Of a stretch of 64,000 bases of DNA, positions 1 through 64,000 are shown piece after piece. The DNA comes from Sulfolobus sp. E5-1-F (GTDB lineage: Archaea; Thermoproteota; Thermoprotei_A; Sulfolobales; Sulfolobaceae). Each line of letters opens with the position of its first letter. The stretch's first letter is position 1. Location: NCBI RefSeq assembly GCF_009601705.1, contig NZ_CP045687.1:2392001-2456000 (forward strand), given 5' to 3'. The position numbers and the translations under genes are program-made. The notes below the pieces were generated by a model. That model had not been told where the DNA came from and made no database searches. It saw only the letters and a list, made by a program, of their open reading frames with translations.

Positions 1-197
1 GTGATCCCAGCGTTGCATAAATTAATTACTAGATCAGTGAAGAGCCTACCGGCTTCTATGTGATTTCTTGTAAATCCATGAAACATAATTAATAAAGGAC
101 TTTCTTTTATAGAGGATGGCCTATTCAGTATATAGAAAATCCATTCATTATTAGGAAGGTCAATAGTGCCAGAAATAGACTTACACATCTTCTCCAT
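1..197 (-). CDS. Alpha/beta hydrolase (esterase/peptidase-like), N-terminal part, cut by the window edge
   Basis: Reading the minus strand from an ATG at 197 gives 65 open codons that run off the left edge. They include an HGFT motif (the oxyanion-hole signature of alpha/beta hydrolases) about 40 residues in. The same motif and flanking residues occur in the complete hydrolase at 2970-3713, and a 20-nt stretch (positions 70-89 and 3604-3623) is identical in the two genes, so they are paralogues. A GGTGA ribosome-binding sequence abuts the ATG. A second ATG three codons later, preceded by GGAG, is an alternative start. The catalytic Ser, Asp and His would lie outside the window, so activity cannot be judged. 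The substrate is unknown. Confidence 0.7.
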   Translation of the reverse strand, partial: MEKMCKSISGTIDLPNNEWIFYILNRPSSIKESPLLIMFHGFTRNHIEAGRLFTDLVINLCNAGI

Positions 198-770
198 TCA
201 CCTAATACTCCTCTCTCCAATGCAGTATAAAAATTATCAAATATTATGCTTTATTGGTAACTTCGATATTATACAAAAGTTTTATAATTAGTCATCTTGG
301 TATTATCTGCCGAATAAGAGGAAGGGATTGTAATAAGTGGAAAGGAAACGTTCTCACTTAGTTGTAAGTAGGGAGTTAAGGTTAGAAGTAAGCCATTATC
401 AACAGTATCAAACAAACCGTGTAGTTTACATTTTAATGGAGAAAAGGCCATTACTAATGACGCATCATCAGATTAAGGCTTATATTCCAAATAGGCTGAT
501 TCTGATATAAAAGGATGTGAGGACATTCTATATAGGTTTAGTAGTTTCCTGAAAATGACGTATAGTAGAAAACGTTTCATTTTTTCCAATAGAAGATTAG
601 TTTGATCATTCCATTTTAAGTGCCTGCAAGTTACAAGTAGTCTACGAAATATCTCTTACAAGGTTTTTTACTACCAAACTAATCTAGAATCTAAAACTTA
701 AATTATAATCTAACAAGTAACTAGTAAAAATTAAATATGTTAAAATTGTATATGGTTGTTTGAGGATATA
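198..770. other. Gene-poor interval before the binding-protein gene
   Basis: No convincing gene is visible. One 60-codon minus-strand frame (269-451) has no family resemblance, no clear ribosome-binding site and no TATA box, so it is not called. The interval holds an 11-bp inverted repeat (594-685, listed separately) and the promoter of the downstream gene. The sequence just upstream of 771 carries a TGAGG Shine-Dalgarno element. Confidence 0.5.
594..685. repeat. 11-bp inverted repeat with 70-bp interior (possible miniature element)
   Basis: AGATTAGTTTG at 594-604 is matched by its exact reverse complement CAAACTAATCT at 675-685. The 92-bp unit codes for nothing recognisable. It could be a small non-autonomous element or chance in AT-rich DNA. 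No flanking duplication was established. Confidence 0.35.
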
Positions 771-2918
771 ATGGTATCCTTAAGAAAATTAATATCAATA
801 ATAGTTGCTATTTTAATAATAATAAGTTTAGGAATAACATTTAACGTTATAACTTCACAACCAACATCAGTACAACCAGAAGGGAGTTTAGTTGTAGTCG
901 CAAATACTATTGGAACTTGGCAAGATAACTTTAACCCATGGAACTCTCCCACTGCACAATACTCAGGTTTATGGTTCATTTATGAACCCTTAGCCTTGAT
1001 AGATTACGGTACTTCGCAAATTATTCCATGGTTGGCTACTAATTGGACGTGGACTACTGGTTATGTTAACACTTCAAGCGGAAAAGTGCAAACACTAGCA
1101 TTAATATTGTACTTGAGGCATGACGTTTACTTCACAGATGGTACGCCATTCAACGCAACTGCTGTATGGTATACGTTCGCCCTAGAACAAGCATACCCAC
1201 AACTAGGCTACACTGCAAATGAAATAGCAAATATGACGATAATAAACCCATACGAACTAGAAATAATATTTAATCAAAGGGCAACTCCGGTTATACTATA
1301 TACAATCCTAGGGCATTTCATTGTTGATCCAGTGCAGTGGGGTAAGTACTTCCCGGTTGAGCAATTACCAAATGGAACTTACGTAGGTTTAAATAAGACT
1401 GGAAATCCGTATACGTGGCAAGTTACAGATCCTATAGGTACTGGACCATATATGCTATATAGTTACAGTCCACAGCAAGTAGTACTAGTAGCTAACCCAC
1501 ACTACTGGATGCCAGGAGAACCAAGAATAAAATACTTACTATTCCCAGCATATGCAAGTGGTACCCAGGCTACAACTGATCTTGCACTGGGTAAGATACA
1601 GTGGGCTGGCATATCTATTCAAGATATTCAATCTGTTTTTGTGGCCAAGAATCCACAGTTCTACCACTACTTTTTCCAACACGTTACCTCCCCAGGAGTA
1701 TTGTATCTCAATGATATGCGATGGCCTCTATCTGATCCAATTTTGAGGCAAGCCATTAGCCTCGCAATTAACAGAACTGCTATAACTTATCTAGTGTACT
1801 ATAACTATACTACACCAGCTATAGATTTGCCAGTTTCGGTAGGTCAGTTAGGATTTTTTAACTCAACTGTAATACAACTTGCTCAACAGCTAGCTCCTCC
1901 ACAAGGTAATGTAACTGCAGCTCTTCAACTACTTGAATCACATGGTTATAAACTAGTTAATGGACAACTAATAGCACCGAATGGAACTCCAGTTCCCACA
2001 ATGACCATTGAAGCACCTGCAGGATCAACAACATGGGATGCTGAAGTAGCACTCTACGCTCAGCAATTGAAACAGATAGGGATAAACGTTCAAGTGGTAA
2101 CTCCTCCATTTTCCACTGCGGTAAATGATTTAGAAACTGGGAATTTCTGGATGGAGAGGATATATCTACTATCAACTGGTCCTACACCGATAATGTTCTT
2201 CCAGGCCTTTCTTTACAATCCAGTAAATACGCCAGGTAATATAACTCCGATAGGCAATAGGACAACATATAATGTGGGAAGATTAAACCTATCTTTACGT
2301 CTATCTCCCAACTCTCCACCGATAATTAATCTTTATCAATATGCAATGGGTAATATAACTAATGTGACTGAGTACAAGAAACTTTTAAACGAGATCGGAA
2401 TGTTCTGGTTGAAATATATGCCAGCAATTGTACTAATAAATGGATGGGTTAACTACGAATATATTAATAGTTCAATCTCCGGTTGGGTAACTCCTCAACA
2501 CAACTATTGGATTGGAGCGCCATGGTATAATCCACCTCTACCCGTTATCTTAGCTTTACATTTGACTAATCAGTCTGTTCCAGAGCCTTGGTGGTATTAC
2601 GAAAGTCAATTTAATATTACGGTTCCCTCAAGCTGGTATACCTCTAATGATCCATTCGTATATCAAACTACAACTACAACTAGTACTACTACAAGCACGT
2701 CTACTACTACAAGTACTACTACGTCTACTACAACTAGTACTGTAACTACTACGAGTGTTTCAACTACTACTAGTGTTTCCACATCTGTGAGTACTACTAC
2801 AGCTACTGTAACTACTACTGTTAGTTCGTCATCCAATACTGCATTGTACGCTATAATAGCTGTTGTTATAATAGTTATAGTAATAGTCGCAGTTATACTA
2901 GGCCTAAGAAGAAGATGA
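771..2918 (+). CDS. ABC transporter solute-binding protein, family 5 (peptide/oligosaccharide type), membrane anchored
   Basis: This is a 715-residue extracytoplasmic binding protein of the DppA/OppA family (SBP_bac_5). In Sulfolobales such proteins bind oligosaccharides or peptides outside the membrane and pass them to an ABC permease. An N-terminal hydrophobic helix (about residues 5-25) is followed by typical family-5 blocks (a segment like FNPWNSP, then LRHDVYFTDGTPFNATAVWYT in the early third). A Ser/Thr-only linker (about residues 632-690, probably glycosylated) leads to a C-terminal transmembrane anchor ending in RRR. The ATG at 771 is preferred over a TTG at 756 because TGAGG lies 6-10 nt upstream. 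No permease or ATPase genes adjoin it, so it is either an orphan or serves a transporter encoded outside the window. The substrate is unknown. Confidence 0.88.
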   Translation: MVSLRKLISIIVAILIIISLGITFNVITSQPTSVQPEGSLVVVANTIGTWQDNFNPWNSPTAQYSGLWFIYEPLALIDYGTSQIIPWLATNWTWTTGYVNTSSGKVQTLALILYLRHDVYFTDGTPFNATAVWYTFALEQAYPQLGYTANEIANMTIINPYELEIIFNQRATPVILYTILGHFIVDPVQWGKYFPVEQLPNGTYVGLNKTGNPYTWQVTDPIGTGPYMLYSYSPQQVVLVANPHYWMPGEPRIKYLLFPAYASGTQATTDLALGKIQWAGISIQDIQSVFVAKNPQFYHYFFQHVTSPGVLYLNDMRWPLSDPILRQAISLAINRTAITYLVYYNYTTPAIDLPVSVGQLGFFNSTVIQLAQQLAPPQGNVTAALQLLESHGYKLVNGQLIAPNGTPVPTMTIEAPAGSTTWDAEVALYAQQLKQIGINVQVVTPPFSTAVNDLETGNFWMERIYLLSTGPTPIMFFQAFLYNPVNTPGNITPIGNRTTYNVGRLNLSLRLSPNSPPIINLYQYAMGNITNVTEYKKLLNEIGMFWLKYMPAIVLINGWVNYEYINSSISGWVTPQHNYWIGAPWYNPPLPVILALHLTNQSVPEPWWYYESQFNITVPSSWYTSNDPFVYQTTTTTSTTTSTSTTTSTTTSTTTSTVTTTSVSTTTSVSTSVSTTTATVTTTVSSSSNTALYAIIAVVIIVIVIVAVILGLRRR

Positions 2919-2929
2919 AATAAGAAAAA

Positions 2930-2954
2930 TAATAGTTTTTTTTAATAACTATTA
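2930..2954 (+). terminator. Hairpin plus T-run after the binding-protein gene
   Basis: The 8-bp arms TAATAGTT (2930-2937) and AACTATTA (2947-2954) can pair, and the loop is T-rich (eight consecutive T from 2936). It lies 12 nt after the stop codon and just before the convergent hydrolase gene, a position suited to a shared terminator. Archaeal termination mainly needs the T-run. Confidence 0.5.
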
Positions 2955-2969
2955 CTGCTTATTAAAAAA

Positions 2970-3713
2970 CTAGAAATTAATAGCTGGTAAAAAGCTGTTC
3001 ACTTCTTCAATTACTTTATTCTTCACTTCATCCGGCTCAAAGAAATGATCTCCTTTTTCTATTAATACAAGTTTCTTTTTCTCTGCTTTTATTTTTTCAA
3101 AGAACGTAATAGACTGCGTGTATGGTACTACACTGTCATCTTTACAATGAATTATCAAGGTTGGAGAGAAAATTTTCTCAGCCAAATTCATTACGTTTGC
3201 CCTTGCCACGCTCAAATATCCTTCTTCTTTAAGCTTTAAATTTCCATATCTCCCAACAAGGTAATAATTCTCAACCTTTCTAGGTGGATTTCTAAAGACT
3301 TCTATAAAGTTTATAGCTGGAGCTAAAAGTACTAATGCGTTTATATCGCTGAATTTGGCAGCAGAGTAAATCGCAACATGCCCTCCCATGCTTACCCCAA
3401 CAAGCCCAATTCGTTTAGGATTGTACTCCCTCTTAACTAGGTTGATCACGTTTTCAGCATCTTCGTAAGCGTATTCAATTCTAAAATTTTCAAAAGGAAA
3501 TTTACTTTTATCGTGACCTCTAAATTCCACTCTAATTACGTTTATACTTTTTTCACATAATGTATATGCTAGTTCATTATACGGTGGCTGAAATCTACTC
3601 CCCGTAAATCCATGAAACATAATGAAAAATTTATCCTTTTTACCATTTTCAGGCACATTGAAAGTTAGGTTTAAGCCATTCACTTCACTATCATATTGTT
3701 TACAGCTTATCAT
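2970..3713 (-). CDS. Alpha/beta hydrolase (serine esterase/peptidase-like)
   Basis: This 247-residue cytoplasmic alpha/beta hydrolase resembles the S33/BAAT-type 'dienelactone hydrolase or feruloyl esterase-like' group. Visible features are the oxyanion-hole motif HGFTG (residues 34-38), the nucleophile elbow GVSMGG with Ser108, an acid in HCKDDS (Asp192 or Asp193) and the catalytic His223 in KGDHFFEP. The triad is therefore complete and the length is normal. It starts at an ATG at 3713. It lies convergent to the binding-protein gene and about 50 bp upstream (in its reading direction) of nothing else on the same strand except the dehydratase gene behind it. It is a paralogue of the partial gene at the left edge. 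The natural substrate, perhaps acylated sugars given the neighbourhood, is inference. Confidence 0.82.
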   Translation of the reverse strand: MISCKQYDSEVNGLNLTFNVPENGKKDKFFIMFHGFTGSRFQPPYNELAYTLCEKSINVIRVEFRGHDKSKFPFENFRIEYAYEDAENVINLVKREYNPKRIGLVGVSMGGHVAIYSAAKFSDINALVLLAPAINFIEVFRNPPRKVENYYLVGRYGNLKLKEEGYLSVARANVMNLAEKIFSPTLIIHCKDDSVVPYTQSITFFEKIKAEKKKLVLIEKGDHFFEPDEVKNKVIEEVNSFLPAINF

Positions 3714-3761
3714 TGAATTGATAATGTTTAACTTCGCTATAAAACGTTGTTGAGTAACTAG

Positions 3762-4964
3762 TTAGACGTGGCATTTACAACCTCTAAACTTCAATTTAGG
3801 TATTGTTACTATATCCTTTTGCCCTTGGTAAGGATAGTCCCCAGTATCTCGATAGAAATCCTCATATTTTTCTACTTTATTCTCATCAATTTCAACTCCT
3901 AATCCAGGCTCGTTTGGTACCTGTATTCTTCCGCCCTCTATATTAAATGGTCTCTTTATTATGTCATCCTCTAAATATATGTAATGTGTGTCTATTGCAT
4001 ATCCAAGATTTTGAGCTACCGCTGCTGAATGAAGCATTGCAGCTAACGCTATCCCAGTTTCGCTTGGGCTATGCATTCCTAATTCTAAACCTAAACTCCA
4101 TAGCGTGGCTGAGAGCTCAAGATAGCCGTAAATCCCATACCACCAGTGTGGATCTCCTAATACTACATCTACTGCACCTCTAAGGAATACGTTAGGTATA
4201 TCTTCGAATCTAGTTGCTACCGTATTAGTGGCTACAGCGTATCCAGTAGCTTGTTTAAACGTCCTTAATCCCTCCATTGTCCAAACGGGATCCTCAAAAT
4301 ACTCAATTTTTATCCCTTCTAGGCTTTTAGCTACGTTTATTGCTTGAGATAGATTCCAACCACCATTAGGGTCTATTCTAAATCTGGCGTGGGGAAATCT
4401 CTCAGCTAATACCTTAACTACATCTATCTCATGCTCTGGTTTAAACACCCCAGCCTTTAGTTTTATTGAAGTAAATCCATATTTTCTAACTACTAATTCG
4501 GCACTTCTTACTAGATCATCCACTGTTTCCGTATCTTCTGTTGGAAAAACATAAGCTGAGATTTCTATACTGTCTTTTAGTTGCCCTCCTAGGAGGTTTG
4601 ATATGGATACTCCTAAAGCCTTACCTTTTATATCAAGTAGTGCAGTCTCTATAGGGAACCATATTTGTGGTAATAGCTGATTATAATATGTAGCAGTTAT
4701 TGGAGAAGCGACTTTCCACTTCAGTCTTCTTATGTTAAACGCATCTTCATTGATTATTTGATCTTTCAGCTTTTCAATAAGTGGAGCCAATGAGAATCCA
4801 CCGCCTCCCGTTTCTCCATATCCCGTAATTCCCTCATCCGTGATTATTTCAACTAAGGTAAATACGTTTCTTCCAGGATGTCCACCGGCAACTCTTAATA
4901 GCTTTCCCTTTATTGGGATAGCGATACTCCTAACCTTAATATCCTTGATTTTGATTTTAGTCAC
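3762..4964 (-). CDS. Enolase-superfamily sugar-acid dehydratase, glucarate dehydratase-like
   Basis: This 400-residue protein has the mandelate racemase/muconate lactonising enzyme fold and probably removes water from a sugar acid to give a 2-keto-3-deoxy acid. It shows the KxK catalytic pair (Lys168 and Lys170 in SIKLKAG), metal ligands Asp198 in DPNGGW and Glu224 in FEDP, Asn247 in TNTVATRF, and the His/Asp dyad of the glucarate dehydratase group (Asp271 in GDPHWW and His298 in GMHSPSETG). The start is the GTG at 4964, with AAGGA about 7 nt upstream. It is divergent from the ruined rhamnosidase gene across 293 bp that carries a palindrome. The exact substrate cannot be read from sequence. 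Glucarate, or the acid of a deoxy-sugar released by the former GH78, are possibilities. Confidence 0.82.
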   Translation of the reverse strand: MTKIKIKDIKVRSIAIPIKGKLLRVAGGHPGRNVFTLVEIITDEGITGYGETGGGGFSLAPLIEKLKDQIINEDAFNIRRLKWKVASPITATYYNQLLPQIWFPIETALLDIKGKALGVSISNLLGGQLKDSIEISAYVFPTEDTETVDDLVRSAELVVRKYGFTSIKLKAGVFKPEHEIDVVKVLAERFPHARFRIDPNGGWNLSQAINVAKSLEGIKIEYFEDPVWTMEGLRTFKQATGYAVATNTVATRFEDIPNVFLRGAVDVVLGDPHWWYGIYGYLELSATLWSLGLELGMHSPSETGIALAAMLHSAAVAQNLGYAIDTHYIYLEDDIIKRPFNIEGGRIQVPNEPGLGVEIDENKVEKYEDFYRDTGDYPYQGQKDIVTIPKLKFRGCKCHV

Positions 4965-5107
4965 CTCTGATTTCCTTCTTTTTCGCTAGAGTATTAAAAA
5001 CATATCCTATAACTAGTTCTTCATTATCGTGGAAAAATGCTTTTCACATGCTGAGACATAAGGAGATTTATAAAAACGAGACGTTAACCTATTAGATTTC
5101 AACTAAT

Positions 5108-5124
5108 GTTAAGACATGTTTAAC
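5108..5124. promoter_or_regulatory. Palindromic element with ACATGT core between divergent sugar genes (possible ara-box-like operator)
   Basis: The arms GTTAA (5108-5112) and TTAAC (5120-5124) flank GACATGT. The ACATGTTTAA portion resembles the AACATGTTAAA 'ara box' described upstream of arabinose-induced Sulfolobus promoters. It sits between the dehydratase gene (minus) and the GH78 remnant (plus). The resemblance is partial and the role is inferred. Confidence 0.35.
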
Positions 5125-5257
5125 TTTTAATAACAAATATAGAAAATAAACTTTTTCCAATGAATATCTATCGCATTTAAATCGTCAGATAATAAGCTTT
5201 CAATTCGCAAGAGTTAGGAATAATCCTTAATAATTTGATGCAATAATCACCTATTGG

Positions 5258-5490
5258 ATGCCAGAAGTAATAGATCTGAGAGTAGAATTTACGGTAAATC
5301 CTATTGGACTAGATGAACAAAAGCCTAGATTCTCCTGGGTATTAATACCGGCAAAAAGAGGTAACTTACAAAAGGCTTATAGAATTATAGTAGGGAATTT
5401 AAATAGTATTTCTAAAGATATTGGTGATGTTTGGGATTCCGGAATTGTTCAATCTGATAACAATATCATAAAATATCAAGGTCCTCCAGT
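5258..5490 (+). pseudogene. GH78 alpha-L-rhamnosidase, N-terminal remnant
   Basis: About 78 codons from an ATG at 5258 match the start of GH78 alpha-L-rhamnosidases: the opening block ending in KPRFSWVL and the later block ending in KYQGPPV are typical of the N-terminal domain. The frame then enters the end of the IS200/IS605 element at about 5491 and becomes meaningless, although it stays open to 5668. The matching C-terminus lies on the other side of the element (7201-7623). About 650-700 residues, including the catalytic (alpha/alpha)6 barrel, are missing, so this is not a simple insertion. The gene must be inactive. It would have removed terminal L-rhamnose from glycans. Confidence 0.75.
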
Positions 5491-5650
5491 GAACTACTCC
5501 GCCCTTGCGGACGGAGCATCCCCACCTCACGATGAGGATTTCCTGCTTCTTCCGGGAAACTTGCTATACACTCCCTCTGAGAAGGGAATGTATAGTAGAG
5601 GTTTCCCGTCCACAGGCACTAAGGGCAGTCCCGACCCCGCACAAAGAATA
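5491..5650 (-). ncRNA. Probable omega (right-end) RNA region of tnpB
   Basis: In characterised IS200/IS605 elements, the 3' end of tnpB plus the right end gives a guide RNA (omegaRNA/reRNA) bound by TnpB, with the guide taken from DNA just outside the right end. Here the equivalent is the minus-strand segment from the last tnpB codons to the hairpin at 5497-5516. The guide would read into the GH78 remnant below 5490. This assignment is by position and family knowledge. Transcript ends cannot be seen. Confidence 0.4.
5497..5516 (-). repeat. Right-end subterminal hairpin of the IS200/IS605 element
   Basis: CTCCG (5497-5501) pairs with CGGAG (5512-5516), followed by one C-A mismatch and a CC/GG pair closing a 4-nt loop TTGC. 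An imperfect hairpin with an internal mismatch near the end is the usual substrate of Y1 transposases. Confidence 0.6.
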
Positions 5651-6732
5651 TTTAGAGAAGCATTATAATCACGATCTGCCACCCAACCACACTTAGGGCA
5701 AACAAATGTTCTGTCAGCAAGAGTAAGGTCGTTTCTCACATAACCACATCTCGCACACATCCTTGACGTGTTCCTTGGGTCTACCTTCACCACCCTCCTA
5801 CCAGCTCTTTCAGCCTTGTAGGAGAGGTGATGAAGGAAGAGGGAGAAGTTTGAGTGAAGAATATGCTTCCTAAGGGTCTTGCTTTTTGGTCTCTCTACCA
5901 TTTGTTTAGTTTCCAGATCTTCAACGTAAATCTCGTCATATTGTTCCACTAGCCATGTGGTTATCTTGTGTATGTAATCGTTCATAAAGTTCTTGGCGTG
6001 TTCGTGAAGTTTTGCGAGCTTAACCCTAGTCTTTTCATAGTTTTTAGAACCTTTCTTTTTCCTAGATAATATTCGTTGGACGAGGCGTATTTTCTTCTCG
6101 ATCTTGTCGAACACTTTTGGATTTTCTATAACAATACCATCTGATGTTGTAACTAGTTTCTCAACACCAACGTCAACACCTACTCTCCTACCGTTACTTG
6201 GTAATGGTTTCTTTTCAACCTCAATCTGGAATATGGCATACCAGCCAGTAACATTTTTCACTATAAGCACTCCCTTCACTCTCCCTTCTAAAGGTCTGTG
6301 AAAGAGCACCTTTACGGAACCTATCTTTGAGAGAATTAGCTTATCTCCCTCAACCTTGAAGCCAGATTGGTTGTAGTTTATGAACTTGAGGATCTTCTTA
6401 TATCTGAGCTTACCGACTTTCTTTCCTTTCTTCTTGAGTTCGTGAAGTGCTCTAATATTATACCATAATACATTGTTTACCATTTGGAGAGCCTTTGAGT
6501 ACACTAGATCCTTTCCCTCAACTTTCAAGTCCTTGATCATTGCTTGGGTGTCACTTGGGGTTATCTTCTTTCCCTCTCTTCTCGCTTTCGTAATAACGTC
6601 TAATAGCGCGTTGTAAACTTTTGCTTCAACTTGCATTACCTTGAGGAGTTTTTCCTCTACTTCTTTAGACGGGTAAATCTTGTACTTGAAGGATAGTTGT
6701 ACTACATCACTCTTTTCCTTGGCTCTCCACAT
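5527..6732 (-). CDS. tnpB: TnpB, RNA-guided nuclease of an IS200/IS605 element
   Basis: This 401-residue TnpB (OrfB) is the ancestor-type of Cas12 nucleases. It uses an omegaRNA guide to cut DNA next to a short target-adjacent motif and helps the element persist. The RuvC acidic triad is visible: Asp in GVDVGVEKL (about residue 190), Glu in YVEDLETKQ (about 272) and Asp in DRDYNAS (about 358). So is the four-cysteine zinc finger, CARCG and CPKCG, in between. The N-terminal OrfB helix-turn-helix region (LSFKYKIYPSKE) is present. The length is normal for full TnpB, so it is probably active. It starts at an ATG inside the end of tnpA, which implies coupled translation. It is mobile-element DNA and unrelated to the flanking sugar genes. 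Confidence 0.93.
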   Translation of the reverse strand: MWRAKEKSDVVQLSFKYKIYPSKEVEEKLLKVMQVEAKVYNALLDVITKARREGKKITPSDTQAMIKDLKVEGKDLVYSKALQMVNNVLWYNIRALHELKKKGKKVGKLRYKKILKFINYNQSGFKVEGDKLILSKIGSVKVLFHRPLEGRVKGVLIVKNVTGWYAIFQIEVEKKPLPSNGRRVGVDVGVEKLVTTSDGIVIENPKVFDKIEKKIRLVQRILSRKKKGSKNYEKTRVKLAKLHEHAKNFMNDYIHKITTWLVEQYDEIYVEDLETKQMVERPKSKTLRKHILHSNFSLFLHHLSYKAERAGRRVVKVDPRNTSRMCARCGYVRNDLTLADRTFVCPKCGWVADRDYNASLNILCAGSGLPLVPVDGKPLLYIPFSEGVYSKFPGRSRKSSS

Positions 6733-7108
6733 AGTTCTTCAGAACCTCTAACGTAACTTGTCCGCTAGTTGCTAAAAAGTAGGATGGGGACCATAGATGC
6801 CCTTTCCATAACTTCTCCTTAACTTGTGGAAATTTTCTCTGTATCTCCCTTGAGGTTATTGTCTTTATAGCGTTTATGTACCTTGGTATGTTAAGGGTTG
6901 GTTTAGCCTTGAATAACATGTGGAAGTGATCCTTGTCAACGCTAATGTCTATAACTTTGAATGTTTTGCTTATTTCAAGAATTGTTTCTTTCAAGAAATT
7001 TATGATCTCCTCATTGTCGAACACTTTCCTGCGGTACTTCACTACTTGGACATAGTGGTAGTAAAGCACGTAAACTGAATGTGCACTTCTGTCCAATCTG
7101 TACCGCAT
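6707..7108 (-). CDS. tnpA: TnpA, Y1 HUH transposase of an IS200/IS605 element
   Basis: This 133-residue single-strand DNA transposase carries out peel-and-paste excision and insertion at the hairpin ends. The HUH metal motif is present as DHFHML (His-Phe-His) and the nucleophilic tyrosine as KNYVESQ near the C-terminus, about residue 127. The length is standard for IS200/IS605 TnpA. It begins with an ATG at 7108, and its end overlaps tnpB by 26 nt. Both the catalytic residues and the flanking hairpins look intact, so the element may still be mobile. Confidence 0.93.
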   Translation of the reverse strand: MRYRLDRSAHSVYVLYYHYVQVVKYRRKVFDNEEIINFLKETILEISKTFKVIDISVDKDHFHMLFKAKPTLNIPRYINAIKTITSREIQRKFPQVKEKLWKGHLWSPSYFLATSGQVTLEVLKNYVESQGKE

Positions 7109-7167
7109 AGTTACATGTATTTTTCAAAAACTATAAAAATCTTTCTATAAGGTGGCTATCCATCCGG

Positions 7168-7187
7168 AAGGGGACTTTCGCCCCCTT
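7168..7187 (-). repeat. Left-end subterminal hairpin of the IS200/IS605 element
   Basis: AAGGGG (7168-7173) can pair with CCCCTT (7182-7187) across an 8-nt loop. A competing pairing exists between CCCCCTTAAC (7181-7190) and the GTTAAAGAGGGGG run from 7201. The GC-rich hairpin lies between tnpA and the resumption of GH78 coding sequence, as expected for the left end. Confidence 0.5.
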
Positions 7188-7200
7188 AACCCCCCATAAA

Positions 7201-7623
7201 GTTAAAGAGGGGGCTACAACACTTTGGGAGAGGTGGGAGAAGCTTACTGGAAGGGACATGAATTCTCATAATCATCACATGTTCGGTAGTGTTGATCATT
7301 GGATTTATAAGTACGTTGCAGGATTAGAAGTCTTGGAACCGGGATTTAAGAAAGTTTTGATAAAGCCAAGGTTATTTAAGAGGCTTAGCAATGCTTCGGC
7401 ATCTGTGAGAAGCATTAGGGGATTAGTTTCTGTAGAGTGGGAGTTTAGGAATAATGTGTTTAAACTCAAAGCTACAGTCCCCTCCTTCGCTGAGATTCAC
7501 TTACCTAAAATTAGTGAGAAATCTCCGGGAATTCTCTCAATTAAGGAGGAGTCTAATTGGGTAATCGTTGAGGTTAGCGGTGGTAACTATAATTTTGAAA
7601 TAAGGAGTGATAAAAGTAGTTAA
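7201..7623 (+). pseudogene. GH78 alpha-L-rhamnosidase, C-terminal remnant
   Basis: In frame from 7201, codons read V-K-E-G-A-T-T-L-W-E-R-W-E, the conserved block that ends the catalytic barrel of GH78. This is followed by HNHHMFGSVDHWIYKYVAGL and a C-terminal beta-sandwich ending at 7623. About 140 residues remain. An internal ATG at 7258 could be a start only if the remnant were expressed, but no promoter is visible because the IS end lies directly upstream. Together with 5258-5490 it marks one former gene of roughly 850-900 codons. Confidence 0.75.
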
Positions 7624-7708
7624 TCCTTTTCATCAAAAATATATAAACTTATTAATTACTTAAAACAGCCGACCTAACATTTTTGAATTTTAGATATTTT
7701 TACTTATC

Positions 7709-7819
7709 TCAACTAGATTTAAGGTAATCATTGGGACTGAGTTCTCCAAACGTTTCAGTAATTTTCACTCTTCTCTCTAGCAATAAAGCGTCATCCAGAT
7801 TTGCATCCACTAAGAAATC
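7709..7819 (-). pseudogene. Possible decayed coding fragment, family unknown
   Basis: A 36-codon minus-strand stretch between stops has protein-like composition: charged and hydrophobic residues alternate, for example DALLLERRVKITETFGEL. It has no start codon with a ribosome site. It may be the tail of a lost gene. Chance cannot be excluded and I do not recognise the family. Confidence 0.25.
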
Positions 7820-7959
7820 TTAAGGCTAAACTTTCAAAATGTTATTATAATTAATATATATAATAAATATACAATACAACATTATCTTCCGTTTATCGTA
7901 GAAAAGGAAAATGTGAATAACAGTTGATATACCTTATAGTTTGTCGTCGTTTTCGTTAA

Positions 7960-8124
7960 AGTCTTTCTATATTGTGGAGTAATCTAGACCTGTTAGGATT
8001 ATCTTCATTTATATTCTCGTTGGCGACAGCGCTAGGAGATGTAAAAGAAGAACATTTACTCGTACTAATGATACCTTTTTGGTTGTATTTGCTCTCTAAC
8101 GTATTTCCTCTAGAGTATCTTTGA
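7960..8124 (+). pseudogene. Possible decayed membrane-protein fragment
   Basis: A 54-codon open stretch is bounded by stops and lacks a start. It reads like one or two transmembrane helices with a charged link (pieces such as GLSSFIFSLATALGD and LLVLMIPFWLYLLSNV). It could be a leftover of a transporter permease or MFS protein. No family can be named. Confidence 0.3.
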
Positions 8125-8182
8125 TGAGATTAATCATGAATTTCTGTATAATTCTGAAGAGTCCCACAAAGCAATGAGTAGC

Positions 8183-8198
8183 AGAAAGCTTATATAAT
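8183..8198 (+). promoter_or_regulatory. xylS promoter (BRE + TATA box)
   Basis: AGAAAG (8183-8188, purine-rich BRE) is followed by CTTATATAAT (8189-8198). The TATA centre lies 27 bp before the ATG at 8221 and there is no Shine-Dalgarno sequence, so the transcript is probably leaderless. Confidence 0.65.
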
Positions 8199-8220
8199 AG
8201 TTTTATGAAGAAGCCCTATA

Positions 8221-10419
8221 ATGAGAAAAGTAGGCAACTTAAATGTAGAAATAGAATTTATCACAGATAATATTGTTAGAATTTTGTATTATTATAGAAG
8301 GGAAGATTTTGTAGATAGTAGTTTAGTCGTATTACCTAACTTAGAGAAGATAGGTTTGAAAAGTGAAAATATTAGCTCATCTACACTCTCTTTCTCGAGT
8401 AAATCCCTCACTATAGATATAAACACCTCTAATGAAGAGTTAGTAATAAGGAATAGTAATGGGGAAATTGTAGTAAAAGAGAAGAGAAGGGATTTAAAGT
8501 TTAACGATGAGTTGTCCACTTACAACGTTATGCAAGAATTTGAGTTGAGTGAGGGTGAAAGATTGTATGGTTTAGGGCAACATGCAGGAGGAAATGGTTT
8601 AGGTCAATCTTCTGCCTATAGTTTGGACTATAATGGCCTTTCGATAACACTATCTCAGAGAAACACTGACATTGGAATTCCTTTCTTAGTTTCTAGTAAA
8701 GGTTATGGGATACTGTGGGATAACTATTCCCTTGCTTCAATAAGTCTTAAGAGGAACAAATTGAAGGTTTGGTTTGAAGCCGGTAAAAAGATAGATTATT
8801 ACGTGATTTACGGTAATTCTATAGATGATGTGATAAGAGGTTATAGAAGGTTGACCGGAGATGCTCCTCTCTTATCTAAATGGGCATATGGATATTGGCA
8901 GAGTAAAGAGAGATATAAATCGCAAGATGAGTTAGTAGGTGTAGTTAAGGAGTTTAGGGAAAAAGAGATACCTCTAGATGTAATAGTGTTAGACTGGAGA
9001 TATTGGGGAAAGTATGGTTGGAACGCTTTCCAATTTGATGAGACTGACTTTCCAAAACCTAATGAGATGGTTGAAAGAATTCATGAAATGAAAGCCAAGT
9101 TAGCAATATCAATATGGCCCACATTTGGAAAGGAAACCGAAGTTTTCAAGGATATGGAGAGCAAAGGATGCATAATCCAAGGGACTACTGCATTTAATCC
9201 TTTTAAGTATGAATGTAGGGAGCTCTTTTGGAGTTACGTTAAGAGATTTTACGATATAGGGGTAGACGCTTATTGGCTTGATGCCTCAGAGCCCGAAACC
9301 GGTCTTGGTTTAGTCTTCTTTTCTCCAATTCATGATGCGGACTTAGGAATTGGAAAAGGGTATGAGTACGTGAACGCATATTCGTTAATGGAAACTAAGG
9401 CTGTATATGAGGGACAAAGGAGAATTAGCAACAAAAGGGTTGTAATATTGACTAGATCTGCCTTTGCCGGTCAACAGAGACATTCTGCAATTAGTTGGTC
9501 TGGTGATGTATTGGGTGATTGGGCTACGTTGAGAGCTCAAATACCAGCTGGGCTTAACTTTTCAATTTCTGGCTTACCCTATTGGACTACTGACACCGGT
9601 GGTTTCTTCTCTGGAAATCCAGAAACTAAGGCATATGCTGAGATTTTCGTTAGGTGGTTCCAATGGAGTACATTCTGCCCTATCCTTAGAGTTCACGGCA
9701 CAATATTCCCTAAAGAGCCTTGGAGATTTCCGGGTGAATATCAAGACGTTATCCTTAAGTATATAAGGTTGAGATACAAATTACTGCCTTATATTTATTC
9801 ATTAGCGTGGATGACATACGGTAATGGATATACAATTATGAGACCATTAATTATGGATTTTAGGAATGATCAAAACGTTTACGATCTTGATGATCAATAC
9901 ATGTTTGGTCCCTACATAATGGTGTCCCCAGTTACTTTGCCGAGTATCAAGGAGAAAGAAGTTTACTTACCCTCTAGCGAGTACTGGTATGATTTCTGGA
10001 CAGGTAAGAAGTTTGAAGGAGGGAGGACAGTAAACGTAAAGATAACGTTAGATACGATTCCCTTATTTGTAAGAAGTGGTGCTATTTTACCATTATTAGG
10101 AAAAAACGTAAATAACGCTGAGGAGGATTGGGATGTAATTGAGCTAAGGGTTTTCCCAGATAAGGACGGCTATTTCGAATTATACGACGACGATGGGGTT
10201 ACGTATGATTACGAAAAGGGTAAGTATTATATAATACCAATTACTTGGGATGAGAATAAGCAGGAGCTCATTATAGGAAAGAAAAGAGGAGAGTTAGAAA
10301 TGGGTAAGAAAATAATTAAGATAATCTGGGTTGGGGAGGGTAAGGGTATTGGTTACACTAAGCCAGACGTTGAAGTAGAGTATGATGGTAAGGAAAGTAT
10401 TACGATGAAGAAACCTTAG
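8221..10419 (+). CDS. xylS: Alpha-xylosidase XylS, glycoside hydrolase family 31
   Basis: This 732-residue GH31 enzyme is very close in length and neighbourhood to the characterised S. solfataricus XylS, which releases alpha-1,6-xylose from isoprimeverose and xyloglucan oligosaccharides. The N-terminal beta-sandwich (about 1-220) precedes the TIM barrel. The catalytic nucleophile is Asp354 in YWLDASEPE and the acid/base is Asp429 in WSGDVLGDW. The WRYWGKYGWNAFQFDE region contributes to the subsite. C-terminal beta domains follow from about residue 580. It has its own TATA box and probably forms a transcription unit with the unknown protein 33 bp downstream. In a cytoplasmic route it would work with LacS on xyloglucan fragments, as reported for the S. 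solfataricus pair. Confidence 0.94.
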   Translation: MRKVGNLNVEIEFITDNIVRILYYYRREDFVDSSLVVLPNLEKIGLKSENISSSTLSFSSKSLTIDINTSNEELVIRNSNGEIVVKEKRRDLKFNDELSTYNVMQEFELSEGERLYGLGQHAGGNGLGQSSAYSLDYNGLSITLSQRNTDIGIPFLVSSKGYGILWDNYSLASISLKRNKLKVWFEAGKKIDYYVIYGNSIDDVIRGYRRLTGDAPLLSKWAYGYWQSKERYKSQDELVGVVKEFREKEIPLDVIVLDWRYWGKYGWNAFQFDETDFPKPNEMVERIHEMKAKLAISIWPTFGKETEVFKDMESKGCIIQGTTAFNPFKYECRELFWSYVKRFYDIGVDAYWLDASEPETGLGLVFFSPIHDADLGIGKGYEYVNAYSLMETKAVYEGQRRISNKRVVILTRSAFAGQQRHSAISWSGDVLGDWATLRAQIPAGLNFSISGLPYWTTDTGGFFSGNPETKAYAEIFVRWFQWSTFCPILRVHGTIFPKEPWRFPGEYQDVILKYIRLRYKLLPYIYSLAWMTYGNGYTIMRPLIMDFRNDQNVYDLDDQYMFGPYIMVSPVTLPSIKEKEVYLPSSEYWYDFWTGKKFEGGRTVNVKITLDTIPLFVRSGAILPLLGKNVNNAEEDWDVIELRVFPDKDGYFELYDDDGVTYDYEKGKYYIIPITWDENKQELIIGKKRGELEMGKKIIKIIWVGEGKGIGYTKPDVEVEYDGKESITMKKP

Positions 10420-10452
10420 GATTTTTAATTTCATAACTCTTTTGTCATTACG

Positions 10453-12231
10453 ATGATGGAATTTAAATTAGTGGTTTACGTTACGGCTCCAACTTTGGGA
10501 AGTCTAAACGAGGAAAGAACTAAGAAGCTTATTGAAGAACTTAAAGAGTTAGGAGTAGAGAAAGTCTATCTAGAAAATTATAGAGATGGGAAAGTGTTAG
10601 ATGTAAACATAATGACTAAGTTTAAAGAGATTTTTGAGAGGGAGTTCGAAGTTGCTGGAGGGATGGCAATTGGTACATGGGGTGAGGGATGGGGTGAAAT
10701 GGAAAATTTTGGTTTTAAAGTTGCGTGTATTGCAGATGAAAGAAATAGAGAGATGGTGAAGAACGTAGTTGAGGAGCAAGCTAAGGTGTTTGATGAGATA
10801 ATAATTGACGACTTCTGGGCTAATTGGTGCCATTCTGAAAAGGATGTAAAGTTGTTTAACTCAATGTATGGGTTAAATTTTACTAAAGATACATTGGTTA
10901 AAATGTTGAGGGATCCTGTCATATCGCGTTTATGGTGTGAGTACTCTTCGTCTCTAGTTTATAACGTCTCAAGAGATTACGTTGTAGAGCCAGCTAAAAA
11001 GGTCAATGGAAAAGTTAGAATAACTCTAAAGGTTGCTGAGTGGAGAGAGGACTTCTATCATAGGGGGCTTAAATTAGATAAGCTAGCCGAAATCTTTGAT
11101 AACATTTACGTTGGAACTGAGGCTAGGGAATATACAGCAAGATATGGTTCGCTATATATAGTTGATTACGTTAAGGGTATAGTTGGTGATAAATTAAAGG
11201 GTGTATGGTTTGATACATTTATAGGTGGAGAAGGTGGTGATTACGGTAGTTTTAAAACATATTTCCAGCAATTTGTCTTAAGTGCGTTTGGTCTCACGGA
11301 GGAAATTACACTGTTTGCAGCGGGAGATATTTTAGATCCAGAGAGAAAGCATTTGTTTGAGGGTATTAAGGAAAATAAGGCAAAGGTACAAGAATGGAGG
11401 AGAAACATTAGAGAATACAGCTCTATGGGTTTGAAGAGAATACCGCTCCAACACTTCATGGCTCAAAGAGTTGATAAATATGTAGAAGATCACTTGGGAA
11501 TAATGGGTATACCGTTAGAGGTTTCTAGCAGTGTAAATCCAGGTGATATAGTGCTCATAACTGAGTCAGATATTTACCATTTGGACATTATGGACTTACT
11601 TAATAAGGGAGTTAGCTTAATGTTTACGGCAAGTGCAGCTAAAAAGCTTATTGAGATTCTAGGGGATGTTGCACTAAAGGTTCTTGGTGTAAATAACGTG
11701 ATTTACGATAATGTTATTGCTAACGCATTAACTAGGGATGGGAAAGTATTCTATTGGTCATACTACAAAAGGCAATCCAATTTCCCTGTTGGGCCCATAT
11801 TTTCCCTAAATGGTGCATCACCAATCCTTTACGCTTATGATGGTGTGGAGTTTTATCCAGTAGTCTTTCAGAATACGTATTCTAACGGAAGAGTTTATGT
11901 TATATCGCTTACCACTTACTTACCGTATCTGATTTCAGAATTCTATCCAGGTATTGCAAGGCAGATCATTAGGGACATTGTCGGAGATCACATAGGTATA
12001 AAGGCTATTGCAACTTACCCCTTCTTATTTTCTTTAATAGTTAAAAGGGATGGAGTGGTAACTGTATTAAATTTAAATGACTTCCCAATTAGGCTAACGT
12101 TAAGTATTGATCCCAAAAGGTATAAAATAAGTAACGTACAAGACATGAAAGTATTACAGTCTAATGAAAATGAGATTAGGATAAGATTAAAAGAAAACTC
12201 ATTTGGTGTAGTGAGACTTGAGAAAGTTTAA
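10453..12231 (+). CDS. Unrecognised large protein, glycoside-hydrolase-like architecture, downstream of xylS
   Basis: I do not recognise the family of this 592-residue protein. What can be seen: an N-terminal region (about 1-330) with alternating strands and helices, as in a TIM barrel, containing acidic clusters in positions that could be catalytic ([10 protein letters not shown] at 116-125, [34 protein letters not shown]). A middle alpha/beta part ([20 protein letters not shown] onward) resembles the Rossmann-like domain of GH42-type enzymes. A C-terminal beta-rich domain ends the chain. There is no signal peptide or membrane segment. It follows xylS by 33 bp, with a TATA-like TTTTTAATTT at about 10421, and its stop codon interlocks with that of lacS. 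Context suggests a cytoplasmic glycosidase or sugar-binding enzyme for xyloglucan-type oligosaccharides. This is inference. Confidence 0.75.
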
Positions 12232-13697
12232 TGCCTTAATGGTTTTACTGGAGGTACGCTGTTTAAGTGTTCTATTTCATCAGTTATTCCACCATTTGTG
12301 GCTATTTCCTTGTATACGAGGGCTGAAGGTCTCCAGTATAGTCTTTTAGTATTGTAATCAACTTTTAACAAACCAAATCTCATAGAGAAGCCTGAAGCCC
12401 ATTCGTAATTATCAGCCAAAGACCAATGTAAATACCCTCTAACATCGGCACCACTATTTATTGCTCTGTGAACTTGATAAACATGAGATACTAAGTAATA
12501 GGGCCTTTGATAATCCGCATCATCTGCAATACCGTTTTCAGTAACATACATATAGAGATGATATCTATTCCAGTATTTTGTCAGAACATCGTATAGTCCT
12601 TCTGGGAAGAACTCCCAGCCGAAATCACTGGTTGGTAGTCCCGCTAAGCTCACAGAATTTCTCTCACACCCATGACCGTAACCTCCTAGACTAACATATC
12701 CTTTTTCAGTCTTCTTAACTACAGTCCTAGTGTAATAATTGACGCCAATCCAATCCAATCTACTCTTTAGATCATCCCTTACGACCTTCTCATTTCCTCT
12801 GTTGATTTCACCCTTAATTATTGCATCAAAAAATCCCCATCTATTATCGTATTCAGCCATTTCCACAGCTTCCATATCTTTTTCAGTTAAAGGTTGGAAT
12901 GAACTATTTGCGTAGATTATTCCAACTGGTTTTTTAGTAACACTTTTTATTGCGTCATATGCCCTTGCGTGAGCTTGAATAATGTTGTACATTGCCTTAC
13001 GGGAAAGTTCAAAGCTTAGGTACCCTGGAGGAAAACCGGACTTAACACCAACGTATCCTAAACCTCCAACAACGTTTGGCTCATTCATTGTCGAATATTC
13101 ATCTACCAAGTCATCGAATTTCCAAGCTATATAGGCTGAGAACCTGGCGAACTCGTAAACTGTCCTAGTACTTAGCCAACCAGTTGGACCAGTTAAATCT
13201 CCTCTTCTTACTCTAATTGGGTCATGTAACCATAGAGGTAATGGCCAATGGTACATGTTTAATATAAAGTAAAGTCCTCTACTTTTAAGGTCATTAAATA
13301 TTTCCCTATAGTGGTTTAACGCGTTTTTGTTAGCATATTCGTCGAGTCTTTTTAACTCGTTTTCGTTAATCTCAACCTCTATGACATCTTGCTTTGATTC
13401 ATCTAAGTTTTGTGGTTTTGGTAATGGATTGGGAAATATTCTAGACCATTCTACGTTCAATCTAGCTATTTTTAATCCCATTTTTTGAGCATTGTCATGG
13501 AATGTCTTATAGTTTCCCCAATATCCTGGCCCATTCTCAGGAAAATCTCCACTCACTAATCCCGCTGCGATATTTTCTGGATCGTGAACCCATTTATACC
13601 AGTCTGTATTTGGATCTTCTGACCCTGGGGATCCCATTTCTGATTGAAATCCAGCTTGAGACCAACCAAACCTAAAGCTCTTTGGAAACTGGTACAT
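12228..13697 (-). CDS. lacS: Beta-glycosidase LacS, glycoside hydrolase family 1
   Basis: This 489-residue GH1 enzyme is nearly identical to the S. solfataricus LacS (beta-galactosidase/beta-glucosidase/beta-fucosidase), with scattered substitutions from the first residues onward (MYQFPKSF). The acid/base Glu206 in TMNEPN and the nucleophile Glu387 in YVTENG are both present. GH1 signatures such as the N-terminal [11 protein letters not shown] and the aglycone-site WSLADNYEW are intact. The length is exactly that of the known enzyme. It is cytoplasmic, releases glucose or galactose from beta-linked oligosaccharides, and is transcribed towards xylS. The last 4 bp (TTAA) serve as stop codons for both convergent genes. 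The MFS gene lies 21 bp upstream on the same strand, so co-transcription is possible. Confidence 0.97.
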
Positions 13698-13717
13698 GGT
13701 TTTCTTTATGATTAATA

Positions 13718-14854
13718 TTATTTAAGCTTTGAGCGAGTATCTTTTATCGTTAAGAACAAGGGAGATACTGAGAACCTTAGGATAGAGGATATGATAAGCA
13801 TAAGATCTATTGAGTAAATTGGACTGTAAAGCTGTGAAACATAATTATATGCTACCCCTCCCAATATTGATCCAGTCATTACTCCAAAGCCTACTGTCAA
13901 ATTATAAACTGCCAAATTTTTTCTTATCGTTTGATCATCTGAGTTATCAAATATGTAGGCAATGTAAGTTACTGATCCAACAGCATTGGTAAATCCACTG
14001 GCTAGGTTTACAATATAATAAATAATATAAATGGAATTAGACAAGGCGTAAGATAATGGATAGATAGTATAAAGTGCGCTCCCGAGGAAAAGCGTTAATT
14101 TTCTCTTAGTATCCGTTAGTTTAGCTACAAGTTTTTGAAACATAATTGTGGTTACTCCAGTTTCCACACTCAATATTGCTATATTTTCATCACTCATATG
14201 AAATTTATACACTTGGGCTAACGGGAAGATTGGCCACGCTAATGATAATACTAGATTAAAAAGGTATACTGTAGTTAGAAATCTTCTTAACAATGGTGTG
14301 CTTTTAACTCTCTTTTCTTCGTATATTGTATCAGTCTCTATTTTTCTAGACAAGTAAGCAGAACCAACCAGCATTAACCCGGAGACAAGGAAGAACTCTC
14401 TTATTAACTCTGTATTACTTCCAGTAACCAAACCTGTTACTAAAGTAGCTACTAATGCGCCTATGGTTCCATAAACTAGGTATAGGGATAATGTAGATCC
14501 TCTATTATTCTTACTTATTTTATCCATTACCAAATTCCATCCAAAATTGGTAATACCAATACTTATCGTGATAATAAAATAAATAATAAGGAATGTCAAG
14601 TTAAAGGGTATAAACGCGCTTATTACCCATAGTAGACCATTAACTATTGTGCCTATAAATATTAAGAGTTTAGCTTTGGATTTGATGAAGTTTAAGAAAT
14701 ATTGTGAAATGTTAGGTACTGCGTTAGTTGCTGAGGTGATTAAGGCTAATTCCTCTGAATTCATTCCAAAGTATGCTGAGACAAATGATATGAAGGGATT
14801 TACCAGATTATTAGCAAGATTTGATAATATTGCAAAAATTTTCAGATATTTCAA
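13718..14854 (-). CDS. Major facilitator superfamily transporter, possible sugar importer
   Basis: This 378-residue polytopic protein has about 11-12 predicted membrane helices. It is an MFS-like permease with no ATPase. It is a clear paralogue of the protein at 23547-24680: both begin with [20 protein letters not shown] and share the central block [14 protein letters not shown]. The start is a TTG at 14854, because an in-frame TAG lies immediately upstream and no ATG is available. It sits 21 bp upstream of lacS on the same strand, which suggests uptake of a beta-glycoside or its product. The substrate is unproven. Confidence 0.78.
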
Positions 14855-15044
14855 CTAAGTTCACTAGTAATATTCCATTAGGAAATTAAAAGTTATCTTA
14901 CAATAGTAATGGTGTGGGAAAGCCAAAAATACTAGATGTAGACGTAATACTACAAGGTTATTAATTATAGAAAACTTTAAAAAGTGAAAGGAAAGTTCCC
15001 AATTTTTTACTACAATTTATTAATTTTTTGGTATAAAGAGAGAT

Positions 15045-15054
15045 TAATTTAAAA
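15045..15054 (+). promoter_or_regulatory. TATA box of the amidohydrolase gene
   Basis: TAATTTAAAA is preceded by purine-rich AAAGAGAGAT. Its centre is about 29 bp before the ATG at 15079, which supports that start over the TTG at 15070 and implies a leaderless mRNA. Confidence 0.5.
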
Positions 15055-15078
15055 GGCATCAAATTCAAATTGTATTTT

Positions 15079-15924
15079 ATGGGTTACGTAGATGCTCACA
15101 CACACGTCTGGTTTAAGGAGGCTCTACCCAACGAATTCTTCTCTAACGATTCTGGTTACGAGTATACTCCGCCTAGTATTCAAGATACTTTAAAGGAGAT
15201 GAATAGTGTTAATATTGATTATATAGTTATAATAGCATACCCCAGTAGGGAAATATGGCGTACTAAGGAAGATTTTCCAATCAATATGATAAAAGTTGTT
15301 AAGGAGTACGCGAATAGGTTTTCTATTGTTGGTGGTATTGAGCCAAACAAGTTAAGTCTTAGCGAGGCTAAGGGATGGTTAGAAAAACAATATGAGGCTG
15401 GAGTTTCTGGTTTTAAATTACACCCAGTTCACTCTCACGTAAAGCCAAATGCTTATAGAGAAGAGGAAGGCGGTCTAAAACAACTTGAATTACTTTATGA
15501 ATTCGCGCAAGATCATAACTTGCCAGTTATTATCCACACTGGTACTAGCGTGTTTTTAAACGCTAGGAATAAGTACGCTGATCCAATATTCGTTGATGAC
15601 GTTGCAGTAGATTTTCCAAGGCTTAAGATTGTGTTAGCTCACATGGGCAGACCAAATTATGTTCCAACTGCTTTCCAACTAGTTAGAATAAGGAAGAACA
15701 TTTTCGGTGAGATTTCTTCCATACCTCCCAAAAAACTGTTGGAGTATTTACCTAGACTTGAGGAAATAAGTTATAAGACTATTTATGGTAGTGATTACGG
15801 AGGGCCAGGCATAAAAGGTATAGCGTATAATTTGAAAGAGTTTATGTCAATAAACATCAGTGAAGAAGCAAAGCTCAAGATGGCTAGTGATAATCCTAAA
15901 GCCTTGTATAAACCTTTAGAGTAG
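15079..15924 (+). CDS. Amidohydrolase-superfamily enzyme (amidohydrolase 2 type), possible sugar lactonase
   Basis: This 281-residue metal-dependent TIM-barrel hydrolase shows the superfamily metal ligands: HTH near the N-terminus (VDAHTHVW), KLHPVHSH in strand 4, His in VIIHTGTS, His in VLAHMGRPNY and the catalytic Asp in IYGSDYGGPG. The ATG at 15079 fits the upstream TATA box. Members of this family include sugar lactonases (L-fuconolactonase type), decarboxylases and amidases. Next to sugar dehydrogenases and enolase-superfamily dehydratases, a lactonase role is an attractive inference but unproven. It ends convergently with the following oxidoreductase gene, overlapping by 9 bp. Confidence 0.75.
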   Translation: MGYVDAHTHVWFKEALPNEFFSNDSGYEYTPPSIQDTLKEMNSVNIDYIVIIAYPSREIWRTKEDFPINMIKVVKEYANRFSIVGGIEPNKLSLSEAKGWLEKQYEAGVSGFKLHPVHSHVKPNAYREEEGGLKQLELLYEFAQDHNLPVIIHTGTSVFLNARNKYADPIFVDDVAVDFPRLKIVLAHMGRPNYVPTAFQLVRIRKNIFGEISSIPPKKLLEYLPRLEEISYKTIYGSDYGGPGIKGIAYNLKEFMSINISEEAKLKMASDNPKALYKPLE

Positions 15925-16983
15925 TATTTTTACCTCCCTATCCTCAAGTGATGACCTATATATTCCATCTATAATAGAATGAAGGATTATGCTCTCCTCA
16001 CCAGTTACTGGAGGTTCCTTATTCAGTAAAATACTATCCACAAAGGCCCTTATCATTTCGAAGTATATGTCAACCTTCCTTAGTACTGGCTTAGTGTCAG
16101 TAAGGAAGTTCTCGGTTCTACTGTGAAAAGAAATATCCATAATCGCCTCATGTCCACTTCCTTCAATGCCTCCCTTATCCCCTAGCACCCTTATGTAACT
16201 TTTTTCCTCTACATGGGATACATTCGCAGCCCAACCAACTTCTATTATTAAACTTACATCACCCTCAAGCTTTACAAATCCTACTGCATAATCATCCAAA
16301 CTGAAATTCTCCGGATCCCAGTTACCCCAATTGAATTTAACTTCTTCCTTTTTATTTCCGAACTTCGTATATACCTTACCCATTACACTTATTGGCTTTC
16401 TAAACTTTAACAGGGTAAGCAAATTATCTATTAAATAGCATCCTATATCCAATAGTGCACCTCTTCCTCCAGAAAGCGTTTTGTCAATAAATGTAGGAAT
16501 TCCTGGTATTCCTCTCCTCCTCACTAGGTACCCATAAGCCACGTAGGGCTCTCCCAATAAACCCCTATCAACAATCTCTTTACCATATTGCAATGCTGGA
16601 GAGAATCTACTCCAGTACCCTACCATCAACTTTAATCCCTTATTTCTAGCCGTATTGACCACTTCTTTAACCTCATCTAAGTTAGCCCCTAATGGTTTAT
16701 CAACTAACACATTAACTCCCTTACCTAGAACGTCCTTAGCGATCTTGGAATGTAATCCAGTTGGCGTAACAATGCTTACAGCATCGAGGGATTCCTTTTC
16801 TGTCATCTCCATGTAATCTGTGTAACATTTAATCTTGAATTGTGAGGAAACTTCTTCACATCTTTCCTTGTTTACATCAGCTATAGCTACAATATCTACT
16901 TTATCGTTAAGCTTAGTTAACGGTATTAAATGTCTATTTCGTCCATGTCCACCTACTCCTATGATTCCATATCTGATTTTCAT
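15916..16983 (-). CDS. Gfo/Idh/MocA-family oxidoreductase (sugar or polyol dehydrogenase)
   Basis: This 355-residue NAD(P)-dependent oxidoreductase has an N-terminal Rossmann fold with GVGGHGRNRH (residues 9-18) for dinucleotide binding. The strand with the catalytic-lysine motif reads DKPLGANL (EKP in most members). A C-terminal alpha/beta domain carries GGRGALLDIGCYLID, including the usual GG-x-D-x-G-x-H-like segment but with Cys-Tyr where His often stands. The gene is monocistronic, with an ATG at 16983. Such enzymes oxidise C1 or other positions of pyranoses or inositols. It is one of four paralogues in this region (with 18480, 22104-23194 pseudogene and 27263). Confidence 0.84.
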   Translation of the reverse strand: MKIRYGIIGVGGHGRNRHLIPLTKLNDKVDIVAIADVNKERCEEVSSQFKIKCYTDYMEMTEKESLDAVSIVTPTGLHSKIAKDVLGKGVNVLVDKPLGANLDEVKEVVNTARNKGLKLMVGYWSRFSPALQYGKEIVDRGLLGEPYVAYGYLVRRRGIPGIPTFIDKTLSGGRGALLDIGCYLIDNLLTLLKFRKPISVMGKVYTKFGNKKEEVKFNWGNWDPENFSLDDYAVGFVKLEGDVSLIIEVGWAANVSHVEEKSYIRVLGDKGGIEGSGHEAIMDISFHSRTENFLTDTKPVLRKVDIYFEMIRAFVDSILLNKEPPVTGEESIILHSIIDGIYRSSLEDREVKILL

Positions 16984-17265
16984 ATATGTAATAGCCTGGG
17001 AAAGGTTTTAAACTATCATGTACTAAGATTTAACAATTGTTAAAAAAATGAAATATACGGCCCATTTAATGCTAGAAAAGTCACTAAAATGTCCAATTGT
17101 CCTTCAAAATATTTTTTTAAAATGTAGGGATTTGTATGAAAACAATTTGGTGGTTCAGTGTATTACTAGATTAGTAGGATTGATTTATATATTCCTAGTT
17201 TGATATAAGTATGTGGCAGTAAGCTTTAAAAACTTCAATATACATTTATACATTAGTGAAAGAAA

Positions 17266-17436
17266 ATGGCTTTGCTACAGTTGAGGAAAAAGGAAGAACA
17301 GACAAAGAAAAGAGATGAAAAAGAAAGGGAGGAAGAAATAATATCAATTGATAAACTCCCAGAGGAGTATCTGAGACTTGAGTATCCAAATGATTGGAAG
17401 TATCTCCAAAAGGTAAAGGGATATAGTGTTTTTTGA
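17266..17436 (+). CDS. Small charged protein, 56 residues, unknown function
   Basis: An ATG at 17266 opens 56 codons to a TGA at 17434-17436. A TATA-like GCTTTAAAAA (17223-17232) and a GTGA element (17256-17259) precede it, and an in-frame stop just upstream fixes the start. The first half is a lysine/glutamate-rich helix likely to be coiled coil. The second half is a compact motif rich in Tyr, Leu and Trp (EYLRLEYPNDWKYLQ). It lies 35 bp upstream of the aldo/keto reductase gene on the same strand. I cannot name a family. The codon pattern and expression signals make it more believable than the 205-codon frame antisense to it. Confidence 0.6.
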   Translation: MALLQLRKKEEQTKKRDEKEREEEIISIDKLPEEYLRLEYPNDWKYLQKVKGYSVF

Positions 17437-17471
17437 AACTATAAATAATAGTTGTTACTAGTTTTATACGT

Positions 17472-18497
17472 ATGAAGTATGTTAGATTAGGTGAATCTGG
17501 AGTTAAGGTATCCCAAGTTGCAATAGGCACGTGGTTTCTTCCTAGATTACAAGAGAAAGACGAACTAGGTATATATAAGGTAGATAAAGAGACTACATTA
17601 AAGATCCTTAAAAGGGCATATGATGAGGGAGTAAACTTCATAGATACTGCAAATAGATACCACGGTGCTATGGCTCCAGTTGATTTAGCGCATGTTGGTA
17701 ATGCTGAGCGTATTGTAGGAGAATTTCTAAAAACTGTTGATAGAGAATCTGTTGTAATTTCAACAAAGGTTAGGGGAAAGATGGGTAACTTCGTTAATGG
17801 AGAGGGTTTGTCTAGAAAACATATAAATTGGCAAATTAAGGAGAGTTTAAAAAGGTTAGGCACAACATATATAGATCTCTATTTCATACATTGGCCAGAT
17901 CCTGATACTCCCAAGTTAGAGACCTTGAGAACATTGAATAGTTTGGTCAACAATGGGTTGGTTTATTATTTAGGTGTTAGCAATCATTCTGCAGTAGATG
18001 TGATAGAATTCCTACAGTTAAGTGAGAGGTATTACTTGGAGAAATTTGTCGTAATGCAAGAAAAATATAACATGTTGGAAAGGGATATAGAGAAAGATAA
18101 GATTGATGTTGCAAAAAGATATGGATTAGCAATTATGGCTTATTCCCCATTAGCTCAAGGATTTCTCACTGGAAAGTATATAGATAAAAATAACTGGAAG
18201 GTAGAGGAACTCAGTAGAGCAACTATAAGTGAAGACTTCAAGAAGAGATACTTTACCGACGTTAATTTAAAGATATTATTAGGGCTAAGGGATATCGCAT
18301 CAGAACTAGGGATAACTCTCTCCCAACTAGCTATTGCTTGGCTTCTGAAGAGAGGTGAGCAGCACGGAGTTACAGTTATCCCACTTATAGGAGCTAGTAA
18401 AGTAGAACACTTAGAGGATAACTTATCAGCCTTAAATGTTAACTTGAGAGATGAACATATGAAAAGAATAGACGAAATATTAGGAGTAGCCACATGA
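17472..18497 (+). CDS. Aldo/keto reductase
   Basis: This 341-residue AKR resembles the potassium-channel beta-subunit/YajO group and uses NADPH or NADH to interconvert aldehydes and alcohols. The catalytic tetrad is complete: Asp58 in FIDTANRY, Tyr63, Lys99 in STKVRG and His140 in FIHWPDP. The cofactor-binding C-terminal part with LIGASKVEHLEDN is present. It probably acts on sugars or their aldehydes, as related archaeal AKRs do. It starts at an ATG 35 bp after the 56-residue gene and overlaps the convergent Gfo/Idh/MocA gene by 18 bp at its 3' end. Confidence 0.88.
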   Translation: MKYVRLGESGVKVSQVAIGTWFLPRLQEKDELGIYKVDKETTLKILKRAYDEGVNFIDTANRYHGAMAPVDLAHVGNAERIVGEFLKTVDRESVVISTKVRGKMGNFVNGEGLSRKHINWQIKESLKRLGTTYIDLYFIHWPDPDTPKLETLRTLNSLVNNGLVYYLGVSNHSAVDVIEFLQLSERYYLEKFVVMQEKYNMLERDIEKDKIDVAKRYGLAIMAYSPLAQGFLTGKYIDKNNWKVEELSRATISEDFKKRYFTDVNLKILLGLRDIASELGITLSQLAIAWLLKRGEQHGVTVIPLIGASKVEHLEDNLSALNVNLRDEHMKRIDEILGVAT

Positions 18498-19439
18498 CTT
18501 GTAAACATCAAGGGCTGCATTTAAATCCCTCAAGGCTATTTCGGGGGGCATAGGTACTTCAGTATCGTTTTTAACTGAATTTATAAACCCTCTTATTTCC
18601 TCCTCTATTGGATTCGTCTTTTCAACCTCTATTCTTTCCTCTCTACCATCAATGTTTAATATGAGATCTCCGAAGGGTTTTCCTGCAACTCTCGTATTCG
18701 GATCTTCTATAATACTTCCATTTTTACCGTAGATCTCAAAGGCAGGTACTTTTGGCGGATTTGGAGTTGACCAACTATATAATAATAGTCCTAGGTGTCC
18801 TTTTTTAAACTTAAAAGTTGCTAACGTCAGATCTTCTCCTTCTATCCCAGAGAAATACCTTCCACATATTCCCTTAACGCTTTCATATTCTCCTCCTAAG
18901 TTAAGTAATGTATCTATGAAATGAACTCCGCCATCTATGAGTGCTCCTCCTCCCATTTTCTCCTTTTCTCTTCTCCATCCCTTTGGCTGATACAAATGCG
19001 TTGATCGCACAACTATTAGGGATAAGTTCTCTAATCTGTATAAAAGCTCCCTCGCCTTTCTAACTGATGATTCGAAGTAGAATTGTTCTAAAACCATGAA
19101 TTTCCTTTTAGTCTCTTTTGCAGTATTTATTAATCCCATAGCCTCTTCTATTGTCCTCGCTATTGGCTTCTCCAACATTAAGTGTTTTCCTGCTTTCATC
19201 GCCTTTACTCCCACCGAGTAGTGTTGGTCATGGCTTACTAGTAAGTCAACTATGTCAACATCTGATTTTAAAACGTCTTCGTAATTCGTAAAATATCCCT
19301 TGGCGTTAAATTCCTTTACACATTCCTTTGCCTTCTCCTCATTTCTGCTGAAAACATAATACTCTATTCCGTTTATATTCTTCATAGCTCTTAAATGTAC
19401 TTTCCCGAAACCGTCACACCCTACTACAGCAATTTTCAT
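18480..19439 (-). CDS. Gfo/Idh/MocA-family oxidoreductase
   Basis: This 319-residue member of the sugar/inositol dehydrogenase family has an N-terminal nucleotide-binding motif VGCDGFGKVH (a variant of GxGxxG), the lysine motif LEKPIART and the C-terminal GGALIDGGVHFIDTLL, which carries the catalytic Asp and His. The length is at the short end of the family but complete. It is transcribed away from the ABC transporter gene across 95 bp. Substrate unknown, probably a monosaccharide. Confidence 0.86.
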   Translation of the reverse strand: MKIAVVGCDGFGKVHLRAMKNINGIEYYVFSRNEEKAKECVKEFNAKGYFTNYEDVLKSDVDIVDLLVSHDQHYSVGVKAMKAGKHLMLEKPIARTIEEAMGLINTAKETKRKFMVLEQFYFESSVRKARELLYRLENLSLIVVRSTHLYQPKGWRREKEKMGGGALIDGGVHFIDTLLNLGGEYESVKGICGRYFSGIEGEDLTLATFKFKKGHLGLLLYSWSTPNPPKVPAFEIYGKNGSIIEDPNTRVAGKPFGDLILNIDGREERIEVEKTNPIEEEIRGFINSVKNDTEVPMPPEIALRDLNAALDVYKSCGYS

Positions 19440-19534
19440 AGTCTTATTGTTTAGTTTCTTAAATATTTAAACATTACCTTTTATCGTATGGTAATAGAAA
19501 TCTTTTTAAGTTAAATCAAAAAATAAGGCTATTC

Positions 19535-22129
19535 GTGAAGAAAGCATCTATAGTGACGTCGAAGTTTAAGGCTGAAGTTAAGACCGATTTGGACAAGGAA
19601 TTGAATTTGAGAGAAGAGTTAGTTAAAATTGATGGTAATAAGGTGTCAGTTTTTGACGGTGATAAAGAGGTGTTTAATGCAGATAATATAGTAAAGCTTT
19701 CTTTGGAGACAGGTATAAGTGTGGACAAATTAATAGGCTATACTTCTGATGGTAAGGAAATTGAAATCGCTTATTTTACTAAAAGAAAAGAGGAATTATT
19801 CAAGAAGGTTATTGATGCGTTTAATAAGGGAGAGCAAATAGAGGTAAAGGAGGAGGAAAGAGAGGAGGGTGTAAGAGTTAGTGTAGGTACATTAAGATGG
19901 CTTTGGAACATTGCGTCTAAATATAGAAAGACCATGATATTTGGTGCTATTCTCTCCTTAATCACTACTGGTCTTAATCTGGTCCCTCCATACTTACTTA
20001 AAATATTGATTGATAGTGTATTATTATCGCCCTCTCACTCTTCCACGCTTTTCATCAACATTATAGTGTATCTAATCGTATCATATTCCGCATTAGCCTT
20101 ACTATCTTCTATTCAGAATAGAACACTCAACAATCTAGGTTCTAGAATAATAAACGATTTAAGGGAAATATTATACAAACACGCAATTAATCACGATTAC
20201 TCTTTTATAGAGAGGATATCTCCTAGTAGGATACTCTCCAGACTTACCACTGACGCGGGAAACACTAATTGGCTATTGGTTTGGGGATTGCCGACACTTG
20301 TTACAAACCTATTTACGATAATTGGGATTGGAGTGATTTTATTTACATTAAACCCTACGCTAGCTACTTTCATATTAATCCCAGTACCCGCGATAATATA
20401 CTTAATAATCTCGTATAGAAGAAAGTCACATAGGCTTTACCATAGAAATTGGAGGAGAAGTGCTGATATTACTTCTAGAATAAATGATACAATACCAAAC
20501 TTTCTAGTTGTTAGATCTTTTTCCAAAGAAGAGTATGAGTCGAAAAGGCTAAGGGAAATGCTGAACAAGCTTTACGAATCCAGTGTTGCGATCAATAAAA
20601 TGAACTCCTATTACTGGCCCTTAATGGGATTCATAGTAAATCTCTCAACTGTGTTAATTTGGTGGGTAGGAGGTCATGAGGTAATCTCTGGAGTTATAGA
20701 AATAGGTGTAATAACAGCGTTTATAGCCTACGTTTCGCAGTTTTACGGACCAATAAATAATTTAAGTAATGTTTTACCATTTATACAACAGTCTTTAACA
20801 TCTGCGGAAAGGATTAGGGAAGTATTAGAAGCTAAACCTCAAATAGTAAACCCGGAAAAGCCTAAGAGACCCAATATGCCTGCAGAGATACGCTTCGAAC
20901 ATGTTTACTTCGGTTATGATCCGCACTTCCCCGTTATTAAGGATATTAATATTGAAATAAAACCTGGAGAGAAAGTTGCAATTGTCGGTAAAAGCGGTTC
21001 CGGAAAGAGTACAATAGCTAAACTACTACTGAGGTTCTATGACGTTAATGAGGGTAGAATTCTAATTGATGGGATAGATATTAGAGAAATAGATTTAAAT
21101 TATTTAAGAAGGAAAGTGGCTTACGTACCTCAAGACGTCGTACTATTTGATACCACAGTAGGATATAACGTGGCATACGGTACAGATAACGTAAGCGAGA
21201 TTGACATAATTAGAGCGTGTAAGATTGCCAAGATCCACGATGAAATTGTTAAGTTACCATTTGCTTATGATACTATTTTAGGGGAAAGGGGAACTTATCT
21301 ATCAGGAGGGCAGAGACAGAGATTAAGTATTGCTAGGGCAATTATAAAGAATCCAGATGTGTTAATATTTGATGAGGCGACTTCCAATTTGGACGTTACA
21401 AGTGAAAGAGAAGTTTACGAGACAATGATGGATGTCTCTAAGGGTAAGACGGTTATAATGATCACGCATAATGTGCATGAGGTTATGAACTCAGACAAGG
21501 TTATAGTACTAAATAACGGCAAAGTGGTGGAGGAAGGAAAACCAATTAAGTTATTAAATAAGAAAGGTGAATTTTACAAAATGTTTAAGGAACAAATTAA
21601 TGAGGAAAATATCTTTGCTAGGATGAAACACAATAATGAAGAAGAAGAAAAAATCATTGTAAACCTTATTGATATTAATAGCGTTAAGATAACGCAATCT
21701 ACTAGGAGAAGTACCGTAAATGTTATTTATGAAAGGAAGGTGTATCGGAATTTAGTTCCAAAAATGCTATTTCCTATAACTAAACCCACATTTATAGGTC
21801 TTTATGATGAGAACGGTAAGGAATTATTCTTGATAGAGGATTATACTAAATTAGAAGAAAACTCCCGTAAAATGTTAGAGAATGCGTTAGCTTATAATAA
21901 TTTAATATTCCAGGTTAAAAAAATAAACGAGATTAATATTAAGGGTGACCAATTAGAATGGGACGTGGAAACCAATAAAGGTTCAATAAAGGTATACACA
22001 ATAGGAAGGAGAAACGTAGTTGTTCTAGATTCTAAGGTGGTTTTGATCGATAAAAACGATAATCTTTACGAGATTGATCTGGATAAAATAGATAGGAAGA
22101 GCTTTAAGATATTGACTGAGACTGTTTAA
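19535..22129 (+). CDS. ABC transporter (fused membrane and ATPase domains) with C-terminal DUF1854 domain
   Basis: This 864-residue half-transporter is of the exporter type. An unusual N-terminal domain (about 1-115, soluble) precedes a six-helix ABC membrane domain (about 133-420). The ATPase domain has Walker A GKSGSGKS (about 486-493), signature LSGGQRQR and Walker B VLIFDEAT (about 608). The last 150 residues (about 715-864), with blocks PITKPTFIGLYDENGKELFL and WDVETNKGSIKVY, match my memory of DUF1854. In bacteria that domain accompanies the so-called cyanophycin-metabolism-associated ABC transporters. It starts with a GTG at 19535. It probably works as a homodimer. The substrate is unknown, and the gene stands alone among sugar genes. 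Confidence 0.88.
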   Translation: MKKASIVTSKFKAEVKTDLDKELNLREELVKIDGNKVSVFDGDKEVFNADNIVKLSLETGISVDKLIGYTSDGKEIEIAYFTKRKEELFKKVIDAFNKGEQIEVKEEEREEGVRVSVGTLRWLWNIASKYRKTMIFGAILSLITTGLNLVPPYLLKILIDSVLLSPSHSSTLFINIIVYLIVSYSALALLSSIQNRTLNNLGSRIINDLREILYKHAINHDYSFIERISPSRILSRLTTDAGNTNWLLVWGLPTLVTNLFTIIGIGVILFTLNPTLATFILIPVPAIIYLIISYRRKSHRLYHRNWRRSADITSRINDTIPNFLVVRSFSKEEYESKRLREMLNKLYESSVAINKMNSYYWPLMGFIVNLSTVLIWWVGGHEVISGVIEIGVITAFIAYVSQFYGPINNLSNVLPFIQQSLTSAERIREVLEAKPQIVNPEKPKRPNMPAEIRFEHVYFGYDPHFPVIKDINIEIKPGEKVAIVGKSGSGKSTIAKLLLRFYDVNEGRILIDGIDIREIDLNYLRRKVAYVPQDVVLFDTTVGYNVAYGTDNVSEIDIIRACKIAKIHDEIVKLPFAYDTILGERGTYLSGGQRQRLSIARAIIKNPDVLIFDEATSNLDVTSEREVYETMMDVSKGKTVIMITHNVHEVMNSDKVIVLNNGKVVEEGKPIKLLNKKGEFYKMFKEQINEENIFARMKHNNEEEEKIIVNLIDINSVKITQSTRRSTVNVIYERKVYRNLVPKMLFPITKPTFIGLYDENGKELFLIEDYTKLEENSRKMLENALAYNNLIFQVKKINEINIKGDQLEWDVETNKGSIKVYTIGRRNVVVLDSKVVLIDKNDNLYEIDLDKIDRKSFKILTETV

Positions 22130-23194
22130 GGAGCCATTGTGGGATATCTATTTTTACTTCTCTACCCTCTAAGGCAGACTTATATATGCTTTCCAATATT
22201 ACTACTCCTATTGCGCCTTGTTCCGCCGAACATAACGGGTACTCTGGAAATCCTTTTGAAATAGAGTTTATTACAGTTCTCCACACCTCTCTATATACGC
22301 TTCCTCTTTGTGGCTGAGTTGAAGGGGTGCTTATGAAGAGTTCATCTGCGATATTCCTCATGAAGTTTAGCATCCCATTGTCTATATGTATTCCACCTTT
22401 ATCGCCTAAAGTCACGACCTCCATTTTATTTTCCTTTATATATGAAGCCCAACTCACCTCAATGTAGGCTGATATTTCGTCTCCTAAATTTAAGAAGGCT
22501 GAGCCGAAATCTTCTACCTCAACTTTGAAGTTAGGTAAATTGGGGGAAGGGTATACGGAGAACTTAGTTTTGTCATCAAGGAAAGCACTATATGTTCTCC
22601 CCATAACACTTTTCGGTAATGGGAAATCTGAGAGGAAAAGTAGTAAATCTATTATATATATGCGTACCTATGTCAAATACTGCCCCACCTTTTGCCAAAT
22701 CCTTATTTAATAAATGTTGGTGATGTAGGTATCCCTCTCTGCCTTATATAAAATCCTCTCATGTGGTATATTTTACCTACTTCACCCCCTCTTATCAATT
22801 TCTTAGCGATTAACATCGCTGGGTTAAACCTATTTTCATGGCCTACAACTAATATCTTATTTCTTTTCCTTGCAGCTTCTACTAGTGTTAAAGCCTCCTG
22901 AAATGAGGTAGCCATTGGCTTTTCCACATAAACGTTAGCATCATTATTAATTGCATCTAATGCTATAGTCGCGTGAAGACTATGGGGTACTGCTACTAAA
23001 ACTAGGTCTGGGTTTTCATTCCTTAACATTTCCTTATAATCTAAATAACCTTTACACCCAGTTTTTTGAGAGAAATCCTTCACCCTTTTTTCATCTATAT
23101 CCACACAGTAGTCGACTTTTATTCCTAGATCATTTAATGCTGGCAAATGACCAGTAGTTACCCATCCTCCTAGTCCTACAATTCCTAATTTCAT
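22104..23194 (-). pseudogene. Gfo/Idh/MocA oxidoreductase broken by two frameshifts
   Basis: The N-terminal part (23194 down to 22703) contains GIVGLGGWV and the lysine motif VEKPMATS. It stops at a TAA after GIPTSPTFIK. Continuing one base out of frame gives KDLAKGGAVFDIGTHI, the expected continuation. A second shift at a run of alternating A and T (about 22648-22662) restores LLLFLSDFPLPKSVMGRTY, which joins the downstream frame ending at 22104. The first shift is at a short A run (about 22706), the second at the TA repeat. Both are typical slippage sites. The reconstructed protein would be about 360 residues, a normal length. Either this is a real pseudogene or both shifts are sequencing errors. 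Its 3' end overlaps the ABC transporter gene by 26 bp. Confidence 0.8.
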
Positions 23195-23546
23195 ATCTAA
23201 CCTTCCATTATTGTATTTAAAAACTTTATTTGAAGAGCATTATGGAAAAATAAATAGATCGTTTTTTCATATATTGCCATCTCACTCATCTTGAACCTAA
23301 TTGAGCTTGGACAATTTAAGGACCTCGAGGTCCATGTAAACTGAAACCTTTTTCAGTATGATGAAAGATTAAGACGAACTTATAGCTGAGGAGAGTTAGT
23401 TAAATAAACTAGCAATTAGGTTAAATAAAATAAAAAAGTTTATAAAATCATTGATCATTTAGCATAACTTAAGAATAAAAATGACTGATGCCCAAGAAAT
23501 CACAAAATATTTTCTATAATATAATGATGAAATAGCGTAGTTGTGT
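23195..23546. other. Intergenic region with a 14-bp palindrome
   Basis: About 350 bp without a supported gene. The only notable structure is the perfect palindrome GGACCTCGAGGTCC (23320-23333), GC-rich against AT-rich surroundings. It has no T-run on either side, so a terminator is unlikely. A C-box-like ATGATGA at 23358 was considered and rejected as a C/D RNA. Confidence 0.45.
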
Positions 23547-24680
23547 TTAAGAAACCTCTTTTATTTTCAAATATAATACTGACATTAGCATCCTCATAAT
23601 TCCTATCCCAATTAACATGACGTTTATTGCAACGGTTAAACTAAACCAATCTGAAGTAACATTTAACATTAAACTAGAAATGGTTGAACCTAAAAGTGCA
23701 GCAATTCCATTAAACATGTTATAGAGAGCTATATTGATCCTCTTCTCGTAATAGTCAGAGTGGTCAAATAGGAACGCAGTGTAGGAGATTGAGGCCGAGT
23801 TTGTAAACCCAGAAACAAGATTAGCGATGTATATCTCATAAGGTGTGGTGGAAAACGCATACGCCAGTGGGAAAGTTGCTAAGGCAAATCTACCAAAGAA
23901 CATAACGAATTTTCTATGCCTATCAACCAATCTACCCACGAGTCTTTGTAATGCCAACGTGGAAGTTCCACCTGTAACGTTAATTATGGCTACTTGAAAT
24001 TCGTCCATATGGAACTTATATACTTGAGCCAATGGGAAAATTGGCCACGCCATTGACCATACAAATGTGAAGATGAAGTTAGTTAAGATGAATTTCCTTA
24101 CTTCAAGATTTGATGAAAACAGTCTTATACCATTTCCTCTTGCAAACTTAGCATCAACATCGGAATGGTAGATTACGTAAGCGTTAAAAACGTATATTAA
24201 GCCTGCAATGATAAAGAAGTACCGCATTAAGTCTAAATTATTACCTACGATAAATCCAGTTATTAACGTGGCTATTAAACCGCCTATCGAAGCGTAAAAA
24301 TTATAATAGGCTAGAGTCTTTCCCCTTTGAGTTGTACTTATTTTATCCAAAATAAGTAACCAACCGAAGTTTGCGGCACCAAGACAAGCAGTTATAATAG
24401 AGTAGACCAATACGAAATACTCATTATATATTGCGTAAACTCCTACTAATATCCATAATAAACCTCCAAGTAAACTTCCAGTTACAATTAGCTTTTTGGC
24501 TTTTATGTACAAATTTGCTAATGCATATTGGATTATTCCGGGGAATGCAGTATTAGCCGAGGATACTATTGCCAATAGCGCACCCGTTATCCCATTAGAT
24601 GCTGTAAAGAAGGATACAAAGGGATTTACGAGACTAATAGCCAAATTGTTCAACAATGAGTAGAGTCTCAATGGCTTCAA
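23547..24680 (-). CDS. Major facilitator superfamily transporter, paralogue of the LacS-linked MFS
   Basis: This 377-residue protein has about 12 membrane helices. It matches the protein at 13718-14854 along its length, including the shared block [14 protein letters not shown]. The start is a TTG at 24680. An in-frame TGA lies three codons upstream and no ATG is available, the same start type as its paralogue. It stands between the broken oxidoreductase gene and the molybdenum hydroxylase gene on the same strand. Likely a sugar or sugar-acid permease; the substrate is unknown. Confidence 0.76.
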   Translation of the reverse strand: MKPLRLYSLLNNLAISLVNPFVSFFTASNGITGALLAIVSSANTAFPGIIQYALANLYIKAKKLIVTGSLLGGLLWILVGVYAIYNEYFVLVYSIITACLGAANFGWLLILDKISTTQRGKTLAYYNFYASIGGLIATLITGFIVGNNLDLMRYFFIIAGLIYVFNAYVIYHSDVDAKFARGNGIRLFSSNLEVRKFILTNFIFTFVWSMAWPIFPLAQVYKFHMDEFQVAIINVTGGTSTLALQRLVGRLVDRHRKFVMFFGRFALATFPLAYAFSTTPYEIYIANLVSGFTNSASISYTAFLFDHSDYYEKRINIALYNMFNGIAALLGSTISSLMLNVTSDWFSLTVAINVMLIGIGIMRMLMSVLYLKIKEVS

Positions 24681-24758
24681 TAGAGGTCATAAATGAGATT
24701 AATAGTCTAATCTTTTAAAGTTATTCCCTTTAATATTTTTGGAAAAAACATATAATGA

Positions 24759-26930
24759 TTAGCTATTTAAAAGTTTTAAAATTAATTCTGGTTTAATTGG
24801 CATTGTATAGATGTTTTTACCAATAGCGTCCTCTACAGCATGAAGGATTGTTGGAGTTGCTGCTATGGTCGGTAGTTCTCCTATTCCCTTGGATCCTAAT
24901 GGGGTGTCTGATTTAGCTAGACCTAGAGACTTCCATTCAACCTTTACAGATTCCATAGCGGTAGGTATAACGTAGTCAGAGAAGTTGGAAGTTACTAGTG
25001 AGCCCTCTTGTGAGTAAACAGCCTCTTCATATAGTGCCTGGGAAATACCTTGAAGCGCACCTCCATGGACCTGACCCTCAGCTAAAAGCGGATTTACGAC
25101 AACTCCCACATCGTCAAACGCCTTGTATTCTAATACTTTTACGAATCCAGTGTCTTTATCAACCTCTACTAGTGCCATGTGTAGTCCATAGGGTGAAGTA
25201 TAAGGTCTGATTGTATAAGAGTATTCCTCCTCTGGATATACTCCCATACGTAATGCCTCTCTAGCGGTATCAGCTAAACTCATTTCGCCCTTTTTATGAT
25301 AGAACTTTCCATTTCTATACTCTATCTCCTCTGGCTTTACACCTAACTTTTCACCTACAACTCTAAGCAACTTCTCTTTTAATCTTATTGAGGCTTCATG
25401 CACTGCAGAACCTCCAACTGTTAAAGTTGTACTTCCACCCGTTAAACCACCATGGGATATAAGGTCCGTATCTCCCCATAGTACATCAACTTGGCTTACA
25501 TCAACATCAAATACCTCAGCCGCTATTTGTGCAAATGCAGTAGCGTCTCCTTGACCATGTGGAGTAAACCCGCTCACAACTTGAATCCTACCATTAGGTG
25601 TAAGTTGTACTCTAGCAGTACCAGTTCCGAAGGACGCTATCTCCGATACAATAGCTACTCCCACTCCAGCCAACTTGCCCTTAGCCCTTAACTCATCACG
25701 TTTTCTTAAAAGCTCTTGATAATAAGGTTTAGCGATTTTTAACATCTCTCTGTATTTTCCACTATCATAATACATTCCAGTTGGAGTATTATAGTGACTT
25801 ACTTCATCAATTATATTAACCTCTCTAATTTCAAATTGATCAATACCTAAAGCTCTAGCTCCAAGGTTCAGAATTCTCTCTATGAAGTATGTGGCCTCGG
25901 GTCTACCAGCACCTCTATATGGACCTATAAATGTCTTATTAGTAGCCACACCAAGTACCTTAACCTTTAGGGCATTAACCTTATATCTACCAACTAATAA
26001 TCTAGCTGCCGTAGTTGCCATTCCGAAGGAATCCTCATAAATCTCAGCTATTGGGGCACCTAAATCCATGATCAAAGTTCCTTCTATTCCCAATAACTTA
26101 CCCTCCTTATCAAAGGCAGCCCTAAACCTTAATCTCATGTCCCTTCCATGATTTGTAGACATAAACTCTTCAGTCCTAGTATTGAACCATTTTATGGGCT
26201 TCCCAGTAATAACTGCTAAAAAGGATATTAGAACTTCTTCTGGATAAATATAGATTTTACTACCGAATGCTCCTCCAACAAATGGCTGCATTACCCTAAC
26301 ATCATTTACTCCATACTTTGATAAGAATTGTAAAAGAACATCCTTTAATCCAAATACGTTCTGCGTACTGCTCCATACCGTCAGTTTCCTTCCGTCAAAG
26401 TAGGCTACAGCACCCCTAGGTTCCATTGCTGATGGAATCACTCTTTGGTTTACGATCTCAGCTTCAACTACTTTATAAGCGTTTTTAAATACAGAATTTA
26501 CATCCCCTATCTCTACGTTATCCTCTGATACAATATTTGAGCTCAAATCGCTTTTAGCCTTTTTAACGTTTTTCAACGCCTCCTCAACGTCAGTAACAGC
26601 AGGTAGTGGTTCATATTCCACTTCAACCTGTTCAGCTAAGTCCCTAGCCTTATATTCATCTTCAGCTAGAACAACGGCTAATGGTTGTCCTTGGTAAATA
26701 GCTTCTTCTTTAGCCAATCCCATTATATCTGGTAAATCCTTAGCGGTGTAGCATAACGCACCTTCCGGACATCTCACGCTTTTTATCTTAGCATGTGCAT
26801 ACTGGCTTCTTATAAATACTGCGTAAAGTGTACTCTTGAAGTCAATATCGTATACAAATCTCCCTCTTCCGGTAATTAATGGGGGATCTTCTATTATCCT
26901 CTTAACTGCCCTTCCTATTTCTCTGGGCAT
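24759..26930 (-). CDS. Molybdenum hydroxylase large subunit (aldehyde oxidoreductase / CO-dehydrogenase type), orphan
   Basis: This 723-residue catalytic subunit of the xanthine oxidase family carries the molybdenum-pterin cofactor. Motifs: MEPRGAVA, GGAFGSK, GPYRGAGRPEA (the position of the active-site loop, without the CO-dehydrogenase Cys), GHGQGDAT-type Moco contact, and the catalytic Glu in GSKGIGELP near the C-terminus. Length is normal. In Sulfolobus the related glyceraldehyde oxidoreductase works as three subunits (large Mo, medium FAD, small Fe-S). Here no medium or small subunit gene is adjacent, so it must borrow partners encoded elsewhere or be unpaired. It would oxidise aldehydes such as glyceraldehyde produced from sugars. 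Confidence 0.88.
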   Translation of the reverse strand: MPREIGRAVKRIIEDPPLITGRGRFVYDIDFKSTLYAVFIRSQYAHAKIKSVRCPEGALCYTAKDLPDIMGLAKEEAIYQGQPLAVVLAEDEYKARDLAEQVEVEYEPLPAVTDVEEALKNVKKAKSDLSSNIVSEDNVEIGDVNSVFKNAYKVVEAEIVNQRVIPSAMEPRGAVAYFDGRKLTVWSSTQNVFGLKDVLLQFLSKYGVNDVRVMQPFVGGAFGSKIYIYPEEVLISFLAVITGKPIKWFNTRTEEFMSTNHGRDMRLRFRAAFDKEGKLLGIEGTLIMDLGAPIAEIYEDSFGMATTAARLLVGRYKVNALKVKVLGVATNKTFIGPYRGAGRPEATYFIERILNLGARALGIDQFEIREVNIIDEVSHYNTPTGMYYDSGKYREMLKIAKPYYQELLRKRDELRAKGKLAGVGVAIVSEIASFGTGTARVQLTPNGRIQVVSGFTPHGQGDATAFAQIAAEVFDVDVSQVDVLWGDTDLISHGGLTGGSTTLTVGGSAVHEASIRLKEKLLRVVGEKLGVKPEEIEYRNGKFYHKKGEMSLADTAREALRMGVYPEEEYSYTIRPYTSPYGLHMALVEVDKDTGFVKVLEYKAFDDVGVVVNPLLAEGQVHGGALQGISQALYEEAVYSQEGSLVTSNFSDYVIPTAMESVKVEWKSLGLAKSDTPLGSKGIGELPTIAATPTILHAVEDAIGKNIYTMPIKPELILKLLNS

Positions 26931-27262
26931 GTATTAAGATATATTCTTTGTTTATAAAAGCTTTATTACAATAGGGCTATTCGTAATACATATCTCGGTA
27001 AACTTAACAAGTAAAGGATAACTATATTAACCTATTCAAAAGAGTTAAAACCTTATCTCTTGAAAGGGAGGCTAGGGCAACTCCCCATTAAATCCCCATA
27101 ACCCCTTTATTACCCCATTTGCCCTAGCCTTATCCCATGGTTATACATTGAAAATTTATGCTTAAAAACTTTACTTTCATCATACTAAGCAAAAAGTACA
27201 TATTCTATAATTATAGTATAGAAACTCTAAACTTATCAATTATATCATTTAATGTATTATTT
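26931..27262. other. Intergenic region with a 62-bp inverted-repeat unit
   Basis: About 330 bp with no gene. The central structure is the inverted repeat at 27069-27130, listed separately. The rest is AT-rich, and the left part includes the molybdenum hydroxylase promoter. Confidence 0.45.
27069..27130. repeat. 12-bp inverted repeat with C-rich interior
   Basis: AGGCTAGGGCAA (27069-27080) and TTGCCCTAGCCT (27119-27130) are exact reverse complements. The 38-bp interior holds four CCCC runs. The C-rich interior with CCCATAA resembles the left end of the IS200/IS605 element at 7181-7200, so a tiny relic or a non-autonomous element is possible. A strong RNA hairpin between two same-strand genes is the other option. 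Confidence 0.5.
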
Positions 27263-28492
27263 TTAAATAGCAGAATATAACCCTCTAGCTACTTTGGGTA
27301 TGAAGTCCTCTACTTGCTGGGGATCAAAACTGATTTTTCTCCCATTCTCAGCAGAAAGATAGGAATGCATCATAAGTTGGACTATCAATAATCCGTCATA
27401 CCAATTCTCGCTAGGCATTTTCCGGGATATAAAAGACTCAACCATATGTCTATCCTCTCCTTGATACCCGTAAGTTACTGCTTCATCAGGTATAATTGGC
27501 ATTAATCCTTGGTCTGCATTTTGCTTTTCGACAAAAGTTTCAGAGGGTGGAAGTTTAACGTTTCTACTGAAAAACGTTGAAAGCTCAGATTGCAGAGTAT
27601 TAATGTTTACACTGTACTCTGGCCCTAACACCTCAACCAACAATCTAAGTCCAGCTCCAACGAAGTTCCATGAAGTCCTAGCCTCAGCCATTACTAGATT
27701 TCCTAAATCGTCTTCGTAAGTTATCACAGTTAATGCGTAATCCTCTGCTGGTTCCTTTAAGAAGTCTACGTTATACTTTTCTTTTAAATACCGAGCATAC
27801 TCTGCCTTATTCCACTTCAACGTTTTTATTTCAGCGTATACGTGTTTTGGTTTAAGTGATGATTTATCCTTCGAAGGATCGGTTAGTAAAAATCTAGTTG
27901 CCTCCAAACTGTGGCAAGTCATATCTATTAATGCCCCTCCACCAGAAATAGTTGGTTTCCAAAACCAGCTATTATGGGGACCAGAGTGCTCCTCAGAGGC
28001 TCTTGCTAAATATGGTCTTCCGGAATTCTTAGCCCCCATCTCCCAGATAGCTTCTCTAGCTCTCACTATTGATGGCATGAAGATCTGGTTCTCTAAGTAT
28101 CCATGTAATAACCCAGCCTTCTCCACTAATCTAATCATCTCCTTAGCTTCCTTAACATTTCTCGCTAATGGTTTTTCTACGGCAATTCCGTACACGTTAG
28201 ATCTCCCTTGCAAAACCTCTTCACTAATTAATTTCGTATATTCTAAATGTACATCATTGGGTACTGTTAGCCATACTGCATTAATCTCCTTATCTGAGAG
28301 CATTTTGCTAATATCATCATACACTTTAGGTTTACCTAATCCCAGTTGTTCAGATAGTGCAGCGAATTCCTTAGAGGAATTCAGATTTCTAGAATATACT
28401 CCTTTAACTTCTACATTCCTAACTCCTACCAATCCCCTTAGATGAAACCTAGCTGAAAACCCGCTTCCCACAAACGCGATACCTAACGCCAT
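27263..28492 (-). CDS. Gfo/Idh/MocA-family oxidoreductase, long form
   Basis: This 409-residue sugar-dehydrogenase-family protein is longer than its three paralogues here because of an insertion in the middle (about residues 190-260). It shows AFVGSGFSARFH for dinucleotide binding, VEKPLARN with the catalytic lysine, and GGALIDMTCHSLEATR (Asp and His of the active site). The ATG at 28492 is preferred to a TTG at 28510 because the extra six residues precede the conserved beta-strand and have no ribosome site. It lies 38 bp downstream of the GH5-like gene on the same strand, so the two are probably co-transcribed and may act on the same sugar. Confidence 0.84.
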   Translation of the reverse strand: MALGIAFVGSGFSARFHLRGLVGVRNVEVKGVYSRNLNSSKEFAALSEQLGLGKPKVYDDISKMLSDKEINAVWLTVPNDVHLEYTKLISEEVLQGRSNVYGIAVEKPLARNVKEAKEMIRLVEKAGLLHGYLENQIFMPSIVRAREAIWEMGAKNSGRPYLARASEEHSGPHNSWFWKPTISGGGALIDMTCHSLEATRFLLTDPSKDKSSLKPKHVYAEIKTLKWNKAEYARYLKEKYNVDFLKEPAEDYALTVITYEDDLGNLVMAEARTSWNFVGAGLRLLVEVLGPEYSVNINTLQSELSTFFSRNVKLPPSETFVEKQNADQGLMPIIPDEAVTYGYQGEDRHMVESFISRKMPSENWYDGLLIVQLMMHSYLSAENGRKISFDPQQVEDFIPKVARGLYSAI

Positions 28493-28529
28493 AAAATAAG
28501 TTTGTAACAATAATTAAAAAATATATAGG

Positions 28530-30311
28530 TTAAACTCTCATTAGACAGCCCGACTTAGCCTTAACTACTCCTTGGCATAAGTCTATATCCTCTTTAACTT
28601 TAACGTTAAGTCTATATTCCTTATCCTCCCATGTGTGATTCAAAACTGCTATTAAACTATCTTCCTTTCCTTCAAGATACTGTATCTCAACACCAAAGTC
28701 TTGTGGTGGAAAGCTCTGTTCTATATTGGCCACTCTTGCAAGATAATTGTAAAGAGAAACGTAACGGCTATTCATTATCTCATTATTTGAAGATATTAAC
28801 TCTAGAGGTATTGTTGAGAGAATAGAATTACCCTTTCCTCTCTTAGCCATGAAAATTACACCATTGTTATCTTTATCGACTCCTATTACTTTAGCATCTT
28901 TTTCTTTAAATGAGTAGGTGTATAAATTAGATTGTCCTATATCGATTATATCATTATTTAATCTTATTCTTTCTGGTATCCTAACTCCCTTACTTCCTGC
29001 ATAATTATTGGGGATTACTCCAAAAAGTTCTTCCCACAAATGTGTGGCAGACAGATGCGTTAGAGTATATGTCGAGAAGTAGATAGTACTCCCATTTTCA
29101 ACTACCTCTAATAATTTCCTCCACGTTGACGTAAGTAGCCTAGTAATGGAGGGTATTATTAACAATTTATAATTTGATAAATTTTCATTCTCCCTTGCAA
29201 ATGTGACTTGAATATTGGATAGTCTAGCGAACGTGAAAGCTTGATTTAACACCTTAGCGAAATCCCACCTTCTATTTTGTTCAGAAACAAACTGAAAATC
29301 CTTGTAAAACCACGAGGGTACCAGTATTGCGGAGTCCCTTTTATGCACTTTATAAGATGATAGTTCAATGTTCTTTATTTTACTACTGAAATCCTTTACT
29401 ACTCTGGCAGCAATTTTTTCACTTCCATCTTGTCTTATTACTCCAAAGGTTAATTCGTGAGGTTCCCATAGATATGGTTCATCACTCTCTCTCGGGAAGT
29501 CAGAAAAACACCATATCAATGCGCCATCGGCACCATAGACTAACGCACCTCTCAGTATTAATCCTATAAACTTAGCGTGACTCTCTTCTGAATACAATGA
29601 CGTTGGAAATCCAAACTCCTCTAGAATTACCGGCAATCCCGAACTTCTATCGTATTCCAGAATCATGAAGTATTGAAATGAATGTCTAATTGGATCTTGA
29701 TCATACAGATAAATATGTGGAGAAGCGTAATCTACAATTCCCTTAACGTTTTCTGGTTTTAAGAAATTGTGGGAAAATGGAGAAACATTATCTCCAACTG
29801 AAACTACGTGTTGGTCATCAATCCCTTTAATGTAACTATACAATTCCTTAAGCCATTTGAAGAAGACATTATCATTTTCTGGTACTTTCACCAATGAGAT
29901 TTCATTTGTTAGTACCCATCCCATTATCGCGTTACTTCGCTTAAAACTATTAACAACATCTTCTATAAACCTCTTAGTTTGTTCAATCTTATCGTAAATT
30001 GTATTATCACTATCCCATGGTATATTCCAGTTCTTTCCGCTCATATGACCTACAATTAAGGTTAACAGAACCTTTATGGAATGTTTTTCCGCCTCCTCAA
30101 GAAATCTCTCTATTTTACCTTTACAATCTTGCTTTAGATTACCTTGTTGATCTGCGCAATCCTCATCCAGTATGAATGCCCTAATGGTGTTTATCCCCAG
30201 TTGGCTCATTAATTCAAAATCTCTTCTAATTTCTTCAATTTCAAACTTACTCCACATCTTTATATTTGATATCCTAGGCCAATAATTAAAGCCTAAGATT
30301 AACCTTTTCAT
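28530..30311 (-). CDS. GH5-like beta-mannanase/beta-mannosidase
   Basis: This 593-residue protein starts with a clan-A TIM barrel. FNYWPRISNIKMW and FELMSQLGINTIRAF are typical of GH5-type mannanases and related enzymes. The acid/base is Glu in WVLTNEIS (about residue 139) and the nucleophile is Glu in PVILEEFGFPTS (about 228). After the barrel an alpha/beta domain with GSTIYFSTYTL and a C-terminal beta domain follow, a GH42-like layout also seen in archaeal beta-mannosidases. No signal peptide, so it is probably cytoplasmic. It is divergent from the alpha-mannosidase gene, and both seem to read from one shared TATA box. Beta-mannan fragments are the likely substrate. Confidence 0.8.
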   Translation of the reverse strand: MKRLILGFNYWPRISNIKMWSKFEIEEIRRDFELMSQLGINTIRAFILDEDCADQQGNLKQDCKGKIERFLEEAEKHSIKVLLTLIVGHMSGKNWNIPWDSDNTIYDKIEQTKRFIEDVVNSFKRSNAIMGWVLTNEISLVKVPENDNVFFKWLKELYSYIKGIDDQHVVSVGDNVSPFSHNFLKPENVKGIVDYASPHIYLYDQDPIRHSFQYFMILEYDRSSGLPVILEEFGFPTSLYSEESHAKFIGLILRGALVYGADGALIWCFSDFPRESDEPYLWEPHELTFGVIRQDGSEKIAARVVKDFSSKIKNIELSSYKVHKRDSAILVPSWFYKDFQFVSEQNRRWDFAKVLNQAFTFARLSNIQVTFARENENLSNYKLLIIPSITRLLTSTWRKLLEVVENGSTIYFSTYTLTHLSATHLWEELFGVIPNNYAGSKGVRIPERIRLNNDIIDIGQSNLYTYSFKEKDAKVIGVDKDNNGVIFMAKRGKGNSILSTIPLELISSNNEIMNSRYVSLYNYLARVANIEQSFPPQDFGVEIQYLEGKEDSLIAVLNHTWEDKEYRLNVKVKEDIDLCQGVVKAKSGCLMRV

Positions 30312-30330
30312 ATTTAAGAATCATAATTTC

Positions 30331-30357
30331 ATATTTATATACTTCTATGCAAGAAGT
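30331..30357. promoter_or_regulatory. Shared TATA box and inverted repeat between the GH5-like and GH38 genes
   Basis: ATATTTATATA (30331-30341) reads as a TATA box in both directions. Its centre lies 26 bp before the ATG at 30364 (plus) and 26 bp before the ATG at 30311 (minus). Neither gene has a Shine-Dalgarno sequence, so both transcripts look leaderless. Next to it, ACTTCT (30341-30346) and AGAAGT (30352-30357) form a 6-bp inverted repeat between the TATA box and the plus-strand start, suitable for a repressor. Confidence 0.6.
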
Positions 30358-30363
30358 GTATTC

Positions 30364-33267
30364 ATGAGAACTCTTAATGAGCTTGAGGCGAGACTGATCT
30401 TAATTCTTGGTAACTCCTTTAGAAATTTAAAGCAATTAAGATGGAACGTAGAAAATCACAATAAGGCTTACCTAGAGGTTGAAGGTAAGGGAAATTCTTA
30501 TTTAGTAATAGTTGACCACAAGGGAAGTGGACTCATTAGACTAAATGGAAAACCGTATTTCGAGTTAGATAGATATCACACTTTAATACCTATACCCTTT
30601 GGTAGTCATAAGATTAGCTTAGAACTCTCTAACTACATGGACTTTGGTGAAAAAGTGGATATTTCACCCGGAATTCCGTTTTATACCGAGATTGACTCTA
30701 ACGCTTATAGGCTTTACATCTACGGTTCTCAAGTTCTAGACTTAGTAAGAAGTATAAATGACAATGAGGTTAAGGAGGATTTGGGTAATGCCTTAAGTAA
30801 AGCTTTACGAGAGGCATATTTTGAGTCAATCTCGAAGGAGCAACTATTCATTTTATCAAAGTTGATAAGGACTACTTTGGATGTAAGTAGGATGGTCCAA
30901 GAAATTGAGGATCCTCTTGAAGTGTACAAGGAAGATGAGAATAGGGGTAAATATGAAAGGGCTTTGAATATTCTGAAGAGTGAGTTATCAAGGTTAGTTA
31001 GCAAATATGGCAAGAGGGGTGAGTTAATAGGCACTGGCCATGCCCACATTGACACTGCTTGGCTATGGCCATTTGACGAGACGAGAAGGAAAGTTTTAAG
31101 AACGTTTTCAACTATTTTAACGCTCTTAGATAAGTATGACTTTCACTTCATTCAGAGTGCAGCGATATATTATGAGTGGATAAAGACTAATTCTCCAGAA
31201 TTATTTGAAAGGATAAAGGAAAAAGTTAAGGAAGGGAAGTGGGAGTTAGCTGCTTTATACGTCGAATCAGATGCGAATATGGTCTCTGGTGAGTCGTTAG
31301 CCAGGCAATTCTTGTACTCTCAGAGGTTCTATTTGGAGAACTTCGGAAGAATTGCGGATATTTTGTGGTTACCAGATACCTTTGGATTTTCAGCATCATT
31401 GCCTCAAATAGCGAAACTGGGTGGAGTAAAGGCTTTCGCAACTCATAAGGTCTTTTGGAATGATACCAATACATTTCCATTTAATATTTTTAAGTGGATA
31501 GCACCAAATGGTGAACAGTTACCTGCAGTTACCTTTGGTCACGGAAAGGGAGGATATAATTCAGACTTCTCAGCTTCAAGTGTATTAGAACAATACAATA
31601 ATTGGGTTCAAAAGGATCAGCCAATGTTATATTCTTATGGATATGGTGATGGTGGAGGAGGACCAAACGAGGATATGTTAATTAGAGCTGAGGCAATTAA
31701 CCTTTTACCGATATTACCCAAGGTTGAACTAAGTGGGGTAAATAGCTATATACGGAAGATAGTTCCAGTTGAGGAGTGGAGAGGAGAACTATATTTAGAA
31801 ACTCATAGGGGTGTATTGACATCTCATTCAAAGATGAAATTGCTTAATAGAATGGCAGAGATTGCTTTAAGGGAAGCTGAGCTATGGAGTACTTTAGCTA
31901 GGACTTATGATAAAGAAGTATTTACTAGACTATGGAAGATAGTACTAAAGGATCAATTTCATGATGTTTTACCGGGATCAGCTATAAAAGACGTTTACAA
32001 GGTGACCTATCAAGAATTAGAAGAGGTGATAAATACAGCTAATAATATTGCTAGTGAAGCAATGCTGAAATTAGTTGGAGGTAGAGGAGATAAGACATTC
32101 GTGTTTAACTCGCTATCTTGGAATAGGGAGGAATACTTGGAAGTTAATGGTAAGTTAGTTAAGGTTAGTGTCCCATCAGTAGGCTTCTCGTTATTAGAGC
32201 CAGTAGAGGTTAAAGATAGGGTTGTAATTAGTGAAAATAATAATGAATACCTTATCGAGAACAAATATTATAAAATAAGGATAGGTAGGAATGGGGAAGT
32301 TCTCTCATTATTTGATAAGGAGGCCAATAGAGAAGTGTTAGGAGATAAGAGTAACTTATTAGTGGCATATGAAAATATACCAGGTTGGGCTGATGCATGG
32401 GATATTGAGAAAGGATTTGAATATACAAGTTTTGAAATTAAGGCATCCTCGTCAGAAATACTCAACAATGATGGGATTGTAGCTTCAATTAGGTTTACCT
32501 ATAAATTTAGGAAATCGGAAATTATTCAAATTATCCGTGTTTATGCTGATAGTAGAAGGATAGATTTCATCACTACGCTAAGGATGAAGGATAGAGAATT
32601 GTTATTAAAGAGTTGGTTTTATTTTGACTTAAACGTTGAAAAAGCAGTTTCCGATATTCCCTTTGGAGTTATTGAGAGGTTTACCTGGACTAATACTTCC
32701 TGGGATAAAGCAAGGTTTGAAGTTCCAAATCAAAAATTTGTTGACTTTTCTGAGAGCGATTATGGCGTTGTATTGCTTAATAACGGGAAGTATGGGGCGA
32801 CGTTAAGAGGTTCTTCAGTTGGTTTGAGTTTAACTAAAACCCCAATATATCCAGATCCCTCAACTGATCTAGAGGAAATCACTTTCGTTTATTCGTTATA
32901 TCCACATCTAGGGGATTGGAAGAAGGCTGATGTTGTTAAGAAGGCTTATGAGCTTAACGTACCGTTAAGAGTAGTTAATGGAATTCATGAGGTTAAAAGT
33001 AAGAGCTTCATCAAGGTTAGTGATAAGTTGATTTTGGAAGCAGTTAAAGTTGCTGAGGATGATAGTAATAGCATAGTATTAAGGCTTTACGAATACGAGA
33101 ATACTAGAGGAGAGGCAATTATTGAATTGCCTTTTAATGTTACTGAAGCTAGAAGTCTTGACTTGTTAGAGCTAAATGAGGTTCCAAGGGAGATTAAGAC
33201 AGAGGGTAATAGGATTAGAATAAAGTATAAGAATAGAGATATCCTCACAATAAGTGTGAGGGGTTAA
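30364..33267 (+). CDS. Alpha-mannosidase, glycoside hydrolase family 38
   Basis: This 967-residue GH38 enzyme is of the type characterised in S. solfataricus as a zinc-dependent alpha-mannosidase. Metal and catalytic motifs are intact: GHAHIDTAWLWPFDE (zinc His and Asp, about residue 223), YVESDANMVSGES, and the nucleophile Asp338 in WLPDTFGFSA. A helical N-terminal domain and long C-terminal beta domains give the normal length. It cleaves alpha-mannosidic bonds in mannans or N-glycans in the cytoplasm. Its stop codon abuts the ATG of the SDR gene, so the two are one operon. It starts at the ATG at 30364 with the TATA box 26 bp upstream. Confidence 0.93.
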   Translation: MRTLNELEARLILILGNSFRNLKQLRWNVENHNKAYLEVEGKGNSYLVIVDHKGSGLIRLNGKPYFELDRYHTLIPIPFGSHKISLELSNYMDFGEKVDISPGIPFYTEIDSNAYRLYIYGSQVLDLVRSINDNEVKEDLGNALSKALREAYFESISKEQLFILSKLIRTTLDVSRMVQEIEDPLEVYKEDENRGKYERALNILKSELSRLVSKYGKRGELIGTGHAHIDTAWLWPFDETRRKVLRTFSTILTLLDKYDFHFIQSAAIYYEWIKTNSPELFERIKEKVKEGKWELAALYVESDANMVSGESLARQFLYSQRFYLENFGRIADILWLPDTFGFSASLPQIAKLGGVKAFATHKVFWNDTNTFPFNIFKWIAPNGEQLPAVTFGHGKGGYNSDFSASSVLEQYNNWVQKDQPMLYSYGYGDGGGGPNEDMLIRAEAINLLPILPKVELSGVNSYIRKIVPVEEWRGELYLETHRGVLTSHSKMKLLNRMAEIALREAELWSTLARTYDKEVFTRLWKIVLKDQFHDVLPGSAIKDVYKVTYQELEEVINTANNIASEAMLKLVGGRGDKTFVFNSLSWNREEYLEVNGKLVKVSVPSVGFSLLEPVEVKDRVVISENNNEYLIENKYYKIRIGRNGEVLSLFDKEANREVLGDKSNLLVAYENIPGWADAWDIEKGFEYTSFEIKASSSEILNNDGIVASIRFTYKFRKSEIIQIIRVYADSRRIDFITTLRMKDRELLLKSWFYFDLNVEKAVSDIPFGVIERFTWTNTSWDKARFEVPNQKFVDFSESDYGVVLLNNGKYGATLRGSSVGLSLTKTPIYPDPSTDLEEITFVYSLYPHLGDWKKADVVKKAYELNVPLRVVNGIHEVKSKSFIKVSDKLILEAVKVAEDDSNSIVLRLYEYENTRGEAIIELPFNVTEARSLDLLELNEVPREIKTEGNRIRIKYKNRDILTISVRG

Positions 33268-34167
33268 ATGAAAAAGGTTAGTATAATTACTGGAGGAGCT
33301 AAGGGAATAGGTGCAGCAATAGGTTATAAGTTAGGAAAGCAGGGGTATGCAGTGGTTATTGCTGATGTAGATGAAAAAGCTGGAATTTATAGGGAAAATA
33401 ATTTTAGGGGTGAGGGAATAGATTCCTTTTTCATTAAGACTGATGTTTCATCAGAGAAAGATGTTTCTAACATGGTTGAAAAAGTTTATGAGAGATATGG
33501 AAGGATTGATGTTCTTGTTAATAACGCTGGTATAGGATTCAGTGGAAAAAGCATAGAAGAGCAAACTTTAGATGAGTGGAGGAGAGTGATTGATACAAAT
33601 TTGACAGGGACTTGGCTTTGTTCGAAGTACGTAGTGAAGTATATGAAGAATAATGGTGGTGTGATTGTAAATATAGCATCTACTAGGGCTTTCCAATCTG
33701 AGCCAAATACTGAACCTTATTCAGCCTCTAAGGGTGGAATAATTGCGTTAACTCATTCCTTGGCTGTTAGTTTAAGCAAGTACAATATAAGAGTGATTGC
33801 CATAAGTCCAGGGTGGATTGATACAAGTAGGTGGCAAGTCCCCCCTAGGGAATCATTGCTATCAGATTTGGATCATGGACAGCATTTGACTAGAAGGGTT
33901 GGAAGGCCTGAGGATGTAGCTTCATTAGTTGCATTTTTAGTATCTGAAGACGCTTCGTGGATTAGCGGTGCGAATTTCACAATTGATGGAGGGATGACAG
34001 TTAAAATGGTATATATTGACGAGAATGTTATTCAAGATTCCTTAACGATGTTATTTAATGACGTAGAGTTCTCATATCAGATTAGAAGGCTAATTGAAAA
34101 AATTAAAAAAGCAGATAATAAGGAAAATATAAAAAGTAGATTGGATGAATTTTTAAAGCAATTATAA
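33268..34167 (+). CDS. Short-chain dehydrogenase/reductase, translationally coupled to alpha-mannosidase
   Basis: This 299-residue SDR has a classical core of about 250 residues. It shows TGGAKGIG (residues 8-15), NNAG, the catalytic Ser and YSASK (Tyr-x-x-x-Lys), and the PG motif after the active site. A C-terminal extension of about 45 mostly helical residues is unusual for the family. The ATG follows the alpha-mannosidase TAA with no gap, so the two proteins are made together. It may oxidise mannose, or another aldose released by GH38, at C1 (glucose-dehydrogenase-like SDRs do this). The substrate is inferred from position only. Confidence 0.86.
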   Translation: MKKVSIITGGAKGIGAAIGYKLGKQGYAVVIADVDEKAGIYRENNFRGEGIDSFFIKTDVSSEKDVSNMVEKVYERYGRIDVLVNNAGIGFSGKSIEEQTLDEWRRVIDTNLTGTWLCSKYVVKYMKNNGGVIVNIASTRAFQSEPNTEPYSASKGGIIALTHSLAVSLSKYNIRVIAISPGWIDTSRWQVPPRESLLSDLDHGQHLTRRVGRPEDVASLVAFLVSEDASWISGANFTIDGGMTVKMVYIDENVIQDSLTMLFNDVEFSYQIRRLIEKIKKADNKENIKSRLDEFLKQL

Positions 34168-34288
34168 ACAATGTTTATAATAGAATAGAATGGAGAGGTT
34201 CTCGTGCAGGGAGTGTTCTCAAACAGTCATCTTATTCGAGAGTTATTAGTAAAATTATATCATACTAGAAATTCTTATAATTACTCAT

Positions 34289-34306
34289 CTTAACCTATAG
34301 GTTAAG
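34289..34306. repeat. 18-bp perfect palindrome
   Basis: CTTAACCTATAGGTTAAG is a perfect dyad, longer than expected by chance in a few hundred bp. It lies directly before a decayed coding fragment, about 300 bp upstream of the glucose dehydrogenase gene. A protein-binding site or a relic end are both possible. Confidence 0.5.
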
Positions 34307-34311
34307 GAATT

Positions 34312-34502
34312 AGAACGCTAAGGACGATCTCTGAAATAAGGTTTATGTGTGAGGATACTAGAGCTGTTAATAGGAGTGGGAGGATGGCGGATTACGAATC
34401 GGCCTTGTTAAACGTAATGCATCTACATGTATTTTCAAGGGAGATAACTTGAACGAGACCTACTTGAGGGAAGTACAGTATATTAGAGAAAATTTGATAT
34501 AA
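34312..34502 (+). pseudogene. Frameshifted remnant of an unidentified gene
   Basis: One frame (34312-34452) reads protein-like sequence with pieces such as RTISEIRFMCEDTRAVNR and RMADYESALLNVMHLHVF. A one-base shift at the GGG near 34440 leads into a second frame that continues DNLNETYLREVQYIRENLI and ends with TAA at 34500-34502. The join reads like one continuous helical protein of about 60 residues. No start codon with signals is visible. I do not recognise the family. Confidence 0.4.
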
Positions 34503-34576
34503 TTTTACAACTAAATATAGAATAAGATGACTTTATGAGAACATTCCCGGGTAGTTCACGTTATATTGAGCATAAA

Positions 34577-34586
34577 GTTTATATCT
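34577..34586 (+). promoter_or_regulatory. TATA box of the glucose dehydrogenase gene
   Basis: GTTTATATCT is preceded by CATAAA. Its centre is 28 bp before the ATG at 34610 and there is no Shine-Dalgarno sequence, which suggests a leaderless mRNA. Confidence 0.55.
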
Positions 34587-34603
34587 TTTCCACATTAACA
34601 TAG

Positions 34604-35710
<1,107 letters not shown>

Positions 35711-35953
35711 TACAATAAAAATTTCTTGTTTTTTACAATATAACTTTTAGGTATAGATTGGTTCAAGTTGATTTTTATACACTAAAATGTTACTTACGTA
35801 ATATTTGCTGTCTTATGATGCCTGACGTTCGATATTAATTCAGGATTTATATTCAAACAGTATATAATAAAAGGGAGAGTTGTATTAAGTAGAAATGAAA
35901 AATTAGTGAAAATCTTTTATATTAACGGGTTAATAGTTTATACTCGGACTTAT

Positions 35954-37324
35954 ATGAGACTTGACATTACATTCTATCTTTTAATCTCCACCTTGATATC
36001 AATTTTTACTATTCTTTACATTTCCTTCACCTTACCTCTAGCATTTACATATAGGCCAGAATCCTCTAAATCCAGTATAAAAAGAAGCGAAATTACCGTA
36101 TTGATTCCCGTTTATAAAGAGGACGTGAATGTGTTTAAAGAAGTTATTGATTCTGTTAAAAAGCAAGATTTGAAATTTATTGTTGTAGGAGATGGCTGTG
36201 AGGAACCATATAAAAGTATAGTGAGGTTAAAGGGAGGTCTTTTCATTAAACTAGATAAAAACATGGGTAAGAGAAGGGCAATAAGAGAGGGATTCAAATA
36301 TGTCAAAACCCCATATGTTTTACTTTTGGATAGTGATACAATACTTCCGGATAACGCAGTTGATATCTTATCCTCTAAATTGACCGGGAATATAGTTGCT
36401 GTTAGTCCAGAGATTTCTGTATTACCAGGGAAAAATATAATAACTTATCACGTCTCCGAAATGATGCAAAGGTTGAGGGAAATAAGTTATAGAGCATTAG
36501 GCAGATTTGGTAGTATAGTATCGCTTAATGGACAATGTATACTAATCAGAACTGATGTAATAAGACCTCTGATTGAATCCGAGGAATTTAATAGTGTTAA
36601 ATTATGGAGGTTCTCCACAATTTTAGGGGATGATAGGCAAATAACCAATTACATCTATTTAAATGGATATAAGGCGACCGTAACTAAGGATGTAGTAGTC
36701 AAAACTAAAGCTCCAGATACGATTAGCGGTTTACTAAAGCAAATGGTTAGATGGTATAGATCAAATAATTTCTTCTTAATTAAGGAGATAATTGATGGTA
36801 GTATCTTTAAAAAGGGGTTCTTTTACATGTTTACAGTATTATACTGGTACGCACTACCATTACTTACGTTACTAAGTTACAGTCTATATGCTGAAATAAT
36901 TTTATCGCATGTAATCAAGCATTGGGACTTCATTGTGAGAGCAATTACGACAAATCCTCCTCAGTTCATAGAGAATGTAATAGTGTCGAGAATCGATAAT
37001 TTGTTCAACTTAGATCCTACTCCATTTTTCCATAAATTTAATCATTTTATTCCTCATCAGTTTTATCCAAACGGAATCATGTTAATTTATGGTAATAAAC
37101 TGAGTACAGAAATGGTCCTATTTCACTATTTCTATGTTTTTCACACACTCGTAGGCGAGGTATCAGCTATAGTTAGCATGGTAATGATAATTTATATCTT
37201 ATTATATACAAGGAGAATAAGAGGATTTGCTTTAGGTTTATTGGCATTTCCATTAATGTTCTTTGCGGACATATTCGCTCTCATGACCATATGGAGACAA
37301 AAGAAGTGGTCTGGTCGTAGCTGA
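35954..37324 (+). CDS. Membrane glycosyltransferase, GT2 family (processive, hyaluronan/cellulose-synthase-like)
   Basis: This 456-residue integral membrane GT2 begins with an N-terminal transmembrane helix. The GT-A domain has VLIPVYKEDV, DxD in LLLDSDTILP (about residue 130), the acceptor motif GDDRQI, and QMVRWYRS (QxxRW, typical of processive synthases). At least four C-terminal membrane helices follow. The ATG at 35954 is chosen over a GTG at 35906 because the extra 16 residues precede the natural hydrophobic start and the TATA-like CTTTTATATTA is at 35912-35922. It may build an exopolysaccharide or glycolipid sugar chain. Donor and product are unknown. Confidence 0.85.
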   Translation: MRLDITFYLLISTLISIFTILYISFTLPLAFTYRPESSKSSIKRSEITVLIPVYKEDVNVFKEVIDSVKKQDLKFIVVGDGCEEPYKSIVRLKGGLFIKLDKNMGKRRAIREGFKYVKTPYVLLLDSDTILPDNAVDILSSKLTGNIVAVSPEISVLPGKNIITYHVSEMMQRLREISYRALGRFGSIVSLNGQCILIRTDVIRPLIESEEFNSVKLWRFSTILGDDRQITNYIYLNGYKATVTKDVVVKTKAPDTISGLLKQMVRWYRSNNFFLIKEIIDGSIFKKGFFYMFTVLYWYALPLLTLLSYSLYAEIILSHVIKHWDFIVRAITTNPPQFIENVIVSRIDNLFNLDPTPFFHKFNHFIPHQFYPNGIMLIYGNKLSTEMVLFHYFYVFHTLVGEVSAIVSMVMIIYILLYTRRIRGFALGLLAFPLMFFADIFALMTIWRQKKWSGRS

Positions 37325-37426
37325 GATTTTAATCCTACACTATTTTTTATTCTGCCGTTCATATCCTAAGATAAAACACAAACTTTATACTTTTCTGAAC
37401 ATAGTAGAGTCGGAGTGAAAGAAAAC

Positions 37427-39031
37427 ATGGCCTATTTATTAAGAGAAGGAACTCAAAGATCAACTGGAAATGAGGTAATACTAAACAATATAGCAGTAGC
37501 AAAAATATTACTGGAAATGTTAAAATCAAGCCTAGGTCCTAAAGGTTTAGATAAAATGTTGGTCGAAGGACAAGACGTCACGATAACTAATGACGGTGCG
37601 ACAATAGTCAAAAACATGGAAGTGCAACATCCTACCGCTAAATTACTCATCGAAACCGCTAAAACTGTTGACACCGAAGTAGGAGATGGGACAACTTCAG
37701 TTGTAGTTATTGCAGGGTTACTATTAGAAAAAGCTGAAGATTTATTGAATCAGAAGATCCATCCAACTGCGATAATAGAAGGTTATAGAAAGGCACTAAA
37801 TTCCTCGTTAGAGTTACTGAAAAGTATTGCAGATAAGATTAGTCCAGAAGATAGAAAGGTAATTCACGATCTAGTATATACTACATTGTCAAGTAAGTTC
37901 TTCTCAACAGAACGCACTCTAGAGAAGATAATAAACCTAGTTATTGAGGCTTCATTAGCTGTATTGGATAAAAGAGATGGAACCTATGACCTTGATATTA
38001 AGAATATAAAGATTGTAAAGGTTAATGGTGGGGAATTTGACGACAGTGAGCTAATTAACGGGATCGTTATAGATAAAGAACCCACTAATGAGAACATGCC
38101 GAAAAGAGTGGAAAACGTTAAGGTAATGTTAGCTGACTTCCCATTAAAACTTGAAAAAACAGAAATTAGCATGAAGCTTGGAATAAGTGACCCCTCTCAG
38201 ATAAAGGGATACCTAGATGAACAAACTGCATATGTTAAGCAAATGGTGGATAAGATAAAGGCTATGGGCGTAAAACTATTTATTACTCAAAAGGACATTG
38301 ATGAAGTTGCTTCATATCTAATGGGTAAAAGTGGGATAATAGCATTAAAGAACGTAAAGAGAAGTGATATAGAGTTATTGAGTAGGGCTACTGGTGCAAA
38401 AATTGCCAGCAGTATGAAAGATGTTAGTGAAAGTGATTTAGGGGAAGCTAAGTTAGTAGAGGTTAGAAATTTAGGAAAGAACAAATACCTATTCATTCAA
38501 TCCGATAAGGCTAAAGCGGTAACTGTAATCATAAAGGGCTCGAATAACATGATAACTGATGAAGCCGAAAGGAGTTTAAATGACGCATTTAACTCCATAA
38601 GAAACTTGCTATTAGAACCCTATATTGTAGCAGGTGGTGGAGCTGTAGAGGAAGGGTTGGCTAAGAGATTGAAAGAGAACGCTGGAAAAGTTCCCGGAAA
38701 GGAACAATTAGCATTTAACGCATTTGCAGATGCTTTAGAGGAGTACGTTTCGATACTATCAGAAACTGCTGGCATGGATCCCATAAGTGCGTTAACCGAA
38801 ATAAGGCATAAACACGCAAATGGATTAAAGAATGCTGGGATAGACGTAGTAAAGGGTAGAATTTACGACAACATGCTTGAGCTTAAAGTTGTTGATTCTC
38901 TAAAGGTTAAGGAACAAGTTTTAAAGAGTGCTACAGAAGCCGCTACAGCGATTTTAAAGATCGATGATATGATAGCTGCAGCCCCTGCAAAGCAACAACC
39001 TCAACAACAACCAAATCCATACTTAGGTTAA
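37427..39031 (+). CDS. Thermosome (group II chaperonin) subunit, gamma type
   Basis: This 534-residue CCT/TRiC-like chaperonin subunit forms double rings and folds proteins with ATP at high temperature. Motifs: LKSSLGPKGLDKML, NDGATI, GDGTTSVVV (ATP site) and GGGAVE in the C-terminal equatorial domain. The apical domain is present. The C-terminus is Gln/Pro-rich (QQQPQQQPNPYLG) instead of the GGM repeats of alpha and beta subunits, which fits the Sulfolobus gamma subunit. The ATG at 37427 is preferred over a GTG at 37415 because GGAGTGA (37412-37418) is a well-placed ribosome site. A TATA-like CTTTATAC lies at 37383. The gamma subunit is reported to be favoured at lower growth temperature. 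Confidence 0.93.
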   Translation: MAYLLREGTQRSTGNEVILNNIAVAKILLEMLKSSLGPKGLDKMLVEGQDVTITNDGATIVKNMEVQHPTAKLLIETAKTVDTEVGDGTTSVVVIAGLLLEKAEDLLNQKIHPTAIIEGYRKALNSSLELLKSIADKISPEDRKVIHDLVYTTLSSKFFSTERTLEKIINLVIEASLAVLDKRDGTYDLDIKNIKIVKVNGGEFDDSELINGIVIDKEPTNENMPKRVENVKVMLADFPLKLEKTEISMKLGISDPSQIKGYLDEQTAYVKQMVDKIKAMGVKLFITQKDIDEVASYLMGKSGIIALKNVKRSDIELLSRATGAKIASSMKDVSESDLGEAKLVEVRNLGKNKYLFIQSDKAKAVTVIIKGSNNMITDEAERSLNDAFNSIRNLLLEPYIVAGGGAVEEGLAKRLKENAGKVPGKEQLAFNAFADALEEYVSILSETAGMDPISALTEIRHKHANGLKNAGIDVVKGRIYDNMLELKVVDSLKVKEQVLKSATEAATAILKIDDMIAAAPAKQQPQQQPNPYLG

Positions 39032-39076
39032 AAGGTTAAGATATGATTATTTTATTTAGGTTTTCTTTATTACCTT

Positions 39077-40336
39077 ATGGAACTAAAAATTACTGATTTC
39101 AAAGTTTTCGTAGCTCAAGCCAATTTCGAATGGGCCTTCGTGAGAATTTACTCCAAAGACTTATATGGTACTGGTGAGGCAGGTCCTGCGCCAGGTTTAA
39201 AGGGAATGGAAGGCGAGTTTAGACAATTACTAATTGGAGAAGACGCATTCAAAGTTAATAGGATAGCTGAGAAACTCAAGTATGCTACACTCTACTCCGG
39301 AACTACTGTATATCACTTGATCTCAGCCATTAATATTGCATTGTACGATCTTATTGGGAAATATCTAAATGTACCAATATACAAATTATTAGGTGGGGAT
39401 AAGACGGAAATACCAGTCTATGTCGACGCTCATGGAGGGAAAGGGTTAGAAGCAATTAACGCTTTACACTTACCAGTTAACTTACCTTGGATCAAGGAGG
39501 CTGAAGTGGAGACAAATAGGTTGATCACAACCAATAATCCAGTTCATGGTAGGTTATCAATGGAAAAGTGGAATGAGGATTATTCGCCTGAGGCATATGC
39601 TAAGAGAGCTCTAAAAATGAAGAACGAGGGTTATAAAGCCATGAAATTTGATCTTGATGTACCTACACCTTATATAGATTTAAGGAGAGTAAGAAATGGG
39701 GATTTATCCCTTAAAGATATCGACTACATGGCAGATATAGTAAAGGCAGTTAGAGAGTCTGTTGGCGATGAGGTCGAAATAATGTTCGATTTGCATTGGA
39801 GATATAATTTAAACACTGCAATTAGGATTTGTAAGGCATTAGAACCATATAGACTAAGATGGCTAGAGGATCCAATGCCGGCAATAATGGCTGTTTCCAA
39901 TTACGACGAGTTAAAGTTGTTGACATCTCAGTGTTCAGTTCCGATAGAGACTGGCGAGAACCTCTATACAGTATATCAGTTCAAGGATTTACTCAATACT
40001 GGAGTTAGGGTGTGGGCTCCGGATATAGCTAAAGCTGGTGGGATTACTGAGGGAAGGAGAATAGCTGAGTTGGCTGCAATGTACGATATAGAATTTTCCC
40101 CTCATAATATTGCGTCACCAATAGGTACTATGGCTCACGCTCATGTAGGGTCTATTGCAAATACTTTCGGTTTTGTGGAATTTCACGGTCATGATGTGCC
40201 ATTCTGGAATGAGATAGTTAAACCTAAAAGAAGGATTATAGAAGATGGCGTGATTAAGCTTACTGATGAACCAGGATTGGGAATAGATTTGGATGATCAA
40301 GTTATGAAGAAATATTGGCCAGATTATAATCTATGA
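39077..40336 (+). CDS. Enolase-superfamily sugar-acid dehydratase (mannonate/galactonate dehydratase-like)
   Basis: This 419-residue protein has the mandelate racemase fold. It carries a Lys-x-Asp motif (Lys190 and Asp192 in AMKFDLD), metal ligands Asp238 (in MFDLHWRYN, with His240 beside it), Glu264 in LEDP and Glu294 in ETGEN, and the acid/base His343 in SPHNIASP. The insertion around 115-170 (VYVDAHGG, LPVNLPWIKE) resembles the loops of the mannonate/galactonate dehydratase group. It is not the glucarate-type enzyme found at 3762. It lies 45 bp after the chaperonin gene but is functionally unrelated to it. It would convert an aldonate to a 2-keto-3-deoxy acid. The exact sugar is undetermined. 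Confidence 0.82.
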   Translation: MELKITDFKVFVAQANFEWAFVRIYSKDLYGTGEAGPAPGLKGMEGEFRQLLIGEDAFKVNRIAEKLKYATLYSGTTVYHLISAINIALYDLIGKYLNVPIYKLLGGDKTEIPVYVDAHGGKGLEAINALHLPVNLPWIKEAEVETNRLITTNNPVHGRLSMEKWNEDYSPEAYAKRALKMKNEGYKAMKFDLDVPTPYIDLRRVRNGDLSLKDIDYMADIVKAVRESVGDEVEIMFDLHWRYNLNTAIRICKALEPYRLRWLEDPMPAIMAVSNYDELKLLTSQCSVPIETGENLYTVYQFKDLLNTGVRVWAPDIAKAGGITEGRRIAELAAMYDIEFSPHNIASPIGTMAHAHVGSIANTFGFVEFHGHDVPFWNEIVKPKRRIIEDGVIKLTDEPGLGIDLDDQVMKKYWPDYNL

Positions 40337-40455
40337 AATGTGTTCACACTGGTTTAGTTCATAAACCTATATATAACTTTACGTTATTTTTTTAATAGCA
40401 TAATAATGAAATGAATTAATGACAAAGTTTTATATGAATAAAAATAAGGGTTATT

Positions 40456-41610
40456 TCACTCGTAGAAACCTCTACCACTTTTCGCCAATTCCTCAATTAA
40501 GCTATTTGGCTTATATGGCTTATATCCTTTCGAATAAATATCAACTAGATGGTTATAAATATTCTTTATACCTACTTCATCAGCCATTTGCAATAAGCCT
40601 TTGGGAAAGTTAAAGCCATAAATCATTACAGTATCAATATCTCTAGCACTTACTATACCATTTTGTATAAGCCATGCTCCCTCATTTACCGCTAAAGATA
40701 TTAATCTCGCTGGATCAACCTTACTGGTCATTGGTAAGTCAACTTTTTTATATTTACCAGCAGCAGGATAGTTGTAGAATCCTTTTCCAGTCTTAACACC
40801 TAATTCTCTAGCCTCGACCTTTCTCTTATACATCTCACACTTAACGTCTTCAGCAGTTCCGCTATTTACTATCACATTCCATAAATCAACTGCAACATCT
40901 AGTCCCACATAATCCGATAGCTCGAAAATGCCCATTGGTAATCTAAGCTTATTCCTAGCCGAACTATCAACTTCCTCAATTGTAGCCTCACCGCTCTCAA
41001 CTTCTCTGCAAGCCTCTTGCATTAATCTCAAGAATATCCTATTACTAACGAAACCAGGGACTTCAACCTTAAGTCTAACTGGGATCTTGTTCATTTTCTT
41101 TGCCAAGTCTATTGTAATATTAATGGTCTCATCTGAAGTGTACTTACTAGGAACTATCTCTACTAGTTTCATAATTGGTGGAGGGTTAAAGAAGTGCATT
41201 CCGATAACTTTCTCCTTCCTTTTAGTGACTTCAGCTATGGTTGATATGGGAATTGATGAAGTATTCGAGGCTAGAAATGCATGTGAAGGGGTTATATTAT
41301 CTAAAGTCTCGAACACTTTTCTTTTAAGCTCTATAATCTCCGGCACCGCCTCTATAACGAAATCGGCATCTCGCATCACATCATATGACGTTGAGAATTC
41401 TATTCTTTTCATTACGTCCTCTGGTTTTTCCTTTATTTGCCCCTTTTCGTAAAATCTATTTAATGACTCCATTATCCTCTCCTTAGCTCTATTCAAGAAA
41501 TCCCAAGATATATCTACTATGCTGACGTTATAGTTCGCAAGTGCAGAAACCTCAGCGATCCCATGACCCATTGTACCCGCTCCAACCACGCCTATCTTTT
41601 TTATAGTCAT
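40456..41610 (-). CDS. 3-hydroxyacyl-CoA dehydrogenase
   Basis: This 384-residue NAD-dependent enzyme oxidises 3-hydroxyacyl-CoA (beta-oxidation or related CoA pathways). It has the dinucleotide motif [11 protein letters not shown] (residues 10-20), the active-site region MHFFNPPP and [16 protein letters not shown], and a second C-terminal dehydrogenase domain ([10 protein letters not shown]). The length of 384 is typical for the archaeal stand-alone enzyme with a duplicated C-terminal domain. No enoyl-CoA hydratase domain is fused, although several Sulfolobales have one. It is convergent with the dehydratase gene across 120 bp. Confidence 0.92.
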
Positions 41611-41726
41611 GAGTGATATATAATGATTTTAAGAATTTAAAGTGAAGCTTTATTTCATCATTAATAAACATATACATTTACGATTAGGCGTAAAGCATAT
41701 ATATACTGAACATCATCTACTATAAT

Positions 41727-42911
41727 GTGAGCATTAGGGATATAGTAAGACTTTTTGGTCCTGCATGGATAGTAATGATGGCTGATGTTGACGCAGCAAG
41801 CGTATTAACTGGCATAGCCAATGGGCAAGAGTATGGATATAGACTGATTTGGCTATTGCTACTCTTATCCTTTCCCCTATATATCATCCAAGAGGCCGCG
41901 GGAAGATTAGGTGCTGTAAATAATGGTAAAGGTCTTGGGGAGATTATAAGGGAGAGATACTCAGTTAAAATATCGTTGCTAGCGTCTCTTTCAATGTTCA
42001 TAGTTGATGTATTCACATATATAGTTGAGTACGTTGGAATAGCGGTCGGTGGATTAGTATTAGGAATTCCACCCTATATGACCCTTCCAATTTTCTTCAT
42101 ATTCCACTTGATTATAATATCGACTAGAAAATATGATAAAATAGAGAAATTTCTAATAGTAATATCTCTAATTTTAGTTATTGCATTTGTTCTTCAAGCA
42201 ATCTTAAGGGGCATCGTACCTGGGGAAACTGTATTTTACTTCTCACTTTCCAAATCATTTACATTTCTCGTTGCTGCAAATATAGGTGCAGTAGTCATGC
42301 CCTTTATGATATTTTACCAGACCTCGGCAACTGCGTATAAATACCAAGATGTAGATTCTACAATTGAAACTAAGGTGAAGTGGTCCTCAATAGAGACGTT
42401 TATTGGGGCGATAGTGTCAGAACTTATAATGGTAGCTATAGAAATGGCAACTACTGGAATTTCACCATCAGTAGATCCTTTAAATTATAAGGAAATATCA
42501 TATTCGCTATCTTTAATTTCAGGTCCTATTTCTCCGTATATATTTGGAATTGGCTTAATTAGTGCAGCTTTTCTAGCATTAATAGTTGAGTCTTTAGGAA
42601 GTGCGTGGGGAACTCTAGAAGCTTTAGGCAAAAACAGTTTTTCCAACTTCCTACTATTATATATTTCCGAGTCGATTCCTGCGCTTGCAATTGCGTTACT
42701 TTTCACCAACAACTACGATAATGTAGTAAACTTTGCCCTAACATTAATGTCAATAGCGCCATTTATAGTTGTAATACCCGCTGGACTAATAGGAATTTTA
42801 ATAAAGGACAAAAGCCTAATGATGAATTACACATACGGAAGAACTAGAATGGTTATTTATTGGATTACCGTTTTAATGATACTCATTGGCGGTATACTCG
42901 CAATAATTTAA
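41727..42911 (+). CDS. Nramp-like divalent metal transporter, variant metal site
   Basis: This 394-residue protein has about 11 membrane helices and the Nramp fold. TM1 reads GPAWIVMMADVDAASV, where manganese-type Nramp proteins have DPGN, and TM6 reads MPFMIFYQTSA, where canonical proteins have a Met-Pro-His triplet. Both metal-site helices therefore differ from Mn/Fe transporters and are closer to the divergent Nramp-related group, some of which move Mg2+. It starts with a GTG at 41727 (the ATG two bases earlier is followed by a stop), and the TATA-like CATATATATA at 41694-41703 suggests a near-leaderless mRNA. Its stop interlocks with the convergent unknown gene. The cation is not certain. 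Confidence 0.82.
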   Translation: MSIRDIVRLFGPAWIVMMADVDAASVLTGIANGQEYGYRLIWLLLLLSFPLYIIQEAAGRLGAVNNGKGLGEIIRERYSVKISLLASLSMFIVDVFTYIVEYVGIAVGGLVLGIPPYMTLPIFFIFHLIIISTRKYDKIEKFLIVISLILVIAFVLQAILRGIVPGETVFYFSLSKSFTFLVAANIGAVVMPFMIFYQTSATAYKYQDVDSTIETKVKWSSIETFIGAIVSELIMVAIEMATTGISPSVDPLNYKEISYSLSLISGPISPYIFGIGLISAAFLALIVESLGSAWGTLEALGKNSFSNFLLLYISESIPALAIALLFTNNYDNVVNFALTLMSIAPFIVVIPAGLIGILIKDKSLMMNYTYGRTRMVIYWITVLMILIGGILAII

Positions 42912-43801
42912 GTTCCTTTCCACATTTTTAAGGAGGATACGAAATCTGAAATTGAGTATCTACTCTTCCAACTTAATGGGTAAGTGAACTTAATATAACG
43001 AGGGGAGGTGTAATCTAAACTTAATAATTCATTATCGTTCAGTGACATTCTTATCTTTCTATCATTTATCTCTATTTCCAATTTTCCAACTTCTTCCTTA
43101 CTTTCCAAAAATTCAAATCCTTTATCATATCTTAGCATTAAGAACTTTTCTAGATTTTTTACATTACCATCAACTATAACTGTACCAGAACCTAATATAA
43201 TGTGAAATAACCATAATTTTATAACGTTTAAATTTTGATCTATGTCCTTTACGCTATAAGCTTCATCTCCGAAGTAAGTACATCCTCTTAAGGCTATACA
43301 AACTTGTTGTCCATGGAAGTATGCCGTATCATTTGCCCACTCTGAGTGTTTTTCAATCGATTTATACAGAGGTTCTATGTGAACGTAATATTGTGGATCT
43401 ATTTCAATCATTCTAGAAGGTGGTAAATATTTTATAATTTCTGAAGGTAAATTGAGGAATGTAATGAAACTGGGATAAGATCCACTCCATATTGAGTACG
43501 TTCTTTCTGAGACTTTCCGTATCTCATTAAATGGCTGTGCTTTATATACTATTCTGTAAAGATTCTCAGACATCGTATTGGGCAATTTACTAAGCACTAA
43601 TGCTCTAAATGCGGGGGATATTGCGTTTATGTAGGGTATAATATCGTTTTCTCCCTTAACTCTTTTAACTATACCATTTTTTATAATGTAAACTTCGTCA
43701 TCATCACTAATTTGAACTTCTATTTCACACTGTGTATTTACTAGCCCTTTTTTCCATCTTATACACTGTCTATATACCACATTTAAAGTAGAGCATATCA
43801 A
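42908..43801 (-). CDS. Hypothetical protein, 297 residues, unknown family
   Basis: I do not recognise this protein. It is soluble, mixed alpha/beta and rich in charged residues, with no clear signal peptide or membrane segment. Six Cys residues occur, including CIALRGCTYFG near residue 175. An HGQ sits just before it (AYFHGQQVC), but no known metal-binding spacing is apparent. The start at 43801 is a TTG. A GTG eight codons in is an alternative. The last 4 bp (TTAA) are shared with the Nramp stop. The two genes flanking it on the minus strand are also uncharacterised. Confidence 0.65.
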   Translation of the reverse strand: MICSTLNVVYRQCIRWKKGLVNTQCEIEVQISDDDEVYIIKNGIVKRVKGENDIIPYINAISPAFRALVLSKLPNTMSENLYRIVYKAQPFNEIRKVSERTYSIWSGSYPSFITFLNLPSEIIKYLPPSRMIEIDPQYYVHIEPLYKSIEKHSEWANDTAYFHGQQVCIALRGCTYFGDEAYSVKDIDQNLNVIKLWLFHIILGSGTVIVDGNVKNLEKFLMLRYDKGFEFLESKEEVGKLEIEINDRKIRMSLNDNELLSLDYTSPRYIKFTYPLSWKSRYSISDFVSSLKMWKGT

Positions 43802-43828
43802 ATATTAAAATACTGATTATCAAAGATG

Positions 43829-44323
43829 TTAAGCGTATTTAGAGTAAAAGGACTTTAACTCGTTTGTGTATTTTATACAATTTAAACTAGATGTAATTGC
43901 AATAACTAAGATCCCAAAGGCTAGACCAGAAAATATGAATGCGATAGTCACAAAATTTGCCAATAAAAATAACGACGATAAAAGAAGGAGAACTAGGGAA
44001 ATTTTGTTCTCATTAACTATGTGGGAGATAGTTACGCTTACTTCCTCTGATAAGAAAATTATTCTATCCGCATTCTTAATCTTCTCGTTCAGTATACTAA
44101 TAAAACTCTTGAGGCTGTGCCAGTTAGCTGAGGTATATTTTTCAAACTCTTCAATTTTAATGTTAAGTGGACCAGCGATCATTGTACCCTCCAGCATATC
44201 TGAAACCTTATCCGATGATAGAAGCTGGATTAGAGATAGTAATGCTTCAAGTTTAGCTAAGAACACTATTTTATCTAAATCTTTAGTCAATTTCGGCAAT
44301 CTAGATTCAATATATAACTGCAA
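43829..44323 (-). CDS. Hypothetical membrane protein with two C-terminal helices, start disrupted
   Basis: This 164-residue frame (TTG start at 44323) has a helical soluble part (pieces such as LEALLSLIQLLSS and IKNADRIIFLSEE) followed by two membrane helices near the C-terminus (about residues 110-155). Upstream, the same frame stays open to 44398 and encodes another membrane helix (about 20 residues ending STILQ). A TGA at 44399-44401 separates this from an in-frame ATG at 44413. This looks like a longer protein of about 194 residues whose fifth codon became a stop, or a gene with a non-standard start. The opposite-strand frame at 43866-44429 is judged a shadow because the membrane pattern is on this strand. 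Family unknown. Confidence 0.6.
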   Translation of the reverse strand: MQLYIESRLPKLTKDLDKIVFLAKLEALLSLIQLLSSDKVSDMLEGTMIAGPLNIKIEEFEKYTSANWHSLKSFISILNEKIKNADRIIFLSEEVSVTISHIVNENKISLVLLLLSSLFLLANFVTIAFIFSGLAFGILVIAITSSLNCIKYTNELKSFYSKYA

Positions 44324-44498
44324 TATTGTCGAAATAATCAGTAAGAAAGAAGACGTCAGTATTATTTCTATAAATAATATGTTAGGAGTCGTAATTTTTC
44401 ACCTATCTTTCATTATACTTGTACTATAATATGCTATAGAGTAAATAAATATTATGTTTCGCTAAATTATATTGATTAAGTAAAACTTATAATTATAT

Positions 44499-45203
44499 AT
44501 GTATAATCGTCTAAGAACAAATGTGACTAAGGTTATCATTGGTAAATACATCATACGCACGGATTGTAGTGATGATCATATCCTAAATGATCTAGTGCAG
44601 ACGCTAAGAAAGTATAATGTGAAAGCATATAATTACAAGGTTGAATTTCTACGTAACAGACTTAGCGTAAGAGTGATAAGAGGAAATGCCATTTTAAACT
44701 TATCAAATCTATACATAAAAGAATTGGAAGATATTCTTAAAGAATCAGAAGAATTATACACTACCAGATTTGACATAGAATTCCATAATATACCCTCTAG
44801 GAGAGAGATTTTAGATAAATTAGAAGCCTCAAAACTTCCTCACTCTAAGGTTGACGTATTTAAGGATAGCGTTAGAATAAGGACAGAAAATGGGTTCACA
44901 TTCATAGATGAAAAGAATTTAGAAGCAACGTATTATTTAAGCCTAGTTCTCGATAAAGTTAATTTAAAACCATTCAATATCGGTCGAATCAAAAAGGTTA
45001 AGGATATGAGAGCTTTACTTTTCCTTAAATATTATAGAGTAAGAGATTTAGAATTAATTGAGAAATTAATTGATCTAGGCTCGAAAATTGAGGACAATGA
45101 GATTATAATAGGAGATATTTCGATTAACAAGAAAGGGATATTAAAAAGGGGGAAGGAAGTATCTAAAAGGGAATTATATGAACTAGTTAAAGTTAATAAG
45201 TGA
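44499..45203 (+). CDS. Hypothetical protein, 234 residues, upstream of the mevalonate gene
   Basis: Unrecognised soluble protein, rich in charged residues and with alternating beta and alpha segments. Repeated patterns such as IRTDCSDDHIL and VKVDVFKDSVRI suggest two related alpha/beta halves, and KDMRALLFLKYYRVRDLELIEKL forms a helical C-terminal part. There are no catalytic motifs and no membrane segments. It ends 18 bp before mvaD on the same strand, so co-transcription is likely. The ATG at 44499 lies only a few bases after a TATA-like ATAATTATATA (44488-44498), so a GTG at 44523 is the more likely leaderless start if that TATA box is used. Confidence 0.65.
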   Translation: MYNRLRTNVTKVIIGKYIIRTDCSDDHILNDLVQTLRKYNVKAYNYKVEFLRNRLSVRVIRGNAILNLSNLYIKELEDILKESEELYTTRFDIEFHNIPSRREILDKLEASKLPHSKVDVFKDSVRIRTENGFTFIDEKNLEATYYLSLVLDKVNLKPFNIGRIKKVKDMRALLFLKYYRVRDLELIEKLIDLGSKIEDNEIIIGDISINKKGILKRGKEVSKRELYELVKVNK

Positions 45204-45221
45204 TAGCATATTCTTACAATC

Positions 45222-46199
45222 GTGTTAAAGTCAGTAACAGTTTCAGCACCATCAAATATAGCTATAGTTAAGTATTGGGGAAAAAGAGGAGATGAAAGAT
45301 TAAATTTACCGCTTAACAACTCGTTGTCAATTACCTTAGATGATCAGCTATCAGTAATCACTAAAGTTACTTTGAGCGATAAGAACATTGTAATAGTTAA
45401 TGACAAGATCTTGCCAGAGGATGAAACGAAAGAATATGCAGGAAGAGTCTTAGAAGCCTTTAAGAAACTCATTGGTAAGGAGTTTTACGTTAAGGTTGAG
45501 TCAAGGGCAAAATTTCCCACTAACGCAGGACTAGCGTCATCTGCAGCAGGAATTGCAGCATTAACGTTTGCCTTGAACGAATTATTAGAATTAGAACTTG
45601 AACTCAAAGAACTTTCTAAAATAGCTAGACTGGGATCTGGAAGTGCATGTAGGAGTATGTTTGGAGGATTCGTTGTATGGAATAAGGGTGAAAGAGAGGA
45701 TGGTGAGGATTCCTACTGCTATCAAATCTTCCAACATGATCATTGGAGCGATCTAGTTGATATAATTCCAATATTAAGTGAGAAAGAAAAGAGGATATCT
45801 TCTAGAAAGGGTATGATAAGATCAGCTGAGACTTCAGAATTAATGAGCTGTAGGCTCAAATTTATTGAGAAAACCTTTAATGAAGTCATTGAGGCTATAA
45901 GGAATAAGGATGAGAGGAAATTCTACTATCTTATGATGAGACACAGTAATAGTATGCATGCAATAATATTGGACAGTTGGCCATCCTTTTTCTACTTAAA
46001 CGATACCTCAATGAGAATTATGGAATGGATACAAGATTACGGTAAGGCCGGTTATACATTCGATGCTGGACCAAATCCCCACATTTTTACTACTGAAAGA
46101 AACGTACAAGACATTTTGGGATTCTTAAAATCTTTAGAAATAAAGAGAATAATAATATCTAAAGTCGGAGATGGACCTAAAGTATTAAGTAGGGAATAA
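45222..46199 (+). CDS. mvaD: Diphosphomevalonate decarboxylase
   Basis: This 325-residue GHMP-family enzyme decarboxylates mevalonate 5-diphosphate to isopentenyl diphosphate, the last step of the classical mevalonate pathway, which supplies archaeal membrane lipids. Signatures: N-terminal [18 protein letters not shown] loop [15 protein letters not shown], the catalytic-site block [15 protein letters not shown], and [10 protein letters not shown] near the C-terminus. It starts with a GTG at 45222, 18 bp after the hypothetical gene. Sulfolobales are known to use the classical phosphomevalonate kinase plus decarboxylase branch, and the kinase gene is the convergent neighbour. Confidence 0.93.
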
Positions 46200-46220
46200 G
46201 ATAATGAAAAATTCTCTCAA

Positions 46221-47189
46221 TTAATTAGAATTTAGCTTTAATCCATCATCTTCTTTTACATCAATTATGGTTATACCTCTTCTTCTCCACGCCTCTCTCA
46301 CCTTATTTAAATCATTACCTAAAGCGAAAATTGAATCTCCTCCTCCTGCTCCAGGTGACAAAGCTATTAAAGCACCTTCCTCCTCTGCTATCTTTATTAA
46401 CTCCTCCTCCTCTTTGCTTACTAGTTTAACACCAACAATGCGTTCAGCTATATAATTTAGATATTTCCTTCCTAATCTTACATGTTCTATCGCTTCATCG
46501 AGTTTATTTAATTTTATGAGCCTAATCGCCATATTATTCTCTTCATCTATAAGCCTCATAATTTCTCTAAAATCATCTGAATTACTCTTTTCTACAAATT
46601 TTCTAACCAAACCCACAGTTTCAGCACTCTTTCCCGTAAATCCAAGTATCATATCATAATTACCCAAATTTAACTTCTCGTAATAGAAGTCCATTTTCTC
46701 TATATCAGTAAATCTCTTGTAAACTATACTGCCAAACACTGCTGAAGCTATATCAAACCCACTACCTATTCCCTTTTGTCTCTTATAATTAGCAATTTGC
46801 GCCAATTTATGTATTTCGAGTAAATCCAGTTTACCATTGATAGCGTAATATAGACAAGCAGTAAGAGCAACTGTTGCTGCAGAAGAACTACCTAATCCCG
46901 TTTTTTTACCATCCAATATGAATTCCTTGTCGTTATAAAGGTCTATTTCATAACCTTGAGGGAATTGGGCGAGTCTTTCCCTAAAAGTGTCTAGAACAGA
47001 ATTAATCAACTCGTTGCCGGAATTTTTAAAATCGCCATAATTAGTGTGGAAAATCAAACTCCTCTCTTGAATTTCCCTCAAACTACAGTTCACTCTCTTA
47101 TTAACTGCAATTACGTGTGATATACCTCCAAATACAACGCTATAACTTCCTATCCAAAGTATTTTTCCCGGAGCACTAACCCTTATCAT
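46221..47189 (-). CDS. Phosphomevalonate kinase (archaeal, GHMP family)
   Basis: This 322-residue GHMP kinase phosphorylates 5-phosphomevalonate to the diphosphate, the substrate of the decarboxylase encoded just downstream on the other strand. Motifs: N-terminal SAPGKILWIGSYSVVFGG, ATP loop GLGSSSAATVAL (about residues 97-108), and the C-terminal LSPGAGGGDSIFAL. The pairing with mvaD (convergent, 21 bp apart) and the Sulfolobus precedent support this over mevalonate kinase. The ATG at 47189 begins the conserved beta-strand. It acts in the cytoplasm in isoprenoid synthesis. Confidence 0.88.
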   Translation of the reverse strand: MIRVSAPGKILWIGSYSVVFGGISHVIAVNKRVNCSLREIQERSLIFHTNYGDFKNSGNELINSVLDTFRERLAQFPQGYEIDLYNDKEFILDGKKTGLGSSSAATVALTACLYYAINGKLDLLEIHKLAQIANYKRQKGIGSGFDIASAVFGSIVYKRFTDIEKMDFYYEKLNLGNYDMILGFTGKSAETVGLVRKFVEKSNSDDFREIMRLIDEENNMAIRLIKLNKLDEAIEHVRLGRKYLNYIAERIVGVKLVSKEEEELIKIAEEEGALIALSPGAGGGDSIFALGNDLNKVREAWRRRGITIIDVKEDDGLKLNSN

Positions 47190-47240
47190 ATTCCAAATTC
47201 CTTATTAGCTTTTTAATCTTTAACTACAATTCTTTGACAA

Positions 47241-47849
47241 ATGGAATTCCTAAGTAAAAGGGAAAGGCTAGTATTAGTCGCAATAGCCCAATCGGGGCCA
47301 AGTGGGACCACTTATTCGCAACTTTCAGCATTAGGTTACATCTTGTCGAAAAATACGATTCAAGAAACCATTGAGAAGCTTTACTTACAAGGTTATATTA
47401 ACGTTCTAAAAGATGGAGACGAAATAAGATATATAGCGTCAAAAAATGTGAGAAATGCTATTATTAATTTGGAATTTCATAAGTATAGATTAGCTAAAAA
47501 TCTTAGCGAATTGAAGAAAAAAGTAGAGGACATTAGCAAAATGGAGAAACAACAACAAGCTATAGCTTTTAAGGGCGTACTAAAAGACCTACTTACCTCT
47601 ATTTCATCTTCAATAATATCATTACTAGATGACTTGCCAGCTCTAACATTACCCGAATATATAGAAGTATTGGAAAGTTTATACAAGGAGTTTTTATCAA
47701 AACTATCTCCGCTGATACAAGAATCTATGACTGATGATGAAATAAATACGTTCATCTCTTTGGTAAGTAAATATAGGGGAGAAAAAGACGCTGAGGAAAT
47801 CAAAAATACATTACAGAAAATAAAGGGAGGAATTGAAAATCAGCGTTAG
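47241..47849 (+). CDS. Winged-helix DNA-binding protein with coiled-coil C-terminus
   Basis: This 202-residue protein has an N-terminal helix-turn-helix of MarR/PadR-like character (KRERLVLVAIAQSGPSGTTYSQL, then a recognition-helix candidate NTIQETIEKLYLQGYINV and a wing ending IRYIASK). It continues as a long charged helical region with coiled-coil potential (about 95-200). No metal or ligand motif is visible. Probably a transcription factor of Sulfolobales. It is divergently oriented to the phosphomevalonate kinase gene (51 bp), so it may control that gene. This is only suggested by position. Confidence 0.68.
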   Translation: MEFLSKRERLVLVAIAQSGPSGTTYSQLSALGYILSKNTIQETIEKLYLQGYINVLKDGDEIRYIASKNVRNAIINLEFHKYRLAKNLSELKKKVEDISKMEKQQQAIAFKGVLKDLLTSISSSIISLLDDLPALTLPEYIEVLESLYKEFLSKLSPLIQESMTDDEINTFISLVSKYRGEKDAEEIKNTLQKIKGGIENQR

Positions 47850-48254
47850 AGATTTGATCTTGATGGTTTTACCATAAATTTACAACTACATTACGAGAGT
47901 ATTTATAAAGACTGATGAGAAATTAACTATAATTTACGTATTATTTGACATTTATTGTTATCAACTTTAGGGGTTTAGATTTAGTAGAATTTCATGGCTC
48001 TACATGAATTCTTAATCTTGAACTTTACCTAAGTCATGAACAATGCGTCCCATTAATGATATAACCTCAGCTATTTTCGTGGAGTATCACGTATTATAAT
48101 AACTATTTCTGCGTGGCGATGTGTAAAATTTTATCATAAGCTAATATAAACTTCACATTTCGTACAAAACTGATAACCCAAGCTTTCTGTTTCGCTCATT
48201 ACTGAGGAGTTTCACGATAAAAAATATAAATGATTAAAGAGTAGTAATAAATGT
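47850..48254. other. Gene-free interval before the small winged-helix gene
   Basis: About 400 bp. Very short open stretches exist, but none has a start signal or recognisable composition. No palindrome longer than about 8 bp was noticed. The last part holds the promoter of the next gene (AT-rich TAAAAAATATAAATG, 48219-48233, about 30 bp before its ATG). Confidence 0.4.
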
Positions 48255-48566
48255 ATGAGAAGGTCTAGAGATGATATAATAGGGGATATATTAGAGGCGA
48301 TTGATACTAACATTAATCGGATATCTAGTATTATGAAATATGTTAATCTTAGTGCCTCATTAGCGAAAAAATATCTATCGATGCTTAATGAGGACGGGCT
48401 AATTCAAGAGATTAATGGTGAATACAAGTTAACGGAAAAAGGAAGAAAGGTTCTTGAACAGTTTAGAAATATGAGGAAGATTGAATTAGAATTGGCTACT
48501 ATAATTTATGAGGTAAGAAAAGAGCTATCAGTTAATGAGAAGAAAGATCAAGTAAGCCATAGTTAA
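48255..48566 (+). CDS. Winged-helix DNA-binding protein, archaeal HTH_45 type
   Basis: This 103-residue transcription-factor-like protein reads RSRDDIIGDILEAIDT at the start and SSIMKYVNLSASLAKKYLSMLNEDGLI in the middle. That is the hallmark of small archaeal winged-helix proteins in which a first helix is followed by a recognition helix and a short wing (GEYKLTEKGRKVLEQF). The remaining residues form a charged helix. Such proteins usually act as dimeric regulators of neighbouring genes. It is monocistronic, and its 3' end overlaps the convergent permease gene by 39 bp. Target unknown. Confidence 0.82.
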   Translation: MRRSRDDIIGDILEAIDTNINRISSIMKYVNLSASLAKKYLSMLNEDGLIQEINGEYKLTEKGRKVLEQFRNMRKIELELATIIYEVRKELSVNEKKDQVSHS

Positions 48567-49046
48567 AAGGGCTATTCCTATATCTACTATTTTATATATC
48601 CTCTTAGGTATAAGATTGAACAATGAAAGGGATATTATTGAAACAGCAGAGGCTAATATAAAGACCGAAACTATCCCTATGGAATAAAGTATATTATAAC
48701 CAGTCGAAGCGATAACTATAACTAATACCTTTGTTGGAGTTATGACGAAAGCTCCTTGTAGTAATCCTGCCTTGTTCGCCCCTATATCTATTTCCTTCTC
48801 GAATATTCCTTGCATCAACAGTAGAATTGAAAATATAATGCCTATTATATCTGCGATTATTTCCAGAAATTTATTTTCACCTATAAGAATTACAAGCGGT
48901 ATTGCTATTATAACGAATCCTGCTGAATGAGATAAGGCGAATTGGATAATTTTCCATCTACTTCTTAAGAGTCTGGCCGTAGCTACATGATCTGGCTCTA
49001 TTCCGTGGGAAAGACCTAGCAGTAATGATAGGATTATTGGATCCAC
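48528..49046 (-). CDS. NicO/UreH-like membrane protein (possible Ni/Co permease)
   Basis: This 172-residue protein has about five or six membrane helices. The first helix carries H-x4-D-H (His14, Asp19, His20 in SHGIEPDHVAT), the metal signature of nickel/cobalt transporters of the NiCoT and RcnA/UreH groups. A second typical motif is not obvious. The chain is shorter than classical NiCoT (about 330), fitting the small archaeal UreH/NicO-like proteins. Start is an ATG at 49046. Nickel or cobalt transport is a reasonable inference but unproven. Confidence 0.68.
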   Translation of the reverse strand: MDPIILSLLLGLSHGIEPDHVATARLLRSRWKIIQFALSHSAGFVIIAIPLVILIGENKFLEIIADIIGIIFSILLLMQGIFEKEIDIGANKAGLLQGAFVITPTKVLVIVIASTGYNILYSIGIVSVFILASAVSIISLSLFNLIPKRIYKIVDIGIALLTMAYLIFLLIN

Positions 49047-49307
49047 ACCCGCACTTTAAATAAATTATCATAATATAACTTATTGCTACTCACGACAATA
49101 AATAGTGGTATTCTTTGTAAGATAATTAATGAATAGGATGACGAAATTATTAACATATTTAATGCTATATAAAGGATTTTCAATGAAGGAAGAAAACTAT
49201 TAGGGGGAAGATCGTATCACCTTTTCCCCATAACTTCCAGAAAGGAAAACCATTAATTTCTTACCTTAAAATATGAATACTCATAGTGTTAAACTAAAGT
49301 GAGAGAA

Positions 49308-50528
49308 ATGAGAGTGTTAGCAATTGGTAACGTGTTTAACCCGTCAGGAGTATCGGTTCACATAATAAACGTCTTAAAAGAGCTGGTAAAGTTAGGAGAT
49401 GAAGTAACGTTATATGTTCCATCATTTCTAGTTAGAAGAAATTATGAGGTAGTAAAGGATTTGGAGAATGCACACGTTAATGTTCACCATTCTGTGTATG
49501 AAATTAGAGAGACTGATGAAGTTGGTACATTATCCTATTTCATTAAATCCCATACCGTCTATTTAAGATGGAATGATTTGGGAGAGGATAAAAAATACAT
49601 TGATGAACTAAAGGAGATTAAGCCCGACGTGATATACGATATGCATGAGGACTCAATTACCTTAAGATTATCTTATCATATTGCAAGAAAATTGGATAAG
49701 CCATTAGTTAAACTTCTACATGACGAACCGTTCAGAAATTCTTTCGGAAGGGGATATAGGAGATTTCTAGGATTTAAGGGCTTAGTCTATGACATGATGA
49801 TGTGGATGTTCTATAAATTTGATAAGAGAGCATATTTACGTTCAATAAATGATGGCGTACTTAGGGGAATAGCTGGTGTATCAAAGGCATCATTTTATCT
49901 ATCTGGGATTGAAGAGATTGCACATAATGTGAGATTAAAGGTTTATGAGATTGGCAACGCTTTCAATAAGGATATTATTTATAAGTATAGGAGGCCTAAA
50001 GGTAAAGAAGACTATGCGGTATTCTTTGCTAGATTAGTCCCACAGAAGGGTATTAGAGAGTTGCCCAAAATCGCCGATTTACTAAATAGCAAAATAGTTG
50101 TATTTGGAAAAATTTTCAACGAGAGCGATAGGGCGATTTTAATGTCACATCCTAAAATTGAATATAGAGGCTATAGGCCGATAGAAGAGGTGTATAGCAC
50201 GGTAGCTAAGGCTAAAGTTTTAATATATCCTTCTCATCAAGATGGTTTTTCCCTAGTAGTTTTAGATACTTTAGCTTTAGGTACTTCAATAGTAGCATAT
50301 GATATACCAGCAATTAGGTTTGTATTTTCCGGTTTAAAACCAGTTAGAACAGTAAGGGAGTATGATATAAAGGAAATGGCAAATGTAGCAAACAATATAC
50401 TAAGTATGAAGGATGAGGAATACGAGAGTGAGCATGAAGATGAGAACGTGAAGAAGTTTTTAGAATTACACTCCTCATGGGCAAATGTAGCTAGGGAGAC
50501 TCACGATTTTCTTTCTGGATTCTTATGA
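49308..50528 (+). CDS. Glycosyltransferase, GT4-like (GT-B fold)
   Basis: This 406-residue cytoplasmic retaining glycosyltransferase has an N-terminal Rossmann domain starting MRVLAIGNVFNPSGVSVHI and a C-terminal nucleotide-sugar domain with FFARLVPQKGIRELP. The GT4 motif YPSHQDGFSLVVLDTLALGTS carries the E-x7-E-like acidic position, here as QDGFSLVVLD. The ATG at 49308 is chosen over a GTG at 49299 because GTGAG (49299-49303) makes a good ribosome site. It probably acts in cell-surface glycan or glycolipid assembly; donor and acceptor are unknown. Confidence 0.83.
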   Translation: MRVLAIGNVFNPSGVSVHIINVLKELVKLGDEVTLYVPSFLVRRNYEVVKDLENAHVNVHHSVYEIRETDEVGTLSYFIKSHTVYLRWNDLGEDKKYIDELKEIKPDVIYDMHEDSITLRLSYHIARKLDKPLVKLLHDEPFRNSFGRGYRRFLGFKGLVYDMMMWMFYKFDKRAYLRSINDGVLRGIAGVSKASFYLSGIEEIAHNVRLKVYEIGNAFNKDIIYKYRRPKGKEDYAVFFARLVPQKGIRELPKIADLLNSKIVVFGKIFNESDRAILMSHPKIEYRGYRPIEEVYSTVAKAKVLIYPSHQDGFSLVVLDTLALGTSIVAYDIPAIRFVFSGLKPVRTVREYDIKEMANVANNILSMKDEEYESEHEDENVKKFLELHSSWANVARETHDFLSGFL

Positions 50529-51453
50529 ATTTCATTGATAATCCTAATTTTATGGAAGTCAAGTAGAAGTTATCTTTGATTAAATAGAGAAAGTAAAGTA
50601 AAGCAATAATCCAGAATATTCCAGAGATTTCGAAGTAAAAGAATCGCAATACGTAAGCTAAATCTGAGAGTAGTATTGAGGCTATAATCTTATCGTAATT
50701 ATATCTGCTCGTTGAGTATGTAATGCAGGAAAAGAATAAAGTTGACATTATACCTAAAGTGAAAGCGTGAACGTAATCTCCAAAATAGAGCGATAAAAGG
50801 GGAATAATTATGAGAGATAGTAAAGACGATATCGCACTAGTATTCTTAAACGTAAATATCCTTCTGTATATTGTTAGGAAATAGATTACTCCGATGAAGG
50901 GAAATAGAATTTGGAGGAAATACGACAATATTATAATTAGAAAAATGGGCAACTGATATAATCCAAACACCGGTCTTGTTCTTAAGTTGGCGGAAAATAC
51001 TCCTATGTTAACTCCTAATGTGTATAAGAGTATAGGAATGATGAGAAGCCAGTAGTTTGGATAAAATAACCATGCAATTATCGACGCGAACGGCGATGAG
51101 AGGACTAAAGCGTTAATTGGTAATTTTTTTGGATTATAACCATAACTTCTGAGATCTTTTAACGCCCAAATCTCAGTAGTTGCTAGTATAACTGATGCAA
51201 CAATTTGAAAATAGTGTAGTGGAATCGCTAAGAGAATCAAAGAGGCTATGTGTAATGATAGATAATTTTTTGCTGGGAAGAATAGTCTCTGTATCATGCC
51301 GAAGTACAAGGCGTAAGTTCCCAACATCATAAAATAGGGATGAAATGGCAAACTAAGGAGGATTGATAATGTTCCCAAAGCCCAATATATCGTGGCTAAG
51401 AATATAAAAGGGATGTTAACTCCCCATGGTTCTATCTCTTTAATCTTATTCAT
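50491..51453 (-). CDS. Polytopic membrane protein, unknown function
   Basis: 320 residues and about nine or ten hydrophobic segments. Apart from the charged termini and short loops it is nearly all membrane, rich in Phe, Tyr, Leu and Ile. I see no transporter, enzyme or redox signature. His, Asp and Arg occur singly in loops (FGDYVHAFT, LRTRPVFG). It overlaps the GT4 gene by 38 bp at the 3' end. Proteins of this kind are common in Sulfolobales and remain uncharacterised. Confidence 0.72.
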   Translation of the reverse strand: MNKIKEIEPWGVNIPFIFLATIYWALGTLSILLSLPFHPYFMMLGTYALYFGMIQRLFFPAKNYLSLHIASLILLAIPLHYFQIVASVILATTEIWALKDLRSYGYNPKKLPINALVLSSPFASIIAWLFYPNYWLLIIPILLYTLGVNIGVFSANLRTRPVFGLYQLPIFLIIILSYFLQILFPFIGVIYFLTIYRRIFTFKNTSAISSLLSLIIIPLLSLYFGDYVHAFTLGIMSTLFFSCITYSTSRYNYDKIIASILLSDLAYVLRFFYFEISGIFWIIALLYFLYLIKDNFYLTSIKLGLSMKFIRIQKENRESP

Positions 51454-51498
51454 ATGAATTGAGTCGATATTAGAATAAAAAAGTGTTAAGCTTATAGA

Positions 51499-51708
51499 TT
51501 AGGTTTCTACGATAGTCCTATAACTGTCACGTAAGTATCTAGCTAAGTATAATGCGTCAGTGTCTAAATATCCAGCTAGTCTGACTAAGGTTATATCAGG
51601 GTTTTGTTTGATTATTTCAATTATTTTTCTTAGCTTATAAGGTAAAATATCATCATTTGTAGTCAAAGCCCACTCCTTAAATCTAGTCCAAAATTTTGAA
51701 TACTTCAC
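51499..51708 (-). CDS. Small basic protein, possible helix-turn-helix, 69 residues
   Basis: An open frame of 69 residues starts at a GTG at 51708. The TATA-like GCTTAAAAAG (51740-51731 on the minus strand) is about 27 bp before it. The second half (KLRKIIEIIKQNPDITLVRLAGYLDTDALYLARYLR) has the pattern of a winged-helix or helix-turn-helix core, as in small archaeal regulators. The gene diverges from the dehydrogenase/epimerase gene at 51789 over an 80-bp gap that carries a direct repeat, so it may regulate that pair. Family not certain. Confidence 0.6.
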   Translation of the reverse strand: MKYSKFWTRFKEWALTTNDDILPYKLRKIIEIIKQNPDITLVRLAGYLDTDALYLARYLRDSYRTIVET

Positions 51709-51738
51709 AACATTGTTGTTTATTAGGATACTTTTTAA

Positions 51739-51787
51739 GCAAAAGTGCTAAATAACATCTTTTTATACTTTTTTGCAAAAGTGTTAA
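51739..51787 (+). promoter_or_regulatory. Direct repeat bracketing a TATA box between divergent genes
   Basis: GCAAAAGTGCTAA (51739-51751) and GCAAAAGTGTTAA (51775-51787) differ at one position and start 36 bp apart. Between them lies CTTTTTATAC (51758-51767), the likely TATA box of the plus gene at 51789. The second copy covers the expected transcription start, and the first overlaps the minus-strand promoter. A repressor site is a reasonable reading. Confidence 0.5.
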
Positions 51788-51788
51788 T

Positions 51789-52700
51789 ATGAAAATCTTA
51801 ACATTCGGTGGTACAGGTTTCGTTGGTAGCAATTTCGTAAGATACGCAATAAGTAAGGGCCACGAGGTCCTAGTTTACGCTAGGAGCATGAACGATTACG
51901 CAAAATCCTTACAAAACGTTGGTGCGAATATAATTTTCTCATATGAAAACTATTTGAAAGACGTTGATTGTTTGGTTTACCTTATAGGCGCAATGTGGAC
52001 TAAAGATCCTAAAGAATTTGAATACTTACAGGTACAATTCCCTACTGAAATAGGTAGGAAGTTCTTTCAAGTTAACTCTGGTAAGTTCGTATATATAAGC
52101 AGTATAGGAGTATCTGAGAATATTGAAAGCAAGGAGAGACCTATAGCTGAGGAGAGCCCCCATGGAGAAGGTTTAAAACCAAATACGCTTCACGGAATTA
52201 CGAAGCTTGAAGGGGAAAAGAGTGTATCGAAATTCCCCAATTATGTAATACTTCGATTTCCAATAGTTTATGGTCCCTATAGTAGAATCCTTATGTGGAG
52301 AATTTTCATGTGGTTAGCTTCTCATGGTATTGGTATAAAAAATGATAATATGTTTAGCGTGGTCTCAACTACAAATACGTCTAAGGCGATAGAATTGGCT
52401 TGCAAATATAAGAGGAATAACTATTTTTACATCACTGATAAGGAACCCGCTACATTAACCAGCCTTTTCTCTGATTTGGCAAAAGCCATACAAAAAGAAA
52501 TAAGGGTATGGTTCCCGTTTAGTGTAAAGTTTATAGAACCTTTCAAATCTTCGCACGAGATATTAAAAATGGCGTATGATGTTCTTTCAAGGGAATTAGT
52601 GTATTCCTATAAGAAGGCTGAAAGGGAATTGGATTACATTCCAGAGGATGTAAGAGTTGAAACGTTTAAGGAAATGGCAAAATACTATAAGATTATATGA
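51789..52700 (+). CDS. NAD-dependent epimerase/dehydratase-like protein (complex I 39-kDa-like SDR)
   Basis: This 303-residue extended SDR has N-terminal GGTGFVGSNFVRY (TGxxGFxG for NAD(P)) and a Tyr/Lys region KPNTLHGITKLEGEKSV in the position of the catalytic pair, with the catalytic Tyr apparently replaced by His, which points to an atypical or non-classical SDR. It resembles the NmrA/NDUFA9-like group that binds but may not turn over sugar nucleotides. It starts at an ATG with a TATA box about 24 bp upstream. The gene downstream is a 121-residue NifX-like protein on the same strand. Confidence 0.75.
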   Translation: MKILTFGGTGFVGSNFVRYAISKGHEVLVYARSMNDYAKSLQNVGANIIFSYENYLKDVDCLVYLIGAMWTKDPKEFEYLQVQFPTEIGRKFFQVNSGKFVYISSIGVSENIESKERPIAEESPHGEGLKPNTLHGITKLEGEKSVSKFPNYVILRFPIVYGPYSRILMWRIFMWLASHGIGIKNDNMFSVVSTTNTSKAIELACKYKRNNYFYITDKEPATLTSLFSDLAKAIQKEIRVWFPFSVKFIEPFKSSHEILKMAYDVLSRELVYSYKKAERELDYIPEDVRVETFKEMAKYYKII

Positions 52701-52744
52701 ATAGTTAGGATTAACTTTTTATTATAGAAATTATAAAAATTCTT

Positions 52745-53110
52745 ATGATAGTATGCACTGTTGTAGATGATTCAAATAGATTAGACTTATTCTCTAGAGG
52801 AAAATTCGTTATATTATTTGACGATAAAAAGAAGGAGATTCTATTTAAAGAGGAAAATCCAGCTTTAAACTCTTCCGTGAAAAGACCATTAGTCGCTAGA
52901 GAGTGTGTAAGGTTGAAAGCGGAAACGGTAATTGCAGCACATGGATCTCTTTGCTATCCCTCTCATTCAATTTTAAAGAAAGCTAATGTTAAAATGCTAG
53001 TAGGAAATATTGGTGATAGTATATATACAAATAGTTTTTATCCAGTGACCAGGTGGGAAGTTGTCTATTCTAGTTTTTTGGCCATTAAAGAAAGATTATT
53101 CGGACATTAG
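52745..53110 (+). CDS. NifX/NafY-like small protein (dinitrogenase cofactor-family fold), tentative
   Basis: A 121-residue protein beginning [21 protein letters not shown]. The block [20 protein letters not shown] followed by a helix and a short strand fits the RNase H-like fold shared by NifX, NafY and NifB C-terminal domains, in which small proteins bind iron-sulfur cofactors. The usual terminal His-rich segments are absent. It follows the SDR gene by 44 bp and overlaps the convergent esterase by 15 bp. Family assignment is by pattern only. Confidence 0.5.
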
Positions 53111-54058
53111 TGCTTTTTCAAGAAGGCTCAACGATATATCATATCTATAAGACGTGTGAAGGTGTCCGTCATTAAACTCCTCGTAATAGTGATCAATTCC
53201 ATATTTTTGCAACTTCTTATGTAAAGTCCTACTCCCATACTGTATGTTGAACTCGTCCCTTTTGCCCACATCCATATATATAAACTTAAGCACTTTCAAA
53301 TTATCAACGTACTTATCGACCATTCTGACTGGGTCTTTTTCTAACCATTTCCTCCAAACATCTTCCAATATTTCCCCAGTCTCTAGATCGAAGGGTAACT
53401 CTATTTTTTCATCCTTAGGAGAATAAAATGCTGACATACCAATGACGTTCAACGTATTCAAATCTTCCTTATGTTGCTTATTCTCTTTCTTCCAATAATT
53501 TTCTAACCATTCCTCCGGGGTCCTGAATCTTCTTAACTGCTCAATTGCTTTAGGAAATGTCGGTAAGTATACGTATTCGAAATAGGCATCACCAGCGTGG
53601 TCAGCTATTGCTTTAATAATATTAGGGTATTTCATTCCTAATACGATTGCACCATATCCTCCAGACGAATGTCCAAATATTCCTATCTTATCACTCTTGA
53701 ACTTGTCCATTAAGAATGGTAGTAGTTCCTTTATGAGAAAGTCCTCATACATTCCCACTGCTGAAGAATTTATGTACTGATTTCCACCAACCTTAGTGAA
53801 CATATCTGGAAGGACTATTACTGAACCTTTCATCTTCCCCTCATTAACTAATCTCTCAATCCTACTTTTCATGTCCTCTCCCAATGGGTTGTAATTAATT
53901 TGGGTTAATGAAGAAGAGAGATAACCACTAAGGTAGATTAATATTGGCCTCTCCTCGTATTTCTCAGGGTAGATCAGCCCTACTCTTCTCTTATGCGGGT
54001 CCTTTAAAGGATTATCTCTCAAAACATTACTTTCAAATTCAATAATAGTTAAGTTCAT
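53096..54058 (-). CDS. Putative esterase (esterase D/Fes-like alpha/beta hydrolase)
   Basis: This 320-residue alpha/beta hydrolase is of the PF00756 type. The nucleophile elbow is [11 protein letters not shown] with the serine at about residue 150. [17 protein letters not shown] and [13 protein letters not shown] are typical of the esterase-D/feruloyl-esterase group, and a C-terminal His appears in [10 protein letters not shown]. No signal peptide, so it is intracellular. It starts at an ATG at 54058 with AGGGAAGGAAAA upstream as a ribosome site. The substrate may be a small acyl ester; not known. Confidence 0.83.
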
Positions 54059-54110
54059 GTATCCATTTTCCTTCCCTAAGCTTTAAATCTTCCTTTGCTC
54101 ATTATATTAT

Positions 54111-55211
54111 ATGAAGCTTACAGTAAAGGAAGTTAAAGAGCTTTTTAAACCAAAGTTATTGCCAATAATTTGGAAAGACGAAAATAATACTTTAACAATC
54201 CTGGATCAATCATTATTACCATTTCAGAAGGTTTATGTGGGTTTAAAGGATGTTAATAGTACAGCATTAGCAATAAAGAACATGCAAGTTCGAGGTGCTC
54301 CCGCAATAGGAATTACTGCTGGATATGGCATGGTGTTAGCGTTAACTAGCAATAAGAGTATAAATACGCTAGATAACGCTATCAAGGAATTAACTAGGAC
54401 TAAGACTATATTAGACTCAGCTAGACCTACAGCTGTTAATTTGGTTTGGGCAACTTCAAGGATGTTAACTTTAGCTAAAAACGCTGTGGAGAATGGTAAT
54501 GCTAAGACTGTAAATGAGCTAATAGACCTAATGAAAGTTGAAGCTAAGAAAATTTTCGATGAGGAGTATGATGCTGAAATACAAATGGGACTTTACGGTT
54601 TAGAGAAATTAAACGACGGTGATACAGTACTAACTCAGTGTAATGCTGGTGGTTTGGCTACCGGTACTGGGTTAGGGACTGCATTAGCTCCAGTGAAACT
54701 TGCTAAAGCCTTAGGGATGAACGTTTCAGTTATCGCTCCAGAGACAAGGCCTTGGTTACAAGGTAGTAGACTGACTGTCTACGAATTAATGGAGGAGGGA
54801 ATAAAGGTTACGTTAATTACAGACACTGCAGTTGGTTTAGTAATGTATCGAGGAATGGTGAGTAGCGTAATGGTTGGAGCTGACAGGATATTGAGAGATG
54901 GACACGTATTTAATAAGATAGGAACGTTTAAGGAAGCGGTTATAGCACATGAATTGGGTATACCATTTTACGCACTAGCCCCAACCTCCACTTTCGATCT
55001 AAAGAGTAGCGTCGACGAAATTAAGATTGAAGAGAGGGATCCTAATGAGGTGAGAACAATTAGGGGAATACCAATAGCTCCAGAGAACGTAAATGTGTAT
55101 AATCCAGTATTTGATGTTACTCCGCCTAAATATATTACTGGTATAATAACTGAAAAGGGAATAATATATCCTCCATTTCACGAGAATATTAAAAGAATCG
55201 TGGAAAGGTAA
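54111..55211 (+). CDS. mtnA: S-methyl-5-thioribose-1-phosphate isomerase / eIF2B-alpha-related protein
   Basis: This 366-residue protein is of the MtnA/eIF2B alpha-beta-delta family, with [17 protein letters not shown], a catalytic Cys in [12 protein letters not shown], and [19 protein letters not shown] (catalytic Asp). A full catalytic set (Cys and Asp) indicates the isomerase that recycles methionine from 5-methylthioribose 1-phosphate. Archaeal members used to be annotated as translation initiation factors. It starts with an ATG at 54111, divergent from the esterase gene (52 bp). Confidence 0.88.
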
Positions 55212-55255
55212 CTCTTAGGAAAAGTAATTTAACTAACAAGTGAGAATTAACCTTA

Positions 55256-56221
55256 ATGAGAGTTTTAACAAAGATTATCTTGATAGTTTTCGTACTTGAG
55301 GTAATATTATTCTTGATAGCCTCTGGCATACCTCAGAATAATCCCTCATTAGTATCAGCGTTTAACAGCACAGAAAATCAAGTATTAAACCAATCTTATT
55401 TCGGTAAAGTAATAATGATCTTTGGTAACAACGTGAGAGTTGCATTACTGGATTTCATACCCGCTGTTGGAATGATCATATTGGCAATAAGTATATACTC
55501 AACTGGTGCAGTTTTAAGTGCATTCTCATCTAGTCTCAATGTCCCTGGAATTTTGTCCGCCTTAGGCTTAATGACATTACCGCATTCGTGGCTTGAATTG
55601 CCATCCTATGCCATAGCTGCCTCCAGTGGATTATACATTATAATTAGACCAAGGGAGTGGGTAAGAGGATTACTAACCCTCATAATTGTCCCGATAGAGT
55701 TGTTTTTGGCTGCGTTGGTTGAATCAGGTGAGTTTTACGTAAGCAATCCGTATATATTATGGCTTTACTCGATACCAGCCTTTGTATTCTTGTACTTCCT
55801 TTACGAATTCTTACAGAAGAGAGCTGACAATTACATTCAAATAAAGACGCCAGTAACTCAACAACAGAATATAGTTCAACCTCAACAGCCATCATATGCC
55901 GATTATATGGCTAGATACAATCAGAGTTGGAATACTGCAAGCTATTACGAAACTCAAGGTAACTTAGCTGAGGCTATGAGGTATTATTGGGAGGCCATTT
56001 TCTACTTAATTACTGCAGTAGGGAACAAATTGGGAATGCCTACTTTAACCAAAGAAGATCAAGATAATGTAGTGCGAGCTGTTGCGTATAAGGTTGGAAA
56101 TCCACAACTATATGATATCTATAACGAAGCATTCAAAATTAGGATTGAAAATAGGCTAAGTGACTTCCAAATATTTAAGGACTATTTATCTCAGTTGGCT
56201 AGGTATTTAAATTCTATCTAA
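55256..56221 (+). CDS. SpoIIM-like membrane protein with C-terminal HEPN/PaREP1-like domain
   Basis: This 321-residue protein has about four membrane helices in the first half (starting ILIVFVLEVILFLIASG), and LMTLPHSWLELPSYAIAAS is typical of stage-II-sporulation-M-type proteins. After a Gln/Pro-rich linker (about 200-218) a helical domain follows (YNQSWNTASYYETQGNLA onward). It resembles the PaREP1/HEPN group found widely in archaea. Neither half has a known activity in archaea. The combination suggests a membrane-bound signalling or nucleic-acid-linked protein. It starts with an ATG at 55256, 44 bp after mtnA, and shares its last 4 bp with the next gene. Confidence 0.72.
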   Translation: MRVLTKIILIVFVLEVILFLIASGIPQNNPSLVSAFNSTENQVLNQSYFGKVIMIFGNNVRVALLDFIPAVGMIILAISIYSTGAVLSAFSSSLNVPGILSALGLMTLPHSWLELPSYAIAASSGLYIIIRPREWVRGLLTLIIVPIELFLAALVESGEFYVSNPYILWLYSIPAFVFLYFLYEFLQKRADNYIQIKTPVTQQQNIVQPQQPSYADYMARYNQSWNTASYYETQGNLAEAMRYYWEAIFYLITAVGNKLGMPTLTKEDQDNVVRAVAYKVGNPQLYDIYNEAFKIRIENRLSDFQIFKDYLSQLARYLNSI

Positions 56222-56625
56222 CTAATGATTTTTTCACTTACCACCTCTATTCCTAACTTTAAGGCAAGATCATAGTATTTTTTAGGAATAGCAAACGCTA
56301 CTAGGAAACTCCTCACTTTTTTAGAAAATTTACTTTTTAGAATTTTTTCTCTAATTAACAATTGCTCTATTGTGGAGTAGTCAGCATAGTTTTTGGCTAA
56401 AAATAAGTAAATCTCATCCCCTTCTTCATAATACATAATTGGTAACGATAATCCAATTCTTAGAACACCTTGATCGTCTATCAAAAACTCCCTCTTTATC
56501 TTTGCTAACTTAACTCCCTTACTTTCCAGTTGTGGTTTATACATATTGATTATTAAATATTCAATTTCCTCCTCCTTTCTTGAGATATCAGTAAGAAATT
56601 TTAGCACTTGATCTTCTAAGCTCAT
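56218..56625 (-). CDS. Hypothetical protein, 135 residues
   Basis: Small soluble protein with a helical beginning (LEDQVLKFLTDISRKEEEIEYLI), then short strands ending in KVRSFLVAFAIPKKYYDLALKLGIEVV. That final pattern, a strand followed by a helix and 'GIEVV', is common in nuclease-like folds of the PD-(D/E)XK superfamily. The catalytic acidic residues are not clear, so this is a guess. It starts at an ATG at 56625 and is divergent from the DUF5658 gene across 122 bp with a phased repeat array. Confidence 0.6.
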   Translation of the reverse strand: MSLEDQVLKFLTDISRKEEEIEYLIINMYKPQLESKGVKLAKIKREFLIDDQGVLRIGLSLPIMYYEEGDEIYLFLAKNYADYSTIEQLLIREKILKSKFSKKVRSFLVAFAIPKKYYDLALKLGIEVVSEKIIS

Positions 56626-56674
56626 ACTATAATATCATACTCCCTCTTATTAAAAATAATTTCTCAAAATACAA

Positions 56675-56713
56675 TTGCACACAGTTGCACATAATGATAC
56701 ATAAAAATACATA
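56675..56713. promoter_or_regulatory. Phased repeat array (TTGCACA x2, ATACATA x2) between divergent genes
   Basis: TTGCACA occurs at 56675-56681 and 56685-56691, exactly 10 bp apart. ATACATA occurs at 56697-56703 and 56707-56713, again 10 bp apart. All four share a TRCAYA core with starts at 56676, 56686, 56698 and 56708, so they lie close to one face of the helix. The array lies 35-73 bp upstream of the DUF5658 ATG and 50-88 bp upstream of the minus gene. It looks like a cooperative operator. Confidence 0.5.
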
Positions 56714-56747
56714 TAGTCTTTTTAAGTAAAAATTAAAATATTATCTT

Positions 56748-57029
56748 ATGAAAACCCTTTTAGTTCCGTTAACAACTTTTATGATGCTTGACGTTGTAAC
56801 TACAGCACTGGGATTATCCAGAGGTCTTATAGAGAGCAATCCATTAATAAACGCTTTGTACTCTTCACTACCATTTCCGATTTTCGTTATGGTATTCCTT
56901 CTCATGAAGGTAGGCGTATTAGCTTTAATATATATTCTTTACAAGTATACAAAACTTGATTTAGTTCTCATTCTTGGGATAGGCATTTCTCTGATAGTCT
57001 TCATTAATAACGTCCTTCTCATCTCTTAA
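56748..57029 (+). CDS. DUF5658-type small membrane protein
   Basis: This 93-residue protein has three hydrophobic segments: LLVPLTTFMMLDVVTTALGL, FPIFVMVFLLMKVGVLALIY and LVLILGIGISLIVFINNVLLI. The pattern LD-x2-TT-x-LGL and G-x-IESNPL matches DUF5658 domains of small archaeal membrane proteins, whose role is unknown. It starts with an ATG at 56748. Its 3' end overlaps the DUF1404 gene by 69 bp on the other strand. Confidence 0.72.
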   Translation: MKTLLVPLTTFMMLDVVTTALGLSRGLIESNPLINALYSSLPFPIFVMVFLLMKVGVLALIYILYKYTKLDLVLILGIGISLIVFINNVLLIS

Positions 57030-57566
57030 TAAATTATTTACATAATTTAGCAACAAATAGACAGCAATTAGGTTCATCATTAGGAACATAATTATACCTA
57101 AATATTCTAGTCCCTGGGAAGTATATAGAGTAGTATAGAGTGATGGACTTATCATTAATATTAAAGAAAGTATACTATCTCCTATCATCCATAAAGCTAA
57201 GAGAAAAATCTTAAAGTTTCTACTAAGTTCCCTTAGTGAAGAACCTACCATCAAGCCTCCTATTAATAAAGAAACCTCCTCAATTAATCGAACTGACAAA
57301 ATTTCAGCACCTAAATTAAAGAAATATGGATAATGCCAAAGGAAAGCTATTGAAGCCCCAACTGTAACGGCTACACTTTTATTCACAATTTTTCTCCTAA
57401 TGATATAATATGAAAGAAGAATACCAGCTCCAAAAAGGGAATAATGAGCTAACATATAAGGTATTGGATTATTGAACATAACCTCCTCTGTAAATGGATT
57501 AACAGAAACAACAATAAGAAAGATACATAAAATAAGAATTGTTATAAAAAAATAATTATTACTCAC
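56961..57566 (-). CDS. DUF1404-type membrane protein, downstream of soxM
   Basis: This 201-residue protein has about six membrane helices. It has His in AHYSLFGAG and FLWHYPYFF in membrane-facing positions and a conserved-looking WMIGDS in a later helix. Such DUF1404 proteins occur next to terminal oxidase genes in Sulfolobales, so a role in oxidase assembly is plausible. It starts 10 bp after the soxM stop on the same strand, so the two are co-transcribed. It ends by overlapping the DUF5658 gene. Confidence 0.75.
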   Translation of the reverse strand: MSNNYFFITILILCIFLIVVSVNPFTEEVMFNNPIPYMLAHYSLFGAGILLSYYIIRRKIVNKSVAVTVGASIAFLWHYPYFFNLGAEILSVRLIEEVSLLIGGLMVGSSLRELSRNFKIFLLALWMIGDSILSLILMISPSLYTTLYTSQGLEYLGIIMFLMMNLIAVYLLLNYVNNLLRDEKDVINEDYQRNAYPKNEN

Positions 57567-57575
57567 TTTTTCACC

Positions 57576-59948
57576 TTATACAAAGAGATGAAGATAGAAC
57601 GTACTGAATACTACGACCCATATGGCATCTACAAAGTGCCAATAATATGTTGCAGCAACTGAACCTCCATAGGGTGTCACTCCTTTATAAGCCCTTAACA
57701 GTACGAATGCCCACACAACTAGTCCCATGATTACGTGGAATCCGTGTAGACTTACTGTACTAAAGAAGAACGCAGTAAATGCTGATTGTTGTGGGGTGAA
57801 TTGTATTACGTGTGTAAACTCATAGACTTGTCCCATTAAGAATGTGAATCCCATAGCTGCAGTTAATATTCCTAAAGCTTTAAACATCTTCATATTCCCT
57901 TTCTTAAACTCCTCATAAGCCAAATGTGCCGGTATAGAACTTGAAAGCAGTATAACTGTCATTATTACTGGCAATGGGAAATACTCAACTCTTAATGGCG
58001 GTACATTTGCGTATGCTATCGGATTAGTAATTGGGCTCGCTACAAACATGTATCCTCCTATAAAGGACCCGAATAAACATATCTCAGCTAATATGAACCA
58101 CAATACCGCAGACCTAGCATCTCTCATTATGATAGTCCCTAATGATGGTGTCAATGCTACTCCATTATTTACACTACCAGCTGATACTGGTGAACCTCCA
58201 TCTAGTTGCATTGGAGGAGGTATTTGTTTAAACCATTGATCATATGCCCAGTATAACCCAGTCCCGATAAACGCTAGTATTAACAGTATACCAATTGGTA
58301 TTAGGTTAATGAACATGAACATAAAACCTAAAGGTATAAACGACATAACAATTCCAAGTATGCTGTAATATGGGAAGCTTACCCCGTGATATTCTTCGTC
58401 AAAACTACCATCCAATGATTTACCAAAACTTAACGGTAGTTTAACTGGCTTAATATAGAAATCTGGTTGACCTATCTGTATAGCGTTCCACGGGTCTATA
58501 GTTTCTACAACTTTCCCCTTTATCCATGAGTACAGCAAATCACCAAAAGCCATTAGTAAGCCTATCCCCATTAATACTCCTCCGACATCAGTCATTTGCT
58601 GAAATGGTGCGTAAATTACTGAGGGAACTGCAGCGTATCTTCTAGGCATCCCTAGAACTCCATCAATAATCATACCAGTAGCTATCAGAAATGCACCAGC
58701 TACTATCATTATAGTTCCACTTTTCACTATATCCTCGTGGTACCACTTACCACTAAAGTATGGGAAATAGTAAATCAAACCAGCTAGTAGCGCAAATAGT
58801 ATTGCGAATACCATATAATGGAAGTGTCCTACTACTAAATATGTACCGTTGAATGCGTAATCCAGTGGTACTAATGGAAAGAATACTCCAGTAATTCCTC
58901 CAACCAAAAATATGGCTATAAAGGATATAACTAAAATTGCCGGGGCCTTATATCTTATTTCTCCACCATATAAAGTCGCAGTCCAGTTGAATACCTTCAC
59001 TCCAGAAGGTACTGCAATCGCCATTGTTGTTGCTGATGATATTATCTGTGCCACTGTATTGTCAACAGCTGTGAACATGTGATGCATCCATACTCCTAAT
59101 ACGCTTAAGAATGCTATGGCCATTGATGATAGTGCGAGTGCTTTGTAACCGTAAATTTGCCTACCAACCATTCTAGGTAAGATTTCTCCGACCAGTCCCA
59201 TTGCAGGTAACATTAATATGTATACTTCGGGATGTCCAAAGAACCAGAACAAGTGCTGCCATAATACTGGGCTTCCACCTAATGATGCATCGAAGAATGG
59301 TAAATTCCATAACCTTTCTAGATAGGCGAAAACTAATCCAGCAGTTAATGGAGGCATTGCAACTACTAATAAAATTGCAGTAGCGAAGAATGACCAAGTA
59401 AATAAGGACATTTTAAAGTAAGGTATTTTCTTAAGTTTTATTATAGTCATAAGGAAATTAACTCCAGTAAGTGTTGATGAAATACCCGATAGTATAAGAG
59501 CAATCTCAACTAATATTACGCCTAACCCGTAATTCACTGATGTTTCGACAGATAAAGGAGCATACATATACCAACCTGTGTTTACAGGGCCGAACCACGG
59601 AGCTATGAGCCCCAAGAAAACTGCGGGAACTAAAATCCAAAAGGATAATGCATTTATTCTAGGCCAGTATAAATCATGGGCACCTATCATCCTAGGAATT
59701 AGATAATTTGCGAAACCCACTGAAATGGGCATTACCATGAAGAATATCATGAATATACCGTGTAAGGATACAGCATTATAGTAATCTACGGCACTCAAGC
59801 TTTGGTAAGTTAGCTGATATCTTATTAGTGCAGCATTAATTGCACCAGCTAATAGTGCAATTATACCTAGCGTTATATACATCTGTCCAATATCGCTTGC
59901 ACTGGTAGTGTATAATGCTACTTTTAAGACTCTTTTTATGTTCATCAT
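57576..59948 (-). CDS. soxM: SoxM, fused heme-copper oxidase subunits I and III
   Basis: This 790-residue membrane protein combines cytochrome oxidase subunit I (first about 580 residues, 12 helices) and subunit III (last about 200). Subunit I carries the copper/heme-binding region [22 protein letters not shown] (the Cu_B His and the cross-linked Tyr site) and the histidine pair in [11 protein letters not shown]. Subunit III begins about [19 protein letters not shown] and contains the His-rich WHFVDAIW. It pumps protons while reducing oxygen. It starts with ATG at 59948, with GATTTAAAAAA (59971-59981 on the minus strand) about 27 bp upstream. The fusion of I and III is a known mark of the SoxM complex of Sulfolobus. 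Confidence 0.96.
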
Positions 59949-60058
59949 ATTAAGTGTTAAAATTTTATTTTTTAAATCTTTCTATTAAAAGCCAATAAAG
60001 CTAATCTATTTAGAGTTACTTAGATTATTAAATAAAAAAACATATGTTTCTTATCTAC

Positions 60059-60652
60059 TTAACTTGCTGTAGCATAAGGAGTAGTCACATTTGATGAAAC
60101 AATTACAACTGCCCACATCCCGCTTTGTGCGTGTCCTAAAATACCACAAACTAACATATAAGTGTCAGCGCTTAACGGTCCCCATAATCCACTATCTAAT
60201 TGACCGCTTGAAATCCCAGTTGTTTGATAATTGCTAGCGGTGGCGCCAACTACGTATAATATTTTACCAAACTTTCCAACATCGGGATTACTAGGGGTTG
60301 CGGTAGTGTTTTGTAAAAGGATTAAGTTATGGGGCAGGGATTGTTCATTTATATATTTCACGTAAACAGACCATCCTGCAGGGATGTAAATTTTCAGTTG
60401 TCCATTACTAGTACCATTAAAATTAAAAGTTGGTCCAGTCGTTAATGTGGCAATTGTCAAAAATACTGTTTTATTTGCAGAGTTATAGTTTAACGGAATT
60501 TGACTTGAGGTCGAAGTAGAAGTACTAGTAGCTGTGGGAGTAGGTGCCGAAAGTACTTGGTATTCATAGTATGCGTATACTGAAACTCCAACTGCTATTA
60601 TTGCAACTAGTACTCCAACAATTACGGGCAGAATAGAGGACTGCGCTTTCAT
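60059..60652 (-). CDS. soxE: Sulfocyanin SoxE, blue copper protein
   Basis: This 197-residue secreted and membrane-anchored cupredoxin carries electrons from the Rieske/cytochrome b part to the oxidase. It has an N-terminal membrane helix (about 8-28), then a Ser/Thr-rich linker and a cupredoxin domain. Type-1 copper ligands are His108 in SLPHNLIL, and Cys169, His174 and Met179 in VCGILGHAQSGM. The gene has a TATA-like TTTATAAAT about 30 bp upstream of the ATG at 60652. It is divergent from soxF. Confidence 0.95.
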   Translation of the reverse strand: MKAQSSILPVIVGVLVAIIAVGVSVYAYYEYQVLSAPTPTATSTSTSTSSQIPLNYNSANKTVFLTIATLTTGPTFNFNGTSNGQLKIYIPAGWSVYVKYINEQSLPHNLILLQNTTATPSNPDVGKFGKILYVVGATASNYQTTGISSGQLDSGLWGPLSADTYMLVCGILGHAQSGMWAVVIVSSNVTTPYATAS

Positions 60653-60697
60653 ATGCTAAATTGTTGTAACTAAGATTTATAAATTTATTACCTTATG

Positions 60698-60720
60698 TAG
60701 AGTATCATAATCATACTCTA
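60698..60720. promoter_or_regulatory. Perfect 8-bp inverted repeat between soxE and soxF
   Basis: TAGAGTAT (60698-60705) and ATACTCTA (60713-60720) flank CATAATC. It lies 46-68 bp upstream of soxE, just beyond its TATA box, and 76-98 bp upstream of the soxF ATG, so one regulator could serve both. A homodimeric regulator site is the simplest interpretation. Confidence 0.5.
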
Positions 60721-60795
60721 TATTAAAGAATGTAAACTTAAGTTAATAATGTTATACGATAAAACTTAAATATCTTATTAAGGTATATTAGAGTG

Positions 60796-61548
60796 ATGAA
60801 CAGAAGGACATTCTTGAGACTGTATTTAGTAGTAGGAGCTGCGGTTGCAATAGCCCCCTTAATAAAACCTTTAGCGGATTACGTAGGATACTTTTACAAT
60901 GAATTAAGTACTATGTCAAAGCAATATTTGGTAGCAAATAATACTGATGGACTAGCTGGATTTCCAAAATATAAAATAGGTAATATTAAGGATATACAAC
61001 AGCAGTTAAGTTCTGGATGTCCAGTCTACTTCTTCGCTTATCCATTAACTAATGAACCTTGTTTCCTAGTCGACTTACAAGCGCTTTTAGGTCAACCTGT
61101 TCCAGAGATACCAAATCCATACTATGGGCAATATGCGGGCCCACTAGGGCAAATAAAGACTATAAACGGTGTGGGGCCAAATAACTCCATTTATGCGTTC
61201 TCTGACGTTTGTGTGCATCTAGGTTGTCAGCTCCCTGCACAAGTTTTAGTAACTTCCGAAAATGGTCCAGGTTTAGATATTCAAAATTCAGTCCTCCATT
61301 GCCCATGTCATGGGTCATTGTACTTGCTAGCAAAGGGTGGTGTAGTTATTGGAGGACCAGCTCCAAGACCTCTCCCTATAATCCTACTAGAATATGATCA
61401 GAATACTGGTGACATATACGCAATAGGCACTAATGCTCCTTATTTTAGCGCATCGATACCCAGAACTACTCCATCAGATAACTTGCTTTATGATCCTAGA
61501 TATGACTATAGCGTACCCTCAAATCCCTCATGCAGCAAGGGTGGTTAG
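60796..61548 (+). CDS. soxF: Rieske iron-sulfur protein SoxF
   Basis: This 250-residue Rieske [2Fe-2S] protein of the SoxM complex takes electrons from quinol with the cytochrome b. It has a twin-arginine signal (NRRTFLRL, residues 2-9) followed by a membrane helix. The cluster ligands are Cys139 and His141 in DVCVHLGCQLP (disulfide Cys144) and Cys169 and His172 in CPCHGSL (disulfide Cys171). The ATG at 60796 is preferred to the GTG at 60793 because a TATA-like TAAATATCTT (60766-60775) is about 25 bp upstream and the message would be leaderless. It is the first gene of the soxFGHI operon. Confidence 0.94.
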   Translation: MNRRTFLRLYLVVGAAVAIAPLIKPLADYVGYFYNELSTMSKQYLVANNTDGLAGFPKYKIGNIKDIQQQLSSGCPVYFFAYPLTNEPCFLVDLQALLGQPVPEIPNPYYGQYAGPLGQIKTINGVGPNNSIYAFSDVCVHLGCQLPAQVLVTSENGPGLDIQNSVLHCPCHGSLYLLAKGGVVIGGPAPRPLPIILLEYDQNTGDIYAIGTNAPYFSASIPRTTPSDNLLYDPRYDYSVPSNPSCSKGG

Positions 61549-61549
61549 C

Positions 61550-63082
61550 ATGGTAGATGAACAAAGGAGTGGTCTATTCGATAGATTCATGAAATGGCTA
61601 GACGATAGATTAGGAATTTACGGTCATACTTTAAGACCTGCGCCTAGATACGCTTATTCGATAGATTATTGGCTGGGAGGGCTAGTACTCTCAGCGTTTA
61701 TATTTGAAGTGATAACTGGTGCTTTAGTTGCACTTTATTATACGCCAAGTGATCCATACACATCAACTACTTATTTAATAAGTAAAGTGCCGTATGGTGC
61801 TTTACTATTTAGCCTTCATAGCTGGGGAGCTTATGCTATGGTCTTTCTATTGTTAGTTCATATGACTAGGAACTTCTTTGTAGGAGCTTATAGACAACCA
61901 AGGGAAATAATGTGGATAGTTGGGGCTGGATTAGCTGGATTAACATTAACTGAAGCTTATTTAGGGTATTCATTACCTTACAACTTGATCTCTTGGGTTG
62001 CGACAACTACTGGGCTAAACTTATTCTCGTATATGCCATTTAACTTAGGTTATCTAATTTCACTATTCACTGTAGTAAATCCCAATCAACCCGGTATAAT
62101 GTCTGGCGTAGATCCTCTAGTGCAGAGATTCTTCGTATTTCACTGGATAGTTGGTGGTTTAATACTAGCACTTATAGGATTGCATCTTTATATATTTGAA
62201 AAGCATGGTATAACTCCGCCAGTATCTCAAGTTAAACCCGGCTATCCTGAACTTATAGATGAATATCAAGATAAGTTGAGGTCTGATCCCAAATGGGAAC
62301 TTCAACCATTAATGAGGTCAATAGGAATGGTAATAATGATATTCCTACTAACCTTTGGCGCAATATTTCTGATTGCTGGAGCAATACCATTTAATATTGC
62401 TATTACTGATGGTACTCCTAAATATTTAATGCCTTCATTTAATCCAGTAGAAGCTGCACAGACACCACCAGTCCCTGACTGGTACTTCCTATTCATTTAC
62501 TTCTTCTATAAGGCAGTAAGTCCAACTAATGCCTCTTTAATATTTTTAGGCTGGGTTGTAGTTACTGTATTATTCCCATTTATAGAGGAATACATATTTA
62601 GGCATAAGGCTCCACATCCAGCATTAAGGCCAGCATCAATTGCAATAGGAAGTGGTTTCATAGTTAGCTTCATAGTTAATAGTGTTTGGGCGGCTTTAAC
62701 ACCGGGAAGGGATATTGGACCTATAGGTGCTGAGGTAGATGGTGTAATTTTTCTAGTATGTTTTGCAGTAATATGGCCATTACTGAGGTATGTTGCTCAG
62801 CCTAGAGTTTTGGCTAAATGGCAGAGTTCTCCATTAACTGATGGTGGTGTTGTAATGGAGTATAAAGAGAGGAGAATATTAAGCGGGCTAACAGTACTGT
62901 TGATTAATATATCGATACTAGGTGGGCTAATATATTCTCTATATGAGGTGTTTTTACTTTCAAGCAATCCTATGATTAACCAATTTTTAATAGGTCAATT
63001 TTTAGGTACTTCCCTAATTTTATTTTCAATATCAATTTTCATAAACGTGGTGATGGGAATTGGAAAAAGCCAGGATATTTGA
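61550..63082 (+). CDS. soxG: Cytochrome b SoxG
   Basis: This 510-residue membrane cytochrome b oxidises quinol and holds two b-type hemes. Heme ligands are probably His90 and His104 in the helix starting LHSWGAYAM, and His198 and His212 in FHWIVGGL and GLHLYIF. About nine to ten helices follow, including the region PVPDWYFLFIYFFYK of quinol-oxidase cytochromes. The ATG at 61550 follows the soxF stop after one base, with GGTGGT as ribosome site. An upstream ATG at 61433 would give a 39-residue extension inside soxF and is rejected. The end overlaps soxH by 23 bp. Confidence 0.95.
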   Translation: MVDEQRSGLFDRFMKWLDDRLGIYGHTLRPAPRYAYSIDYWLGGLVLSAFIFEVITGALVALYYTPSDPYTSTTYLISKVPYGALLFSLHSWGAYAMVFLLLVHMTRNFFVGAYRQPREIMWIVGAGLAGLTLTEAYLGYSLPYNLISWVATTTGLNLFSYMPFNLGYLISLFTVVNPNQPGIMSGVDPLVQRFFVFHWIVGGLILALIGLHLYIFEKHGITPPVSQVKPGYPELIDEYQDKLRSDPKWELQPLMRSIGMVIMIFLLTFGAIFLIAGAIPFNIAITDGTPKYLMPSFNPVEAAQTPPVPDWYFLFIYFFYKAVSPTNASLIFLGWVVVTVLFPFIEEYIFRHKAPHPALRPASIAIGSGFIVSFIVNSVWAALTPGRDIGPIGAEVDGVIFLVCFAVIWPLLRYVAQPRVLAKWQSSPLTDGGVVMEYKERRILSGLTVLLINISILGGLIYSLYEVFLLSSNPMINQFLIGQFLGTSLILFSISIFINVVMGIGKSQDI

Positions 63083-63500
63083 ACTGTCAACTATAGTATT
63101 TGCAATTGTAATCTTAACAATTCTAGGTGTTTTTTCAGATATTTATCTAAACTCAATAAACACTGGAGCCTATCTATCGACTACTCAAAAACAAGATGCT
63201 ATTCCTATTAAGGTAATAGCTATACAATATGCTTGGGAATTCGTATATCCTAATGGGACTACCACAACCAATGAGTTGGTATTAAAAGCTAATCAGACCT
63301 ATTTGCTTGAAATCACATCCAAGGACGTTATCCACGCATTCTATATACCACAGTTAGGGTTCAAGTTTGAGGCAATACCAGGATATGTATATGATTTCTA
63401 CATAGTAGTTAACAAGCCTGGAGTATATGATATATGGTGTGCCGAATTTTGCGGCCCTGGTCATTACTTAATGAAAGGAACCTTAATAGTGGTGAGCTAA
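63060..63500 (+). CDS. soxH: SoxH, cytochrome oxidase subunit II (CuA domain)
   Basis: This 146-residue subunit has one N-terminal membrane helix and a cupredoxin domain holding the binuclear CuA centre. The ligands are present: His92 in VIHAFYIP, then Cys127, Glu129, Cys131, His135 and Met138 in CAEFCGPGHYLM. It accepts electrons for SoxM. It starts at a TTG at 63060, inside the end of soxG, with GGTGAT upstream, so translation is coupled. It is followed 1 bp later by soxI. Confidence 0.93.
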   Translation: MEKARIFELSTIVFAIVILTILGVFSDIYLNSINTGAYLSTTQKQDAIPIKVIAIQYAWEFVYPNGTTTTNELVLKANQTYLLEITSKDVIHAFYIPQLGFKFEAIPGYVYDFYIVVNKPGVYDIWCAEFCGPGHYLMKGTLIVVS

Positions 63501-63501
63501 T

Positions 63502-63948
63502 ATGGCTACCAATAGAAGGATGACTTCTAAGGACTACGCTTTGTGGACAATTACGATAATTGCATTCTTCTTTTTCTTTCTATGGATAGGAGATTTCGGA
63601 AATCTATCATATCTTACACAAAGTCCAATAACGACATATGTACAAACATTATGGAGTGCAACTTATATAGCAGCTGGTGGTGTTTTCGCAGTTTTCATGG
63701 GGAGTATAGTGTTTCTGTCAGTTAAATTTAGAGCTCCATCTGAAGTTCAAACTACAAGAAGAACAGTAAACGTAATGAGCTACTATTACGTCGCATTAAT
63801 TTTGGATTTGGTATTTGCAATTATAATAACCTATGAAATCTTTATAATGTCAGCCTATCAATTTATAACTGGTGTACTAGCGTCTGCTGATTTATTACTT
63901 TTTGCCTCAATTATCTACCTTGTTTACAAGTTATATTATCAAGAATAA
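63502..63948 (+). CDS. soxI: SoxI-like small membrane subunit of the SoxM complex
   Basis: This 148-residue protein has four hydrophobic segments: ALWTITIIAFFFFFLWIGDF, TYIAAGGVFAVFMGSIVFL, YYYVALILDLVFAIIITYEI and ASADLLLFASIIYLVYKL. The position directly after soxH, the length and the four-helix layout match the known SoxI of Sulfolobus. It has no cofactor ligands of its own. The gene begins 1 bp after the soxH stop, the last of the operon, and a T-rich tract follows the stop codon. Confidence 0.82.
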   Translation: MATNRRMTSKDYALWTITIIAFFFFFLWIGDFGNLSYLTQSPITTYVQTLWSATYIAAGGVFAVFMGSIVFLSVKFRAPSEVQTTRRTVNVMSYYYVALILDLVFAIIITYEIFIMSAYQFITGVLASADLLLFASIIYLVYKLYYQE

Positions 63949-63961
63949 ACTAAAGTTAATC

Positions 63962-63980
63962 ACTTTTTTATTTCTATTTA
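63962..63980 (+). terminator. T-rich terminator-like tract after soxI
   Basis: Thirteen to fifteen bases after the soxI stop come ACTTTTTTATTTCTATTT. Archaeal transcription often ends at such T-runs without a hairpin. The window ends shortly after. Confidence 0.4.
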
Positions 63981-64000
63981 CTATAATTATTTTAATAAAT

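Follow-up and report, generated by a model that had tools for sequence, protein, structure and literature searches.

The gene between xylS and lacS

The window, i.e. the whole stretch of 64,000 nucleotides that was analysed (Sulfolobus sp. E5-1-F, contig NZ_CP045687.1, positions 2,392,001 to 2,456,000), carries a gene for a protein of 592 residues, P0001, that lies between xylS and lacS. The latter two rank among the best-known archaeal glycosidase genes; the gene between them had neither a family nor an assigned function in the sources that we searched. In window coordinates the three genes are:

8221–10419, plus strand: xylS, GH31 alpha-xylosidase (Pfam GH31; stop codon TAG), upstream of and co-directional with the candidate gene
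10453–12231, plus strand: candidate glycoside hydrolase gene encoding P0001 (592 aa, ATG start; homologs and purifying selection)
12228–13697, minus strand: lacS, GH1 beta-galactosidase (Pfam GH1), convergent with the candidate gene

A preliminary description of this DNA had reported an ATG-initiated reading frame of 592 residues at 10453–12231 on the plus strand, 33 bp after xylS. We found it as described: xylS ends with its stop codon at 10419, and the 33-bp gap separates two genes on one strand. Also the proposed identities of the neighbours were borne out, by Pfam for both genes and additionally by NCBIfam for the lacS product (BgaS, 875 bits over cut-off). The candidate gene had furthermore been called interlocked with lacS. 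The 3' ends of both genes do overlap by 4 bp; however, since this overlap is tail to tail, the genes are convergent and share no operon, and only xylS is co-directional.

The candidate gene is real and under purifying selection. In a chance control for the 592-aa reading frame, open stretches of at least 300 codons occurred in 0 of 1200 shuffled frames. Comparison with the orthologs of two congeners (protein identity 87% and 84%) provided dN/dS values of 0.10 and 0.06. For three more congeners dS was either out of range (two cases) or saturated, with a dN/dS of 0.23 (one case).

The arrangement between xylS and lacS was found in 5 of the 7 genomes of the genus. In G003 and G005 XylS is encoded about 10 and 15 kb from the family gene; in both, a GH12 gene and an ABC transporter set of the peptide/sugar type flank the latter. 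A like transporter and GH12 lie near the family gene of HS-7 (G011). The transporter label is mostly due to sequence recognition, with the G005 binding protein alone being Pfam-checked (SBP_bac_5); as neighbours were Pfam-checked for picked proteins only, the neighbour counts are not exhaustive. Orthologs of XylS, defined by at least 50% identity (a cut chosen after the table had been seen), were present in 10 of 11 family-positive and in 2 of 49 family-negative genomes (Fisher p 9e-9). Counting by genus gave 3/4 versus 0/27 (p 9e-4), one genus being dominant. The exception to this association is HS-7; in G013 XylS and the family gene are both broken.

Another glycosidase gene of the window, for a GH78 alpha-L-rhamnosidase, is split (5258–7623) into an Ig_Rha78A_N piece and a Bac_rhamnosid_C piece, between which an IS200/IS605 element (Y1 transposase and TnpB/OrfB protein) is located. 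In G006 an intact GH78 reading frame of 883 aa is found upstream of xylS (L050 600–3248).

Distribution of the family and searches of domain databases

Relatives of P0001 at E <= 0.001 were detected in 11 of 60 near genomes. All seven genomes of the same genus (Saccharolobus) have a family member, and a profile search found one in 25 of 398 Thermoproteota genomes. Within the class of one distant member 5 of 201 genomes were positive, three of them being already among the 25. A scan of genome contigs returned 3 loci, all from Thermoproteota; it used exact short peptide patterns, such that bacterial or other archaeal relatives may exist. Neither 72,556 plasmid records nor the viral contigs contained a relative. 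From these proteins we built the family alignment A3 with 23 rows, and A1 with 11 members. The rows of A3 include a distant clade of only 20–27% identity (L033, L064, L065, L067, L037, L038). Two copies are broken:

L061 8188–9680 (G013) and L062 7677–9203 (G310): broken family members with frameshifts or stops, that of G013 in three pieces and that of G310 with internal stops

The loci of these two copies are rich in other glycosidases (GH31, GH38; GH1, GH3). A decayed second copy of the C-terminal part of the family, with six stops, is present at G006:C2 412688–413170 (L013). A distant member elsewhere adjoins a gene that matches GCE_fung, a model of fungal glucuronoyl esterases, in an archaeal genome (L063 2535–3791, E 3e-33).

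That no known family would fit P0001, as had been supposed, is in agreement with our domain searches. Pfam returned just DUF4738 (E 0.1, under the cut-off) and NCBIfam nothing close to any cut-off. None of the 11 A1 members and none of 6 further relatives exceeded a Pfam cut-off, and the latter did not exceed an NCBIfam cut-off either. In particular, the gathering cut-off of GHL6 (PF14871) was reached by 0 of 11 family members and 0 of the 6 further ones, the cut-offs of the GH42 models PF02449 and PF08532 were not reached by P0001, the A1 members or the 6 further relatives, and the family members gave no Pfam match to PF01120 (GH29). Among 41 relatives PF02449 produced weak local matches only, and the PF08532 match in the own genome belongs to another gene (window 29061–29282). 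Sequence searches of the PDB with P0001, A1 and A3 revealed no glycosidase at a usable E-value; even with E thresholds of 1, 10 and 10, respectively, they did not return the GH151 structure 6tvk. Literature searches on new archaeal GH families, GHL6, xylS/lacS and xyloglucan provided no paper on the protein of this family, nor did searches under SSO3020 or SSO3021, tags that we presumed for the ortholog in view of SSO3019 and SSO3022.

Several low-scoring matches were discarded. Thioredoxin matches (E 0.09–1.2) fell on an F-W-A-N-W-C stretch that forms a barrel strand and loop in the predicted model. A match of residues 371–483 to a PHROG tail protein (E 8e-4) and a PADLOC match of a family relative (E 0.02) were judged to be due to chance.

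The window encodes a further protein with a related domain, a 593-aa product at 28530–30311 on the minus strand with DUF4434 and a GH42M-like stretch slightly below the cut-off. It is possibly a GH5-type enzyme that carries a trimerisation domain. A protein scoring as GH5 and resembling it is encoded near the family member of HS-7 (L015 3983–5803).

Predicted fold and profile–profile homology

The AlphaFold2 model of full-length P0001, calculated from 4 input sequences, had a pLDDT of 73.9 and a pTM of 0.76 (pLDDT of the other four models 59–66). For the barrel alone a pLDDT of 80.4 and a pTM of 0.84 were obtained. The predicted layout agrees with the one that had been read from the sequence beforehand, i.e. 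a TIM barrel, a GH42-like alpha/beta middle part and a C-terminal beta domain:

10453–11421, plus strand: domain A, residues 1–323, (beta/alpha)8 barrel (barrel-only model; match to GH42 1kwg)
11422–12012, plus strand: domain B, residues about 324–520, GH42M-like alpha/beta (trimerisation) domain with approximate boundary (secondary structure; GH42/GH164 matches; hhalign)
12013–12228, plus strand: domain C, residues about 521–592, C-terminal beta domain (predicted secondary structure)

In the model the barrel strands comprise residues 5–10, 37–41, 66–72, 115–119, 189–194, 217–221, 248–254 and 284–288. Comparing the full model with the PDB yielded GH42 5e9a (Z 24.2, rmsd 4.7, 530 aligned residues), GH164 6t5o (Z 21.7, rmsd 4.6, 525 aligned) and GH151 6tvk (Z 19.6, rmsd 4.7, 530 aligned). 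The barrel alone matched GH42 1kwg (Z 24.2, rmsd 3.5, 308 aligned), Cwp19 (Z 23.4, rmsd 3.8, 284 aligned), PgaB (Z 22.5, rmsd 3.7, 302 aligned), GH164 (Z 21.7, rmsd 3.6, 293 aligned) and GH151 (Z 19.8, rmsd 4.0, 291 aligned). A shared fold is not sufficient to assign a function.

Profile–profile comparisons were carried out with hhalign against Thermoproteota proteins that contain GHL6 (PF14871) and GH42M domains, using a set of 22 rows and an alignment of 18 rows (A4). Since the printed E-values are uncalibrated, we relied on the scores. The score of A3 was 111.0 with the 22-row set (484 columns) and 109.9 with A4, the alignment extending through GH42M. As controls, 20 column shuffles of the 22-row set reached at most 25.9 and two reversals gave 19.7 and 18.4; sets of GH31, GH1, Gfo/Idh, amidohydrolase and ABC proteins reached at most 21.0. 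The full-length score against GH42 was 44.3. For the barrel alone we obtained 65.5 and 70.1 against GHL6 (30 shuffles <=21.9), 47.9 against GHL10 and 43.1 against GH42. GH29 was rejected as a homologous family, its scores of 18.8–20.0 being at null level. The A4 profile in turn finds 6tvk, the GH151 enzyme ALfuk2, over almost its whole length (E 2e-107). Judged from these profiles, which match well above the controls, the family is distantly homologous to GHL6/GH151-type glycosidases. The link to GH151 runs by profile–profile comparison via GHL6 only, direct sequence searches giving no match to 6tvk.

The matches to Cwp19 and PgaB, together with the GHL10 score, bear on a different type of chemistry within the same fold. 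P0001 could be an inverting hydrolase, a transglycosylase or a phosphorylase rather than a simple retaining enzyme, in which case the invariant DD motif D119/D120 would function as in barrels of the PgaB or Cwp19 type. We regard this as improbable, because the GHL6/GH151 profile match is clearly better and the GH42M-like domain aligns with GHL6/GH151 as well.

Candidate catalytic residues, proposed function and known systems

The residues that we consider for catalysis and for the Cys cluster are:

10726–10728, plus strand: C92, first Cys of the GH42-type four-Cys cluster (23/23 rows; Cys in 18/18 GHL6 rows)
10807–10809, plus strand: D119, last residue of strand 4 and predicted nucleophile (Asp in 23/23 rows)
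10828–10830, plus strand: C126, second Cys of the cluster (aligned to a Cys invariant in 18/18 GHL6 rows)
11119–11121, plus strand: E223, Glu in 23/23 rows, which would act as general acid/base from the end of strand 6
11212–11214, plus strand: D254, Asp in 23/23 rows and last residue of strand 7; either a rival catalytic residue or one that binds substrate

The acids at the barrel end, E41, D119, D120, E223 and D254, are invariant over the 23 rows down to 20% identity. The catalytic pair of GH42 is two Glu. An alternative assignment follows the GH-A-like retaining beta-glycosidases such as GH42 and GH164: D119 or D120 on strand 4 would be the acid/base and D254 on strand 7 the nucleophile. 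GH42 indeed leads the structural matches of the barrel and of the whole length, D119, D120 and D254 are all kept in 23/23 rows, and according to PMC7105311 the catalytic residues of GH164 are E160/E297, located on strands 4 and 7. However, the GH164 pair consists of two Glu where every family row has Asp, the profile score of GH42 is 44 versus 110 for GHL6, and D119 aligns to a nucleophile rather than to an acid/base. A GH-A-like mechanism is thus unlikely in our opinion.

The review PMC10154630 assigns the roles of nucleophile and acid/base in the GH151 enzyme ALfuk2 to D154 and E235, located at the ends of strands 4 and 6, respectively. The 6tvk construct has 689 residues versus 660 in the model numbering, such that D154 and E235 correspond to D183 and E264 as counted by hand. 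When A3 is aligned with A4, D119 shares the column of 6tvk D183, which is Asp in 18/18 GHL6 rows. E223 falls on the E235 (E264) column after realignment and two columns off in the Viterbi alignment. The spacing between D119 and E223 is 82–83 in six distant rows and 104–106 in the other 17, compared to 81 between D154 and E235. D120 and D254 are found at GHL6 columns without a conserved acid. GH151 also uses a His from the adjacent subunit (H503), in a region that gave no confident alignment with the family. A catalytic signature on strands 4 and 7 had been expected from the first reading; the conserved acids D119/D120 and D254 are there, but homology favours strands 4 and 6, so that D119 and E223 are the likelier pair.

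The GHL6 pattern C...D...C-x-C-x-x-C around strand 4 is complete in 9 of the 23 rows. The remaining 14 keep only C92, D119 and C126, having lost the third and fourth Cys of the cluster (C-x-C-x-x-C), and P0001 is one of them. W197 aligns with a Trp in 15/18 GHL6 rows. In GH42 the four-Cys cluster binds zinc. The Saccharolobus branch has lost two of the four Cys of the cluster, and the copies in G013 and G310 are broken; both observations would suit a homologue that has a structural or regulatory role but no catalytic one. Considering the acids E41, D119, D120, E223 and D254, which are invariant over 23 rows, and the dN/dS of 0.06–0.10, we deem such a role highly improbable.

The reading that we favour, with moderate confidence, is a new archaeal GH family in the GH42/GH151/GHL6 superfamily, whose members would be retaining exo-glycosidases of xyloglucan-type side chains, possibly alpha-L-fucosidases. 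Conservation of the family, its three-domain fold, the distant GHL6/GH151 homology and the Asp of strand 4 come from computation, the substrate and the mechanism we infer; P0001 probably helps to remove side sugars from plant cell-wall fragments. The enzyme would be a cytoplasmic homotrimer like GH42 enzymes and act by double displacement, in which D119 would attack the anomeric carbon and E223 would serve as the general acid/base. It may thereby remove the terminal sugar from imported plant-type oligosaccharides, alongside XylS and LacS. As the likeliest single target we may put forward, albeit with little weight, the alpha-L-fucosyl residue, or a similar one, that caps xyloglucan side chains. 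The earlier suggestion of a new glycosidase family is hence supported by fold and profile homology, the family still being a candidate.

In S. solfataricus, LacS and XylS are reported to act on xyloglucan oligosaccharides jointly with a GH29 fucosidase (PMC8037949, PMC8037382). GH29 fucosidases are encoded in 3 of the 7 genomes of the genus, the window's own genome having none. The fucA gene of G002 is split into frames of 81 and 426 codons, as PMC8037382 reports for S. solfataricus, and on this ground the genus is called Saccharolobus here. The family might therefore fill a fucosidase gap in the four other species or act on another sugar; in the three genomes where GH29 coexists with it a fucosidase role would be redundant. 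A narrower version of the favoured reading, a new archaeal family of alpha-L-fucosidase type with GH151 machinery that, in hot-spring Sulfolobales, carries out the Fuc step before Gal (LacS) and Xyl (XylS) within a cassette of three neighbouring genes for stripping xyloglucan side chains, and replaces GH29 where fucA is absent, is possible though doubtful. According to PMC8037382, strain PBL2025 lacks SSO3004–SSO3050, and the S. solfataricus ortholog should accordingly be missing too, which offers a ready genetic background.

A new GH family would account for a missing part of plant hemicellulose use by thermoacidophiles and would supply a thermostable enzyme. It would also show one fold shifting its catalytic residues, between strands 4 and 7 in GH42 and GH164 and strands 4 and 6 in GH151.

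Judging by sequence, the family would function in the manner of a GH151/GHL6 enzyme. We nevertheless set it apart from GH29, GH42, GH164, GHL6 and GH151, since for each of them the family failed a defining test. The nucleophile of GH29 is of the Asp type, and fucosylated xyloglucan is a possible common substrate with S. solfataricus fucA; however, GH29 has a null-level profile score and is absent from the window's genome. The GH42 beta-galactosidases and GH164 beta-mannosidases are the best whole-length structural matches and have a trimerisation-type middle domain, the predicted model of P0001 sharing the architecture of barrel, trimerisation and beta domain with GH42. In contrast, the family has Asp in 23/23 rows where those enzymes have the catalytic Glu of strands 4 and 7, and the GH42 profile score is far below that of GHL6. 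The Thermoproteota proteins with GHL6 and GH42M, which are themselves annotated as hypothetical, provide the best profile–profile match and have C92, D119, C126 and W197 in common with the family, whereas the family stays under Pfam detection and has lost two of the four Cys in 14/23 rows. From GH151 ALfuk2 it differs in the missing direct sequence match, in the register of E223, which shifts by two residues, and in its other conserved residues E41, D120, K193, R225 and D254. The two share a layout of three domains, with an Asp where strand 4 ends and a Glu close to the end of strand 6, and the Asp–Glu spacing is similar, 81 in ALfuk2 versus 82–83 in the distant family members.
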